Origin: Clostridium sp. | Lineage (GTDB): Bacteria; Bacillota; Clostridia; Lachnospirales; Lachnospiraceae | DNA: 45,953 bases | Reading direction: 5' to 3' | NCBI GenBank assembly: GCA_023664605.1 | Contig: JAMPFF010000001.1 | Span: forward strand, 291,661-337,613 | Shown: one piece after another, positions 1-45,953 of the stretch | Position numbering within the stretch: position 1 is the stretch's first letter | How the letters are laid out: the number at the start of each line of letters is the position of its first letter | Made by a program: the position numbers and the translations under genes | The notes under the pieces: generated by a model | What the model was told of the DNA's origin: nothing | The model's database searches: none | The model's input: the letters and a program-made list of their open reading frames with translations, nothing else

Positions 1-2
1 AG

Positions 3-1022
3 ACTTTTGATGTAAACCTGAATCCCTTTGGAAAGGTGACATTTGTTTCTTATACGCCGGATACATGGGAGAGTGATTACGCTGACGCAGTGTTTCTTGT
101 AGAACAAGACGGAATGATTCTTTCCCAGCTTCCGGCAGCTTTTGAAAATAACGTCGGCACAGAGCTTTTCCATTCGGTAGATGCGGTGTCTTTTTTTGAT
201 TATAACAAGGATGGATTTGACGATATCATCATTATTTTAAGTTATATCCCCAACGACGGACAATCAACTTTGCACAATGTGGTTCGCTATTACAGGGGAG
301 CTGAAAACGGTATTTTTACTTATGAACAGGAAATGTCAGAGAGCGCCTCATCCGCTTTAACAGACATAACGATTGCCTCTGCCAAAGATTTTATTGGTCA
401 GAAAGACTTATCCCATGACAATAGTCCGGCGGACGAAACCTATCTTTATACTGATGTTTTAGAACAATATCAGGATATGGTTCAAAATGATTTTTATAAG
501 AATCTTATAGATACGGATTATTACGATAACAGCTTCGGGGATGCGATTGGCTTAGAAATTCGTCATTTGGAACAGGATATTTATTATGCGCTTTATGATA
601 TAGACGGAAATGGAATAGCAGAACTGATTATTGCAGGCGGAGAAAATCATAATGCCAATGCGGATAATGCACCTTGGAATTATGACTTATATGGATATGA
701 TGGAACCAAGGCAGTCCATATTTTTTCAGATATGGAATTTGGCTACAGAACTAATTTTTCACTTTATGAAAATGGGGTAATAGAAGTATTTTACAGCAGC
801 AGCGCCGCGGAATCCGGAGTTGATTTTTATAAAATAAGAAAGGATGGATTTACTCCTGAAAAAATAGATTCTTTTGCTGTGGTTGGACATCTTGAAGGGG
901 ATGCGCCTGTGTTTAACTATCTGCAGAATGGCAATGAAATAGCAGAGGATGAGTATCATGCCAAGATACAAAGCTATGAAATTGCCCTTGCAAAAGGATT
1001 ACAGTGGATACAGATTCAGTAA
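3..1022 (+). CDS. Partial secreted or lipoprotein-like protein, 5' end outside window
   Basis: The reading frame is open to the left edge of the window, so the true start lies upstream; the GTG at 36 is only an internal codon. About 340 residues are visible. The protein is acidic and rich in aromatic residues. It holds two short Asp-rich stretches (DYNKDGFDD near the front and DIDGNGIAEL in the second half) that resemble calcium-binding loops of FG-GAP/VCBS or EF-hand-like repeats in surface proteins. No membrane segment lies in the visible part. The gene at 12681 has a similar acidic loop (DFNEDGLSDY), so both may be extracytoplasmic proteins of the same broad type. I do not recognise a specific family, and the substrate or partner is unknown. 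Confidence 0.6.
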   Translation, partial: TFDVNLNPFGKVTFVSYTPDTWESDYADAVFLVEQDGMILSQLPAAFENNVGTELFHSVDAVSFFDYNKDGFDDIIIILSYIPNDGQSTLHNVVRYYRGAENGIFTYEQEMSESASSALTDITIASAKDFIGQKDLSHDNSPADETYLYTDVLEQYQDMVQNDFYKNLIDTDYYDNSFGDAIGLEIRHLEQDIYYALYDIDGNGIAELIIAGGENHNANADNAPWNYDLYGYDGTKAVHIFSDMEFGYRTNFSLYENGVIEVFYSSSAAESGVDFYKIRKDGFTPEKIDSFAVVGHLEGDAPVFNYLQNGNEIAEDEYHAKIQSYEIALAKGLQWIQIQ

Positions 1023-1174
1023 TTGCGTATAATTGCCGGTTTGAGGTTTCATTGCACAACCCTTATTGTAAGCTCCATAAATTTTTTCACTACAAAAATG
1101 CTGCATTTTGTGACAATTAAGAAATTAATTGAAACTTATGCGGCATTTCATTCGTATTATTAGTAGAAGCATAG

Positions 1175-1291
1175 GTGATTACGACATGCCTAAATCAAGT
1201 TATCTATGGGCAACATATGCACTCCAACACGGGTCGCTCCCGCTACATATGTTACCCCATACAAGTCTTGTTAAAGGCATTTCGTAACCAC
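1175..1291. repeat. 117-bp imperfect palindrome upstream of the 1317 gene
   Basis: The outer arms 1175-1191 and 1275-1291 are reverse complements with two mismatches over 17 bases. The inner arms 1196-1219 and 1246-1270 pair again around CATATG and CTATGGG/CCCCATA. The central loop is about 26 bases. The element ends 11 bases before the aaggagg ribosome site of the next gene. It has no coding logic of its own. It could be a MITE-like non-autonomous element or a long structured 5' leader; the sequence alone does not decide. The remaining gap (1023-1174) is AT-rich and shows nothing else. Confidence 0.6.
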
Positions 1292-1316
1292 CCAACACCA
1301 GAAAGGAGGAACGCGC

Positions 1317-1994
1317 ATGAACAATATGATGAACTTCAGCTATATGACAAGGCTTTGCCATAGTATGGTAAAAACCTCTCAGGTGCAGAGCGGACAGGCG
1401 GACGGCGTCGGATTCTATGATAAGTTAGTGGAAAAGGCAGAGTATAAACAATATATATATGATAAAATCGCGTCGCTTCCCGTGCATTCCTCCAATATGC
1501 AGGACTCCGTAGCGGTTCAGATATCGGACGCCGGATTGGAGGCAATGAGAAACAACCCGGCATATGAAAAGTGGGTTTTGGATACGATAAAGGCAAATTT
1601 TCAGTGTCCTGACCCGTGGAGCGGCGTATGCGGCGGCAAGTTTGTTGTCCTTTATTTTGGCGCGACAAAAGAAGAGAGCCACGGAGAATGCTGGCAGATG
1701 GGGTTTCGGAACGGAAGCGGACAGAAGTTATTTAACGAAAAGGCGAAAGAAAGTTTTTGGGAACGCAGACAGAAGCGCAGAAAGGAATGGCTGGCGCAGT
1801 TGGAGGAGCTGGAAGAAAAGAAAGCGCTTTCTAAAAGAATGGCAAGAAGCCGGTACTTTATGGAGCTATCGTCGATAAAGCCGCTTTTCGGGGAATCGAA
1901 AGAACCGCTTAACTGCGATATGCTGGCGATGCAGATTTTTTCTTCTTTTAAGGCGAATATATTGCTGGGAAATTTTCATGCGAAAAAAGGTTGA
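1317..1994 (+). CDS. Hypothetical protein with VQIS-GLEA motif
   Basis: A 225-residue protein with a strong ribosome site (aaggagg, 7 bases before the ATG). No signal peptide or membrane segment is visible. Near residue 65 it has VAVQISDAGLEAMRNN, which resembles VIVQFSGDGLAALAES in the 29463 protein. I infer that the two share a small domain. The second half has a highly charged Arg/Lys/Glu helix (residues about 140-185), possibly coiled coil. A Cys pair lies in the CPDPWSGVCGGKF segment. The gene heads a three-gene run (1317, 2095, 2924) of unrecognised proteins in one direction, so they may act together. The stop codon overlaps the first hairpin of the structured element at 1989. Function unknown. 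Confidence 0.75.
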   Translation: MNNMMNFSYMTRLCHSMVKTSQVQSGQADGVGFYDKLVEKAEYKQYIYDKIASLPVHSSNMQDSVAVQISDAGLEAMRNNPAYEKWVLDTIKANFQCPDPWSGVCGGKFVVLYFGATKEESHGECWQMGFRNGSGQKLFNEKAKESFWERRQKRRKEWLAQLEELEEKKALSKRMARSRYFMELSSIKPLFGESKEPLNCDMLAMQIFSSFKANILLGNFHAKKG

Positions 1995-2058
1995 AAAAAT
2001 TGTATTTTTTCAACCGCGAGTTTGTGCTGACGTTAATAACGTCCGACACAAACATCGC
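1989..2058 (+). promoter_or_regulatory. Two tandem perfect hairpins between 1317 and 2095 genes
   Basis: The first hairpin has an 11-bp perfect stem (GGTTGAAAAAA at 1989-1999 with TTTTTTCAACC at 2005-2015) and starts inside the stop codon of the gene before it. The second (2016-2058) is three stacked stems: GCGA/TCGC, GTTTGTG/CACAAAC, and an inner GACGTTA/TAACGTC. The order, a GGTTGAAA hairpin followed by a TTTGTG/CACAAA hairpin, matches the longer leader elements at 12544 and 14855, so this looks like a diverged relative. It may act as a terminator, a transcript stabiliser or a regulatory leader for the 2095 gene. Confidence 0.6.
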
Positions 2059-2094
2059 AAGCTAAGTAACAAGTAATAAGAAAGGGGCTAAATT

Positions 2095-2934
2095 ATGAAT
2101 ATAGGTGGAATTGGAACGGGGTACCAGGCGGCAAAAAACGCGGTATATCAGGCAGGAGGGGCGAAGCAAAACGCAGCGACCGCAGCTTTTACGAAGCAGA
2201 TGGAGAATGCGGCTAATAGACGACCGAAAGAATATAAAGTATATATGAAAACCGACGATATGCTTTATTCCGGCGGAAACGGTTCGGGGTTGTCTTTTTA
2301 TATTAAATACGCGGAAAATTCTACGGACGACGACCCGACGGTGGTTGCTAGAGGCGTCGATGAAAACGGCAATGAATTTGAGCAGACTATACATATCAAC
2401 GATATCAATCCCTGCAATGCGACCATGGTAGAGATGTGTGCGCTGGAGGCGTATCTGGGCGTTGATAAGGACGGCGGGCTTTCCTCTTTGCCGAAAGACC
2501 CGTCCGCAGGAAATATGGGGCTGCATGACAGAGCGAATTTTATAGATATGTTCAGCAGGCAGATACGGGATATGAACACATTGGGGCAGAGGAGGCTTGC
2601 CGATTACTACCTTTACAGTATGCGGGAATATGAGAAATTTATGACGCAGAGAGAAAAAAGTGCGGGAATGTCTGAAAGGCAAAACTCCAAAGAGACACAG
2701 GCGCAGGAATCTAAAAGCGATTCGGAAATTATTACACAGGCGGATGGTTCTAAAACGCTTATCATAACGAATCAAATCGGCGGAATGAAAATGGTGACAA
2801 GCATCGAACTTTCCAAACCGTCGCCGTTAGCCAAAGAGCATGGAACGCAGGATATAGAGGATTTGGAAGCCGCGGCAAGAAGCCTGATAACGACACAGCC
2901 AAGCGGTAATGGGGGAATGGTAAATGAACATTAA
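2095..2934 (+). CDS. Hypothetical protein, possibly DUF6033-like
   Basis: A 279-residue protein with an ATG 8-10 bases after a GAAAGGGG-type ribosome site. The N terminus (MNIGGIGTGYQAAKN) is Gly/Ala/Asn rich and lacks a classical signal peptide. A Gln/Lys/Ser-rich linker spans about residues 180-215. The C-terminal part ends in a hydrophobic strand pair followed by ISLELSKP-type residues (here SIELSKPSP). That ending reminds me of the DUF6033 family common in Lachnospiraceae, but this is from memory and unverified. The next gene overlaps its end by 11 bases, so the two are probably translated together. Its role is unknown; flagellar-type or other non-Sec export is possible but not shown. Confidence 0.7.
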   Translation: MNIGGIGTGYQAAKNAVYQAGGAKQNAATAAFTKQMENAANRRPKEYKVYMKTDDMLYSGGNGSGLSFYIKYAENSTDDDPTVVARGVDENGNEFEQTIHINDINPCNATMVEMCALEAYLGVDKDGGLSSLPKDPSAGNMGLHDRANFIDMFSRQIRDMNTLGQRRLADYYLYSMREYEKFMTQREKSAGMSERQNSKETQAQESKSDSEIITQADGSKTLIITNQIGGMKMVTSIELSKPSPLAKEHGTQDIEDLEAAARSLITTQPSGNGGMVNEH

Positions 2935-3856
2935 CGGGATTACAGGAAAGGAATTTCGTGGAAACGCGATAAAAAATACGGGGAATAGTGGAAGGGCAAT
3001 AAGCAGTTTTGCAAGTAGCATGGCAGGTATGAATGTGTGGACGGGACTGCGTTCGGAAAATCAGAAAAAAGTAAATACAGAAATGTCGTGTGGCGCAATA
3101 GAAGCTTATACGGCATTATGCACATCCGCTATCCAGCCCTCCTTACAGGAAAAAGAAGTATATGCGGCATATGAGAAGTATGAATCGGCAAACTATAAAA
3201 TCGTACCGGATAATGAGGCGGAATGCTTTACAATATATACGAAGCAGGGGGAAAGAATCGGCGCGTTTACTTACGGAGATATCAAAATAAGGCAGGATGC
3301 GGCGAATGGTTGTCAGTTTTTAATTTCAGAACATGGAACAATGTCTTATGACGCGGTGGCGCTGGATGATGAACTGAAAGCGGATTTACAGCACATTATG
3401 GGAATAGAGACATGGAAAACAGAACCCTTGCAGGGCTATACCCTTAAGACGCATTCAGGCACGGGCATTCAATATCTGATAAGAGACGGCGAAGAGGGGC
3501 GCGGCGGCAAAGTCCTTTTACAGAATGAAGAGGACGTCAAAAAGTACGAGGCATTGGCGGAAACGTATCTGAATAAATACCCGAATCTGATAAAAGACAA
3601 GAATGCCGCTTATATTTATGCGGATTTGGAGATAAAGGGGTTGGCGCAGCATACCGGCAACGGCTTTCTCACGATGGGATATGACGGGATATCATATCAT
3701 GACAATTTGGACAGCAAAAAGAACTGGAGCATTTTGTTCCCGCAAGACTTTTACTGGAAAATATTTGAATGGCTGCAAAGCGATAAAAGCGCTAAGGCGG
3801 ATAGAGAGAGCATTGCCGCATGGGTGAATATCATAGCAGAACGCCAAAACAGCTAG
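2924..3856 (+). CDS. Hypothetical protein, third of the 1317-2095-2924 run
   Basis: A 310-residue protein. The ATG at 2924 follows a GGGGGAA ribosome site inside the end of the 2095 gene; the 11-base overlap suggests translational coupling. The N terminus begins MNINGITGKEFRGN, close in style to the 2095 product (MNIGGIG), without a signal peptide. The middle (residues about 90-150) is a predicted mixed alpha/beta region. The C-terminal third holds Tyr/Asp-rich stretches and ends in a charged helix. No catalytic motif is recognisable. A GC-rich hairpin after the stop separates it from the convergent flavin reductase gene. Shared position and style suggest the three proteins form one functional unit, but that is inference. 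Confidence 0.7.
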   Translation: MNINGITGKEFRGNAIKNTGNSGRAISSFASSMAGMNVWTGLRSENQKKVNTEMSCGAIEAYTALCTSAIQPSLQEKEVYAAYEKYESANYKIVPDNEAECFTIYTKQGERIGAFTYGDIKIRQDAANGCQFLISEHGTMSYDAVALDDELKADLQHIMGIETWKTEPLQGYTLKTHSGTGIQYLIRDGEEGRGGKVLLQNEEDVKKYEALAETYLNKYPNLIKDKNAAYIYADLEIKGLAQHTGNGFLTMGYDGISYHDNLDSKKNWSILFPQDFYWKIFEWLQSDKSAKADRESIAAWVNIIAERQNS

Positions 3857-3883
3857 AAAACAGGGAATGGAATACAATATTTC

Positions 3884-3910
3884 AGGGCAGCCCGCCGCGC
3901 GTGCTGCCCT
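3884..3910. terminator. Hairpin between convergent genes
   Basis: AGGGCAGC and GCTGCCCT form an 8-bp perfect stem with an 11-base GC-rich loop, lying between the convergent stops at 3856 and 3915. The T-run after it is poor on either strand, so termination strength is uncertain. Confidence 0.5.
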
Positions 3911-3914
3911 TATC

Positions 3915-4418
3915 TTATCTTGCCAGTACCTCTATGATTTCAGCGACATACATCGTGTGCATATCCCCGTCCGTGTACCAGTCCTTGATATGCGGTGAAA
4001 GAAAAGATTCTTCGGTAATTCTCGTTGCCGACAATTTCTGGCAGAGAAAAACAAGGTTTCCTTCGTCGATAAACGGTATGGAATGCTTATAGTTCCAGGT
4101 AAGGCCTGCCGCTTCCACCTTATCCTCATATCTGCCAGAATGCGAACCGCAGTAATTGAGCGCATCCTTATAGCTTTGATTTAAAAAGGAAACGGAGAGA
4201 AGGTCATAAGTATCTATAAATTCTTTGGTATAGCGGGAATCGCGGACGAAAAGAAAAACAACATTTTTTCCCCAGAGGACGCCGACGCCGCCCCAGCTGA
4301 TTGTCATGGTGTTTGCTTCTTGTTTGGAGCCTGCCGAAATAAGCGCCCATTCCTTTCCTATCTTTTCAAACGGGTTAAACTCCAGTTCGTTCATTGGAAA
4401 TGGTTGAAATGTGTGCAT
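3915..4418 (-). CDS. Flavin reductase-like domain protein
   Basis: A 167-residue protein of the flavin reductase/FMN-binding split-barrel fold. Seen features are the early strand with EWALISAGS, then NTMTISWGGVGVLWGKNV, which fits the FMN-contacting region, and a mid-protein SVSFLNQSYKDALNYCGSHSGR segment typical of these small reductases. The length fits the single-domain family. Such proteins bind FMN and pass electrons from NAD(P)H or another donor; the physiological partner is not deducible. The ATG is preceded by aaaggag. It lies alone on the minus strand with its own promoter and palindromic operator candidates (4453-4516), so it is probably induced by a specific signal, such as a redox or small-molecule stress. 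Confidence 0.85.
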   Translation of the reverse strand: MHTFQPFPMNELEFNPFEKIGKEWALISAGSKQEANTMTISWGGVGVLWGKNVVFLFVRDSRYTKEFIDTYDLLSVSFLNQSYKDALNYCGSHSGRYEDKVEAAGLTWNYKHSIPFIDEGNLVFLCQKLSATRITEESFLSPHIKDWYTDGDMHTMYVAEIIEVLAR

Positions 4419-4452
4419 ACTGTAATCTCCTTTCGCGTTTTTTTGCGTATTT

Positions 4453-4516
4453 CACAATTTTGTGTGTTTCACGAATTTTGTGAAACTATTATAACTTGAA
4501 TTGGCGGGGGGCGCAA
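4453..4516 (-). promoter_or_regulatory. Promoter and palindromic operator of the flavin reductase gene
   Basis: Read on the minus strand, TTGCGC (4511-4516) and TATAAT (4488-4493) are separated by exactly 17 bases. Just downstream of the -10 box lies a perfect palindrome, GTTTCAC/GTGAAAC with a 7-base centre (4466-4486). A second, CACAA/TTGTG (4453-4464), follows it. Placement right after the -10 box is typical of a repressor site. No regulator gene is adjacent. Confidence 0.65.
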
Positions 4517-4527
4517 TATGAAGTGCG

Positions 4528-4950
4528 CTATTCATCTTTTTCCAGAATTTTTATAAACTCTTTGGGCGTGTATATGGCTATGCTTGCATTTGCATAGTCT
4601 TTTTCGTTTCGGGTGACGATACAGTCCATTTTGGAACGGAGAGCAGTTTCTATCATGACGGCGTCCTCAAAATCTTTTATGTCTGATGAAATGGCATGGA
4701 AAATATCGTCTGCCATGCTGTCAAGCATACCGATAATGGTGAAAAGCTGGTTTAGCTTGGAACGGCTTTCCTTATCACTGTGGATGCAGCGGTGTGTAAG
4801 ATAATAGATATCGGTTGCCGCTTTAGCCGTAATGCAGCCGGTAAAGAGGTTCATCGCTGCCGCCTGTATGATTTTCTTTGCCTCCTGTGCAAATGGTTCC
4901 CGATTTTGCAGAAAATCCATAATGATACAGGTATCGAGCAGCGCTTTCAT
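4528..4950 (-). CDS. PIN-domain toxin (VapC-like)
   Basis: A 140-residue PIN-domain protein, a predicted metal-dependent ribonuclease of a type II toxin-antitoxin module. The first acidic residue is present in MKALLDTCIIMDFL (Asp6). Further acidic residues sit in the DFEDAVMIETA segment (about residues 92-102), and the usual late strand MDCIVTRNEKDY follows. Its ATG overlaps the antitoxin stop in ATGA, so translation is coupled and the antitoxin is made first. Length and residue pattern look intact, so it is likely functional. The RNA target is unknown. Confidence 0.85.
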   Translation of the reverse strand: MKALLDTCIIMDFLQNREPFAQEAKKIIQAAAMNLFTGCITAKAATDIYYLTHRCIHSDKESRSKLNQLFTIIGMLDSMADDIFHAISSDIKDFEDAVMIETALRSKMDCIVTRNEKDYANASIAIYTPKEFIKILEKDE

Positions 4951-5162
4951 ATTTTACTAAGCCTCTCTTTTTCTGCTTCTTCTAAAGTCATGGTATCGGG
5001 AACACTGCCGAAAAGCGAGTTGACGGTATCAAGTTTATTTTGATAAGGGGCGGTCAATTTTGCCACGGTTTTACCGTTGCGAGTAATGAAAATATCTTCT
5101 GTTGCCGCCATGAGAAGGTATTTGCCGAAGTTCATTTTAAATTCGGTCGCCGTAATAGACAT
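4947..5162 (-). CDS. Phd/YefM-type antitoxin
   Basis: A 71-residue antitoxin. I choose the ATG at 5162 (MSITATEFKMNFGKYL) over the upstream in-frame ATG at 5186, because ggaggg lies 7 bases before it. The N-terminal part, with ATEFKMNFGKYL and then IFITRNGKTVAKL, is the classic Phd/YefM DNA-binding fold. The C-terminal tail (DTMTLEEAEKERLSKI) would wrap the toxin. It precedes and overlaps the PIN toxin gene by 4 bases. Autoregulation at the adjacent promoter and repeats (5195-5240) is expected. Confidence 0.85.
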   Translation of the reverse strand: MSITATEFKMNFGKYLLMAATEDIFITRNGKTVAKLTAPYQNKLDTVNSLFGSVPDTMTLEEAEKERLSKI

Positions 5163-5194
5163 ATCGATGCCCTCCTTTCCATTCATTCAATTAT

Positions 5195-5240
5195 AGTATA
5201 TGATAATCGAACGAAAATAACAACTGAATCGAACAAAAAT
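5195..5240 (-). promoter_or_regulatory. TA promoter with two direct-repeat operator candidates
   Basis: On the minus strand TTGTTA (5218-5223) and TATACT (5195-5200) have a 17-base spacer. On the plus strand the 14-base sequence AATCGAACGAAAAT (5205-5218) recurs with one mismatch at 5227-5240. The starts are 22 bases apart, about two helical turns, which suits cooperative binding of the Phd-type antitoxin. Confidence 0.6.
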
Positions 5241-5259
5241 TTATTTTATAGATTGCGCC

Positions 5260-5288
5260 TTTACAAGTAGGAAATGAAATGGTATAGA
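5260..5288 (+). promoter_or_regulatory. Probable promoter of the GH32/fructokinase genes
   Basis: TTTACA (5260-5265), a 17-base spacer and TATAGA (5283-5288) form a sigma-A-like promoter about 90 bases before the GH32 start. The leader between has no obvious hairpin. Confidence 0.5.
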
Positions 5289-5379
5289 TTGATATAAACA
5301 GACTTTGCAAGAGAGATTAGAAGGCAGGGAAGATGTCAGATGAATAACGGCGTTTCGGTGTATAAAGTATAGGAGGATT

Positions 5380-6864
5380 ATGATGAATCAGGCATTAGAG
5401 AATGCGCGAAAATATGAAAAAATAAAGGAAAAGGAGATTGCAAAAGAGCCAAGACCGGCTTTTCATTTATCTTCCCGTGTGGGCTGGATGAATGACCCCA
5501 ACGGTTTTTCCTATTATAACGGAGAATATCATTTATTCTACCAGTACCATCCGTACAATTCCCACTGGGGACCGATGCACTGGGGGCATGCGGTGAGTAA
5601 AGACTTGCTGCATTGGAAATATCTTCCGGCGGCGCTTGCTCCCGATGCGGATTATGACAGGGACGGATGCTTTTCGGGGAGCGCGCTCACGCTTCCTGAC
5701 GGACGGCACTTGCTGCTTTATACGGGCGTCTCGAAAGAGACGCAGCCTGACGGCAGTATGCGTGATGTGCAAAGACAGTGCATTGCGATAGGCGACGGAA
5801 CGGATTATGAAAAATATGCCCTAAATCCTGTTATAGATGAAAAAAGTCTGCCGGAAAACGGCAGTAAGTATGATTTCCGCGACCCTAAAATCTGGCGCAA
5901 GGCGGACGGCTCTTATCGGTGCGTCGCGGGAAACCGTACAAAGGACGGGGACGGACAGATATTGCTTTACAGCTCGCAGGATGGACGGGAGTGGAAATAT
6001 GAAAAAGTCCTTGCCGCCAATAAAATGCGGTTTGGTAATATGTGGGAATGCCCGGATTTCTTTACGCTGGACGGCATGAGGGTTCTGTTGACAAGCCCGC
6101 AGGATATGCTGCCGCAGGGATTTGAATATCATAACGGCAATGGAACGCTCTGCCTGATTGGTACATATGATGATGATACCGATACTTTTTCAGAACAGCA
6201 TAATCAGGCGATTGACTACGGCATTGACTTTTATGCGCCGCAGACGGTTTGCGCGCCGGATGGGCGGCGGATTATGATTGGCTGGATGCAGAACTGGGAT
6301 ACCTGTACCATGCATACGCCGGAACAGCCGTGGTTTGGGCAGATGAGCCTGCCGAGGGAGCTTTTTATCAAAAACGGACGCCTCTACCAGCAGCCGGTTC
6401 GTGAACTGGAGAGTCTGCGCGGCAAAGAAATAAAATATGAGAATGTTACCTTTACGGACGTAATCAGACTGGACGGCATCAAAGGCAGAAAAGTTGATAT
6501 GGAGCTTTCTATCCGTCCGGAGGATGAAGAAAATATTTACCGGAAATTTGCGCTGCGTTTCGCGCAGGATGATACATACCAGACCTCCATCAGTTTTCGC
6601 CCGTATGAGTCTATTTTAAAGGTGGACAGAAAATTTTCCGGTTCCAGAAGGGCGATTATCCATCAGCGGCGCGCCAAAGTGAGAAATCATGACGGACAGA
6701 TAAAGTTAAGGGTCATTTTGGATAATTTCAGTGTGGAAGTATTCGTCAACGACGGGGAATATGTAATGTCCGCGGCCATGTATACGGATTTATCCGCAGA
6801 CGACATTTCCTTTTTTGCAGACGGCTCTGTGACAATGGATGTTGTAAAATATGAACTGATTTAG
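5380..6864 (+). CDS. scrB: GH32 sucrose-6-phosphate hydrolase / beta-fructofuranosidase
   Basis: A 494-residue glycoside hydrolase of family 32. The five-blade catalytic part comes first, with WMNDPNG (nucleophile Asp39), FRDPKIW (transition-state Asp, near residue 166) and WECPDFF (acid/base Glu, near residue 222). A beta-sandwich follows from about residue 350 (SIRPEDEEN..., VEVFVNDGE). There is no signal peptide, so it acts in the cytoplasm, cleaving sucrose, sucrose-6-phosphate or short fructans. A double ATG (5380, 5383) follows aggagg. The next gene is a PfkB-type fructokinase, as in classic sucrose loci. No PTS or ABC sugar transporter is adjacent, so uptake must be encoded elsewhere. 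Family assignment is certain; the exact substrate is not. Confidence 0.93.
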   Translation: MMNQALENARKYEKIKEKEIAKEPRPAFHLSSRVGWMNDPNGFSYYNGEYHLFYQYHPYNSHWGPMHWGHAVSKDLLHWKYLPAALAPDADYDRDGCFSGSALTLPDGRHLLLYTGVSKETQPDGSMRDVQRQCIAIGDGTDYEKYALNPVIDEKSLPENGSKYDFRDPKIWRKADGSYRCVAGNRTKDGDGQILLYSSQDGREWKYEKVLAANKMRFGNMWECPDFFTLDGMRVLLTSPQDMLPQGFEYHNGNGTLCLIGTYDDDTDTFSEQHNQAIDYGIDFYAPQTVCAPDGRRIMIGWMQNWDTCTMHTPEQPWFGQMSLPRELFIKNGRLYQQPVRELESLRGKEIKYENVTFTDVIRLDGIKGRKVDMELSIRPEDEENIYRKFALRFAQDDTYQTSISFRPYESILKVDRKFSGSRRAIIHQRRAKVRNHDGQIKLRVILDNFSVEVFVNDGEYVMSAAMYTDLSADDISFFADGSVTMDVVKYELI

Positions 6865-6927
6865 CGTAGTAAAGTTTTGACTGTGTGCGGCAGCTTAGAA
6901 CTTATCAGAAAGAGAGGATGCAGGCGG

Positions 6928-7896
6928 ATGGGAACGGATAAATTTGATGTAACCGCGTTAGGGGAATTGTTGATTGATTTTACGGAAAACGGCGTAAGCG
7001 GACAGGGAAATCCGACGTTTGAGGCAAACCCCGGCGGCGCGCCCTGTAACGTTTTGGCGATGCTTACAAAGTTAGGACATAAGACGGCGTTTATTGGGAA
7101 AGTGGGAAAGGATTTTTTTGGAACACAGTTAAAAGACGCGCTGGATGAAGTGGGTATCTGTTCGGATTATCTGCGTATGGATGACGAAATACATACGACG
7201 CTTGCGCTGGTGCATACGCTTTCTGGCGGCGACAGGGATTTTTCGTTTTACCGCAATCCGGGCGCAGACATGATGCTGACGGTAAAAGAAGTGCCGGAAG
7301 AGGTAATCCGCGGTTCGCGTATTTTCCATTTCGGAACGCTTTCCATGACGCATGAGGGTGTGCGTGAAGCGACCAAAAAAGCGCTTACTATTGCAAAAAA
7401 GGCGGGATGTTTAATATCCTTTGACCCGAATCTGCGTTTTCCTCTCTGGAGGAGCGAAGAAGCGGCAAGGGAGCAGGTTTTGTATGGTTTACAATACTGT
7501 GATATCCTGAAAATATCCGATAATGAGATACAATGGCTGACCGGTAAGACGGATTATGCAGAGGGCGTAAAATGGATTCGGGACAGATATCCTGTTACCC
7601 TGATTCTGGTTTCTATGGGAAAAGAGGGGAGTGCGGCATATTACCGGGATGGTATGGTAGAAGCTGCGCCTTTTTTAAGAAAAGATACGATTGAAACGAC
7701 AGGAGCCGGTGATGCGTTCTGCGGCTGCGTGCTGCACTACCTGTTGGAGCATGATATTAATAAACTGACAGAGGAAGATTTGCGGGAAATGCTGTTATTT
7801 GCAAATTGCGCGGCGTCTATAGTCACGACAAAAAAAGGCGCGCTGCGGGTGATGCCGTCTAAGGAGGAAATATTGTCATCCATCCGCCGCTCTTGA
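6928..7896 (+). CDS. scrK: PfkB-family carbohydrate kinase, probable fructokinase
   Basis: A 322-residue ribokinase/PfkB-family sugar kinase. The ATG at 6928 (MGTDKFDVTALGELLIDF) is preferred over an upstream TTG at 6877, because agagagga lies 9 bases before it. Visible signatures are the N-terminal GNPTFEANPGGAPCNV substrate-binding glycines and the C-terminal ETTGAGDAFCG signature with the catalytic Asp. The gene lies 63 bases after the GH32 hydrolase and is followed by a strong terminator, so the two form a short operon. The expected reaction is ATP-dependent phosphorylation of the fructose released by the hydrolase. Confidence 0.88.
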   Translation: MGTDKFDVTALGELLIDFTENGVSGQGNPTFEANPGGAPCNVLAMLTKLGHKTAFIGKVGKDFFGTQLKDALDEVGICSDYLRMDDEIHTTLALVHTLSGGDRDFSFYRNPGADMMLTVKEVPEEVIRGSRIFHFGTLSMTHEGVREATKKALTIAKKAGCLISFDPNLRFPLWRSEEAAREQVLYGLQYCDILKISDNEIQWLTGKTDYAEGVKWIRDRYPVTLILVSMGKEGSAAYYRDGMVEAAPFLRKDTIETTGAGDAFCGCVLHYLLEHDINKLTEEDLREMLLFANCAASIVTTKKGALRVMPSKEEILSSIRRS

Positions 7897-7963
7897 TATT
7901 TATATTGTTTTGTGCTACAATCCTCTTGTTGGCGCGGAGGGTAGAGCATTCGTTGGAAATGTT

Positions 7964-8016
7964 ATGCCGGATAAGGCTGCAGGTTGAAATATCTGCTATC
8001 TTATCCGGCATTTTTT
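7964..8016 (+). terminator. Rho-independent terminator after the fructokinase gene
   Basis: A 12-bp perfect stem (ATGCCGGATAAG at 7964-7975 with CTTATCCGGCAT at 8000-8011) leads into TTTTTT at 8011-8016. It closes the GH32-kinase operon. Confidence 0.85.
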
Positions 8017-8046
8017 GATATATAAATAAATTGAGGGAGAGGAAAA

Positions 8047-9384
8047 ATGGAAAAAACAAGGAATTTTACGGAGGGCGGCGTTTTAAAATCGCTTATCCGG
8101 TTTGCCGTACCGGTATTAGCCGCATTATTTTTACAATCTCTATATGGCGGCGTGGATTTGCTGATTGTAGGGCAGTTTGCCGAAACGGCGGATGTTTCCG
8201 GCGTTGCGACGGGAAGTCTTTTGATGCAGACGGTTACAATGGTTATTACGGGACTGGCGATGGGCGTTACGGTATATGTGGGGCAAAAGATTGGCGAAAA
8301 GAATCAAAAAGAAGCGGGGAAAGCAATCGGAGCGGGGATTGTGCTGTTTTGTTTCTTAGATGCCGTTCTTGCCATTCTCCTTGCCGGTTTTGCGAAAAAT
8401 TTTGCCAGCGCGCTCCACGCGCCGCAGGAAGCATATGAACAGACCTGCCAATACATTATGGTATGCGGGATTGGCATTGTATTTATCGGGCTATATAATT
8501 TACTGGGCGCGGTCTTTCGCGGCATCGGAGACTCTAAAACGCCGCTGCTTACGGTATTTATTGCATGTATTTGCAATATCGCGGGAGATTTACTATTTGT
8601 TGCCGTCATCGGATTAGGAGCGATGGGAGCTGCGCTTGCCACGGTGATGGCGCAGGCGTTCAGCGTTCTTATTTCCTTATTTTTCATTCGGAAAAAGACG
8701 CTGCCTTTCGTGTTTTACAGAGAATATATCCGATTTGATAAAAGGCTTATTTTGCGAGAATTGCGGTTAGGAACGCCGATTGCCTTACAGGAGCTTTTAG
8801 TCGGTATTTCTTTTCTGGTTATCCAGACGGTCGTTAATTCCATAGATGTGTTTGCGTCGGCAGGCGTAGGGGTTGCCGAAAAAGTATGCGGTTTTATTAT
8901 GCTTGTTCCGTCGGCATTTTCCCAGTCAATGTCGGCGTTCGTGGCGCAGAATATCGGCGCGGGGTTAAAAGAGAGGGCGGTAAAAGCCTTGTGGTATGGC
9001 ATCGCCACTTCTTTGTGTGCGGCGGTTGTGATTGGTTCTTTTACTTTCTGGAAAGGAAACCTGCTGGCGGGTATTTTTACGAAAGATGCGGCGGTTATCG
9101 CGCAGGCGCACGCCTATTTGAAAGCGTATGCGATTGACACTCTGTTGACTTCCATATTATTTTGTTACATCGGGTATTATAATGGCTGCGGCAATACGTT
9201 TTTTGTCATGCTGCAAGGCATTGTCGGCGCGTTTGGCGTCAGGATTCCGGTTGTCTTTTTCATGAGTCATTTACCGAATGCGACATTGTTCCATATTGGT
9301 CTGGCGACGCCGGTTTCGTCGGCATGCCAGATTATGTTGTGCGTCTTATTTATGCTATATAAAAATCGCAAAGAAAGAACATAA
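8047..9384 (+). CDS. MATE family efflux transporter
   Basis: A 445-residue polytopic membrane protein of the MATE (multidrug and toxin extrusion) family, with about 12 hydrophobic segments in two related halves. Seen motifs are the N-terminal GGVLKSLIRFAVPVLAALFLQ, then LLIVGQFA, and IGLYNLLGAVFRGIGDSKTP of the first half; the second half repeats the pattern less clearly. It follows a gaggga-type ribosome site. MATE proteins export cationic drugs or metabolites in exchange for sodium or protons; the substrate here is unknown. It is the first of three MATE genes in the window and probably has its own transcript, between the terminators at 7964 and 9513. Confidence 0.9.
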   Translation: MEKTRNFTEGGVLKSLIRFAVPVLAALFLQSLYGGVDLLIVGQFAETADVSGVATGSLLMQTVTMVITGLAMGVTVYVGQKIGEKNQKEAGKAIGAGIVLFCFLDAVLAILLAGFAKNFASALHAPQEAYEQTCQYIMVCGIGIVFIGLYNLLGAVFRGIGDSKTPLLTVFIACICNIAGDLLFVAVIGLGAMGAALATVMAQAFSVLISLFFIRKKTLPFVFYREYIRFDKRLILRELRLGTPIALQELLVGISFLVIQTVVNSIDVFASAGVGVAEKVCGFIMLVPSAFSQSMSAFVAQNIGAGLKERAVKALWYGIATSLCAAVVIGSFTFWKGNLLAGIFTKDAAVIAQAHAYLKAYAIDTLLTSILFCYIGYYNGCGNTFFVMLQGIVGAFGVRIPVVFFMSHLPNATLFHIGLATPVSSACQIMLCVLFMLYKNRKERT

Positions 9385-9512
9385 GAATTATGTTATTCCC
9401 GCGAGCAATGAGGAAAATAGCCATGCTTGCAGAGATGCCTGCATCTCTTGGATATATTGACGAATGCCGCGAGGGTCAAATACCCCGTTCCTTGGGGCGT
9501 TTCAAGATTGAT

Positions 9513-9538
9513 GCCCCGTTGTTTGCGGCGGGGTTTTT
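9513..9538 (+). terminator. Terminator within a palindromic spacer
   Basis: CCCCG/CGGGG closes a hairpin followed by TTTTT (9534-9538). It is the last part of a larger inverted repeat: GGTCAAATACCCCG from 9474 mirrors the end of the element near 9542. A smaller AGAGATG/CATCTCT hairpin lies upstream around 9431-9449. The whole 9385-9542 spacer resembles an intergenic repeat I associate with clostridial genomes, from memory only. Confidence 0.65.
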
Positions 9539-9564
9539 GACTAATATGAAAAATATGGTATGAT
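9537..9564 (+). promoter_or_regulatory. Promoter of the GH28 gene, overlapping the terminator tail
   Basis: TTGACT (9537-9542), a 16-base spacer and TATGAT (9559-9564). The -35 box uses the last bases of the upstream terminator T-run, so termination of the MATE transcript and initiation of the GH28 transcript are packed together. Confidence 0.65.
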
Positions 9565-9611
9565 AGATAGAATAATAATATTACGGACAATAACGGAAAG
9601 AAGGGAAAAAA

Positions 9612-11129
9612 TTGCAAGCTATTACAACAAACGATTCCATTACGGTATTCTGGGATAGACCGGATAATTTACCGGAGGATTTTTATTACCTGATTTTCCT
9701 TGACGGGAAAGAAGCGGGGGAGACGAAAAAGACGCATTATACAATAGACGGTTTGTCTGCGGAAACGGAATATAAGATAGAAGTAAAACTCTGTGAAAAA
9801 ACGGAAAGCGCGGATGTTGGCGGCGAAGGCTGTCTCTTTGCCGAAGCCGTGACGATAAAAACAGCTCGCCCCAAAGCGCGGCTGGATGTTACCAAAGCGC
9901 CGTACTATGCCGTTGGCGACGGACAGACAATGAATACGAAAATGCTGCAAAAGGCGATTGACGACTGCGGTGTGGCGGAAGCTGTCTATCTTCCGGCGGG
10001 CGTTTTTATGACAGGGGCGCTGCGGCTGCATAGCGATATGGAACTGTATTTGGATGAGGGCGCCGTTTTGCAGGGAACGGATAATATCGAGGACTATTTA
10101 CCGAAAATAAAGAGCCGTTTCGAGGGAACGGAGATGGAGTGCTACAGCAGTCTGATAAATCTGGGTGAGTTGGACCATGAAAGCGGTTATAACTGCCAAA
10201 ATGTAGTGATTCGCGGCAAAGGCACGATAGCAAGCGGCGGCGTTACGCTGGCAAAACGGGTGATTGTTTATGAAAGGGAACGCTTGAAAGAATATATGGC
10301 GTCTCTTGGCGATAAAATCCAGGAATGCGAGTCGAAAGACACGATTCCCGGCAGGCTGCGCCCGCGGCTGATTAATATGAGCAATGCAAAAAATGTCGTA
10401 CTGTCTGGTCTTACGCTGAAAAACGGCGCAAGCTGGAATGTACATATGATTTATTCGGACAATATCGTGACGAATGATTGTACGTTTTATTCGGAGGGAG
10501 TCTGGAACGGAGACGGATGGGACCCGGATTCTTCCACGAACTGTACGATTTTTAACTGCCGCTTTTTTACGGAGGATGACTGCGTGGCGATTAAGTCCGG
10601 TAAAAATCCGGAGGGCAATATCATCAATAAACCGTGTAAGCATATCCGTGTTTTTGACTGCGTCAGTTCTTTCGGACACGGCATTATCATCGGCAGTGAA
10701 ATATCGGGCGGCATCGAGGATATCAGGATATGGGACTGCGACGTGAAAGCTTCGCTGTGCGGTATCGAAATCAAGGGAACGAAAAAGCGCGGCGGCTATG
10801 TGCGCGACGTACATATCAGTAATTGCAAAACCTCTAAAATCATGCTGCATTCCGTCGGCTATAATGACGACGGGATTCCGGCCAAGACGCCGCCTGTTTT
10901 TGAAAACTGCCTGTATGAAAATATTGAAATCGGCGGGGAGATTCTGGAGACTGACAGAACGTGGTCGCACGATACGGCAATTACGGTTCACGGCTTTGAC
11001 GTGCCGGGATATGAGGCAAGAAATATTACGTTTCGGAATATTACGATTATTGGCAGAGAGGGAAATAAGGAGCAGCAGTTTTCATTGAAAAACTGTGAGA
11101 ATATTGTGATGGAAAATATCCGGTGCTGA
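9612..11129 (+). CDS. GH28 polygalacturonase-like glycoside hydrolase with N-terminal FN3 domain
   Basis: A 505-residue protein starting at a TTG after GAAAGAAGGG. Residues 1-85 look like a fibronectin type III domain (ITVFWDRPDN..., YTIDGLSAETEYKIEV). A right-handed beta-helix of family GH28 follows, with NGDGWDPDSS (the family's NTDG site), DDCVAIKSG (catalytic Asp pair), SFGHGIIIGSE (GHG) and EIKGTKKRGG (the RIK-like site). No signal peptide is visible, so it probably acts on pectin oligosaccharides inside the cell. The product would be galacturonic acid or a related residue. It is followed by a MATE gene 37 bases downstream in the same direction. The family is clear; exo- versus endo-activity is not. 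Confidence 0.92.
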   Translation: MQAITTNDSITVFWDRPDNLPEDFYYLIFLDGKEAGETKKTHYTIDGLSAETEYKIEVKLCEKTESADVGGEGCLFAEAVTIKTARPKARLDVTKAPYYAVGDGQTMNTKMLQKAIDDCGVAEAVYLPAGVFMTGALRLHSDMELYLDEGAVLQGTDNIEDYLPKIKSRFEGTEMECYSSLINLGELDHESGYNCQNVVIRGKGTIASGGVTLAKRVIVYERERLKEYMASLGDKIQECESKDTIPGRLRPRLINMSNAKNVVLSGLTLKNGASWNVHMIYSDNIVTNDCTFYSEGVWNGDGWDPDSSTNCTIFNCRFFTEDDCVAIKSGKNPEGNIINKPCKHIRVFDCVSSFGHGIIIGSEISGGIEDIRIWDCDVKASLCGIEIKGTKKRGGYVRDVHISNCKTSKIMLHSVGYNDDGIPAKTPPVFENCLYENIEIGGEILETDRTWSHDTAITVHGFDVPGYEARNITFRNITIIGREGNKEQQFSLKNCENIVMENIRC

Positions 11130-11166
11130 TTGGAGAAAGCGGGTTATCTGCGGGAGGAATAAAGAT

Positions 11167-12543
11167 ATGGAATTTTTGAAAAAATTTATCGAACCGGTGG
11201 ACATGACGGAGGGAACGCCATGGAAAAAGATAGTATTGTTTGCGGTGCCGATGTTAGTAGGAAACATTGCGCAGCAGCTTTATAATACGGTGGACAGCGT
11301 GGTCGTTGGAAACTATGTCGGGGATAATGCGCTGGCGGCGGTAGGAAGCGCGGGACCGATTTTGAATCTCTTGATTGTACTGTTCGTGGGTATCAGTGTG
11401 GGAGCCGGTATCATGGTATCGCAGTATTTCGGCGCAAAGGAGCGTGAAAAGTTATCTATTACGGTCGGCAACTGTATCACGCTGACAGCAATCGCAACTT
11501 TATTCGTTATGGTGGTGGCGTCGTTAGTGGCAAGACCGTTACTGGAACTGTTAGATACGCCGGAGTCCATTATTGACTGGTGTCATTCCTATTTGCTTAT
11601 TTTATTTATCGGTTCGGTGGGGCTGGCGTACTATAATATTTTAGGCGGCATCCTAAGGGGATTGGGGGATTCCGTGTCGGCGCTGGTATATCTTTTGATA
11701 TCCACCGCGATTAATATTGTGCTGGATTTGGTGTTTGTAGCCGGGCTGGGGATGGGCGTCAACGGCGTGGCGCTTGCTACGGTGATTGCACAGGCGGTTT
11801 CCGCGCTGCTTTGTCTGTTCCGCCTGATGAGGATGAAAGAATTATTTGATATCAAACCGTGTTATATGAAGCTAAAGGGCAAATATACAAAGCAGGTTAT
11901 TCAATTAGGGCTGCCCTCCGGAATTACGCAGGCCATTTTTTCCATGGCAATGATTGTTGTGCAGTCTTTGACAAACAGTTTCGGAGAAATGTTTATTGCC
12001 GCCAACGTCATTGTCATGCGTGTGGACGGCTTTGCCATGATGCCGAATTTTTCTTTCGGAACGGCGATGACGACCTATGCCGGACAGAATGTTGGCGCAA
12101 GGCATCTTGACAGGGTGGATAAAGGAGCCAAACAGGGTACTTGGATAGCGATAGCGGTTTCCACGGTCATTACTTCTTTAATCCTGATTTTCGGAAAAGC
12201 GTTGATGGGCATCTTTACCAATACGCCGGAATTAGTGGAACTAAGCCGGGATATGATGGGGATTCTTGCCGTAGGTTATATCGCAATGGCGGTAACGCAG
12301 AGCCTTTCCGGTGTGATGCGCGGTGCGGGCGATACGATGACGCCGATGTGGATTTCCATTGCTACGACCATTTTTATCCGCGTGCCGATTGCATACGGCA
12401 TCTCATTCTTGACGAGAACGCCCGAGCTGCCTAACGGACGGCAGGAATGTATCTTTATCTCGCTTCTTTCTTCATGGCTGATAGGCGCGCTGATTACGTT
12501 TATCTTCTATAAAAGAGGAAAGTGGAAAGAGAAAGCGGTGTAA
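11167..12543 (+). CDS. MATE family efflux transporter
   Basis: A 458-residue MATE-family exporter with about 12 membrane segments. It shows the family-typical FAVPMLVGNIAQQLYNTVDSV opening (positions about 24-44), VVGNYVGDNALAAVG, and YNILGGILRGLGDSVSAL in the first half. A gaggaat ribosome site lies before the ATG. It sits 37 bases after the GH28 gene and could be cotranscribed with it. Its TAA stop is followed immediately (12544) by the first hairpin of a structured leader repeat, with no separate terminator. It resembles the 26709 product more than the 8047 product in its opening segment, but no quantitative comparison was made. Confidence 0.9.
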   Translation: MEFLKKFIEPVDMTEGTPWKKIVLFAVPMLVGNIAQQLYNTVDSVVVGNYVGDNALAAVGSAGPILNLLIVLFVGISVGAGIMVSQYFGAKEREKLSITVGNCITLTAIATLFVMVVASLVARPLLELLDTPESIIDWCHSYLLILFIGSVGLAYYNILGGILRGLGDSVSALVYLLISTAINIVLDLVFVAGLGMGVNGVALATVIAQAVSALLCLFRLMRMKELFDIKPCYMKLKGKYTKQVIQLGLPSGITQAIFSMAMIVVQSLTNSFGEMFIAANVIVMRVDGFAMMPNFSFGTAMTTYAGQNVGARHLDRVDKGAKQGTWIAIAVSTVITSLILIFGKALMGIFTNTPELVELSRDMMGILAVGYIAMAVTQSLSGVMRGAGDTMTPMWISIATTIFIRVPIAYGISFLTRTPELPNGRQECIFISLLSSWLIGALITFIFYKRGKWKEKAV

Positions 12544-12680
12544 GGTTGAAAAAAATCTCTGATGAGCATTTTTTTCAACCTGGAATTTGTGCAGAAACGT
12601 CACAAATTCCCCTGATTGCAGAGCAGAATCCCCGATTCTGCTCGCATCCTCAGCGTAAAACGCTTCGGAATGGAGGAAAA
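12544..12680 (+). repeat. Structured leader repeat, copy 1
   Basis: The segment directly follows the MATE stop and ends with the ribosome site of the next gene. Four hairpins are visible in order: GGTTGAAAAAAA/TTTTTTTCAACC; GGAATTTGTG/CACAAATTCC (10 bp); GAGCAGAATC/GATTCTGCTC (10 bp, 3-base loop); AGCGT/ACGCT. Then TGGAGGAAAA precedes the GTG. The last 67 bases match copy 2 (14855-15009) with two differences, and the first two hairpins also match closely. A shorter relative lies at 1989-2058. Confidence 0.8.
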
Positions 12681-13922
12681 GTGATAACTGAGTTGAAAAT
12701 AATTCTCTTGTTGTCTGCTGCAATCGGAACAGGCGTGGTATTATATCCGACGGGGTATGGCAGCTATTTTGTATCAGAATCGGACGATACTTCGGAGATA
12801 GCGCCGCAGCTTCCCGACTCAGGCGGACAGCTTGCGGATTTCGTGCCGGATGGATGGGAACTGTTAGATAGCGTGGAACTGGATTTTAATGAGGACGGAC
12901 TGTCTGACTATGTAGGCGTGCTGGAACATATCAGGATAGATACGGAAGAGCATTCAGATTATCAGGATTATGAATATCCCCGTATTTTGTTTGCCATAGC
13001 GGGTGAGACAGCAGAGAAGTATCGTCTGGATTTTCAGAATAGCAACCTGATACGCACGGCATATGAAGGCGGCGTTCATGGAGACCCGTATCAACCATTG
13101 ACTGCGGAGAAAACAGCTTTTACCACATCCGCTTATGGCGGCAGTGCGTGGAGATGGTCGGATATATATACCTATACTTATCGTGAGGGCGTCTGGCGGC
13201 TTACTTTATCGGAACATACTTACGGATATCATGAATATATAACGGATTATAGCATGGATGATTGGGAGAAAGGTGTGGGAATCCGAAAAAAGAGAAGTGA
13301 TTCTTGGGAGGCAATGCAAGATGGGGAGTCAACGGAATATGATGTGGTATACGAGGTATCTTTGGATGAACCGATGACATTGCAACAGGCGGGAATGCGC
13401 AATAGTACGCGTGCGGCAGATCGCGTGATGGATTGGGGAGTGGAAGAAATCAGAGTGGCAGAGGACGTGGGGCTTTCGGAGAATATGGTAAGACTTCCGG
13501 AGACTAAAGGATATGTGGATTATACCGATGAAAACTGCGAACTTTATATGTTTGATACCGATTCGGATACGGATGTCTATTATCTTGCCATGTATTCCTG
13601 GCAGGATAAAGTATTGTCAGTGCCGGTGCAAGAAGAGACACAAATAAAATCGCCAAGCGTTTACAAAGGAAAAATCTACTATTCTGCTAATACGGAAGAT
13701 GGAGCCGGAATTTATAGAATAGAACCTGACGGAACCGGAAAAGAAATGATTTTTGCATACCATTGTCCGAAAGACGAAATTCCATGGAGCTGGATATATA
13801 TATTTGAAATCAGTGGGGATGAGATTATTGCGGAAGTATTTGTAGGAGGCGGACAACCTGATTTCATCTACCGGATGAATATTGATGGGAGTGAGTGTAA
13901 GGAGATAGGGCGGATACCGTGA
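12681..13922 (+). CDS. Membrane-anchored or secreted hypothetical protein
   Basis: About 413 residues from the GTG at 12681, which I choose because the conserved leader ends in GGAGG 4 bases before it; a longer in-frame reading back to 12522 would run through the leader repeat. The N-terminal ELKIILLLSAAIGTGVVLY is a signal anchor or signal peptide without a lipobox Cys. Residues about 55-75 hold an acidic loop (DFNEDGLSDY). The C-terminal 150 residues show strand repeats such as KGKIYYSANTEDGAGIYRI and DFIYRMNIDGSECKEI, similar to DUF5050-type beta-propeller blades. It probably faces outside the membrane. The PIN-like gene starts within its stop codon (GTGA), so the two are coupled. Confidence 0.75.
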   Translation: MITELKIILLLSAAIGTGVVLYPTGYGSYFVSESDDTSEIAPQLPDSGGQLADFVPDGWELLDSVELDFNEDGLSDYVGVLEHIRIDTEEHSDYQDYEYPRILFAIAGETAEKYRLDFQNSNLIRTAYEGGVHGDPYQPLTAEKTAFTTSAYGGSAWRWSDIYTYTYREGVWRLTLSEHTYGYHEYITDYSMDDWEKGVGIRKKRSDSWEAMQDGESTEYDVVYEVSLDEPMTLQQAGMRNSTRAADRVMDWGVEEIRVAEDVGLSENMVRLPETKGYVDYTDENCELYMFDTDSDTDVYYLAMYSWQDKVLSVPVQEETQIKSPSVYKGKIYYSANTEDGAGIYRIEPDGTGKEMIFAYHCPKDEIPWSWIYIFEISGDEIIAEVFVGGGQPDFIYRMNIDGSECKEIGRIP

Positions 13923-14368
13923 GAATAAAGAGAAAAGTGGTAAAACCCGAGTATTGTTATAACAGACCATTTGACGACCGGACACAGGAGAGGATTTATT
14001 TGGAAAGTGAGGCTATTTTAACAGTTCTGAAAATGGGCCAGATGAAAAAGATTATCGTTGCAGGAAGCGAAATTCTGGATTTGGAAATCAATCGTATGCA
14101 AGATGAAAATAAAAAACAGAGAGTATTAGATTTATATAAGGTGGCTGGTATACATATACCATACACAGAAATGATTAGAAAGCGTTCTGCAGATATCATG
14201 TCAATTTCAAAGATACGCACATTTGACAGCCTTCACATTGCGGCGGCAGAGGAAGCTGATGCAGACGTACTTTTGACAACTGATGATAAATTTGAAAAAA
14301 TGGCGGAGAAACTGGAATTGAAAATAAGGGTAATGAATCCCCTTAGATTTGCATGGGAGGTAATTTAA
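13919..14368 (+). CDS. PIN-domain protein lacking the usual first Asp
   Basis: A 149-residue PIN-like protein. Its GTG start overlaps the preceding stop (GTGA). After residue 12 it follows a PIN subfamily well: CYNRPFDDRTQERIYLE, then ILDLEINRM, and the late acidic segment FDSLHIAAAEEADADVLLTTDD. The first strand, normally ending in a catalytic Asp (pattern YLDTCCYNRP in relatives I remember), reads VVKPEYCYNRP here, so the first metal-binding Asp is replaced. The N-terminal 11 residues look like they come from a junction with the upstream gene. It may be an inactivated toxin or rely on the neighbouring Glu. The small partner gene follows directly. Confidence 0.75.
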   Translation: MRIKRKVVKPEYCYNRPFDDRTQERIYLESEAILTVLKMGQMKKIIVAGSEILDLEINRMQDENKKQRVLDLYKVAGIHIPYTEMIRKRSADIMSISKIRTFDSLHIAAAEEADADVLLTTDDKFEKMAEKLELKIRVMNPLRFAWEVI

Positions 14369-14563
14369 ATGTTGAATGTTAATTTGAGCAATCCGATAGA
14401 GATAAGAAATGCAGGTGTGAAAGCATTACAGGAGGCATTAGGACCTGTAGGAATGGTAAAATTTATGCAGCAGTATGATATGGGATATGGAGATTATACA
14501 AGGGAAAAACAGGAACAGCCGGACATTAGCCTGGATGAGGTTGATATGTTGTTGAGAAAATAA
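14369..14563 (+). CDS. Small partner protein of the PIN gene (putative antitoxin)
   Basis: A 64-residue protein whose ATG directly abuts the PIN gene stop. The core ALQEALGPVGMVKFMQQYD, followed by MGYGDYTREK and ending in SLDEVDMLLRK, is a small protein type I recall next to PIN genes in Firmicutes. It shows no obvious DNA-binding fold. The order toxin-then-partner is the reverse of the Phd/PIN pair at 4.5-5.2 kb. It is probably the antitoxin, but this rests on position and recollection. A terminator follows at 14618. Confidence 0.7.
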   Translation: MLNVNLSNPIEIRNAGVKALQEALGPVGMVKFMQQYDMGYGDYTREKQEQPDISLDEVDMLLRK

Positions 14564-14617
14564 TTATTACTTTAGGATATTGTTGGTATAAGAGAGCTAA
14601 AAAGCTAGACAACAAAA

Positions 14618-14656
14618 CCCCCAAAACCGCATTTTTGCAGTTCTGGGGGCTTTTTT
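14618..14656 (+). terminator. Rho-independent terminator after the PIN/partner genes
   Basis: CCCCCAAAACCGC pairs with GCAGTTCTGGGGG across a short T-rich loop and is followed by CTTTTTTA. It ends the transcript that reads from the MATE or leader region through 14563. Confidence 0.8.
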
Positions 14657-14791
14657 AGGGGAGGATAAGTATTTCCTTATCTTTTGACTAATATCATTGT
14701 TGCCGGATATAGAAATATTATTCATAATTTTTTGGTTTTTTTAGAAAAAATATAAAATGATATAAAATTTTACAAGAATTAGTTAAGGATA

Positions 14792-14820
14792 TTTACTTTT
14801 GACACAAAATGTTGTATACT
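14792..14820 (+). promoter_or_regulatory. Possible promoter of the SEC-C to thrS operon
   Basis: TATACT (14815-14820) is a good -10 box. The 17-base spacing points to TTTACT (14792-14797) as a weak -35 box; the nearer TTGACA at 14799 is only 10 bases away and does not fit. The surrounding 14657-14800 is very AT-rich, which could act as an UP element. This lies between the terminator at 14618 and the structured leader at 14855. Confidence 0.4.
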
Positions 14821-14854
14821 AACAAGGTATGATTATAGAAAAAGGTGGTTATAA

Positions 14855-15009
14855 GATTGAAAAAAATCTCTGATGAGCATTTTATTCAATAGACTGAACA
14901 AGTTCAGTCGGAATTTGTGTAGAAGCGTCACAAATTCCTCTGATTGCAGAGCAGAATTCCCGATTCTGCTCACATCCTCAGCGTAAAACGCTTCGGAATG
15001 GAGGAAAAG
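14855..15009 (+). repeat. Structured leader repeat, copy 2
   Basis: It has the same hairpin series as copy 1 (12544-12680), with an extra inserted hairpin GACTGAAC/GTTCAGTC at 14892-14909 (18 bases). The GAGCAGAAT hairpin keeps pairing through one G-U pair. The end is identical in layout: AGCGT/ACGCT hairpin, then TGGAGGAAAAG and the ATG at 15010. An AAAGGTGG ribosome site before a TTG (14857) could also drive an 11-codon leader peptide ending at TAG. The gap 14564-15009 therefore holds a terminator, a promoter region and this leader. Confidence 0.8.
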
Positions 15010-15516
15010 ATGGCATTATTAGAGCAGTGGCGTAATATGGCTTATTCGGAAACAGCCAATAAAGGGGATTTGCAGAGACTATGGTCTGATTATTTTCAGA
15101 AAGAAAAGGAAATCTATGCAGAACTTTTAAAAAATCCTGATAAAACCGTAAAAGGCACTGTCAAGGAACTGGCAGAAAAATTTAATGTTGATATTATGAC
15201 AATGACGGGATTTTTAGACGGTATTAATGACAGCTTGAAGAAAGCGAATCCGATAGAGGAAATGGAAGAGGATACCAAGGTAAATCTTGGATTTGACAAA
15301 ACGCTTCTTTATAAGAATATGGTAGCGGCGGGAGCCGACTGGCTGTATAATTTGGAAGAGTGGAATGACATTTTTGACGAGGAAACCAGAAAGAGTCTAT
15401 ATAAGGAACAAAAGGAGTCTACTACGATCCACAAGGCGCCGAAGGTATATCCGAATGACCCTTGCCCTTGTGGAAGTGGTAAAAAGTATAAAAAATGTTG
15501 TGGAAAAAACGCGTAA
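15010..15516 (+). CDS. SEC-C metal-binding motif protein
   Basis: A 168-residue protein from the ATG at 15010, placed by the GGAGG of the leader; the in-frame TTG at 14944 lies inside the conserved repeat and is unlikely. The body is a helical domain (residues 1-130, EQWRNMAYSE..., with a DGINDSLKKANP segment). It ends in a complete SEC-C zinc motif, PNDPCPCGSGKKYKKCCG. SEC-C tails bind zinc and often mediate protein contacts, as in SecA; the helical domain is of a type found beside it in Firmicutes. It starts a run of same-strand genes reaching through thrS. The next gene begins inside its 3' end (22-base overlap). Confidence 0.85.
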   Translation: MALLEQWRNMAYSETANKGDLQRLWSDYFQKEKEIYAELLKNPDKTVKGTVKELAEKFNVDIMTMTGFLDGINDSLKKANPIEEMEEDTKVNLGFDKTLLYKNMVAAGADWLYNLEEWNDIFDEETRKSLYKEQKESTTIHKAPKVYPNDPCPCGSGKKYKKCCGKNA

Positions 15517-16109
15517 AAAAGTACAAGCAGGAAAACAGGAAACTGAATATAAGATGCGGTATGCTGCTTCTTGGCCTTGCCTGTGTACTGGGCGGATATG
15601 CCGGAATGTGGACAGGTGAAACGAAAGAAGTTTCATCCATTGCACGTCAATTCAAGATAACGCCTAAAGAAGAAGCACTTTATCTTGTCTCTACAGAGGA
15701 TATGGCTCTCGAGGAATCGGAGACGGTTTCCGGAAACGAGACAGGCGCATTGACGGACGAGGTGGCGGCGGTTCTTGCGCAGGTGAATCAGGAAAGGGCA
15801 AAAATCGGACTGCCGGAACTTCTATGGAATGCGGAACTGGCTAAAGCGGCGGATGTCAGGGCAAAAGAGATTGAACAGACGTTTTCGCATGTCAGACCGG
15901 ACGGAAGTGACTGGTGGACCGTAAATGACGAGGTCATATACGGAGAAAATCTGGCGAGAGGTTATGAGAGTGCGGACACGGTCATGGCGGCATGGATGGA
16001 ATCTTCCGAACACAAGGACAATATTTTGTATGCCGCTTTTCAGACAATCGGCATCGCGGTCTATGAGAGCGGCGGACAGTGGTATTGGGCGCAGGAATTT
16101 GGTTATTAG
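15495..16109 (+). CDS. CAP/SCP domain secreted protein
   Basis: A 204-residue extracytoplasmic protein. After a basic N terminus, residues about 20-40 (GMLLLGLACVLGGYAG) form a signal anchor. A linker of about 50 residues rich in Glu, Ser and Thr follows. The C-terminal 120 residues are a CAP domain: ALTDEVAAVLAQVNQERAKI, FSHVRPDGSDWW, GENLARGY, and AWMESSEHKDNIL, matching the usual W-x-S-x-x-H-x-x-N-I-L block. The ATG at 15495 overlaps the SEC-C gene by 22 bases; the GTG at 15501 is an alternative. CAP proteins are common envelope or secreted proteins; the precise role is unknown. Confidence 0.85.
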   Translation: MLWKKRVKKYKQENRKLNIRCGMLLLGLACVLGGYAGMWTGETKEVSSIARQFKITPKEEALYLVSTEDMALEESETVSGNETGALTDEVAAVLAQVNQERAKIGLPELLWNAELAKAADVRAKEIEQTFSHVRPDGSDWWTVNDEVIYGENLARGYESADTVMAAWMESSEHKDNILYAAFQTIGIAVYESGGQWYWAQEFGY

Positions 16110-16147
16110 GAAAAAGCGCGCCATACAGGAAAGGAGTATGATTCTGC

Positions 16148-16615
16148 ATGAAAGTACCAGAAGCCCCGCAGTCAAATTCGCGGGTGGATTATGCGCGTAT
16201 TTTGTTTGAAAGCGGATGTAACTGCGCACAGTCGGTATTTGCTGCATATGCGGACTTATTTGGGATGGATACGGAAACGGCGTTAAAGATGTCAAGCGCC
16301 ATGGGCGGCGGCATCGGGCGTATGAGAGAAGTCTGCGGCGCGGTTTCGTCGATGGCGATGCTTGCCGGATTAAAAGAGGGAAACGACGACCCGGAAAATG
16401 AAGAGGCAAAAGAGCATATTTATGCGCTGGTGCGTCAGATGAGCGCATTATTTAAAGAGCAGCAGGGAACGATTATATGCAGGGAACTGTTGGGAATAGA
16501 GGGGATGGAGGAAAGTGCAAAGCCATCCATAAGGACGCCTGAGTTCTATGCTTCCAGACCGTGCGGCAAAATCATTGCCTGTGCGGCGGAGATTATTGAG
16601 GATGTCCTTTTTTAA
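16148..16615 (+). CDS. C_GCAxxG_C_C family protein
   Basis: A 155-residue protein of the C-GCAxxG-C-C family, proposed to be redox active. The defining cysteines are visible: FESGCNCAQSVFAAY, then GGGIGRMREVCGAVSSMA, then TIICRELLGI, and SRPCGKIIACAAEI near the end. The spacing matches the family. It has no signal peptide and is cytoplasmic. An aaaggag ribosome site lies before the ATG. It sits between the CAP gene and a small membrane protein in the thrS run. The molecular reaction is not established for the family. Confidence 0.88.
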   Translation: MKVPEAPQSNSRVDYARILFESGCNCAQSVFAAYADLFGMDTETALKMSSAMGGGIGRMREVCGAVSSMAMLAGLKEGNDDPENEEAKEHIYALVRQMSALFKEQQGTIICRELLGIEGMEESAKPSIRTPEFYASRPCGKIIACAAEIIEDVLF

Positions 16616-16654
16616 TAGAAAGACAAAAAGAATATAACAGAGAGGAATAGGAAT

Positions 16655-16924
16655 ATGATGATAACAGGAGCGGCAATTCTTAGAAAAATTTGGGCGGAAG
16701 TAAAAAAATCATCGGAAAAATTTTTTGAGGGTGATGTTATACTTAGTAAAAGAGAGTGTTGGTTAATCGGAGCTATATTGGTTTTAGTCGGCGTTGCGGT
16801 CGGACTTATCCATGCGCCGTTGACGCACGGTATCAATATCACTATTGGCAGCAATAATACAGATAATGGCAGCCGTAACGGGAATCACGGCATTGATACC
16901 GATGATGATGTAGAAAAGGAATGA
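16655..16924 (+). CDS. Small membrane protein, one or two transmembrane segments
   Basis: An 89-residue protein with an agagagga ribosome site before a double ATG. A charged N-terminal helix (residues 8-30) is followed by one hydrophobic segment, WLIGAILVLVGVAVGLIHAP, and a polar Asn/Gly/Asp-rich tail. It lies between the C_GCAxxG gene and thrS, and its end overlaps the upstream in-frame ATG of thrS. I do not recognise a family; the position suggests cotranscription with thrS, not a shared function. Confidence 0.7.
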   Translation: MMITGAAILRKIWAEVKKSSEKFFEGDVILSKRECWLIGAILVLVGVAVGLIHAPLTHGINITIGSNNTDNGSRNGNHGIDTDDDVEKE

Positions 16925-16938
16925 AGGGAGTAGAGTCA

Positions 16939-18903
16939 ATGAAAATCACATTAAAAGATGGTTCCTATAAAGAATATGCACAGCCGATGAGCATTTATGA
17001 GATTGCCGCCGATATATCGGAAGGGCTTGCAAGAGCGGCATGCGCCGGAGAAGTTGACGGTAAAATAGAGGACTTAAGAACAATCATAGACAAAGACTGT
17101 GAATTAAATATCGTAACGGCAAACGACGAGGCGGGGCTTCGCGTTATCAGACATACAACGTCCCATGTGCTGGCGGAAGCGGTAAAGAGGCTTTTCCCGG
17201 AGGCAAAGGTGACGATTGGTCCGGCGATTGACGAGGGCTTTTATTATGATTTTGACGCGGCTCCTTTTTCCAGAGAAGATTTGGACAATCTGGAAGCGGA
17301 GATGAAAAAGATTATTAAAGAGGGACATAAACTGGAGCGTTTTACGATGCCCAGAGAGGAAGCCATCCGTTTTATGGAGGAAAAAGGCGAGCCGTACAAG
17401 GTGGAGCTGATTCGCGATTTGCCGGAGGATGCGGAGATTTCTTTCTACGACCAGGGCGGTTTTGTGGATTTGTGCGCAGGACCTCATTTGATGAGCGTAA
17501 AATCCATCAAGGCGTTTAAGCTGACCTCATCTTCCATGGCATATTGGAGGGGGGATTCCAATAAGGCGCAGCTGCAGCGTATTTACGGAACCGCTTTTCA
17601 GAAAAAAGAGGAGCTTGCCGCTTATCTGGAGCATTTGGAGGATATCAAGAAGCGCGACCACAATAAATTAGGGCGTGAAATGGAGCTGTTTACGACGGTT
17701 GACGTTATCGGACAAGGTCTGCCGCTGTTACTGCCCAAGGGAACCAAGATGATTATGAAGATGCAGCGCTGGATTGAGGATTTGGAGGATAAGGAGTGGG
17801 GATATGTCCGCACCAAGACGCCTCTGATGGCGAAGAGCGATTTATATAAGATTTCCGGGCACTGGGATCACTACAAAGAGGGTATGTTCGTATTAGGAGA
17901 CGAAGAAACGGACAAGGAAGTATTTGCGCTTCGTCCGATGACCTGCCCGTTCCAGTATTATTGTTATAAAAACAGCCAGCATTCCTACCGTGATTTGCCG
18001 ATTCGCTACGGCGAGACGTCTACGTTATTCAGAAATGAGGATTCCGGCGAGATGCACGGCTTGACAAGGGTGCGTCAGTTTACAATTTCGGAGGGGCATC
18101 TTGTTATCCGCCCCGACCAGGCGCAGGAGGAATTGAAAAGCTGTCTGGATTTGGCGCATTACTGCCTGTCTACATTGGGATTGCAGGATGAGGTGACATA
18201 CCGTCTGTCCAAGTGGGATCCGAATAATAAGGAGAAATATCTGGGCGACGAAGAGTACTGGGAGTCCACACAGGATAAGATTCGTGAGGTATTGGTGGCA
18301 AAAGGCGTTCCCTTTACGGAAGCGGACGGGGAAGCGGCTTTTTACGGACCGAAGATTGATATTCAGGCGAAGAACGTATACGGCAAAGAAGATACGATGA
18401 TTACCATCCAGCTTGACTGCGCGATTGCGGAGAACTTTGACATGTATTATATAGACCAGAATGGGGAAAAGATTCGTCCTTATATTATCCACAGAACTTC
18501 CATGGGCTGCTATGAAAGAACGCTGGCATGGTTAATTGAAAAATATGCCGGAAAGTTCCCGACATGGCTCTGCCCGGAACAGGTGCGCGTGCTTCCAATT
18601 TCGGAAAAATATGAGGAGTATGCGGAAAAAGTCCGTAAAGAGCTGGCGAAAAATGATGTGGACGTAACGGTGGATAACCGTTCGGAAAAAATTGGATTTA
18701 AGATTAGAGAAGCGAGACTTGCCAAACTGCCTTATATGCTAGTCGTAGGCGCACAGGAAGCGGAAGATAATACGGTTTCTGTCAGAAGCCGTTTTGCGGG
18801 CGACGAGGGCGTGAAGCCTTTAAGCGATTTTATCGAGCAGATTTGTAAGGAAATCAGGACGAAGGAAATCCGAAAAGAAGAAGTACAGGAAGAAAGTAAG
18901 TAA
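16939..18903 (+). CDS. thrS: Threonyl-tRNA synthetase
   Basis: A 654-residue class II aminoacyl-tRNA synthetase that charges tRNA-Thr in the cytoplasm. I prefer the ATG at 16939 (MKITLKDGSYKEYA) over 16921, because AAGGGAG lies 8 bases before it. Domains in order are TGS (1-60), the editing/second additional domain with HTTSHVLAEAV and the later CAGPHL, the class II catalytic core (PMTCPFQYYCYK with a zinc Cys, LFRNEDSGEMHGLTRVRQF, SMGCYERTLAWLIE), and an anticodon-binding domain from about residue 540. The length is usual. No T-box leader fits in the 14-base gap before it. A GT39-like gene follows with a 1-base overlap (TAATG). Confidence 0.97.
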   Translation: MKITLKDGSYKEYAQPMSIYEIAADISEGLARAACAGEVDGKIEDLRTIIDKDCELNIVTANDEAGLRVIRHTTSHVLAEAVKRLFPEAKVTIGPAIDEGFYYDFDAAPFSREDLDNLEAEMKKIIKEGHKLERFTMPREEAIRFMEEKGEPYKVELIRDLPEDAEISFYDQGGFVDLCAGPHLMSVKSIKAFKLTSSSMAYWRGDSNKAQLQRIYGTAFQKKEELAAYLEHLEDIKKRDHNKLGREMELFTTVDVIGQGLPLLLPKGTKMIMKMQRWIEDLEDKEWGYVRTKTPLMAKSDLYKISGHWDHYKEGMFVLGDEETDKEVFALRPMTCPFQYYCYKNSQHSYRDLPIRYGETSTLFRNEDSGEMHGLTRVRQFTISEGHLVIRPDQAQEELKSCLDLAHYCLSTLGLQDEVTYRLSKWDPNNKEKYLGDEEYWESTQDKIREVLVAKGVPFTEADGEAAFYGPKIDIQAKNVYGKEDTMITIQLDCAIAENFDMYYIDQNGEKIRPYIIHRTSMGCYERTLAWLIEKYAGKFPTWLCPEQVRVLPISEKYEEYAEKVRKELAKNDVDVTVDNRSEKIGFKIREARLAKLPYMLVVGAQEAEDNTVSVRSRFAGDEGVKPLSDFIEQICKEIRTKEIRKEEVQEESK

Positions 18904-20564
18904 TGAAATTAAAGAATATATCTTTTAAAGAAGCGTTGGGATGGCTTTTTATTGTGATAAGCTTTGTGATGCTTATAAACAGCGTCCGCTTGTGCTTTAG
19001 CAGGGATATCTGGTATGATGAACTGTTCACCATAGGGATGATAGAGCATTCCTATGGTGAATTAATTCGTTTTACGGCGCAGGACGTACATCCGCCGTTA
19101 TATTACTGTATTACAAAAGGGATAGTAGACTTATGTAAACTTATTGTACCGACGGCGGATACGATTATTACGGCAAAGATAGTGTCAGTTGTGCCGTATG
19201 TGTTACTGCTTGTCTATGCGCTGTTCTTTCTTCGTAAAAAATTCGGCCTTTTTACGGCAGGAATGTTTACTTTTTGCATCGTATCCATGCCGCAGATGAG
19301 CGCGTATACGGTGGAAATACGGATGTATGGCTGGGCGCTTTTTTTTGTGACGGCGGCTTTTTTTCATGCCTATGAGATAATGCGGGATGATAAGCGCCGT
19401 ACGGAGCATTACGCCGCGCTGACACTGTATGGTTTGGCGGCGGCGTATACACAGTATTTTGCCTGTGTGGCTGTCATTATGATATACGTCTGTCTGTTTG
19501 TGTGGTTTTTCATTCGGTATCGGTTGGAGAGACAGGAGGCGGTCGCAGGGAGCGTCGCTGTTACGCCTGACCGTGATTTGCATCAATCTTTAAAAAAATG
19601 GGTTGTCTGCGTTGCCGTTTCCATTGTCGGCTATCTGCCGTGGCTTTCCGTTTTATTTTCCCAGATTACGGCGGTACGCAAAAACTACTGGATTTTACCG
19701 CTCACATGGCGAAGCCTTGGCGGTTGTGTGAAATTTCTGATGAAACCGGCGTTTTTGACTGAACAGGTCAATATGGTGCTTGCCGTGATTCTCTTTCTGC
19801 TGTATCTTGCCTTGCTTGCCATACACGGCTATCGGACATATCAAATATATCAGACAGGGAAGCGGGATGAGAATAAGGATAAGGAAGCAAATTTGGAGAA
19901 TTTTTATTACGCGGCGTCGAGCTGTATGGTGTTATGCGGTCTGGTGGCGTTCGGTTTTGTGGCGTCTGTCGTTGTCAGGCCGGTTTTCGTTTACCGATAT
20001 ATGATTCCGGCAATGGGATGTTTCTGGTTTTGTTTTGTGCTGAATATAGATGTGCTGACGGATGAAAAAGGACATGAACAAAAGTATGGACAAAAAAAGA
20101 CGGCGTGGCATCAGGCAGTATGTATGCTTGCCCTGATTTTGGTTTTTATCGTTGGCCTCCGGGATTACCGGGCGTTCATGGGAGAAGAAGAGTATAAGAT
20201 TGTTTTAATGGAAGAAACAAAGCAGGCAATTTCTGACATTGCGCAAGATGACATTATTGTGTATAATTTTGACCAGTTACAGGCGGTGGCGGGATACTAT
20301 CTGACACAGGAGAATTATTTGTGGAACCAGACGCCGGAGAGGCTGATAGAGGAAATGTTCGGCGATAAAAAGACCGTAGAGGATGCCTCGCAGGTAAAGA
20401 CGTGGCTGTCGGCCGGAAAAAAAGTCTGGTTTTTCGGCAGTTTTAACAGCAGGGAGGATATCAAGGCGCAGTGGGAAGCCGACGGCCTTACGGTGGAGGA
20501 AACCGGAAGTTATATGTTGGAACGGTACTGGTTTAATATTTATGCCGTTTCTATGCAGCAATAA
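18903..20564 (+). CDS. GT39-type membrane glycosyltransferase (PMT/ArnT-like)
   Basis: A 553-residue polytopic protein with about 10-12 membrane segments. The first outer loop carries RDIWYDELFT with the Asp/Glu pair typical of lipid-linked glycosyltransferases, then DVHPPLYYC, and SAYTVEIRMYGWALFF. These match the ArnT/PMT-like family using undecaprenyl or dolichyl-phosphate sugars. The acceptor is unknown; envelope glycan or protein modification are both possible. The C-terminal 120 residues are soluble and probably extracellular. The start overlaps the thrS stop by one base, so it is translationally coupled to thrS, an odd pairing of a housekeeping enzyme and an envelope enzyme. Confidence 0.85.
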   Translation: MKLKNISFKEALGWLFIVISFVMLINSVRLCFSRDIWYDELFTIGMIEHSYGELIRFTAQDVHPPLYYCITKGIVDLCKLIVPTADTIITAKIVSVVPYVLLLVYALFFLRKKFGLFTAGMFTFCIVSMPQMSAYTVEIRMYGWALFFVTAAFFHAYEIMRDDKRRTEHYAALTLYGLAAAYTQYFACVAVIMIYVCLFVWFFIRYRLERQEAVAGSVAVTPDRDLHQSLKKWVVCVAVSIVGYLPWLSVLFSQITAVRKNYWILPLTWRSLGGCVKFLMKPAFLTEQVNMVLAVILFLLYLALLAIHGYRTYQIYQTGKRDENKDKEANLENFYYAASSCMVLCGLVAFGFVASVVVRPVFVYRYMIPAMGCFWFCFVLNIDVLTDEKGHEQKYGQKKTAWHQAVCMLALILVFIVGLRDYRAFMGEEEYKIVLMEETKQAISDIAQDDIIVYNFDQLQAVAGYYLTQENYLWNQTPERLIEEMFGDKKTVEDASQVKTWLSAGKKVWFFGSFNSREDIKAQWEADGLTVEETGSYMLERYWFNIYAVSMQQ

Positions 20565-20628
20565 GATTTTCCGTATCATGATAAAAGAATGATAAATGAA
20601 AACGCATATTTTCCTGCAGCGTGGCAAT

Positions 20629-20689
20629 AATAACCTTAATAACGCATTTGGCAGCGTTAGAAAATTCATTGGAAAATCAGGAGGTTATT
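20629..20689 (+). promoter_or_regulatory. Hairpin that can mask the DUF1540 ribosome site
   Basis: AATAACCT (20629-20636) is the exact complement of AGGTTATT (20682-20689), which contains part of the AGGAGG site and abuts the ATG. A nested stem TAACGC/GCGTTA (20640-20645, 20654-20659) lies inside. The fold would lower translation until it opens. Confidence 0.45.
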
Positions 20690-21004
20690 ATGGCAGAGTT
20701 AAAATGTGGCGTGGAAAATTGTTCTTATAACGAGGAATGCCGCTGTTGTAAAGGCGATATAATGGTAGGCGGGCAGCATGCGGATAGAAGCCGTGATACA
20801 TGCTGTGAGAGTTTCTCACAAAGAAGAGGGGATTCCTATACCAGCGCTTTGAATCATCCGAGCCGTGTTATCAGTATTGATTGCGAAGCGGCAAATTGTG
20901 TGTATAATAGTAATTATAAATGTCATGCGGAGCATGTGGATATCTGCGGCTGCGGCGCAGCGGACTGCAAGGGTACGGAGTGCGCGACCTTTAGAGAGGC
21001 TTAA
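20690..21004 (+). CDS. DUF1540 protein, two Cys-rich repeats
   Basis: A 104-residue Cys-rich protein. The ATG follows aggagg; a longer in-frame ATG upstream (20621) has no ribosome site. It holds two DUF1540-like modules: LKCGVENCSYNEECRCCKGD near the start and CEAANCVYNSNYKCHAEHVD in the second half, each followed by a Cys block (DTCCESF, CGCGAADCKGTECATF). Twelve or more cysteines suggest metal or disulfide binding. DUF1540 proteins are common in spore-forming Firmicutes, but their function is unknown. A hairpin upstream can cover the ribosome site, so translation may be conditional. It reads alone, followed by a lipoprotein gene. Confidence 0.87.
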   Translation: MAELKCGVENCSYNEECRCCKGDIMVGGQHADRSRDTCCESFSQRRGDSYTSALNHPSRVISIDCEAANCVYNSNYKCHAEHVDICGCGAADCKGTECATFREA

Positions 21005-21028
21005 GATAGATTTAGGGGAGGTTAAGCT

Positions 21029-21070
21029 GTCTGCCTGCATGGACATACGATAACGATAAGGCAGGTAGAC
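21029..21070 (+). promoter_or_regulatory. Hairpin immediately before the 21073 lipoprotein start
   Basis: GTCTGCCTGC (21029-21038) pairs with GCAGGTAGAC (21061-21070) in a 10-bp stem with one G-U pair. The 3' arm contains the only AGG-like ribosome site and ends two bases before the ATG at 21073, so it could mask initiation or act as an attenuating structure. Confidence 0.45.
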
Positions 21071-21072
21071 TG

Positions 21073-21807
21073 ATGAAAAAGAAAGTAAGCAGAAAATGGA
21101 TATTGCCGGCGCTTGGCGTTTTGCTGGCATGTATGATAGGCGGCTGCGGCGATGGCGAGGCACAGGAAACGGCGGCGCAGGACGGCGTTGTATCGTTGGA
21201 AGACACCGCGCAGACAGAGGCGGCAGATACCGCTGAGGATACAGGCGGTGCGGATGAAACGGCGGGAAACACGCAGGCGCAGACGGAAGATATCATTATC
21301 GACGAAGAGACAAAAGCGGAATTGACGACGCAGTTACTGGAAGAAAATGAACTGGACACTTCTATTATAGAAAATATGGTGAAAACAAGAGGGTGTACGT
21401 TTACGCTGCCGGAGGGTTTTACGGAAGTAGAGGACATTCCCGGCATGTATGTGACGAAGCGTTATCCGATAGATGCCTCGACCATATACTATGTGGAAAT
21501 GGATAAAGATATTTCCATGCAGCTTATGACGGAAGAAACTTTCCTAACACAGACACAGAATAATTTTGAGCAGATTTACGGTACGGACGTAGGCTTGGAT
21601 TTGAAAAGTTACGAAAAAATGGAGATAGACGGTTATCCTGCATTTCGGATTTTATGTACATATACGGTGGATGATGTGGAGATTACCCAGATGGAATACG
21701 TTATTAATGCTGATAAAAGCTATGTTGTAACATATTCCCAGACGAGCGAATACGATAGGATGGAAGAGTTTGAAGCGAGTGCGGCAACGATACATCTGAC
21801 ATTTTAA
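21073..21807 (+). CDS. Putative lipoprotein, unknown function
   Basis: A 244-residue predicted lipoprotein. The signal sequence carries KKK and R charges, a hydrophobic core (ILPALGVLLACMIGG) and a lipobox cysteine at residue 25. An acidic, Ala/Thr/Gln/Glu-rich linker (about residues 27-85) is followed by a compact C-terminal domain (about residues 95-244) with alternating strands, including TFTLPEGFTEVEDIPGMY and SYVVTYSQTSEYDRMEEF. The domain has no catalytic motif I recognise; it may bind a ligand outside the membrane. It is transcribed towards infC but separated from it by a clear promoter. Confidence 0.8.
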   Translation: MKKKVSRKWILPALGVLLACMIGGCGDGEAQETAAQDGVVSLEDTAQTEAADTAEDTGGADETAGNTQAQTEDIIIDEETKAELTTQLLEENELDTSIIENMVKTRGCTFTLPEGFTEVEDIPGMYVTKRYPIDASTIYYVEMDKDISMQLMTEETFLTQTQNNFEQIYGTDVGLDLKSYEKMEIDGYPAFRILCTYTVDDVEITQMEYVINADKSYVVTYSQTSEYDRMEEFEASAATIHLTF

Positions 21808-21835
21808 AAGTTTTAAAAATTTTGAAAAACACCGG

Positions 21836-21864
21836 TTGACATACGGGATAAGATATGATATAGT
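21836..21864 (+). promoter_or_regulatory. Promoter of the infC-rpmI-rplT operon
   Basis: TTGACA (21836-21841), a 17-base spacer and TATAGT (21859-21864): a near-consensus sigma-A promoter, about 190 bases before the infC start. Confidence 0.85.
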
Positions 21865-22050
21865 AATCAAGTGTGTAAAGAACATATGGAAATCAAGCAG
21901 AGTATCCACTCTCACCCTGCAGCAAATGCGCTCGCAGGCGTTTATAAATCAGAAGTTGTAACTTTGGCATGTCCGGGGTTATAATGATGTCGTTTATGGT
22001 GGATAGTTATGCTATCCACTTTTTTATTTTCTTAGCAGGAGGGTAAAGCA
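21865..22050 (+). promoter_or_regulatory. infC leader with attenuator (probable L20 leader)
   Basis: The leader ends in a terminator: GTGGATAG (21999-22006), a short loop, CTATCCAC (22012-22019) and TTTTTT. An upstream segment, GTATCCACTCTCACCC near 21901-21916, can pair with the GGTGGATA of the terminator stem, giving the alternative fold expected of an antiterminator. In Firmicutes this operon is repressed by ribosomal protein L20 (rplT is its last gene) acting on such a leader; that assignment is by position and structure. The ribosome site AGGAGGG (22037-22043) follows. Confidence 0.75.
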
Positions 22051-22557
22051 ATTAGCGATTTATTCATTAACGAACAGATTAGAGACAAAGAAGTCAGAGT
22101 TATCGGAGAAGACGGGGAACAGCTTGGAATCATGTCTTCTAAGGAGGCGTTGCAGCTTGCAGAGGAAGCAGGCGTCGATTTGGTGAAGATTGCGCCGACA
22201 GCAAAGCCGCCGGTCTGCAAGATTGTGGATTATGGTAAGTACAAATATGAGCAGACCAGAAAAGAAAAGGAAGCCAAGAAGAAACAAAGAGTGATTGAAA
22301 TTAAGGAAATCCGGTTATCGCCCAATATCGATACCAACGATTTGAATACGAAGGTAAATGCGGCGAGAAAGTTCATTGCCAAAGGCGACAGGGTGAAGGT
22401 GACGCTTCGTTTCCGTGGACGTGAAATGACGCATATGAATAGCAGCAAGCATATTCTGGATGACTTTGCAGAGGCGCTTGCGGATGTTGCAGTGATAGAG
22501 AAGGCTCCGAAAGTAGAAGGCAGGAGCATGACAATGTTTTTAGCTGAGAAAAGGTAA
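22051..22557 (+). CDS. infC: Translation initiation factor IF-3, AUU start
   Basis: A 168-residue IF-3, which binds the 30S subunit and proofreads start codons. The protein reads ISDLFINEQIRDKEVRVIGE from position 22051 and includes the linker KYKYEQTRKEKEAKKKQ and the C-terminal domain (EIRLSPNIDTNDLNTK, RFRGREM). No ATG, GTG or TTG lies between an in-frame TAG at 22033 and the start of homology; the first ATG (22132) would delete about 27 N-terminal residues. AGGAGGG lies 7 bases before the ATT at 22051, so AUU is the start codon. An AUU start is classic for infC and lets IF-3 limit its own synthesis. rpmI and rplT follow. Confidence 0.93.
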   Translation: MSDLFINEQIRDKEVRVIGEDGEQLGIMSSKEALQLAEEAGVDLVKIAPTAKPPVCKIVDYGKYKYEQTRKEKEAKKKQRVIEIKEIRLSPNIDTNDLNTKVNAARKFIAKGDRVKVTLRFRGREMTHMNSSKHILDDFAEALADVAVIEKAPKVEGRSMTMFLAEKR

Positions 22558-22629
22558 TGTGACTCAGTTTAAAATAAACGGTGCCTATAAGGATACCGAA
22601 TGAATGATAAATACAGGAGGATTTTGAAA

Positions 22630-22827
22630 ATGCCAAAAATGAAGACAAGCAAATCAGCCGCGAAACGTTTTAAAGTGACTGGAACAGGTAAATTAAAAAG
22701 AAGTAAAGCTTATAAACGCCATATCTTAACTAAGAAAACAACCAAGAACAAGAGGAATCTTAGAAAACCTGCTATGACGGATACAACGAATGTTAAAAAT
22801 ATGAAGAAAATTTTACCCTATCTGTAA
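22630..22827 (+). CDS. rpmI: Large ribosomal subunit protein bL35
   Basis: A 65-residue, strongly basic protein starting [20 protein letters not shown] and ending [10 protein letters not shown], a full-length L35. It uses the ATG at 22630 after a caggagg ribosome site; an earlier in-frame ATG at 22600 lacks one. It lies between infC and rplT in the conserved operon, 14 bases from rplT. Confidence 0.96.
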
Positions 22828-22841
22828 GGAGGAGAATAGAC

Positions 22842-23198
22842 ATGGCAAGAATTAAAGGCGGTATGAACGCTAAAAAGAAACATAACAGAGTGTTAAGGCT
22901 TGCAAAAGGATACAGAGGAGCAAGGTCAAAACAATATAGAGTAGCAAAACAGTCGGTAATGAGAGCTTTAGCCTCCTCATATGCCGGCAGAAAAGAAAGA
23001 AAACGTCAGTTTAGACAGTTGTGGATTGCACGTATTAATGCGGCAGCGAGAATGAACGGCATTTCTTACAGCAAATTTATGTACGGACTGAAAAATGCCG
23101 GTGTTGAGATGAACAGAAAGATGCTGGCTGAAATGGCAGTAAACGATGCAGACGGCTTTAAGACATTAGCCGAACTTGCAAAAGCAAATTTGAAATAA
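22842..23198 (+). CDS. rplT: Large ribosomal subunit protein bL20
   Basis: A 118-residue L20: [59 protein letters not shown] and a C-terminal globular part ending LAKANLK. Full length. It binds 23S rRNA during assembly and, in Firmicutes, represses this operon through the leader upstream of infC. An imperfect hairpin (about 23213-23242) after the stop, with a weak T-run, probably contributes to termination. Confidence 0.97.
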
Positions 23199-23330
23199 CG
23201 TAAATGATAAAATGGAGGATGGCATTGCCGTTCTCCATTTATGTTAGATGTGGCAGCCATTGCTGACACTTCTATTTTGCATTAATTTGCGCTTGCACGA
23301 AGTGATGCAGGCTGAAAGGAAGACGTCATC

Positions 23331-24791
23331 ATGGATAACAATGTATTGGCAGGAATAGAACCGATTCCGGTTTTTCACTTTTTCGAGGAAATCTGTAAGA
23401 TACCGCATGGGTCCGGCAATGAAAAAATGATAAGCGATTATATAAAGGAGTTCGCCAAAAAGCGCGGGCTATTCTATATACAGGACGAGTGGAATAATAT
23501 GATTATCGTCAAAGAGGCGGCTCGAGGTTATGAGGAGGAAGAGACGGTCATTTTGCAGGGGCATATGGATATGGTGGCGGTCAAAGACGAGACATGCGAT
23601 ATTGATATGCAGACGCAGGGGCTGCGGCTTTGCAGAGACGGTGATTTTGTTTCGGCAAAAGGGAGCAGCCTTGGCGGTGATGACGGCATTGCCGTAGCGT
23701 ATGCGTTAGCGCTTCTGGATGCAAAAGACATTCCGCACCCGCGCATGGAAGTCATTCTTACCGTGGAAGAAGAAACCGGCATGGACGGAGCCAGAGCTAT
23801 TGATGTATCCATGTTAAAAGGCAGAAGAATGATAAATCTGGATAATGAGGAAGAAGGAGTCCTGCTGACAAGCTGCGCGGGCGGCGTAAGAGCGGATTGC
23901 AGACTGCCCGTAACATGGGAGACGGAAAAAGGAGAGACGATCCAGATTCAGGTGGATGGACTGTGCGGCGGACACTCCGGCGTAGAGATTCATAAGGAAA
24001 GAGGAAACGCCAACTGCTTGATGGGGCGTGTGTTGGACGCGCTGTTACAAGAGGTTTCTTTCTCCCTTATCAGTCTGGAGGGAGGGCTTGCTGACAATGC
24101 CATTCCCAGACAGGCATCCGCCCGTATTATGGTAAATCCGGAAGATGCCGACGCCTGCCTTTCGATTGTCGGAAAAATGGAGCGGCAGATACAAAAAGAG
24201 TTGGCGGGAAAAGATGACGGCGTTGCCATATCGGCCGTAAAAGAAAAAAGGCAGAATGAACAGGTGGGAGCCTGCCTGACAAAGGAGAGTACGAAAAAAG
24301 CGGCAGCCTATATCATGGCAATGCCAAACGGCGTGCAGGCAATGAGCGTGGATGTGGAAGGACTGGTAGAAACATCCTTAAATATGGGGGTGATGGCTTT
24401 AACAAAAGAAGCGCTTACGCTTTCCTATGCGATTAGAAGTTCCGTGGAAAGCGCGAAAGAGGCCGTATGCAAAAAACTGCAGGCGGTATCGTATCTGGCG
24501 GGGGGAGATGTTACCATGCGGGGAAATTATCCCGGCTGGGCTTACCGGAAAAACTCCCCCCTGCGGGATAAGATGCTGCAGATTTATGAAAAGATGTACG
24601 GGAAAAAGCCGAAAGTAGAGGCGATTCACGCGGGGCTTGAATGCGGCTTGTTTGCGGGGAAACTGCCGGAGTTAGACTGCGTTTCCTGCGGTCCCGATAT
24701 GAAAAATATCCATACGACGAAAGAGGAATTAAGCATTTCTTCCGTACAAAGAGTGTGGGAATATCTTTTGGAAATTTTACGGCAAAAATAG
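23331..24791 (+). CDS. pepD: Aminoacyl-histidine dipeptidase (M20 family PepD)
   Basis: A 486-residue M20-family metallopeptidase that hydrolyses dipeptides with an unprotected N terminus, including Xaa-His. Two-metal ligands are visible: QGHMDMV (His), SSLGGDDGIAVAYAL (bridging Asp), TVEEETGMDGA (catalytic and metal Glu), NLDNEEEGVL (Asp) and AIHAGLECGLF (His) near the C terminus. A lid domain lies at about residues 190-390. Length and motif order fit PepD. It is cytoplasmic and serves peptide use in a proteolytic anaerobe. It is probably a single-gene transcript after rplT, with a 132-base gap before it. Confidence 0.95.
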   Translation: MDNNVLAGIEPIPVFHFFEEICKIPHGSGNEKMISDYIKEFAKKRGLFYIQDEWNNMIIVKEAARGYEEEETVILQGHMDMVAVKDETCDIDMQTQGLRLCRDGDFVSAKGSSLGGDDGIAVAYALALLDAKDIPHPRMEVILTVEEETGMDGARAIDVSMLKGRRMINLDNEEEGVLLTSCAGGVRADCRLPVTWETEKGETIQIQVDGLCGGHSGVEIHKERGNANCLMGRVLDALLQEVSFSLISLEGGLADNAIPRQASARIMVNPEDADACLSIVGKMERQIQKELAGKDDGVAISAVKEKRQNEQVGACLTKESTKKAAAYIMAMPNGVQAMSVDVEGLVETSLNMGVMALTKEALTLSYAIRSSVESAKEAVCKKLQAVSYLAGGDVTMRGNYPGWAYRKNSPLRDKMLQIYEKMYGKKPKVEAIHAGLECGLFAGKLPELDCVSCGPDMKNIHTTKEELSISSVQRVWEYLLEILRQK

Positions 24792-24854
24792 CCGCCCTTT
24801 CTTATTGACACTTGCAGGGGAAAAATGTAGACTATATAAGGAAGGTGATTCTTT

Positions 24855-26192
24855 ATGGGAGAAATCAAAGATATTTTGACGGGGCTTGACCGTTACGAAG
24901 AATTTCTGGAGAAATTACAGGCGGAAATCGATAAGATGGATGGCTACCGGATAGCCATTATCTATACGGATATCAAGCATTTTAAGTATATTAACGATAC
25001 GTATGGATATCAGCGCGGCGATATGCTCTTAAAGGAATTTGTGGACAGGGTAACGGGGGATAACAATTATATGCTTTGCGCCGCAAGGGTATATTCGGAT
25101 AATATCGTTATGGCGGTTCGGCTGGAAAATGACATACCAAACGAAGAGTTCCGTAAGTTTATTCAGAGACAGAATACGGAACTGGAGAGCAGTTTCAGGG
25201 AAAGATATTTGTCCGCAAGGTTGAAATTCTGTACGGGTATCAGCATCATAGCCAAAGGCGACAGACGCTTAGACCCGGCGACTTCCGTTTCCAATGCCAA
25301 TCTGGCGAGGAAAATTGCCAAGGAAATGGAAGAGGACTGCTGCGTTTTATTCGATAGGACAATGTTAGAGGGGATTAAAAAGGAAGTTGAGATTACATCC
25401 TCAATATCCAGAGCTATCGAAAACGGCGAGTTTAAAGTCTATTATCAGCCTAAGATGGAGACCAATACGCTGCGGATTATCGGGGCAGAGGCGCTTATCC
25501 GCTGGCAGAAAGCGGACGGCGCGTTTATGTACCCGGATGAGTTTATTCCGTTGGTGGAACGCAGCGGGCAGATTGTAGAACTGGATTACTATGTATACAA
25601 AGAGGTGTTCCGTTTTATTGCCGAACGGTTGAAAGACAATAAGATGATTGTGCCGATTTCAGTCAACGTATCAAGGGCGCATTTGAATAAAATGGGGATT
25701 TTACCCTATGTCCGTTCATTGTTTGAAGAATATGGAATCCCGTCGGATTTGATAGAATTTGAACTGACGGAAAGCATTTATATCAAAAATACCAAGAAAG
25801 CATTGGAATTGATAGATGGGCTTCATGAAATGGGAACGAAAGTGTCCATGGACGATTTCGGTTCCGGCTATTCGTCCTTAAATCTGCTTAGCAGGCTGCC
25901 GATAGACATTATTAAGCTGGATAAGGTATTTTTGCAAAATTACGACGGAAAGAATATGTTACGCGAAAATGATAAGATTATTATCTCCTGTGTCATTGAC
26001 ATGGCGCGTAAACTGCAGATTACTTCTTTGTGCGAGGGTGTGGAAACGCCGGAACAGAGCGATTACCTGTCGCAGGTAGGCTGTGAGATACAGCAGGGGT
26101 ATTATTTTTCCAAGCCGATTCCGCAGAGTGAATTTGAAGCTTTTATGGATGAAAATGCCCGGGCGCATGATATGGCGGGTGAGAGAATATAG
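24855..26192 (+). CDS. c-di-GMP phosphodiesterase: degenerate GGDEF plus EAL domain
   Basis: A 445-residue soluble protein. The first half (about 1-175) keeps the GGDEF-domain fold (IIYTDIKHFKYINDTYGYQRGD), but the signature that should read GGDEF is VYSDNIVMAV, so cyclase activity is not expected. The EAL domain (about 185-440) is intact: GAEALIRWQ, NVSRAHLN, EFELTES, MDDFGSGYSS, DIIKLDK, CEGVETPEQ and QGYYFSKP, covering the metal and base residues. It should hydrolyse c-di-GMP to pGpG; the dead GGDEF may bind GTP as a regulator. It has no membrane segment and an aaggtg ribosome site. It is the likely antagonist of the GGDEF cyclase at 42.6-44.3 kb. Confidence 0.93.
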   Translation: MGEIKDILTGLDRYEEFLEKLQAEIDKMDGYRIAIIYTDIKHFKYINDTYGYQRGDMLLKEFVDRVTGDNNYMLCAARVYSDNIVMAVRLENDIPNEEFRKFIQRQNTELESSFRERYLSARLKFCTGISIIAKGDRRLDPATSVSNANLARKIAKEMEEDCCVLFDRTMLEGIKKEVEITSSISRAIENGEFKVYYQPKMETNTLRIIGAEALIRWQKADGAFMYPDEFIPLVERSGQIVELDYYVYKEVFRFIAERLKDNKMIVPISVNVSRAHLNKMGILPYVRSLFEEYGIPSDLIEFELTESIYIKNTKKALELIDGLHEMGTKVSMDDFGSGYSSLNLLSRLPIDIIKLDKVFLQNYDGKNMLRENDKIIISCVIDMARKLQITSLCEGVETPEQSDYLSQVGCEIQQGYYFSKPIPQSEFEAFMDENARAHDMAGERI

Positions 26193-26197
26193 GCGGT

Positions 26198-26243
26198 AAA
26201 AAAGCAACTGCTTTTACTTTCGGGAAGAAAACAGTTGCTTTTT
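26198..26243. terminator. Bidirectional terminator between the EAL gene and tRNA-Pro
   Basis: AAAAAAGCAACTG (26198-26210) pairs with CAGTTGCTTTTT (26232-26243). It ends in a T-run on both strands, so it serves the EAL gene from the left and tRNA-Pro from the right. Confidence 0.85.
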
Positions 26244-26252
26244 ATATGCGAA

Positions 26253-26325
26253 TCGGAATGACAGGACTTGAACCTGCGGCCTCTACTTCCCTAAAGTAGC
26301 GCTCTACCACCTGAGCCACATCCCG
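26253..26325 (-). tRNA. tRNA-Pro (AGG)
   Basis: On the minus strand a full cloverleaf is visible. The acceptor pair is CGGGATG/CATTCCG with discriminator A. The D arm carries GGTGGTAGAG, and the anticodon stem CTACT/AGTAG holds the 7-base loop TTAGGGA, giving anticodon AGG for Pro with G37 as usual for proline. The T arm GCAGGTTCAAGTCCTGT closes the cloverleaf. CCA is not encoded. The promoter lies just upstream. Confidence 0.93.
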
Positions 26326-26337
26326 AAAGCAGTTACC

Positions 26338-26366
26338 ATTATAACCAATTTCAGGTGAAAAAGCAA
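26338..26366 (-). promoter_or_regulatory. tRNA-Pro promoter
   Basis: On the minus strand, TTGCTT (26361-26366), a 17-base spacer and TATAAT (26338-26343), placed 13 bases before the tRNA. Confidence 0.7.
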
Positions 26367-26404
26367 GTACTATCTCATAGAAATTGGATGAAAAGGAAGA
26401 TGTT

Positions 26405-26701
26405 ATGATAGACAAAGCAACATTCCATCCGCTCAATTATATTAAGAAAGAGGAATACTCCGGCAGTATGGACGGCATGAGATATATGCTAAAGCGCGTA
26501 AAGAGCGGAGAGGAAGATAAAATCAAAGTGACAATCTGGCCGGAACCGTTCGGCATCCATAAGACGCCTGATGAGGAAAAAGAGTCGATAGAGGTGGCGC
26601 TTAGCGAAGCGGGCGTGGAAGAGGCGGCGGACTGGCTGAACGCCAAGTATGAAGAAGAGAAAGAAAGATGGAAAGGAAGCCTGCGTAAACCGTGGGTTTA
26701 A
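26405..26701 (+). CDS. Small hypothetical protein
   Basis: A 98-residue protein. The ATG at 26405 (MIDKATFHPLNYIKKEEY) follows aaaaggaag; the upstream in-frame ATG at 26384 has none. It has no signal or membrane segment. The tail is strongly charged (EEAADWLNAKYEEEKERWKG), so it is likely helical. A Trp-Pro pair (TIWPEPFGIHKTPDEEK) marks the middle. It ends just before the third MATE gene, with which it may be cotranscribed. I do not recognise a function. Confidence 0.75.
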   Translation: MIDKATFHPLNYIKKEEYSGSMDGMRYMLKRVKSGEEDKIKVTIWPEPFGIHKTPDEEKESIEVALSEAGVEEAADWLNAKYEEEKERWKGSLRKPWV

Positions 26702-26708
26702 TTTATGG

Positions 26709-28085
26709 ATGATGATGACGAAAGAAAAAACGAAAAAATATGAAATGGATATGTGCAGCGGCTCTATTCTGAAGAAAATACTGTTGTTTTCCCTGCCGCT
26801 TATGTGTTCGAGCATTTTACAGCTTCTCTTTAATGCGGCGGATATCATTGTCGTAGGGCGGTTTGCCGGTGATAATTCGCTGGCGGCGGTAGGTTCTACC
26901 TCGTCGCTTATCAATCTTTTGACGAATTTCTTTATGGGGCTGTCCGTGGGTGCGAATGTGTTGGTGGCGCGGTATTTTGGCGCAAAGCATCAAAAGGATT
27001 TGTCGGAAACGATACATACGGCGATGACGGTAAGTCTTTATAGCGGCATTCTTTTAACTGTCATAGGCTGTGCGGGAGCAAAACAGATTTTAACCTGGAT
27101 GCAGACGCCGGAGGATGTACTGCCGTTAGCGACGATTTATCTGCGGATTTATTTTGCGGGCATGACGGCGACAATGCTTTATAATTTCGGCAGCGCGATT
27201 TTAAGAGCCATCGGCGACACGAAGCGTCCGCTGTATTTCTTATCGCTTGCGGGCGTGATTAACGTGGCGCTGAATCTGATATTTGTGATTGTGTTCAAAA
27301 TGGATGTAGCGGGCGTTGCACTTGCCACGGTTATTTCCCAGTGCATCTCCGCATTTCTGATTGTCAGATGTATGATGAAAGAGCAGGGAAGCATTCATCT
27401 GGAACTGTCGCAGATGCGCATTAATGCGGATAAGTTTAAGAAAATCATCCAGATAGGACTGCCGGCAAGTTTTCAGGGAATCCTTTTTTCCTTTTCCAAC
27501 GTGATTATCCAGTCCTCGGTAAACTCTTTCGGCGCGGTGACGGTTGCAGGAAACTCTGCGGGCGCAAATATCGAGGGGTTTGTGTATGTGGCGATGAACG
27601 CGTTCCATCAGGCGACGATTTCCTTTACCAGCCAGAACATCGGGGCGGCAAAATACGAAAGGGTCAATAGGATTTTGTATACGGCGGAGTTCTGCGTACT
27701 GGCGGCGGGCGTGATACTCGGCAATCTTGCCGTTTTCTTCGGCTATCCGCTGCTTGGTATGTATACGTCAAGCCCGGCGGTCATGGAGGCGGGCATGAAG
27801 AGAATGAAAGTTATCTGCCGCTACTATGCGCTGTGCGGTATGATGGATGTTATGGTGGGTTCGCTGCGGGGACTGGGATATGCGGTGATGCCGATGATTG
27901 TATCTTTAATCGGCGCTTGCGGACTACGGCTTTTGTGGATTTTTACATTCTTTCAGACGGAGCCTTTCCATACGGTCACTTCCTTGTACCTGACCTATCT
28001 GGCAAGCTGGCTGATTACTTTTTTAGCGCATGTGGTCTGTTTTATCATTGTACGGCGTAAGTTAGCGAAAAAGTGGGGCGCATGA
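26709..28085 (+). CDS. MATE family efflux transporter
   Basis: A 458-residue MATE-family exporter, about 12 membrane segments, opening MDMCSGSILKKILLFSLPLM, then FNAADIIVVGRFAGDNSLAAVG and LRAIGDTKRPLYFL. I place the start at the first of three ATG codons (26709); no ribosome site is strong there, so 26712 or 26715 are possible. An earlier in-frame ATG (26649) would overlap the previous gene by over 50 bases. Its last 136 bases (27950-28085) occur again, with about ten differences, at 29147-29282. The gene thus lacks its own terminator; the one after the second copy (29268-29296) was probably the original. Confidence 0.9.
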   Translation: MMMTKEKTKKYEMDMCSGSILKKILLFSLPLMCSSILQLLFNAADIIVVGRFAGDNSLAAVGSTSSLINLLTNFFMGLSVGANVLVARYFGAKHQKDLSETIHTAMTVSLYSGILLTVIGCAGAKQILTWMQTPEDVLPLATIYLRIYFAGMTATMLYNFGSAILRAIGDTKRPLYFLSLAGVINVALNLIFVIVFKMDVAGVALATVISQCISAFLIVRCMMKEQGSIHLELSQMRINADKFKKIIQIGLPASFQGILFSFSNVIIQSSVNSFGAVTVAGNSAGANIEGFVYVAMNAFHQATISFTSQNIGAAKYERVNRILYTAEFCVLAAGVILGNLAVFFGYPLLGMYTSSPAVMEAGMKRMKVICRYYALCGMMDVMVGSLRGLGYAVMPMIVSLIGACGLRLLWIFTFFQTEPFHTVTSLYLTYLASWLITFLAHVVCFIIVRRKLAKKWGA

Positions 28086-28297
28086 AGAATGAACGGTGGT
28101 TCTGAGTGCCTTTTTAATACCTAATGATATAATATAAGCATTAAGAAGAATTGATAAACACTGTGGTTGGAACTGCTATCAAAATTGAGACTAATAAAAT
28201 TAAGCTGATTTATTATCAGCGTTGATTGCGTTAAATCCTAAGAAATGTTATTCTATGAGTAGCGAAAAACAGTAAGGGTAAAGGAGTGCGATACAAT

Positions 28298-28774
28298 ATG
28301 CGGAAATTAAAAGTATATTTAGATACATCGGTTGTTAGCCATTTATTACAGGAAGATGTACCTGAGAAAATGGCAGATACCAAAAAACTATGGGAAATGT
28401 TCAAAGACGGGAAGTATGATGTATGTCTTTCGGCAGTAACATTAAGGGAGGTATCAGACTGTCCGGAACCTAAACGAACTGAATTAAGAGATTATTTGAA
28501 ACAGATTCAGTATAGTATATTTGACATTACACCGGAAGCGTTAGAAGTTGCAAGGCAGATTATTGCGGCACAGATATTGACGGAAAAAAGTTTTGATGAC
28601 TGCCAACATATTGGGGTTGCCGTAGTAAACGATTGTGACTGCATCATATCATGGAATTTCAAGCATATTGTAAATATAAAAACTATACGCGGAGTAAGAG
28701 CAATTACGAATCTGCAAGGATATAAGCCGATTGAAATTTGGAATCCGTCTGTATTGTTAGAGAGTGAGGAATAG
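28298..28774 (+). CDS. PIN-domain toxin-like protein
   Basis: A 158-residue PIN-domain protein. The ATG at 28298 (MRKLKVYLDTSVVSHLL) is preferred over a GTG at 28286; aaaggag lies about 11 bases before it. The first catalytic Asp (Asp9) is present. The later acidic pair is in KSFDDCQHIGVAVVND, followed by the usual CDCIISWNFKHIVN strand. It ends in a hydrophobic strand plus GYKPIEIWNPSVLL, typical of this PIN subgroup. A small partner gene follows after 3 bases. It appears intact, unlike the PIN protein at 13919. Upstream (28086-28297) lie a GCTGAT/ATCAGC hairpin and a possible TTGCGT/TATTCT promoter. Confidence 0.85.
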   Translation: MRKLKVYLDTSVVSHLLQEDVPEKMADTKKLWEMFKDGKYDVCLSAVTLREVSDCPEPKRTELRDYLKQIQYSIFDITPEALEVARQIIAAQILTEKSFDDCQHIGVAVVNDCDCIISWNFKHIVNIKTIRGVRAITNLQGYKPIEIWNPSVLLESEE

Positions 28775-28777
28775 TTT

Positions 28778-28951
28778 ATGGAAAAGCCGATTTTAAGCCC
28801 GAATTTTACGATTGAGGATATCCACAGATTAAGAGAATATAATTATGAAATGACTAAGAATATGACTGATCAGGAGCGAATGGATTATTATAATAAAGCA
28901 GGTCATGCATTTCAGCGAGAGATTGAAGAAGCAAGGTTTCAGAAAGCGTAA
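28778..28951 (+). CDS. Small partner of the 28298 PIN protein
   Basis: A 57-residue protein beginning MEKPILSPNFTIEDIHRLRE and ending EARFQKA, three bases after the PIN gene. It is highly charged and helical, with no DNA-binding fold. The type recurs behind PIN genes of this subgroup (from memory) and is probably the antitoxin or a stabilising partner. A decayed second copy follows at 28954. It is too short for many automatic gene finders. Confidence 0.7.
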   Translation: MEKPILSPNFTIEDIHRLREYNYEMTKNMTDQERMDYYNKAGHAFQREIEEARFQKA

Positions 28952-28953
28952 CT

Positions 28954-29043
28954 GCGGAATTTAATTATGAAACGACAAAATATATGATTGTGGAGGAAAA
29001 ATTGCATTATTATAATACTCCGAGGACAGATGCAGAAGAATAA
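28954..29043 (+). pseudogene. Remnant of a second partner gene
   Basis: Read in frame it gives EFNYETTKYMIVEEKLHYYN, which lines up with EYNYEMTKNMTDQERMDYYN of the preceding partner gene and then diverges to a stop at 29041-29043. It has no start or ribosome site. It looks like a tandem duplicate that lost its beginning and end. The bases 29044-29146 after it show nothing recognisable. Confidence 0.55.
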
Positions 29044-29146
29044 ATAGAGAGACTTAGAAATAAAAGAAATAAAAAATTTTCCTAATGTATCTAACGGAAA
29101 AGATTGCCGGGGAAACGGAACTTATCAGATGGGAATGAATGAGAAA

Positions 29147-29282
29147 CTTTCAGACGGAGCCTTTCCATACGGTCACTTCCTTGTATCTGACCTATCCGGC
29201 AAGCTGGTTTTTGACCTTTTTGGCGCATGTGGTTTGTTTTATCATTGTACGGCGTAAGTCAGCGAAAAAGTGGGGCGCATGA
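29147..29282 (+). repeat. Second, diverged copy of the MATE gene 3' end
   Basis: 136 bases matching 27950-28085 of the MATE gene at roughly 93% by eye, ending at the same TGA. Several differences are silent in the MATE frame (TAC/TAT, TTA/TTG, GTC/GTT), while others change residues. This suggests the copy came from a related functional gene and is not a recent local duplication. The copy runs straight into a terminator hairpin. Confidence 0.8.
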
Positions 29283-29296
29283 CCCCGCTTTTTTTA
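29268..29296 (+). terminator. Terminator after the duplicated MATE tail
   Basis: GTGGGG and CCCCGC flank a short loop that includes the TGA, followed by TTTTTTT. The MATE gene at 26709 now lies about 1.2 kb from it. Confidence 0.7.
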
Positions 29297-29462
29297 TGCA
29301 ATTATCAGGCGATTGCAAAACGCCTAATATGCAATTACTTATGAAAGAAAGTAATTTTGCTATACAGGTCTAATATTTTTCGGGGGGGGGTAACCGATAT
29401 ATGATATGAGACTATGTTATATATGAAACAGATTTCAAATTTTTAGGCAGGAGGTTCAGATT

Positions 29463-30536
29463 ATGGCAATCAATGTTAATCAAAGTTACAGCCAGTTTTA
29501 TGCGGGTACGGAACAGTTAAAAAGCTATAGCTCTAATACAGCGGCAGAGAAAGATACTTTAGTAAAGTATCAGTTTAACACTACGGACGAAGATGGCAAC
29601 AAGGTTATGGATAGAATGTCAAAAGAGGAAACGATGAAAGTATTAAATGATATTTCCTCACAATATGGGGAAAATGTCATAGTACAGTTTTCCGGCGATG
29701 GTCTCGCGGCGCTTGCAGAAAGTAAGAAATTTATGTCCGACAGGGAAATAACAGCAGAGAAAACGGCGGCGAAAGAAGCAAAAGACGTTGCTTTTCAGAG
29801 TGAACTCAAGCATTATGATAAGTCTGCAAATTACCTTCCGGCATATTCGGGGATGTATGGCGCAGACAAAGCAGTCGCGTCTGCATTGGAGAATTGCGGC
29901 AAAGAGGAGCAGGGATTTGTGTATGATATCATTCGCCAGAATTTTCTTGTCGAAAACAGCGGTTTCATGACGGAGGAGGAACGACAGGCGAATATTTCAC
30001 TTGGAATGAAGAAAGCGGAATATGCGGCAAAAAACTTTATCCCGGAAAGCAGCAGAGAGGCATTTCTGGAAGCAATGGAATCCATTGCAAAACTGGCAAG
30101 CGCAGGAAAAGCCGACAACAGCGGAAATATGGATTACGGGGTTGTAAAAGGCAGATATCTTGGGCATGGAAGCAATCTTGCCCGGACTACAAATACGCTT
30201 GATATGATGCGGACAATGGATAAAGAAGCATATGCCGAATACCAGAAAATAAGCAAAAATGAGGAGGGTGGGCTTAATGCGTTGAAATACCTTACAAACT
30301 GGTATATAGGCGCAGTAAAGAAGAATCCGTCCATGGTTGATAATTACGAAAAGCAGTCGAAAGAATATGTGGAGAAAAATGTAAAAAACCAGAAACTTGA
30401 TAAAACTTTTGTCGATATAAAGACGAGAAGCAAAGCGCTCTTTTTTGAAAGTCTAAAAATGTTCCAGAGTAATCATCCTAATTTCCTTTCATTCGTCGTA
30501 AACCGGGAGCTGTCATTGAAGTTTTGGGAATTTTAG
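29463..30536 (+). CDS. Hypothetical protein related in motif to the 1317 product
   Basis: A 357-residue protein with a caggagg ribosome site. The N terminus (MAINVNQSYSQFYAGTEQLK) is polar, without a signal peptide. Residues about 65-90 read GENVIVQFSGDGLAALAESKK, similar to the VAVQISDAGLEAM segment of the protein at 1317. The rest is largely helical and rich in Lys, Glu and Ala. The N terminus resembles in style those of the 2095 and 2924 products. I do not recognise a function. The upstream spacer holds a run of nine G (29382-29390) and little else. Confidence 0.7.
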   Translation: MAINVNQSYSQFYAGTEQLKSYSSNTAAEKDTLVKYQFNTTDEDGNKVMDRMSKEETMKVLNDISSQYGENVIVQFSGDGLAALAESKKFMSDREITAEKTAAKEAKDVAFQSELKHYDKSANYLPAYSGMYGADKAVASALENCGKEEQGFVYDIIRQNFLVENSGFMTEEERQANISLGMKKAEYAAKNFIPESSREAFLEAMESIAKLASAGKADNSGNMDYGVVKGRYLGHGSNLARTTNTLDMMRTMDKEAYAEYQKISKNEEGGLNALKYLTNWYIGAVKKNPSMVDNYEKQSKEYVEKNVKNQKLDKTFVDIKTRSKALFFESLKMFQSNHPNFLSFVVNRELSLKFWEF

Positions 30537-30635
30537 GGACAATGCTTGGATGGTAAGGATATTTCATAAAGGCGGTAAAATCATATATGGAACTTGTTTA
30601 TAATCGACTTATGCTATCCGTAATAGAACCCCCTC

Positions 30636-30671
30636 TTGACAAAACTAAAAACAAGTAGTACAATGTACTAC
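30636..30671 (+). promoter_or_regulatory. RelB/RelE promoter with palindromic operator
   Basis: TTGACA (30636-30641), a 17-base spacer and TACAAT (30659-30664). The perfect palindrome GTAGTACAATGTACTAC (30655-30671) lies over the -10 box, where antitoxin binding would block polymerase. Confidence 0.8.
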
Positions 30672-30688
30672 AGAGAGGAGTTGAGTAT

Positions 30689-30910
30689 ATGAGTTTTTCA
30701 ATCAGACTGACAGCGGAAGAAAAAGCCCTTGCAGAGAGTTATGCCAAAGTTCACTCTATGTCGTTAGGAGAAGCATTTAAGAAAGCGCTTTTTGAGCGGA
30801 TAGAGGATGAATATGATATTGCGGTTGCTGATGAAGCGTATCGCGAATATGTAGACGGCGGTCATAAGAGCAGACCCATTTCGGAACTTTGGGGAGATTT
30901 GGACTTATGA
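30689..30910 (+). CDS. RelB-like antitoxin (DUF6290 type)
   Basis: A 73-residue antitoxin. The first 30 residues (MSFSIRLTAEEKALAESYAK and the following HSMSLGEAFKKALF) form a ribbon-helix-helix DNA-binding domain. The C-terminal part (DEAYREYVDGGHKSRPISEL) should neutralise the toxin. An agaggag ribosome site precedes it. Its TGA overlaps the toxin ATG (ATGA). It presumably represses the promoter at 30636 through the palindrome there. Confidence 0.88.
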   Translation: MSFSIRLTAEEKALAESYAKVHSMSLGEAFKKALFERIEDEYDIAVADEAYREYVDGGHKSRPISELWGDLDL

Positions 30911-31140
30911 GTTACCAAGTAGAGACAACGGCAAGATTCGATAAAGAATTTAAAAAATTAGACAGGTATACACAGCGCATGATAAAGGGCTGGATTGATA
31001 AAAACCTTATCGATAGTGAAAATCCCCGTCAACATGGAAAAGGCTTAACAGCGGACAGAAGTGGACAATGGAGATACAGAATAGGCGATTACCGTCTTAT
31101 CTGTCACATAGACGATAACCGCCTGATTATTCTTGCTTAG
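30907..31140 (+). CDS. RelE/ParE-family toxin with shortened C terminus
   Basis: A 77-residue RelE/ParE-fold toxin starting MSYQVETTARFDKEFKKLDR, with QWRYRIGDYRLICHIDDNRLIILA at its end. Family members normally continue after IILA with about 8-12 residues containing a His and Arg that matter for RNA cleavage. Here a TAG follows at once, and the convergent degV stop overlaps these last bases. The toxin may therefore be weakened or inactive, or belong to a short variant. It is coupled to the antitoxin by ATGA. Confidence 0.8.
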   Translation: MSYQVETTARFDKEFKKLDRYTQRMIKGWIDKNLIDSENPRQHGKGLTADRSGQWRYRIGDYRLICHIDDNRLIILA

Positions 31141-32024
31141 TTTATTCTCTCTTTCCCCCAGAAAAACAACGCTACGGTTCCCGGTCCGGTGTGGCTGCCG
31201 ATAGTCGCGCCGATGGGATAAATCTGCACCTTGCCGTCAAGGTTCGGGAAACGGCTCTCTATCAGGTCGGCAACGGCGCGCGCGTCCTCCATACAGGCTG
31301 ACTGGCTGATAAAGCATCTGCCAGAATATTGTAAGCCGTCGCGGGCATTCTGTTCCATCTGTTCCACGATTCGCTCAATGACTTTTTTCTTAGTCCTGAC
31401 TTTCTCCCTCGGAATGAGGCGGCCTTCAAAATCAACGTTAAGGAGCGGGCAGATACTTAGTACGCTGCCGATAAAACCGCTGGTTTTGGAGATTCTTCCG
31501 CCCTTGATATAAAAAGTTAAGTCGGTGGAGAAAAACCAGTGCTGCAGTTTTTTCTTATTATTTTCCGCCCAATCGTACAGTTCGTCGATGCCCATACCGG
31601 CATCCCGCATATCGGCTATACCGTCCACCAACAGACCGAAACCGCTGGAAGCGGCAAGAGAATCTACAACGTAGATTTTTCTATCGGGGTATTTTTCGGT
31701 CAGGGTTTCCCTGGCGATACAGGCGGAGTTATAAGTGCCTGAAATACCGCTGGAGAGACAAAGATGCAGAACGTCTTTGCCATCCTGTAACATACGTTCA
31801 AAATATTCCTCATATTCGTTTATGGTAATCTGTGAAGTCTTGGTGTCGGCGCCCTCGGACATCATGCGGTACATGGTATCGGGAGGAACGGACTCGCCAA
31901 GGTCGTCCAAATATTCTTTACCGTCTAACTCAAAGTGAAAGCATATATAATGGATATCTCTTTTATCAAAATATTCTTTGGATAAATCGGCTGTGGAAGA
32001 ACAGCTCAAGCAGTACTGCGCCAT
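31137..32024 (-). CDS. DegV family fatty-acid-binding protein
   Basis: A 295-residue DegV-family protein. The ATG at 32024 (MAQYCLSCSSTADLS) follows aaggagg; the longer reading to 32102 has no such site. Seen are the N-terminal SSTADLSKEYFDK, the ligand-entry TSQITINEYEEYF, LCLSSGISGTYNSA, and the C-terminal IGATIGSHTGPGTVALFF, all typical. DegV proteins bind fatty acids (FakB-like) and present them to a kinase for phosphorylation; no fakA is nearby. Its stop overlaps the convergent RelE gene by 4 bases, and it is divergent from the chemoreceptor gene. Confidence 0.92.
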   Translation of the reverse strand: MAQYCLSCSSTADLSKEYFDKRDIHYICFHFELDGKEYLDDLGESVPPDTMYRMMSEGADTKTSQITINEYEEYFERMLQDGKDVLHLCLSSGISGTYNSACIARETLTEKYPDRKIYVVDSLAASSGFGLLVDGIADMRDAGMGIDELYDWAENNKKKLQHWFFSTDLTFYIKGGRISKTSGFIGSVLSICPLLNVDFEGRLIPREKVRTKKKVIERIVEQMEQNARDGLQYSGRCFISQSACMEDARAVADLIESRFPNLDGKVQIYPIGATIGSHTGPGTVALFFWGKERIN

Positions 32025-32073
32025 GAAAAGCCTCCTTACTGATACTGTGTCAAAAGTTACTATAACTTTATAA

Positions 32074-32102
32074 AGTGTAACATGTCTGATTTTCGGATGC
32101 AA
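32074..32102 (-). promoter_or_regulatory. Probable degV promoter
   Basis: On the minus strand TTGCAT (32097-32102), a 17-base spacer and TACACT (32074-32079). Confidence 0.5.
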
Positions 32103-32192
32103 TAAAAATATCGTGCTGTTTCGTATGATATAACTGTGGACGGCTTTCGGGAAAAAGTGTATAATGAATTGGTACAGACTGGAGGGAGATAT

Positions 32193-34211
32193 ATGAAAAC
32201 AATTAAAGGAAAATTGATTGCGGCCATATCCGCTGCGGCTGTTGTGATTTTATTGACAGGGTCGATAGGAAGCTATCTGATTGCGAATAACGTTGTAAGC
32301 AGGAAAGTAAAAGAACTGCAGCTTGAAAAAGCGCAGAAAACATCCGAAGAAATGAGCGGATGGCTTTCGGAGCAGATTGCGTGGGTCAAGGAAAATGTAA
32401 ATACATATGAATTGAAAATGCAAAAGGAGCCGTATGCGGATATGAAAGCGTATCTGGCGGAGCGTCTTGCGAACAGCGACGGTACGATTATGGACGCCTA
32501 TTATGGTTTTGAGGACCATACGATGTTAATCATCAATTCGGAAGTGGGTGAAGATTATGATTGCTGTGAGCGTGGATGGTACATACAGGCAAAAGAAGCC
32601 GGTACGGTAGTAGTAACAGACCCCTATGTGGATGCTTTTACCGGTAGAATCGTTGTGACGGTTGCCGCGCCGATGTATAATCAGGCAGGCGAAATTGCCG
32701 GTGTGTGCGGTGCGGATATTACGACGGAAGAATTGGTAAATGTAGTAAATAACTTACAAAAAGACGATGGTTACGGTTTTTTGGTAGACAGTGCGGGATG
32801 TTTTGTCACACATCCCAATCAGGAATTTCTACCTACGGGCGATACTTCCGTTGCCGTTGCCGAAGCGGCGGGCGGCGCGCTGGGAGAAGTGAGCAGACTG
32901 ATTACGCAGGAACAGGGCATGGTCGAAAGTAAAGACTACGACGGTATTGCCAAATATTTCACTGTTGTACCCATGAAAAACTGCGACTGGACGGTCGGCG
33001 TTGTCATCCCGAAAAGCGCGGTTACGAAAGAGTTGACGACATTAGTTGTCGCTTCGTCGCTTATCTGTATTATCGGTATGATTTTAATTATAGGAATCGT
33101 AGTTTTTACGGCGAATAAATTATTGGCGCCGATAGCGGATTTAAAACAGTTTGCAAGCGGTGATTTCAGGGATGTGCCGGAGACTTCGGATAAAGCGAAA
33201 CATCAGGTTGCCGAAGGTTTTAAGGATGAACTGGAAGAAATCGAGTATGCGACCAAGTCTGTCAGGAAACAGATTCGCGATACGATTCTGGGAACAAAAG
33301 AAGAAGCAAACGGCATAGCTGATACAGCGTCGGAAGCCTATAGCGATATGGCGGAGCTGAACAACGGACTTGACCGTATGGACCAGTTAATAGAAGCTGT
33401 CAAGGTCAAGGCGAACGACGCGGCAGGCGTAACCAATACCATCAGTATAGCGAGTTCCGAAATTGGAACGGTGGTGGACAGTGTTTCCATGAAAGCGTCC
33501 GAAGCGGCGGATGCTTCCGGCGTTATCAATGTACGGGCGGAGAAACTGTTAGAGTCAACGGAAAATGCAAAAAAGCAGGCAAGCCTAATCTATCGGAAAG
33601 TGGAAAAAGAATTGGAAGTGGCATTGCAGGAAGTGGAAAAAGTCGATGAGATTAAAACATTGTCTCAGGAAATTTTGAGTATCACGGCCAAGACTAACCT
33701 GATTGCATTAAACGCTTCCATTGAAGCGGCGCGCGCCGGAGAGGCGGGCAAGGGATTCGCGGTAGTAGCGGAGGAAGTCAGGACGTTGGCGGAAAATTCC
33801 AAAGCCGCGGTGGATAATATACAGGCGGTTATCAATGAAGTCGTGGATTCCGTCATGGCATTAAAAGACAGTTCGGGAACGCTGCTTAACTTTATGAAAG
33901 ACCATGTTATCGGCGATTACCATACAATGTTAGACACGGCAAAGCAGTATAAGGAAGATGCCGTATTCTATGATGGCATTGCCACCGATTTGGGCGCATC
34001 TGCGCAGGAGATGGGAGCGTCCATACAGCAGATGATAGCCTCCTTACAGACGATTACGGAAACAACAGCTACCATGGTAGAGGATATCCACAACGTAGCG
34101 GACACCATGCAGCATACGAATGTCAGTTCCGAAGAAATCATGCGGAAGATGGCCATTTTGGAGCGCAGCAGCCGTTCTTTACAGGAAATTATCCATAACT
34201 TTAAGATTTAA
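32193..34211 (+). CDS. Methyl-accepting chemotaxis protein with dCache sensor
   Basis: A 672-residue chemoreceptor. The ATG at 32193 follows ggaggga. Domains in order are TM1 (about 7-30, [20 protein letters not shown]), a double Cache ligand-binding domain outside the membrane (about 35-280, with [10 protein letters not shown] and [20 protein letters not shown]), TM2 (about 285-310), a weak HAMP-like linker and a long coiled-coil signalling domain. The kinase-control tip is conserved: [20 protein letters not shown] and [20 protein letters not shown]. No C-terminal CheR-tether pentapeptide is seen. dCache receptors often sense amino acids or other small ligands; the ligand is unknown. A chemoreceptor implies a motile, or formerly motile, host. 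Confidence 0.93.
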
Positions 34212-34266
34212 TAAACGCAAGCCCCGCAGATTGCGCATGGAATGATTTATACTGTGGCATTTGTGG

Positions 34267-35565
34267 CTACGATTTAATGTGGTGGCGTAAAAAGTAGAGT
34301 GCAAGGACATTCGGCAGTACCATAAGGCCGTTAATCAAATCGGTGCATTCCCATACGATATTCATGGGGATGATGGCTCCGAAATATATCATGACAATAT
34401 AAAATAGTTTATAATACGGAATACCGGAGTCTCCTACAAGGTATTCCGTTGCCTTTTCACCGAAATAGGACCAGCCGATTAATGTCGTGACGGCAAATGT
34501 CATAAGAGAGATGGTTAAAAAGGCGTCTCCAACATATGGCAGATGCGCAAACGCGGCCGCGGTAAGGCCGGTCGAGGGAACATGTTGGATGCTGGCAGGG
34601 TCGTAAAGCATATTGGAGACTACGACAAGCCCGGTGAGCAGGCACATAACGACAGTATCCCAGAATACCGCGGTCATGGAAATATAAGCCTGCTGTTCGG
34701 GTTCATGGACGGCGGAAGCCGCCGCGGCAATGGCGGAAGTGCCAATGCCGGCTTCGTTTGTAAATAAACCTCTGGCGATACCGTAGCGAAGCGATAACTG
34801 TAAAGTAGAGCCAATAAAACCGCCTGCGATGGAAGAGACGGAAAAAGCGTCTTTTAAAATCCACAGACATGCCTGCGGAAGCTGCCTGCGGTACAGAACC
34901 AGCAGTAAAATACAGCCGAACAGGTAGACGAAACTCATGGCGGGAACGACCCGTTCGCATAAATTGCCGATGACTTTGACACCGCCTAAGATAACGATGC
35001 CGGTCAGTACGGCAAGCATGATGCCTACAAGGTGCGGCGACAGATGGAAAGAAGCCTCGGCGGCTTGGGAAACAGAGTTGGCCTGTGTCGTACAGCCGAC
35101 GCCAAAGGCCGCAAAAAGGGTACAAAGGGCATAGAAAGAGCCTAACGTTTTGTTATGTAAACCATTTCGCAGAACATACATGGGGCCGCCGGCATAGGCG
35201 CCGTTTTTCTGCTTTGTACGGAATAGGACGCTTAGATAGCATTCACTGTAAGCGGTTGCCATGCCGAGGATTCCGGTAATCCAGCACCAGAAAATGGCTC
35301 CCGGGCCGCCGAGTGCGACAGCGGTTGATATGCCGATGATGTTGCCGGTTCCGAGGGTGGCGGCAAGCGTTGTGGCAAGTGTGGAAAAGGAAGACAGATT
35401 GTGTTCTCCGCCGTTTTCCATACCGAGAGAAAGTTTAATTGCGTAGAAAATTCTGCGCTGCGGCATATGAAGCTTCCATGTGAAATAAATATGAGTTCCC
35501 ATCAGGATAAAAAGAAGGGGAACGCCCCAGATAAAGTCGTTTGCTTTTTGTATCAACTGCAACAT
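34267..35565 (-). CDS. AGCS family sodium:amino-acid symporter
   Basis: A 432-residue transporter of the AGCS (alanine/glycine:cation symporter) family, about 10-11 membrane segments. The family signatures include ATTLAATLGTGNIIGISTAV and YAGGPMYVLRNG, followed later by GLFTNEAGIGTSAIAAAA. It takes up alanine or glycine with sodium. I place the start at 35565 (MLQLIQKANDFIWG), where homology to the family begins; the ribosome site is weak, and a reading back to 35688 would overlap the divergent 35650 gene. No terminator of note follows. Confidence 0.9.
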   Translation of the reverse strand: MLQLIQKANDFIWGVPLLFILMGTHIYFTWKLHMPQRRIFYAIKLSLGMENGGEHNLSSFSTLATTLAATLGTGNIIGISTAVALGGPGAIFWCWITGILGMATAYSECYLSVLFRTKQKNGAYAGGPMYVLRNGLHNKTLGSFYALCTLFAAFGVGCTTQANSVSQAAEASFHLSPHLVGIMLAVLTGIVILGGVKVIGNLCERVVPAMSFVYLFGCILLLVLYRRQLPQACLWILKDAFSVSSIAGGFIGSTLQLSLRYGIARGLFTNEAGIGTSAIAAAASAVHEPEQQAYISMTAVFWDTVVMCLLTGLVVVSNMLYDPASIQHVPSTGLTAAAFAHLPYVGDAFLTISLMTFAVTTLIGWSYFGEKATEYLVGDSGIPYYKLFYIVMIYFGAIIPMNIVWECTDLINGLMVLPNVLALYFLRHHIKS

Positions 35566-35649
35566 AGGAAAATAACGACCTTGTACTTTTCTTATTCTAT
35601 TTATATGGAACATGCCGTGAAAAAAGAACGCCGGAAAGGGGAAATCATT

Positions 35650-36039
35650 ATGTCGGATGAAGAAAGCAGAAAGGAAGCGGCCGGGCAATGGGCGCGTGCA
35701 TTATGCGAATATGCCGGTAAAGACGGAACATTTTTGGAAAACTTCTGGGACGCGCTGCAAAATTCCGCTCCGGTCTATCGTGAATTTGTATATTATTTGG
35801 AGCATCAGAACTTTTTGTGCGAATACCGGATAGAGGGTTATACGGTAGTCGATATCATGGTGTGGCAGATGGATCATTTTAAGGCGCAGATGGACAGAGG
35901 ACATTATGATATGAAACAAAACGGCGATAAGATGTTACTGATGGCGTTTGACACGATGCTGAAAATGGAAAAAGAGCCGGAGAAATATGTGCAGCTTATG
36001 CAGTCGGAGACGGGTACGGATTATCCGGAGAAGTACTAG
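35650..36039 (+). CDS. Small hypothetical protein upstream of trkA
   Basis: A 129-residue acidic, mostly helical protein (MSDEESRKEAAGQWARALCE, then FVYYLEHQNFLCEYRIEGY and IMVWQMDHFKAQMDRGHYDM). The ATG at 35650 follows aaagggg. It has no membrane or signal segment. It lies between the divergent AGCS gene and trkA, but trkA has its own promoter. I do not recognise a family. Confidence 0.7.
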   Translation: MSDEESRKEAAGQWARALCEYAGKDGTFLENFWDALQNSAPVYREFVYYLEHQNFLCEYRIEGYTVVDIMVWQMDHFKAQMDRGHYDMKQNGDKMLLMAFDTMLKMEKEPEKYVQLMQSETGTDYPEKY

Positions 36040-36068
36040 TTGCTTCTTATAGAAAGAATGGATATAAT
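36040..36068 (+). promoter_or_regulatory. trkA-trkH promoter
   Basis: TTGCTT (36040-36045), a 17-base spacer and TATAAT (36063-36068), directly after the stop of the preceding gene. Confidence 0.7.
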
Positions 36069-36102
36069 AACAAAGGAAATTGCAGGAAAGGTATAAAAAA
36101 CG

Positions 36103-37458
36103 ATGCAGATAATTATTGTGGGATGTGGCAATGTAGGCGCGACGCTGACAGAGCAGCTAAGTTCGGAAGGTCATAACATTACGGTTATTGACGAGGAAAA
36201 TCAGAAATTACAAAACCTGATTAATAATTATGACGTGATGGGAGTTGTAGGAAACGGCGTCAGCTTCGCCGTGCAAAAAGAGGCGGGAGTGGAACAGGCG
36301 CATCTTTTGATTGCCGTGACAGGTTCCGACGAAGTCAATCTCTTGTGCTGTTTGATTGCGAAAAAGACCGGCGGGTGCCATACCATCGCCAGAGTCAGGA
36401 ATCCTATCTACAATATGGAAATTAATTATATTAAAGAAGAACTGGGACTTTCCATGATTATTAACCCGGAATATACCGCGGCGGCGGAGATGGCAAGGCT
36501 GTTAAAATTCCCATCGGCGATTACGATAGATACGTTTACCAAGGGAAGAGTGGAAGTTGTAAAATATCGTGTGGGGGAGGATTCCGTGCTTTGCGATCTT
36601 TCCTTACAGCAGATTGCCTCCAAGCTAAAGTCGGATATCTTAATTTGTACGGTGGAGCGGGATGAGGACGTCTATATTCCGGGCGGTAATTTTATCATCC
36701 GCGCTAAAGACGAGATTTCCATTGTAGGCACGCCGCAAAAGACGCTGGCGTTTTTTAAGAAACTGGGAGCCGCCGTTACCAGGGCAAAGAGCGTTATGAT
36801 TATCGGGGGCGGCAAGACGGCGTTTTATCTTGCCAGACAACTGACTGTTATGGGAATGCAGATTAAGATTATCGAGATAGATAAGGAACGCTGTGAGGAA
36901 TTGAGCGAGCTTTTGCCAAAAGCCATCATTATTAACGGCGACGGCACGGACAAGGACTTGCTTTTGCAAGAAGGGCTTTTGCAGACGGAGGCGTTTGTCG
37001 CCATGACGAGTGTAGATGAGGAAAACATTATGCTTTCTTTATTTGCCAAGAGTATGTCCAAGGCGAAACTGATTACGCATGTACACAGGATTTCCTATGA
37101 TGAGATTATAGACAGCCTGGATATCGGCAGCATTATTTATCCTAAATATCTGACGGCGGAAAGCATTATTAAATATGTGCGGGCGATGGATAATTCCCTC
37201 GGCAGCAATATAGAGACGCTGTACCGTCTCAACGATAACAGGGTGGAGGCGTTAGAGTTTATTGTAAAAGAAGATTCTCCGGTAGTCGGCATACCGTTAC
37301 AAAAACTGCCGATTAAGCCGAATATCCTCATTTGTTCTATTAACCATAACGGCGTTATCAGCATTCCGGGAGGTCAGAGCGTGATAGAGGTAGGCGATAT
37401 GGTGATTGTGGTGACGACCAATACGAGATTAAACGATATCAAGGATATTTTGAAATAA
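36103..37458 (+). CDS. trkA: Trk potassium uptake regulatory subunit TrkA
   Basis: A 451-residue peripheral protein with two RCK (TrkA-N/TrkA-C) repeats. The first Rossmann motif is MQIIIVGCGNVGATLTEQLS (NAD-binding GxGxxG) with the acidic IDEENQK. A second nucleotide-binding half starts near residue 230 (VMIIGGGKTAFYLARQL, then EIDKERCEEL). Both TrkA-C domains are present (about 140-215 and 375-450). It gates the TrkH channel in response to NAD(H) or ATP/ADP. Length fits the four-domain form. trkH follows 19 bases downstream. Confidence 0.95.
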   Translation: MQIIIVGCGNVGATLTEQLSSEGHNITVIDEENQKLQNLINNYDVMGVVGNGVSFAVQKEAGVEQAHLLIAVTGSDEVNLLCCLIAKKTGGCHTIARVRNPIYNMEINYIKEELGLSMIINPEYTAAAEMARLLKFPSAITIDTFTKGRVEVVKYRVGEDSVLCDLSLQQIASKLKSDILICTVERDEDVYIPGGNFIIRAKDEISIVGTPQKTLAFFKKLGAAVTRAKSVMIIGGGKTAFYLARQLTVMGMQIKIIEIDKERCEELSELLPKAIIINGDGTDKDLLLQEGLLQTEAFVAMTSVDEENIMLSLFAKSMSKAKLITHVHRISYDEIIDSLDIGSIIYPKYLTAESIIKYVRAMDNSLGSNIETLYRLNDNRVEALEFIVKEDSPVVGIPLQKLPIKPNILICSINHNGVISIPGGQSVIEVGDMVIVVTTNTRLNDIKDILK

Positions 37459-37477
37459 GCTGGAATGGGGGATTAAG

Positions 37478-38920
37478 ATGAATTTTTCTATTATCAGATA
37501 TATTTTATTCCGTGTTCTGGAATTTGCGGCGTTTTTTTTGACGCTTCCGTGTCTGGTGGCGCTTATTTATAGGGAAAAGGCAGGATTTGCTTTCGCCGCC
37601 GTGATGATAGGCTGTTTTCTGGTGGCGGAAATTGGGAAACAGTGGAAACCGAAAAGCAATGTGTTTTATGCCAGAGAGGGCTTTGTTACGGTTTCTTTAA
37701 CATGGATTATATTAAGTTTGGTCGGCGCCCTGCCCTTTTATTTCAGCAGAGAGATTCCAAACTTTGTAGATGCGCTTTTTGAAACGATTTCCGGATTGAC
37801 GACGACCGGAGGCAGTATTTTATCGGATGTGGAATCGCTCTCCAAATGCGTGCAGTTCTGGCGTCTTTTTACGCACTGGATAGGCGGTATGGGCGTGCTT
37901 GTCCTGATTATTGCGGTACTGCCGCTTTCCGGCGGTTATAATATGCACCTCATGCGGGCGGAAAGCCCCGGTCCTACGGTCGGAAAGCTCGTACCCAGAG
38001 TGCAGACGACGGCGAAGATTCTTTATGGTATCTATATTGGCATCACGCTGTTACAGATGATTGCGTTAAAAGCGGCGGGCATGAGTATGTATGACTCCAT
38101 CGTGCTGTCCTTTTCCACGATGGGAACGGGAGGTTTCGGCATCTTAAATACCAGCGTCGGAAGCTATACGATACCGGTGCAGGTGATTTTCATTATTTTT
38201 ATGATATTAGGCGGCATGAACTTTAACGTCTATTATCTGCTTTTGGTGGCAAGAAAGCCAAAAGACGCGCTAAAACATGAAGAGGCGAGAACGTATCTGC
38301 TCATATTGTTTGGCGCGGCGGCGTTTATTACATGGAATATCAGGGGGTATTATGACAGCATTGCCATAGCGTTTAAAGACGCGCTTTTTCAGGTTGCTTC
38401 GCTGGGCAGCAGTACCGGTTTTTCAACGACGGACTTTGATTTATGGCCGGAGTTTTCCAAAGCGATTCTGATTATCGTCATGACCATCGGCGCGTGTGCG
38501 GGTAGTACGGGCGGCGGCTTTAAAGTCTCCCGCGTGATGATTTTAATACAGGATATGCGCAAGGAACTGATTCGCGTCGTCCATCCGCAGATTGTGAAAA
38601 AACCGCATTTAGAGGGAAGGGCGGTGGATGATGAAACGGCGACGTCGATTCATTCTTATCTGATTATATACCTTGTAATTTTTCTGGTATCTTTCCTGCT
38701 TTTATCAATGGATAAGTATGATTTTACCACGAATGTCAGCGCGGTTTTGGCGAATTTGAATAATACGGGGCCGGGATTTCATGCGGTCGGGCCGACATGC
38801 AACTATGGTGAGTATAACATTTTTTCCAAACTGGTATTGATGTTCGATATGCTGACAGGACGTTTGGAACTGTTACCGATGTTACTTCTATTCGCCCCCA
38901 AAACATGGAAAAAATATTAA
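37478..38920 (+). CDS. trkH: Trk-type potassium channel subunit TrkH
   Basis: A 480-residue membrane protein with the four-fold M-P-M arrangement of potassium importers. Selectivity-filter segments are recognisable: SGLTTTGGSIL, FSTMGTGGFGI, LGSSTGFSTTDF and LNNTGPGFHAV. The long cytoplasmic segment with RVMILIQDMRKELIR contacts TrkA. It follows trkA closely with aatggggg as ribosome site. It is the pore-forming part of a low-to-medium-affinity potassium uptake system. Confidence 0.95.
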   Translation: MNFSIIRYILFRVLEFAAFFLTLPCLVALIYREKAGFAFAAVMIGCFLVAEIGKQWKPKSNVFYAREGFVTVSLTWIILSLVGALPFYFSREIPNFVDALFETISGLTTTGGSILSDVESLSKCVQFWRLFTHWIGGMGVLVLIIAVLPLSGGYNMHLMRAESPGPTVGKLVPRVQTTAKILYGIYIGITLLQMIALKAAGMSMYDSIVLSFSTMGTGGFGILNTSVGSYTIPVQVIFIIFMILGGMNFNVYYLLLVARKPKDALKHEEARTYLLILFGAAAFITWNIRGYYDSIAIAFKDALFQVASLGSSTGFSTTDFDLWPEFSKAILIIVMTIGACAGSTGGGFKVSRVMILIQDMRKELIRVVHPQIVKKPHLEGRAVDDETATSIHSYLIIYLVIFLVSFLLLSMDKYDFTTNVSAVLANLNNTGPGFHAVGPTCNYGEYNIFSKLVLMFDMLTGRLELLPMLLLFAPKTWKKY

Positions 38921-38947
38921 TTGAAATAGAACGGGAGTTTACATAAG

Positions 38948-39967
38948 ATGGTAAAAGAAAATATAAGAGTCAAAAAAGCTATTGTACATATTATGGATTC
39001 TACGATAGGGATGCCGGTTTTATCGGATACGGAACTGGAATACGGCTCAGAGTTTGCGGACTTTATCAAAGAACATATCGCGAAGATAAGTTCCGGAGAC
39101 GACGCCAAGGAGTGCCGTTTTTATCAGGAGGAATCGGAAGTTTACCATATCCTGGAAGAGTATGCGGACGATTCTTTTGTCGATATCAGTAAGGATATCG
39201 CCACGCTTTTATATGAAATTATGCAAAGTAACATTGATATTCCGCCGGCGGATTTGGTTGTGGTGCGTTTTCAGTATGAGTCAGAGGAGTATCTGGGTCT
39301 GTTAAAGATGAACTATAAGTCTCTTTATACGCATAGAACATTGTCTTTGGAAGAGGGCAACAGCAATGAGATTATCCGCCATAAGTCGATTCTGCCCTCG
39401 GAAAGTCAAAGGCTTTCGGAGGCGGCGATTGTCAGGCTGGACGATTTGGCGGTTTGGACGGTTGAGAAAAAGTATGAAGTAAACGGTGAAAAGACAAATT
39501 ATTTTTCTTTCCTGTTCTTAAAGTGCAGTTCGCATTTATCACATAAGTCCAAACTTTCGATTGTGAACAGGGCGATAGAGGGCGTCCAGAAAGAGGGGTA
39601 TGACGAGATGAAGCGGTTTGCAAAACAGATGGAGGCAAAGCGTGTCATACAGGAGGAAATCGAGGAAAACGGAGGCTTTACCGTAGAGGAAATCGCGGAG
39701 AAGATTTTCTATGAGGAACCGGAATTAAAAGTGGCTTTTCAGGATAAAATGGAAAAGTATGATATGGTAAAAGAAGAAATCAAGCCGCAGAGCGAGAATA
39801 CGGTCAAAAAGTACCAAAGCCAGCATCTGTATACCGATACCGGCATTGAAATCAAGATTCCGATGGAGCAGTATAAGAATCCGAGAAGCGTGGAGTTTAT
39901 TACCAATCCGGACGGAACGGTTTCGGTGCTGATTAAGAATATCGAACACTTGGAAGCAAAGATGTAG
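38948..39967 (+). CDS. Nucleoid-associated protein (37-kDa family, NdpA/YejK-like)
   Basis: A 339-residue soluble protein matching the 37-kDa nucleoid-associated family: RVKKAIVHIMDSTIGMPVLS at the start, LVVVRFQYESEEYLGLLKMN in the middle and FITNPDGTVSVLIKNIEHL at the end, with the usual length. Family members bind DNA or associate with the nucleoid; the role is poorly defined. It starts 27 bases after trkH, with a cggga-type ribosome site, so it could be part of the same transcript. Confidence 0.88.
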   Translation: MVKENIRVKKAIVHIMDSTIGMPVLSDTELEYGSEFADFIKEHIAKISSGDDAKECRFYQEESEVYHILEEYADDSFVDISKDIATLLYEIMQSNIDIPPADLVVVRFQYESEEYLGLLKMNYKSLYTHRTLSLEEGNSNEIIRHKSILPSESQRLSEAAIVRLDDLAVWTVEKKYEVNGEKTNYFSFLFLKCSSHLSHKSKLSIVNRAIEGVQKEGYDEMKRFAKQMEAKRVIQEEIEENGGFTVEEIAEKIFYEEPELKVAFQDKMEKYDMVKEEIKPQSENTVKKYQSQHLYTDTGIEIKIPMEQYKNPRSVEFITNPDGTVSVLIKNIEHLEAKM

Positions 39968-40008
39968 AAACACACTGGTATGACAGCATAACGGGTAAGG
40001 TGGCGTCT

Positions 40009-41127
40009 ATGGGAACGATTATTGATTATGTGAAAGATTATGGTGATTACACATTTTTGGAAAAACCGCTTAGTGAGGTTGACAGTCTGGTTTTATGCCA
40101 GTTTGCCTATTTGAAATTTGACGCGCTTGTTCCGGGAACGGAAGAAAATGCCGCTCCGGTAACGATGCAGGAACTTTTACGGCATCCGGAGTATGACAGC
40201 CTGTATGCGGATGAAAGATACCGGGAGAAAAATACAAAATTGTTTCTGGCAATGGAGCGCAGTAAACGGTTTGGAACGTTACGGTTGAATAATTATGTAA
40301 ACCAGATAGAGTTGGAAAAAGAAACGCAGTTTTCCGCGATTACCATTCAACTGGAGGGCGGCACATATTATGTGGCATACCGCGGCACGGACGAGAACAT
40401 CGTAGGCTGGAAAGAGGATTTGAACCTTGCCTTTTCCGAGCCGTCGCCGGGACAGCTTATGAGCGTAGACTATTTGAACCGGGTGGCGGGAAACATAACG
40501 ACGCCGTTTTATATCGGCGGCCATTCCAAGGGCGGAAATTTCGCCGTATATGCGGCAATGAACTGCGAGAAGCGGATACAGGATAGCATTGTTACCATAT
40601 TTAACCATGACGGACCGGGATTTCGCCCGGAAGTGAAAGAAAAATGCGGATTTGAGAGGATTGAGAAAAAAATCGACAGAACCATTCCCCATTCTTCGCT
40701 GGTGGGAATGCTTCTTTATTCCGAGAAAGACTACCGCGTCGTTGAAAGCAGAAATATCGGGCTGGCGCAGCACGACCCTTATTCCTGGCTGGTAAAAAAA
40801 GATGGCTTTCAACTGGCAAAACAGGTATACTCCACGACGATGTTTATGGATACAACATTAAACGACTGGATATTGTCTCTCAATCAGGAGGAAATGCACA
40901 TCTTTGTCGATACGTTATATGACGTTATGAAAGCGTCGGAAGCGGATAACCTGATTGATTTTACCGCCAACTGGAAAAGAAGCATTCAGGGCATTATGGC
41001 GGCGGTTAAGAATGTGGACGCCGACGCCATGAAAGTGATGAACGATATTATGAAAACGTTGTTCGATATGCTTTCCCAGCACGCGAAAGAGGAATTTCAG
41101 AGCAAATATCTAAAAAGTAAGATATAA
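40009..41127 (+). CDS. DUF2974 alpha/beta-hydrolase (Mbeg1-like)
   Basis: A 372-residue protein. The ATG at 40009 has taaggtgg 5 bases before it; the in-frame GTG at 40000 is part of that site. The N-terminal part fits the DUF2974 family (TIIDYVKDYGDYTF, VDSLVLCQFAYLKFD). The nucleophile elbow GGHSKGGNFAVYAA (Ser near residue 174) marks a lipase-like alpha/beta-hydrolase fold, with HDGPGF following. No signal peptide is present. The substrate is unknown. Its last 80 bases overlap the convergent amidotransferase gene. Confidence 0.87.
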   Translation: MGTIIDYVKDYGDYTFLEKPLSEVDSLVLCQFAYLKFDALVPGTEENAAPVTMQELLRHPEYDSLYADERYREKNTKLFLAMERSKRFGTLRLNNYVNQIELEKETQFSAITIQLEGGTYYVAYRGTDENIVGWKEDLNLAFSEPSPGQLMSVDYLNRVAGNITTPFYIGGHSKGGNFAVYAAMNCEKRIQDSIVTIFNHDGPGFRPEVKEKCGFERIEKKIDRTIPHSSLVGMLLYSEKDYRVVESRNIGLAQHDPYSWLVKKDGFQLAKQVYSTTMFMDTTLNDWILSLNQEEMHIFVDTLYDVMKASEADNLIDFTANWKRSIQGIMAAVKNVDADAMKVMNDIMKTLFDMLSQHAKEEFQSKYLKSKI

Positions 41128-41737
41128 GTTTCTCCCCGCCCTTTTCTATAATGCGTTCCGGGTGCCATTGCACAGCCATAACGGGGAGTTCGGCGTGGAC
41201 GAGAGCCTCTATGACGCCGTCGTGCGCCTGACAGACGGGTATAAGCTTTCTGCCTAACTGTTCCACAGCCTGGTGATGGGCGGAATTGACAAAAGCGCTG
41301 CTTCCGTATAATTGATAAAAAAAGTCGGTGCGGCTGCATCCACAATGATATACATAGTGAAAACGGTCGCTGCCGTTCCATTCGTGTACGGCGGCGTTTC
41401 TTATATGCTGGCAGATTGTGCCGCCAAAATGTACGTTAATGATTTGAAGCCCCTTACAGATGCCGAGTACGGGCTTTTTCCATTTAATAAACATATCCAG
41501 TATTTGAAGCTGTAAAATATCCAGTTCCGTGTCAATGTTACGGGAACCGTGGTTTTGTTGTCCGAAAAAAGCGGGGGTAATGTCGCCGCCGCCGGGAAGT
41601 AACAAAGCGTCGCAGTCCATACACTGCTGCGGGTCGAGACAGGCGAGCGTGTGCGCGCCTAAGCGCTGCAATGCCTTTTCATAATTGACGGTATCGGGAG
41701 TGCGTCCGGCGATGGCAATGGAAAGAGATGAATACAT
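41048..41737 (-). CDS. Class I glutamine amidotransferase-like hydrolase (peptidase C26)
   Basis: A 229-residue protein of the gamma-glutamyl-gamma-aminobutyrate hydrolase/PuuD type. The oxyanion and nucleophile region is VLGICKGLQIINVHFGG (Cys nucleophile). The catalytic His-Glu pair is in VQWHPE near the end, and LLLPGGGDITP is the family's early motif. It hydrolyses a gamma-glutamyl bond; the actual substrate is unknown. The final 15 or so residues (after YFLDIC) extend beyond the family's usual end and are read from the antisense of the DUF2974 gene. The ribosome site before the ATG is weak. Confidence 0.88.
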   Translation of the reverse strand: MYSSLSIAIAGRTPDTVNYEKALQRLGAHTLACLDPQQCMDCDALLLPGGGDITPAFFGQQNHGSRNIDTELDILQLQILDMFIKWKKPVLGICKGLQIINVHFGGTICQHIRNAAVHEWNGSDRFHYVYHCGCSRTDFFYQLYGSSAFVNSAHHQAVEQLGRKLIPVCQAHDGVIEALVHAELPVMAVQWHPERIIEKGGEKLISYFLDICSEIPLSRAGKAYRTTFS

Positions 41738-41823
41738 AATAAAACCCCGGTAGGAGAGATTTTATATATTATATGTGATACCGGAAAAAGCGTGATGTTA
41801 AAAGATGCGGCAAAAAGAAACAG

Positions 41824-42540
41824 TCAATATTTTTGGTAAAGAGCGGGCGTCCATTTGGAAAGTGATTCATCCTCTATAGAATAGCTGCGAAACGTATTTT
41901 CTTCTGTGCTGAGGAGTAAAACGGCGTCGGCAAAATAGTCCTCCAGCTGCGTTATCCAGGCTAAAGGAAAACGTCTGCTGTCGCTATCGTCATCATATAT
42001 TGCCGTAAAAGAACATTCGGAGCCTGTATACAGGACGGGTTCCTTATTTTCATCCAGACGAAAAATCTCATACTGATAGTCACACGTCCATTCAAAAAAG
42101 TAATTAATACGAAACGTCATGAGCATGGCGGTTCCATCTTTTTCATATAAGTAAATGGAATTTCGGTTATCATCCCGGGAGTCGGAAGAAAGGACGGTCA
42201 GTATATTGCCGGAGATGTCTTTGACAAGCACGATGCCGTCCGCCGAATTTTCCAGAGAATTTTTCTTATAGATTTCAATGGTTTCCATTCCAGCCGCAGC
42301 TGCGACGTCTGCCGGAAGCGATGCCGCAAGTTCATATTGAAGCTGTAATAAAAGCGGGCTATTTAATGAGTAGGTATGGTTATCTTCGTACCAGATATCC
42401 CGGCTGACTTCGGTAAGAGGCGTAATCCGGTAATCATTCTTCTGCTCTAAGTATTCGATATAACTGGCAAGAAAATAAATGGCGACACAGAGAAGAAGCA
42501 AATCTATCAATAGCGTTTTGGCATTTTCGGTTAATCGCAT
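41824..42540 (-). CDS. Membrane-anchored hypothetical protein next to the diguanylate cyclase
   Basis: A 238-residue protein with one N-terminal membrane segment (TLLIDLLLLCVAIYFLASYI) and an extracytoplasmic rest (about residues 30-238). The outer part is acidic, with LLQLQYELAASLPADVAAAAG followed by a beta-rich region. An aaaggag ribosome site precedes it. It starts 11 bases after the diguanylate cyclase stop and is surely cotranscribed with it. It could be a sensor or modulator for that enzyme; I do not recognise a family. Confidence 0.75.
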   Translation of the reverse strand: MRLTENAKTLLIDLLLLCVAIYFLASYIEYLEQKNDYRITPLTEVSRDIWYEDNHTYSLNSPLLLQLQYELAASLPADVAAAAGMETIEIYKKNSLENSADGIVLVKDISGNILTVLSSDSRDDNRNSIYLYEKDGTAMLMTFRINYFFEWTCDYQYEIFRLDENKEPVLYTGSECSFTAIYDDDSDSRRFPLAWITQLEDYFADAVLLLSTEENTFRSYSIEDESLSKWTPALYQKY

Positions 42541-42551
42541 ACAGTCTCCTT

Positions 42552-44273
42552 TCAGGAAGAAAGCTTCTCCTGTTTCTCCTGCTTCATCTGCTTCTTTTTC
42601 TCATACATACGGTTATCCGCTATTTGATATATTTTCTCGATATTATATTCCTTTGGATTGCAGGAGGCGTAACCGTATGCGATGGACATATGCAAATCGG
42701 CGGCTTCTTCATTTTTGGAGTCCGTATTTTGACGAAACAGCTCCATCAGACGGTTGATTTCTTCCGTATCGGAGGTTTCAATGATGGAAATAAATTCATC
42801 GCCGCCCATCCTTGCTACAACGCCGTGATCTCCAAATGTTTCTGAAATAACGTCCGCCGCGCTCTTGATTAAAATATCTCCCTGCGCGTGACCGTAAGTG
42901 TCGTTGACAGTTTTTAAATTATTGACGTCGAAACAGATAACCGTATAATCAATATTTTCGGAATCTTTGATTTTATTCATGTATTCCATGCAGTAGCGGC
43001 GGTTGTGAATCTGAGTCAGCTCGTCCGTATAGGCGCTTTTAATCAGGAAATTTCGTTCTGTTTCCTGCATTAGCTTTTGCGTTAAATCAATATAGAAAGA
43101 ACCTATTAAGATAAAGATAAAAACGACAAGCCCCATGGAGGTTACGCCTTTTACCGTAAAAATAAGTCTGCCAAAATAGCGGTTAAGGGAATAACCGATT
43201 AAATCATAGGACACACAGACGGCAACCAGCAGCATACCTACCAAAAAGAGCCGGTCGTTCGTGCGGTTGGATTTTAGATTCATAAGCTCTATGAAGATGA
43301 AATACAGCAGAGAAACAATAAGGAGTATCTGCATATATTTCAGAGTTGCCGCACAGTGTACCGTATCCGTGGCATGAAGCGCTAACATGACTGCCGTAGC
43401 CGTTATATGGAATGTGGAAAGAATCCAGTAACATACCTTAAACGCGCGCTTTTCCAGCTTTTGTACGTCCGTCCACAAATAGATAATCAGCGGAACAGGC
43501 GCAAGATAGAGCGTGATATATTCCAGCATGGAAATGGAATATAACGGTATGGAAAAAACAGCAATCACGTTGTAATAGCATAATGTCCACAATCCCGTAC
43601 AGATGGCAAAAATGGAAAGACAGAACATTCTGATATATTTTAAGGAAAAAGCCAGGGCAAATACTGTGATACAGCAGGTCACCAGTCCGAAAATGGTTAA
43701 AAAGCAGCCTAAAAACATCGGCAGCCTGTTTTCCGTTAATAACATACGGTAGGCGTTCTGCCATTCGTAAATGCGGATAGGGTCAAATGAGGTAAATGCC
43801 TTGTCCTCAGCCGATATGAGCCGAATCGTTAGTTTTTTTCCCTGATATTCTTTCGGAAGATTAACAAACAAATAGCCGCTGCCGACGGTCTTATTCTTTA
43901 ACATCCTGTTGTGTCCATATTGATAGATAGGTTTATCGTCAATGTAAACCGACACGGCGGTCTGTCTGATATGTAAGCGCAGCGCGCCCTCCGCCATATC
44001 CCAGTTATCGGGGAGCATACGCGTCATTATTATTTTGGTTCCCTTATTTACGGCATCAAACTTGAAAGTATCTAAAGCAATATCGTGGTAAGTATCATTT
44101 CCGATGGTAATATCCCAGGAATCATTGAGTGAAATATGCTCTGATATGGATGCGTAGTCTTGAGAAAAAAGCTTATCCACTTTGGGCAGCCATATGATAA
44201 TATTTACCAGCGCATAAATAATCCACAATGCCTGCAGTATGATTTTTTTAGTGATTTTCTTTGGCTTTTGCAT
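42552..44273 (-). CDS. Diguanylate cyclase with extracellular sensor and 7TM region
   Basis: A 573-residue membrane protein. After one N-terminal segment (about 10-28), an outer beta-rich domain spans about 35-180 (MLPDNWDMAEGALRLHIRQT, IYQYGHNRML), resembling 7TMR-DISM extracellular domains. Seven membrane segments follow (about 185-400). The C terminus is a complete GGDEF domain: SAYTDELTQIHNRRYCMEYM, FDVNNLKTVNDTYGHAQGD and ARMGGDEFISI, with the catalytic residues intact. It should make c-di-GMP from two GTP in response to an outside ligand. It forms a pair with the 41824 gene and is the opposite of the EAL enzyme at 24.9 kb. No RxxD inhibitory site was clearly seen. Confidence 0.92.
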   Translation of the reverse strand: MQKPKKITKKIILQALWIIYALVNIIIWLPKVDKLFSQDYASISEHISLNDSWDITIGNDTYHDIALDTFKFDAVNKGTKIIMTRMLPDNWDMAEGALRLHIRQTAVSVYIDDKPIYQYGHNRMLKNKTVGSGYLFVNLPKEYQGKKLTIRLISAEDKAFTSFDPIRIYEWQNAYRMLLTENRLPMFLGCFLTIFGLVTCCITVFALAFSLKYIRMFCLSIFAICTGLWTLCYYNVIAVFSIPLYSISMLEYITLYLAPVPLIIYLWTDVQKLEKRAFKVCYWILSTFHITATAVMLALHATDTVHCAATLKYMQILLIVSLLYFIFIELMNLKSNRTNDRLFLVGMLLVAVCVSYDLIGYSLNRYFGRLIFTVKGVTSMGLVVFIFILIGSFYIDLTQKLMQETERNFLIKSAYTDELTQIHNRRYCMEYMNKIKDSENIDYTVICFDVNNLKTVNDTYGHAQGDILIKSAADVISETFGDHGVVARMGGDEFISIIETSDTEEINRLMELFRQNTDSKNEEAADLHMSIAYGYASCNPKEYNIEKIYQIADNRMYEKKKQMKQEKQEKLSS

Positions 44274-44387
44274 AAGCGGTTTATTCCTATCTTAAAAATA
44301 GTAAAATCTTATATCTTATTGTATCATATATTTGCAGTATTTCATAGAAAAAAGAATAGAATGTGTGTAGAAATTTAAAAAAATGTA

Positions 44388-44416
44388 TTGACTTTTAACG
44401 GGGGCGATAGTATGAT
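44388..44416 (+). promoter_or_regulatory. tRNA-Leu promoter
   Basis: TTGACT (44388-44393), a 17-base spacer and TATGAT (44411-44416), 22 bases before the tRNA. The G-rich GGGGGCG lies in the spacer. Confidence 0.75.
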
Positions 44417-44438
44417 ATTACTTGCGTTGTGAACGTAA

Positions 44439-44522
44439 GCGGAAGTGTCGGAACTGGCAGACGAGCAAGACTAAGGATCTTGTGATGGTTACATCGTGTG
44501 GGTTCAAGTCCCATCTTCCGCA
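44439..44522 (+). tRNA. tRNA-Leu (AAG)
   Basis: The acceptor arm is GCGGAAG/CTTCCGC with discriminator A. The anticodon stem CAAGA/TCTTG holds the loop CTAAGGA, giving anticodon AAG for Leu. A long variable arm (TGATGGTTACATCG) marks a type II tRNA, and the T arm GTGGGTTCAAGTCCCAT is canonical. CCA is not encoded. A terminator follows. Confidence 0.93.
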
Positions 44523-44535
44523 GTGGTTAATAGTG

Positions 44536-44572
44536 AGGAAACCTAGAAAATATCAAGGTTTCCTTATTTTTT
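44536..44572 (+). terminator. Terminator after tRNA-Leu
   Basis: AGGAAACCT (44536-44544) pairs with AGGTTTCCT (44556-44564), followed by TATTTTTT. The spacer after it (44573-44762) holds a direct repeat TTGAACACG twice near 44586-44605 and no gene I would trust. Confidence 0.75.
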
Positions 44573-44762
44573 GTTTCTTTTTAGTTTTGAACACGCTTGA
44601 ACACGTTAGGATTGCCATTATTTTTTCCCAGAACGCTCTTTGCAAGCCAAACGGCTACAAATAGAGATTGTTTTACGTTGCCAAATTGCTCTATACCAAC
44701 TAAAATAGTGTAGTAAACAAATCGTTGTTTGTCCATTCCCCTGATAATGAGGAGGTATTTAA

Positions 44763-45566
44763 ATGACATTATTTGAACTATGTAATGAAATATCCATACA
44801 GTCTGAAATAAAAACCCGTGTGTTTGATTTTGCAGACAGATTTGATTTTAATATGGTAGATAAGCAGTTGAAGGATTTTTTGGTGTATGAAAAAATGAAA
44901 GAAGCAAGGCTTGAGCTTCAAGTTATACTTGGTGATGATGAGGAAAATATCAAAATACTTTCTTGTATGTTAAAAGCTTCTGCTGATATTTATGATATTT
45001 ATAAAGCAAAGGGTATCAGCGATAAAATCTACATTGACACAATGAAATGTTACACACGTTTTATTGATGAAACTTTCAAGAGAACAGGCAGACTATATTT
45101 TGATAGATACTGGTGGACAACTCGACAGGCAGGTTGTCATTTGTTTAGAATTGGTGAGCTGGAATATGAGATGAAACATATTGAAAACGACATAGTTATA
45201 AATTTACACATTCCATCTAATACTGATTTTTCACCGCAGGCAGTCGATAATTCATTAGAGTGTGCAAGAATCTTTTTTGCAGAATATTATCCGGAAATCG
45301 CCGATAAAAAATATTGTTGTCATTCATGGCTTTTGGATGGCAAACTTAAAGAAATGTTAAGTGAAGAAACAAATATTATAAATTTTCAAAAACGGTTTGA
45401 AATTTATGATAAAGGTGAAGTGGATACTGAATTTATTGAGTGGCTGTATAATACTAGAACAACTAATTATAAAATATTACCTGAAAATACTTCTCTGCAA
45501 AGAAATATGAAAAGATATTTGATTTCGGGCGGAGAAATTAGAAACTCATATGGGAGATTATTGTAA
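44763..45566 (+). CDS. GNAT-like acyltransferase domain protein
   Basis: A 267-residue soluble protein with a gaggagg-type ribosome site. The arrangement, an N-terminal helical region (about 1-110) and a C-terminal part with DRYWWTTRQAGCHLFRIGELEY, DIVINLHIPSNTDFSPQAV and CHSWLLDGKLKEML, fits the acyltransferase-domain (NAT_N plus GNAT-like C-terminal) proteins of Firmicutes. The donor and acceptor are unknown. Codon use and base composition are clearly AT-richer than in the rest of the window, which suggests a different origin. It follows tRNA-Leu and has no partner gene. Confidence 0.75.
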   Translation: MTLFELCNEISIQSEIKTRVFDFADRFDFNMVDKQLKDFLVYEKMKEARLELQVILGDDEENIKILSCMLKASADIYDIYKAKGISDKIYIDTMKCYTRFIDETFKRTGRLYFDRYWWTTRQAGCHLFRIGELEYEMKHIENDIVINLHIPSNTDFSPQAVDNSLECARIFFAEYYPEIADKKYCCHSWLLDGKLKEMLSEETNIINFQKRFEIYDKGEVDTEFIEWLYNTRTTNYKILPENTSLQRNMKRYLISGGEIRNSYGRLL

Positions 45567-45710
45567 TAATAAGACTGATAGCTCGTATTGCTGCAAACCC
45601 TTGTTCTATGGAAAAAACATATTTATTTTGGATGATATTCTTTTTTCACTTGTAATATATTATTTTTCTTTTTCATTGTCATCGTAAAACTTTTCAAGGT
45701 AAATAAAGGC

Positions 45711-45739
45711 TTTACACTCTGAATAGAGGTTGCTATAAT
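45711..45739 (+). promoter_or_regulatory. Promoter of the last gene
   Basis: TTTACA (45711-45716), a 17-base spacer and TATAAT (45734-45739), about 65 bases before the ATG at 45806. The gap 45567-45710 is AT-rich and shows nothing else. Confidence 0.7.
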
Positions 45740-45805
45740 GAATGTTGCTTTATGGCATATATAATAAACTAATAAAACAATCGGAGTCTGGAGGTCAATT
45801 AAGTT

Positions 45806-45953
45806 ATGGCAGGTATCATTATTTATTTGGTAATTGCTGCACTTGTTTCGCTTATTTTTATAGTGCTTGGTATAAATCAGTTTCGGTCTAAAGTTCCGGT
45901 TGCATTGAATACAGGAGAAGTTCCTCCAAGAGAAGATGAACTTACTGATATGT
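45806..45953 (+). CDS. Partial small membrane protein (DUF3784-like), 3' end outside window
   Basis: 49 residues are visible before the window ends. One hydrophobic segment (IIIYLVIAALVSLIFIVLGI) is followed by NQFRSKVPVALNTGEVPPRE and an acidic stretch. The pattern of a membrane helix, then a Lys-Pro-Val segment and a GE-PP acidic turn, reminds me of DUF3784/SdpI-like membrane proteins in Firmicutes. A ctggagg ribosome site lies about 11 bases before the ATG. Its composition is AT-rich like the preceding gene. Confidence 0.6.
   Translation, partial: MAGIIIYLVIAALVSLIFIVLGINQFRSKVPVALNTGEVPPREDELTDM

Follow-up and report, generated by a model that had tools for sequence, protein, structure and literature searches.

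The bcr1 repeat of the Bacillus cereus group is a mobile element of ∼155 bp with a structured RNA, and integrases that restore tRNA genes bring with their element a substitute for the gene portion that is cut off. MITEs and related repeats (RUP, Correia/NEMIS, ERIC) are non-autonomous, measure ∼100–200 bp, yield structured transcripts and carry TA at their termini, as outlined by Delihas (review; PMC2229807), and the terms "ribosome binding", "Shine-Dalgarno" and "start codon" are absent from the main text of a review on prokaryotic MITEs (PMC10969869). Pneumococcal BOX elements are built from modular hairpins, insert into one another and form structured leaders; in the parts of the description drawn on here (PMC3049150), terminal inverted repeats are noted and effects are said to vary with orientation, so that both orientations occur, and a tie to start codons is not mentioned. 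IStrons, which join a group I intron to an insertion sequence, make their insertion harmless to the host gene by splicing out (PMC4227781).

The family described here came to light as two copies in a 45,953-nucleotide stretch of a Clostridium sp. (Lachnospiraceae) chromosome, referred to in full as the window. It resembles bcr1 in size, mobility and structured RNA, with a different host and target, and the tRNA-restoring integrases in bringing a replacement for a displaced gene part, although the piece restored would be a ribosome-binding site, and insertion takes place at a wide variety of gene starts. Size, structure, TA at the termini and an apparently non-autonomous nature are shared with the MITE-like repeats, from which the family differs by the lack of terminal inverted repeats, by its constant position and orientation relative to the start codon that follows and by its own Shine-Dalgarno (SD) sequence. 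The modular hairpins, the insertion of one copy into another and the structured leaders recall BOX, and the apparent harmlessness of insertion recalls the IStrons, but no intron match was found and an SD is carried instead.

The two main copies (Table 1) constitute direct repeats of 100 and 38 nt with 95% identity and an identical order of hairpins, and their last 67 bases differ at two positions, as an earlier note on this DNA had recognized. The same note held that a stem difference is tolerated as a G-U pair, that copy 2 has an additional perfect hairpin and that one copy precedes a SEC-C protein gene; a T-G pair is indeed present in the third hairpin, and the insert and the SEC-C domain were both recovered. 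Its statement that the repeat ends in TGGAGGAAAA plus a start codon applies to copy 1, where GTG follows, whereas in copy 2 a single G intervenes before ATG. Model R1, which was partly built from these two copies, scores them at 151.5 and 126.3 bits. The pseudoknot of copy 1 has one broken pair (A-C). Hammerhead-like words in copy 1 (CUGAUGAG, GAAAC) were discarded as a lead, as they are not conserved in other copies.

Table 1. Coordinates of element copies, their parts and adjacent genes in the window.
Feature	Position	Strand	Basis
Third, divergent copy, directly 5′ of ATG (2095)	1990..2092	+	R1 29.9 bits, E 1e-5
Left copy of 2-nt target repeat (AA), copy 1; last two bases of MATE gene stop codon	12542..12543	+	Empty site in G034
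Helix P1, copy 1; 14-nt arms 12543-12556 / 12568-12581	12543..12581	+	Repeat search, folding
Copy 1 (net insertion ∼133 nt)	12544..12676	+	Sequence repeats, empty-site comparison, model R1
Helix P2, copy 1; arms 12582-12591 / 12601-12610; loop 12592-12600 is pseudoknot 5′ strand	12582..12610	+	Folding, alignment
Helix P3, copy 1, with bulged A	12617..12646	+	Folding, alignment
Pseudoknot 3′ strand, copy 1, directly 5′ of SD	12660..12668	+	Alignment, family evidence
Shine-Dalgarno GGAGG within copy 1	12672..12676	+	Sequence
Right copy of 2-nt target repeat (AA), copy 1; 4 nt 5′ of GTG 12681	12677..12678	+	G034 comparison
Gene 3′ of copy 1, 413 aa, DUF5050 match	12681..13922	+	ORF, domain match
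Left copy of 2-nt target repeat (AA), copy 2; native SD-like AAAGGTGG directly upstream	14853..14854	+	G034 comparison
Copy 2 (net insertion ∼151 nt)	14855..15005	+	Sequence repeats, empty-site comparison, model R1
Optional extra perfect hairpin, copy 2, between P1 and P2	14892..14909	+	Folding; same module in L046, L090-L093
Helix P2, copy 2; loop 14920-14928 is pseudoknot 5′ strand	14910..14938	+	Folding
Helix P3, copy 2	14949..14971	+	Repeat search, folding
Pseudoknot 3′ strand, copy 2	14988..14996	+	Alignment
Shine-Dalgarno GGAGG within copy 2	15000..15004	+	Sequence
Right copy of 2-nt target repeat (AA), copy 2; 4 nt 5′ of ATG 15010	15006..15007	+	G034 comparison
Gene 3′ of copy 2, SEC-C protein, 168 aa	15010..15516	+	ORF, domain match

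Beyond the window, the genome has 62 R1 matches at E ≤ 1, ∼50 of them convincing. The element, mostly ∼130–160 nt in size, was found in 29 of 37 genomes of the genus and in one genome of another family, and is patchily distributed among the Lachnospiraceae, a family of gut bacteria (37 of 250 genomes, from a set spanning 249 genera, 36 of them positive). Carriers include the records of Parablautia intestinalis D8-82 (L165) and Lachnospiraceae bacterium COE1 (L149 and L172). The family is absent from Rfam 15: in the window the sole matches at gathering score are two tRNAs, and below that threshold the highest-scoring match overlapping a copy is to TD-2 and lies on the opposite strand (37.4 bits, 48.7 being needed). 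No element of this kind was recognized in the literature searched, for the most part papers available without subscription. Viral contigs scanned with an exact pattern gave 0 matches and blastn against phages and plasmids gave none either, and a phage or plasmid vehicle was set aside. The genome's own 62 matches yielded 50 listed and 48 used copies (without the contig-end-cut L054 and a second row of L049). These were pooled with 23 of 25 rows from the relative G034 (record set JAMPCN), 43 of 44 rows from other genomes, representing the best-ranked matches of the searches (antisense echoes of P1 being dropped from both sets), and 81 of 86 matches for the named copies, five cut by contig ends being removed; the fetch of the latter had returned at least 116 stretches, with 80 loci among the matches listed. 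The pooled set comprises 195 rows, 193 of them unique and 189 with a 3′ flank; two exact duplicates were removed, and some named and G034 rows may be the same DNA.

A random distribution relative to genes, which the earlier note had regarded as the mark of an inert repeat, is not what was found. In 171 of the 189 unique copies a start codon lies 0–3 nt past the end of the model (160 ATG, 8 GTG, 3 TTG), and an ATG occurs at the 3′ end in 159 of 186 copies as against 6 beyond the opposite end in antisense. When the ATG must also begin an open reading frame, 151 of 186 copies have one at the 3′ end and none of 186 in antisense at the 5′ end. Start codons with an ORF of at least 50 aa, or one running off the locus, follow 41/48 copies in the genome itself, 17/20 in G034, 69/80 named copies (among the matches listed) and 34/43 others (best-ranked matches), compared with 1404 of 20,000 random points. 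The 18 copies whose model end is not followed by a start codon include cases of overshoot (L087, L089, L109) and a tandem arrangement (L182). P1 is missing in 32 of 189 copies, 30 of which keep the SD word and start codon, so truncation is one-sided with the SD end retained; nine copies that bear P1 have no SD word at the model end. An ATG not followed by a long ORF is seen after L049, L057, L111, L112, L116, L119 and L164.

Both main copies fold far better than dinucleotide-shuffled sequences (z = −8.6 and −5.3; 0 of 200 shuffles as good), and the compensatory changes that the earlier note expected of a conserved RNA pairing are present across the family. The covarying parts are three helices and a pseudoknot formed by the second loop with bases directly 5′ of the SD. 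Pairing is retained in 95.8% of 1311 alignment cells, and 29 of 45 pairs have changed on both sides, against 17.6 for shuffles and 6–12 for slid structures; in the pseudoknot taken alone, 5 of 9 pairs have done so. When pseudoknot strands were swapped between copies, 466 of 2116 swapped pairs reached the observed median, because subtypes share sequence. Mispairs in the pseudoknot are G-T rather than A-C at 41:10 (92 of 129 copies, with the register picked for best fit), and the corresponding counts in the helices, from the best 45 rows of each alignment, are 11:4 for P2, 14:12 for P1 and 17:19 for P3 (all rows together, 90:68); as proof of an RNA fold this count thus held for the pseudoknot, weakly for P2, and failed for P1 and P3. 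Since the pattern used to fetch the named copies fixes P2 and its loop, P2 in those copies is not independent evidence, and the 7-nt loop of the L050–L052 subtype, which is misplaced in the alignment, was retained and counts as broken P2 pairs.

Mobility was assessed by comparison with G034 (0.96 Mb), in which both flanks were found for 19 of the 48 own copies. The element is missing from 10 of these sites, filled alike at five, present in another version at two and unclear at two. Both main sites of the window belong to the 10 element-free ones, with the same genes present, which argues that the element is mobile, as judged from these occupied and empty orthologous sites. At three of the 10 (L032, L037, L059) the SD region of the G034 allele resembles the 3′ end of the element, and these may represent loss or truncation in G034 rather than insertion. 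The possibility that the right-hand SD is a duplicate of the native one was rejected: GGAGG is missing from the sites in G034 that correspond to L034 and L050, and therefore the element brings the SD.

Many copies are flanked by a 2-nt repeat, TA or AA in most cases, which is exact at only some of the sites compared with G034 because the two genomes differ by ∼5–10% there. The flanking dinucleotides on the left and right are identical in 88 of 119 copies, against a mean of 46.8 and never more than 62 in 2000 shuffles; part of this match is due to subtype. Terminal inverted repeats were not detected, the left end matching the reverse complement of the right at a mean of 3.8 of 10 positions in 157 copies (3.9 with the right end shuffled), no copy having 9 or more. 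The earlier suggestion of a MITE-like element that supplies 5′ untranslated regions thus stands as regards mobility and the ribosome site brought along, but the element is not a MITE as strictly defined. No mobilizing gene was found, four of the five families tested being undetected in the genome itself despite its ∼50 copies. The Y1 transposase domain (PF01797) was undetected there and in G008, G028 and G030, each of the latter with 52–54 scored copies, and derivation from IS200/IS605 or REP was set aside, although the absence of PF01797 may reflect loss after spread or an assembly gap. An IS110 bridge-RNA element was likewise discarded, the DEDD recombinase domain (PF01548) being undetected in the genome itself, G013 and G028, as were a group II intron and a retroelement, given that reverse transcriptase (PF00078) was undetected in the genome itself, G002, G008, G019 and G034. 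The IS630-type domain (PF13358), the sole DDE family covered, occurs in one of 22 genus genomes, which is not the one studied. Among these 22, PF01797 is present in 7, PF00078 in 10, PF01548 in 10 and PF00239 in 22; none of the five tracks the presence of the element.

Taken from the sequences compared, the element is probably non-autonomous and site-specific, entering 4 nt 5′ of start codons and rendered nearly harmless by its own SD. Such small elements of Lachnospiraceae chromosomes would insert in a single orientation, ∼4 nt 5′ of the start codon, and so separate it from the native leader, which often has an SD of its own; the 2-nt repeat would flank them on either side, and terminal inverted repeats would be lacking. 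As the element terminates in an SD at the right spacing, the interrupted gene would thereby gain a new ribosome site, in the way that an integrase restores its tRNA gene. The element's SD is presumably in use, the insertion site is likely targeted rather than merely selected, and the fold and pseudoknot seem less likely to serve regulation than movement or stability of the RNA; the fixed distance could, alternatively, stem from selection for a working SD and not from targeting. We suggest more tentatively, at slightly under an even chance, that this is a new class of mobile element that recognizes start codons (NA-NN-ATG), always inserts the same way round and makes good the ribosome-binding site it displaces. 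Its pseudoknotted RNA would then belong to the mobility machinery, and dozens of genes on one chromosome, core genes included, could be occupied cheaply as a result.

It is unlikely that the element is instead a portable regulatory leader, in which the pseudoknot beside the SD senses a ligand, a protein, temperature or the state of the ribosome and governs a scattered regulon. The covariation of a pseudoknot with its 3′ strand right beside the SD, and its excess of G-T mispairs, as expected for folding of the + strand RNA, are in keeping with such a role. However, the downstream genes are unrelated and share no theme, being often of core type (FabZ, IlvD, RuvA, gyrase-B type and PALP, and further S18, SmpB, MetRS type, HrcA and DHFR); orthologous genes occur in a close relative without the element; and copies without P1, some also without P2, persist. 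A riboswitch or other known structured RNA was rejected on the lack of a common theme and of an Rfam 15 match. A switch in which the pseudoknot releases the SD from an anti-SD fared no better, since the SD was predicted to become more open on occupation of the pseudoknot strands in only 9 of 32 copies, with the mean essentially unchanged (0.43 free, 0.41 occupied). The "regulatory" label of the earlier note is thus disfavoured by unrelated genes, patchy presence and the inconsistent effect on predicted SD accessibility. Nor does the leader appear to "drive" its two genes, which exist without it in G034; the promoter-like site 5′ of copy 2 is no better than chance in a scan and is also present in the empty G034 site.

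Slightly less likely still is an ordinary short repeat inserting at random, the survivors being those that chanced to land, correctly oriented, directly 5′ of a start codon. The Delihas review (PMC2229807) and Croucher 2011 (PMC3049150) treat many small repeats of bacteria as likely passengers. Insertions farther upstream or between convergent genes should be no more harmful, yet nearly all copies lie at one distance and in one orientation, and some precede an ATG without a long ORF. An element acting at the RNA level, copied by reverse splicing or reverse transcription, or spliced from mRNA like an IStron, would account for the strong fold, for the + strand wobble bias of the pseudoknot and for an insertion site that is marked by the ribosome on mRNA. 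We consider it very improbable, given that no reverse transcriptase domain was detected in the five genomes listed above, that no Rfam intron match was obtained in the window or in seven copies, and that an SD of its own would be useless to an element that is spliced out.

If the preferred reading of a site-specific element that carries its own SD is correct, a mobile element enters the most sensitive spot of a gene, the junction of leader and start codon, by bringing along the very part it pushes aside, and would offer a testable model of harmless insertion besides splicing and tRNA gene repair. It would also pose the puzzle of how start codons are recognized, on DNA or RNA, with no Y1, reverse transcriptase, IS110 or IS630-type enzyme detected. 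The 5′ leaders of some 50 genes would have been rewired in this genome, and likewise in several relatives, and gene finders and leader annotation in the Lachnospiraceae should then account for the element.

Both copies of the element described in the window by the earlier note were found where it had placed them, and share blocks of 38 and 100 nt at 95% identity. Their last 67 bases, reported as near-identical, differ at two places, and the extra hairpin claimed for copy 2 is present. Both fold far more strongly than shuffled sequences (z -8.6 and -5.3). A covariance model (R1), made from ten copies in the genome of the window, recovers both, with E-values that are rough because the calibration was short, and also detects a third, divergent window copy that likewise precedes a start codon, here an ATG, at close distance. 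No Rfam 15 family reached its gathering score for the window copies, and in a permissive scan of seven copies every match over them fell below threshold; locus L001 showed a weak match to TD-2 RNA (37.4 of 48.7 bits). Between copies 1 and 2 lies a PIN-domain protein gene directly followed by a 64-aa ORF, possibly a toxin-antitoxin-like pair.

Coordinates of element copies and associated features
Feature	Sequence	Positions
Copy 1	window	12544-12676
Copy 2	window	14855-15005
Extra hairpin of copy 2	window	14892-14909
Third, divergent copy	window	1990-2092
PIN-domain gene and 64-aa ORF	window	13919-14563
TD-2 RNA match, opposite strand	L001	1498-1597
Deletion copy	L101	1242-1309
Deletion copy	L102	1204-1270
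Copy before recombinase-like gene	L161	4965-5098
Orthologous filled site	L090/L362	1804-1941
Copies at PPDK-type gene start	L033/L355	8469-8565

A DNA search of the same genome yields 14 clear copies (74-100% identity), and R1 gives 62 matches at E<=1, of which some 50 are convincing. These form several subtypes in which most stems differ while the architecture is constant: from 5' to 3', a P1 hairpin at the left end, a P2 hairpin, a P3 hairpin carrying a bulged A, a short variable segment and a Shine-Dalgarno (SD) sequence, with an optional hairpin of GAAC..GTTC core between P1 and P2 in some copies. R1 matches occur in 29 of 37 genomes sampled from the genus and in 37 of 250 from the family (36 of 249 genera), the family carriers including 17 with at least 10 matches, of which no more than 13 per genome were scored, and 13 with a single match; Acetatifactor, Eisenbergiella, Roseburia and Parablautia appear among the named carriers listed. 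Genomes G012, G017 and G021 of the genus sample (98-100% complete) had zero matches at E<=0.01. Phage, plasmid and viral collections yielded zero copies at the sensitivity used.

The conserved pairing proposed in the earlier note was put to a covariance model and a test for compensatory change, and held. In an alignment of 30 copies that represent several genomes and several subtypes, 95.8% of cells are paired and both partners have changed in 29 of 45 pairs, compared with 17.6 in shuffles (0/500 as high) and 6-12 in slid structures. The P2 loop is complementary to the bases directly 5' of the SD (CCGGAGCGU/ACGCUCCGG, CCGAAGCGU/ACGCUUCGG, GUCAGAGC/GCUCUGAC, UCUGAGCGA/UCGCUCAGA, CCUUUCAG/CUGAAAGG), forming a pseudoknot with 5 of 9 pairs covarying by itself. 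A script located P2 in 110 of 129 copies surveyed; mean pairing weight was 21.8 for true pairs versus 16.3 for tails swapped between different-loop copies, and 466 of 2116 swapped pairs match or exceed the true median. G-T to A-C mispairs number 41:10 in the pseudoknot (P2, 11:4; P1, 14:12; P3, 17:19). For the pseudoknot there is thus good evidence that it is the plus-strand RNA that folds; for P1 and P3, helices that may be recognised in DNA form, the evidence is neutral. In two deletion copies belonging to different subtypes (L101 and L102) the junction is identical, the P2 5' arm being fused directly to the pseudoknot 3' strand. Tandem copies or remnants occur at L129, L135, L142, L182 and L049, where the second copy separates the SD of the first from the start codon or from the next copy.

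Random placement with respect to genes, which the earlier note had linked to an inert repeat, was not found: a start codon lies 0-3 nt past the model end in 171 of the 189 unique copies for which a 3' flank was available (160 ATG, 8 GTG, 3 TTG), and ATG at exactly 1 nt in 128. In a control for orientation, ATG lies 0-4 nt past the 3' end in 159/186 copies versus 6/186 antisense past the 5' end or, requiring an ORF, in 151/186 versus 0/186. ORFs of at least 50 aa, or running off the locus, follow 41/48 copies in the genome of the window, 69/80 in the named set, 17/20 in the close relative G034 and 34/43 in others (random points on either strand, 1404/20000). Inspection by eye of the exceptions revealed tandem copies (L135, L142, L182), an ATG with a very short ORF (L049, L057, L111, L112, L116, L119, L164), model overshoot of the ATG (L087, L109), and ATT or ATA in the start position (L060, L067, L366, L384). 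The downstream genes are unrelated, encoding among others FabZ, IlvD, RuvA, S18, SmpB, HrcA, YchF, DHFR, gyrase-B type and methionyl-tRNA synthetase type proteins, and a trigger-factor-like protein matched below the curated cut-off. The L161 copy, with an element remnant upstream, precedes a gene that by eye resembles a serine recombinase.

When 48 copies from the genome of the window were searched for in 0.96 Mb of G034, both flanks were present for 19, G034 flanks being mostly 89-97% identical. Ten sites are without the element (L032, L034, L035, L036, L037, L047, L050, L059, L060, L091), five are filled alike (L044, L052, L090, L104, L106), two carry another version (L033, L058) and two are unclear in occupancy (L094, L099); L035 (fabZ) and L059 (the gene after fabZ) first came to notice as interrupted BLAST matches. 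At the sites of copies 1 and 2, G034 has no element (GCGGTGTAAAAATGATAAC versus GCGGTGTAAG-element-GGAGGAAAAGTGATAAC at one, GGGCATTATAAAGATGG versus GGTTATAAG-element-GGAGGAAAAGATGG at the other). The G034 sequence 5' of the ATG is similar to the element 3' end at L032, L037 and L059, where it may be a remnant, and unlike it at these two window sites and L050. Judged from this site comparison, the element moves. At one orthologous filled site (L090/L362) the optional hairpin is present in the G000 copy and absent from that of G034, and this module is evidently itself gained and lost. Different versions in two related genomes at a PPDK-type gene start (L033/L355) look as if the site had been refilled.

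At the clearest site, L050, G034 ACTTAATATG corresponds to ACTTA-G...GGAGGA-TTAATATG. The dinucleotide preceding the first G is identical to bases -4,-3 of the start codon in 88 of 119 copies with both ends readable (54 TA, 31 AA, 3 CA), against a shuffled mean of 46.8 and maximum of 62, an agreement that is partly a subtype effect because type 1 prefers AA. On account of this agreement, the element is taken to be G...GGAGG(A/T), and its target repeat to be 2 nt long (NA), 4 nt 5' of the start codon. GGAGG is missing from G034 at L034 and L050, and the SD is therefore part of the element. Inverted repeats between the left and right ends were tested for and are absent.

The earlier description "MITE-like" fits in size and copy number, and probably in TA-type repeats, but not in inverted ends, a defining MITE feature that the element lacks. 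BOX elements, in the passages on them in PMC3049150, also have modular hairpins, with no place before the start codon mentioned; IStrons (PMC4227781) resemble the element in the idea of an insertion that spares the host gene, by different means. In the literature searched, no description was recognised of an element that sits at start codons and carries an SD. No mobilising enzyme was identified among the domain families searched: Y1 transposase, reverse transcriptase, IS110 recombinase and IS630-type transposase domains were not detected in the genome of the window, from which repeats may be missing because it is 95.5% complete in 78 contigs, and serine recombinases occur in 22/22 genomes, carriers and non-carriers alike. 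The element is filed as one of the small mobile repeats; that it targets start codons is a stronger claim, kept apart.

With the pseudoknot strands occupied, predicted SD openness rises in only 9 of 32 copies (means 0.43 free, 0.41 occupied; the prediction ignores tertiary structure and ribosome binding), and because this effect is inconsistent, an SD switch operated by the pseudoknot is not supported. Insertion shifts the native leader, plus its own SD where there is any, ~130-150 nt upstream, and the element SD would replace the native one in position before the start codon. In nine P1-bearing copies the model end is without an SD word: an SD lies further downstream in two (L082, L184), four are of a divergent subtype (L087, L089, L107, L109), L182 stands first in a tandem pair, L348 is a weak match and L049 precedes no long ORF. 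P1 is absent from 32 of 189 copies, 30 of which still hold the SD word and start codon; thus the left part is freely lost and the SD end persists, the pattern that selection for the new SD would produce.
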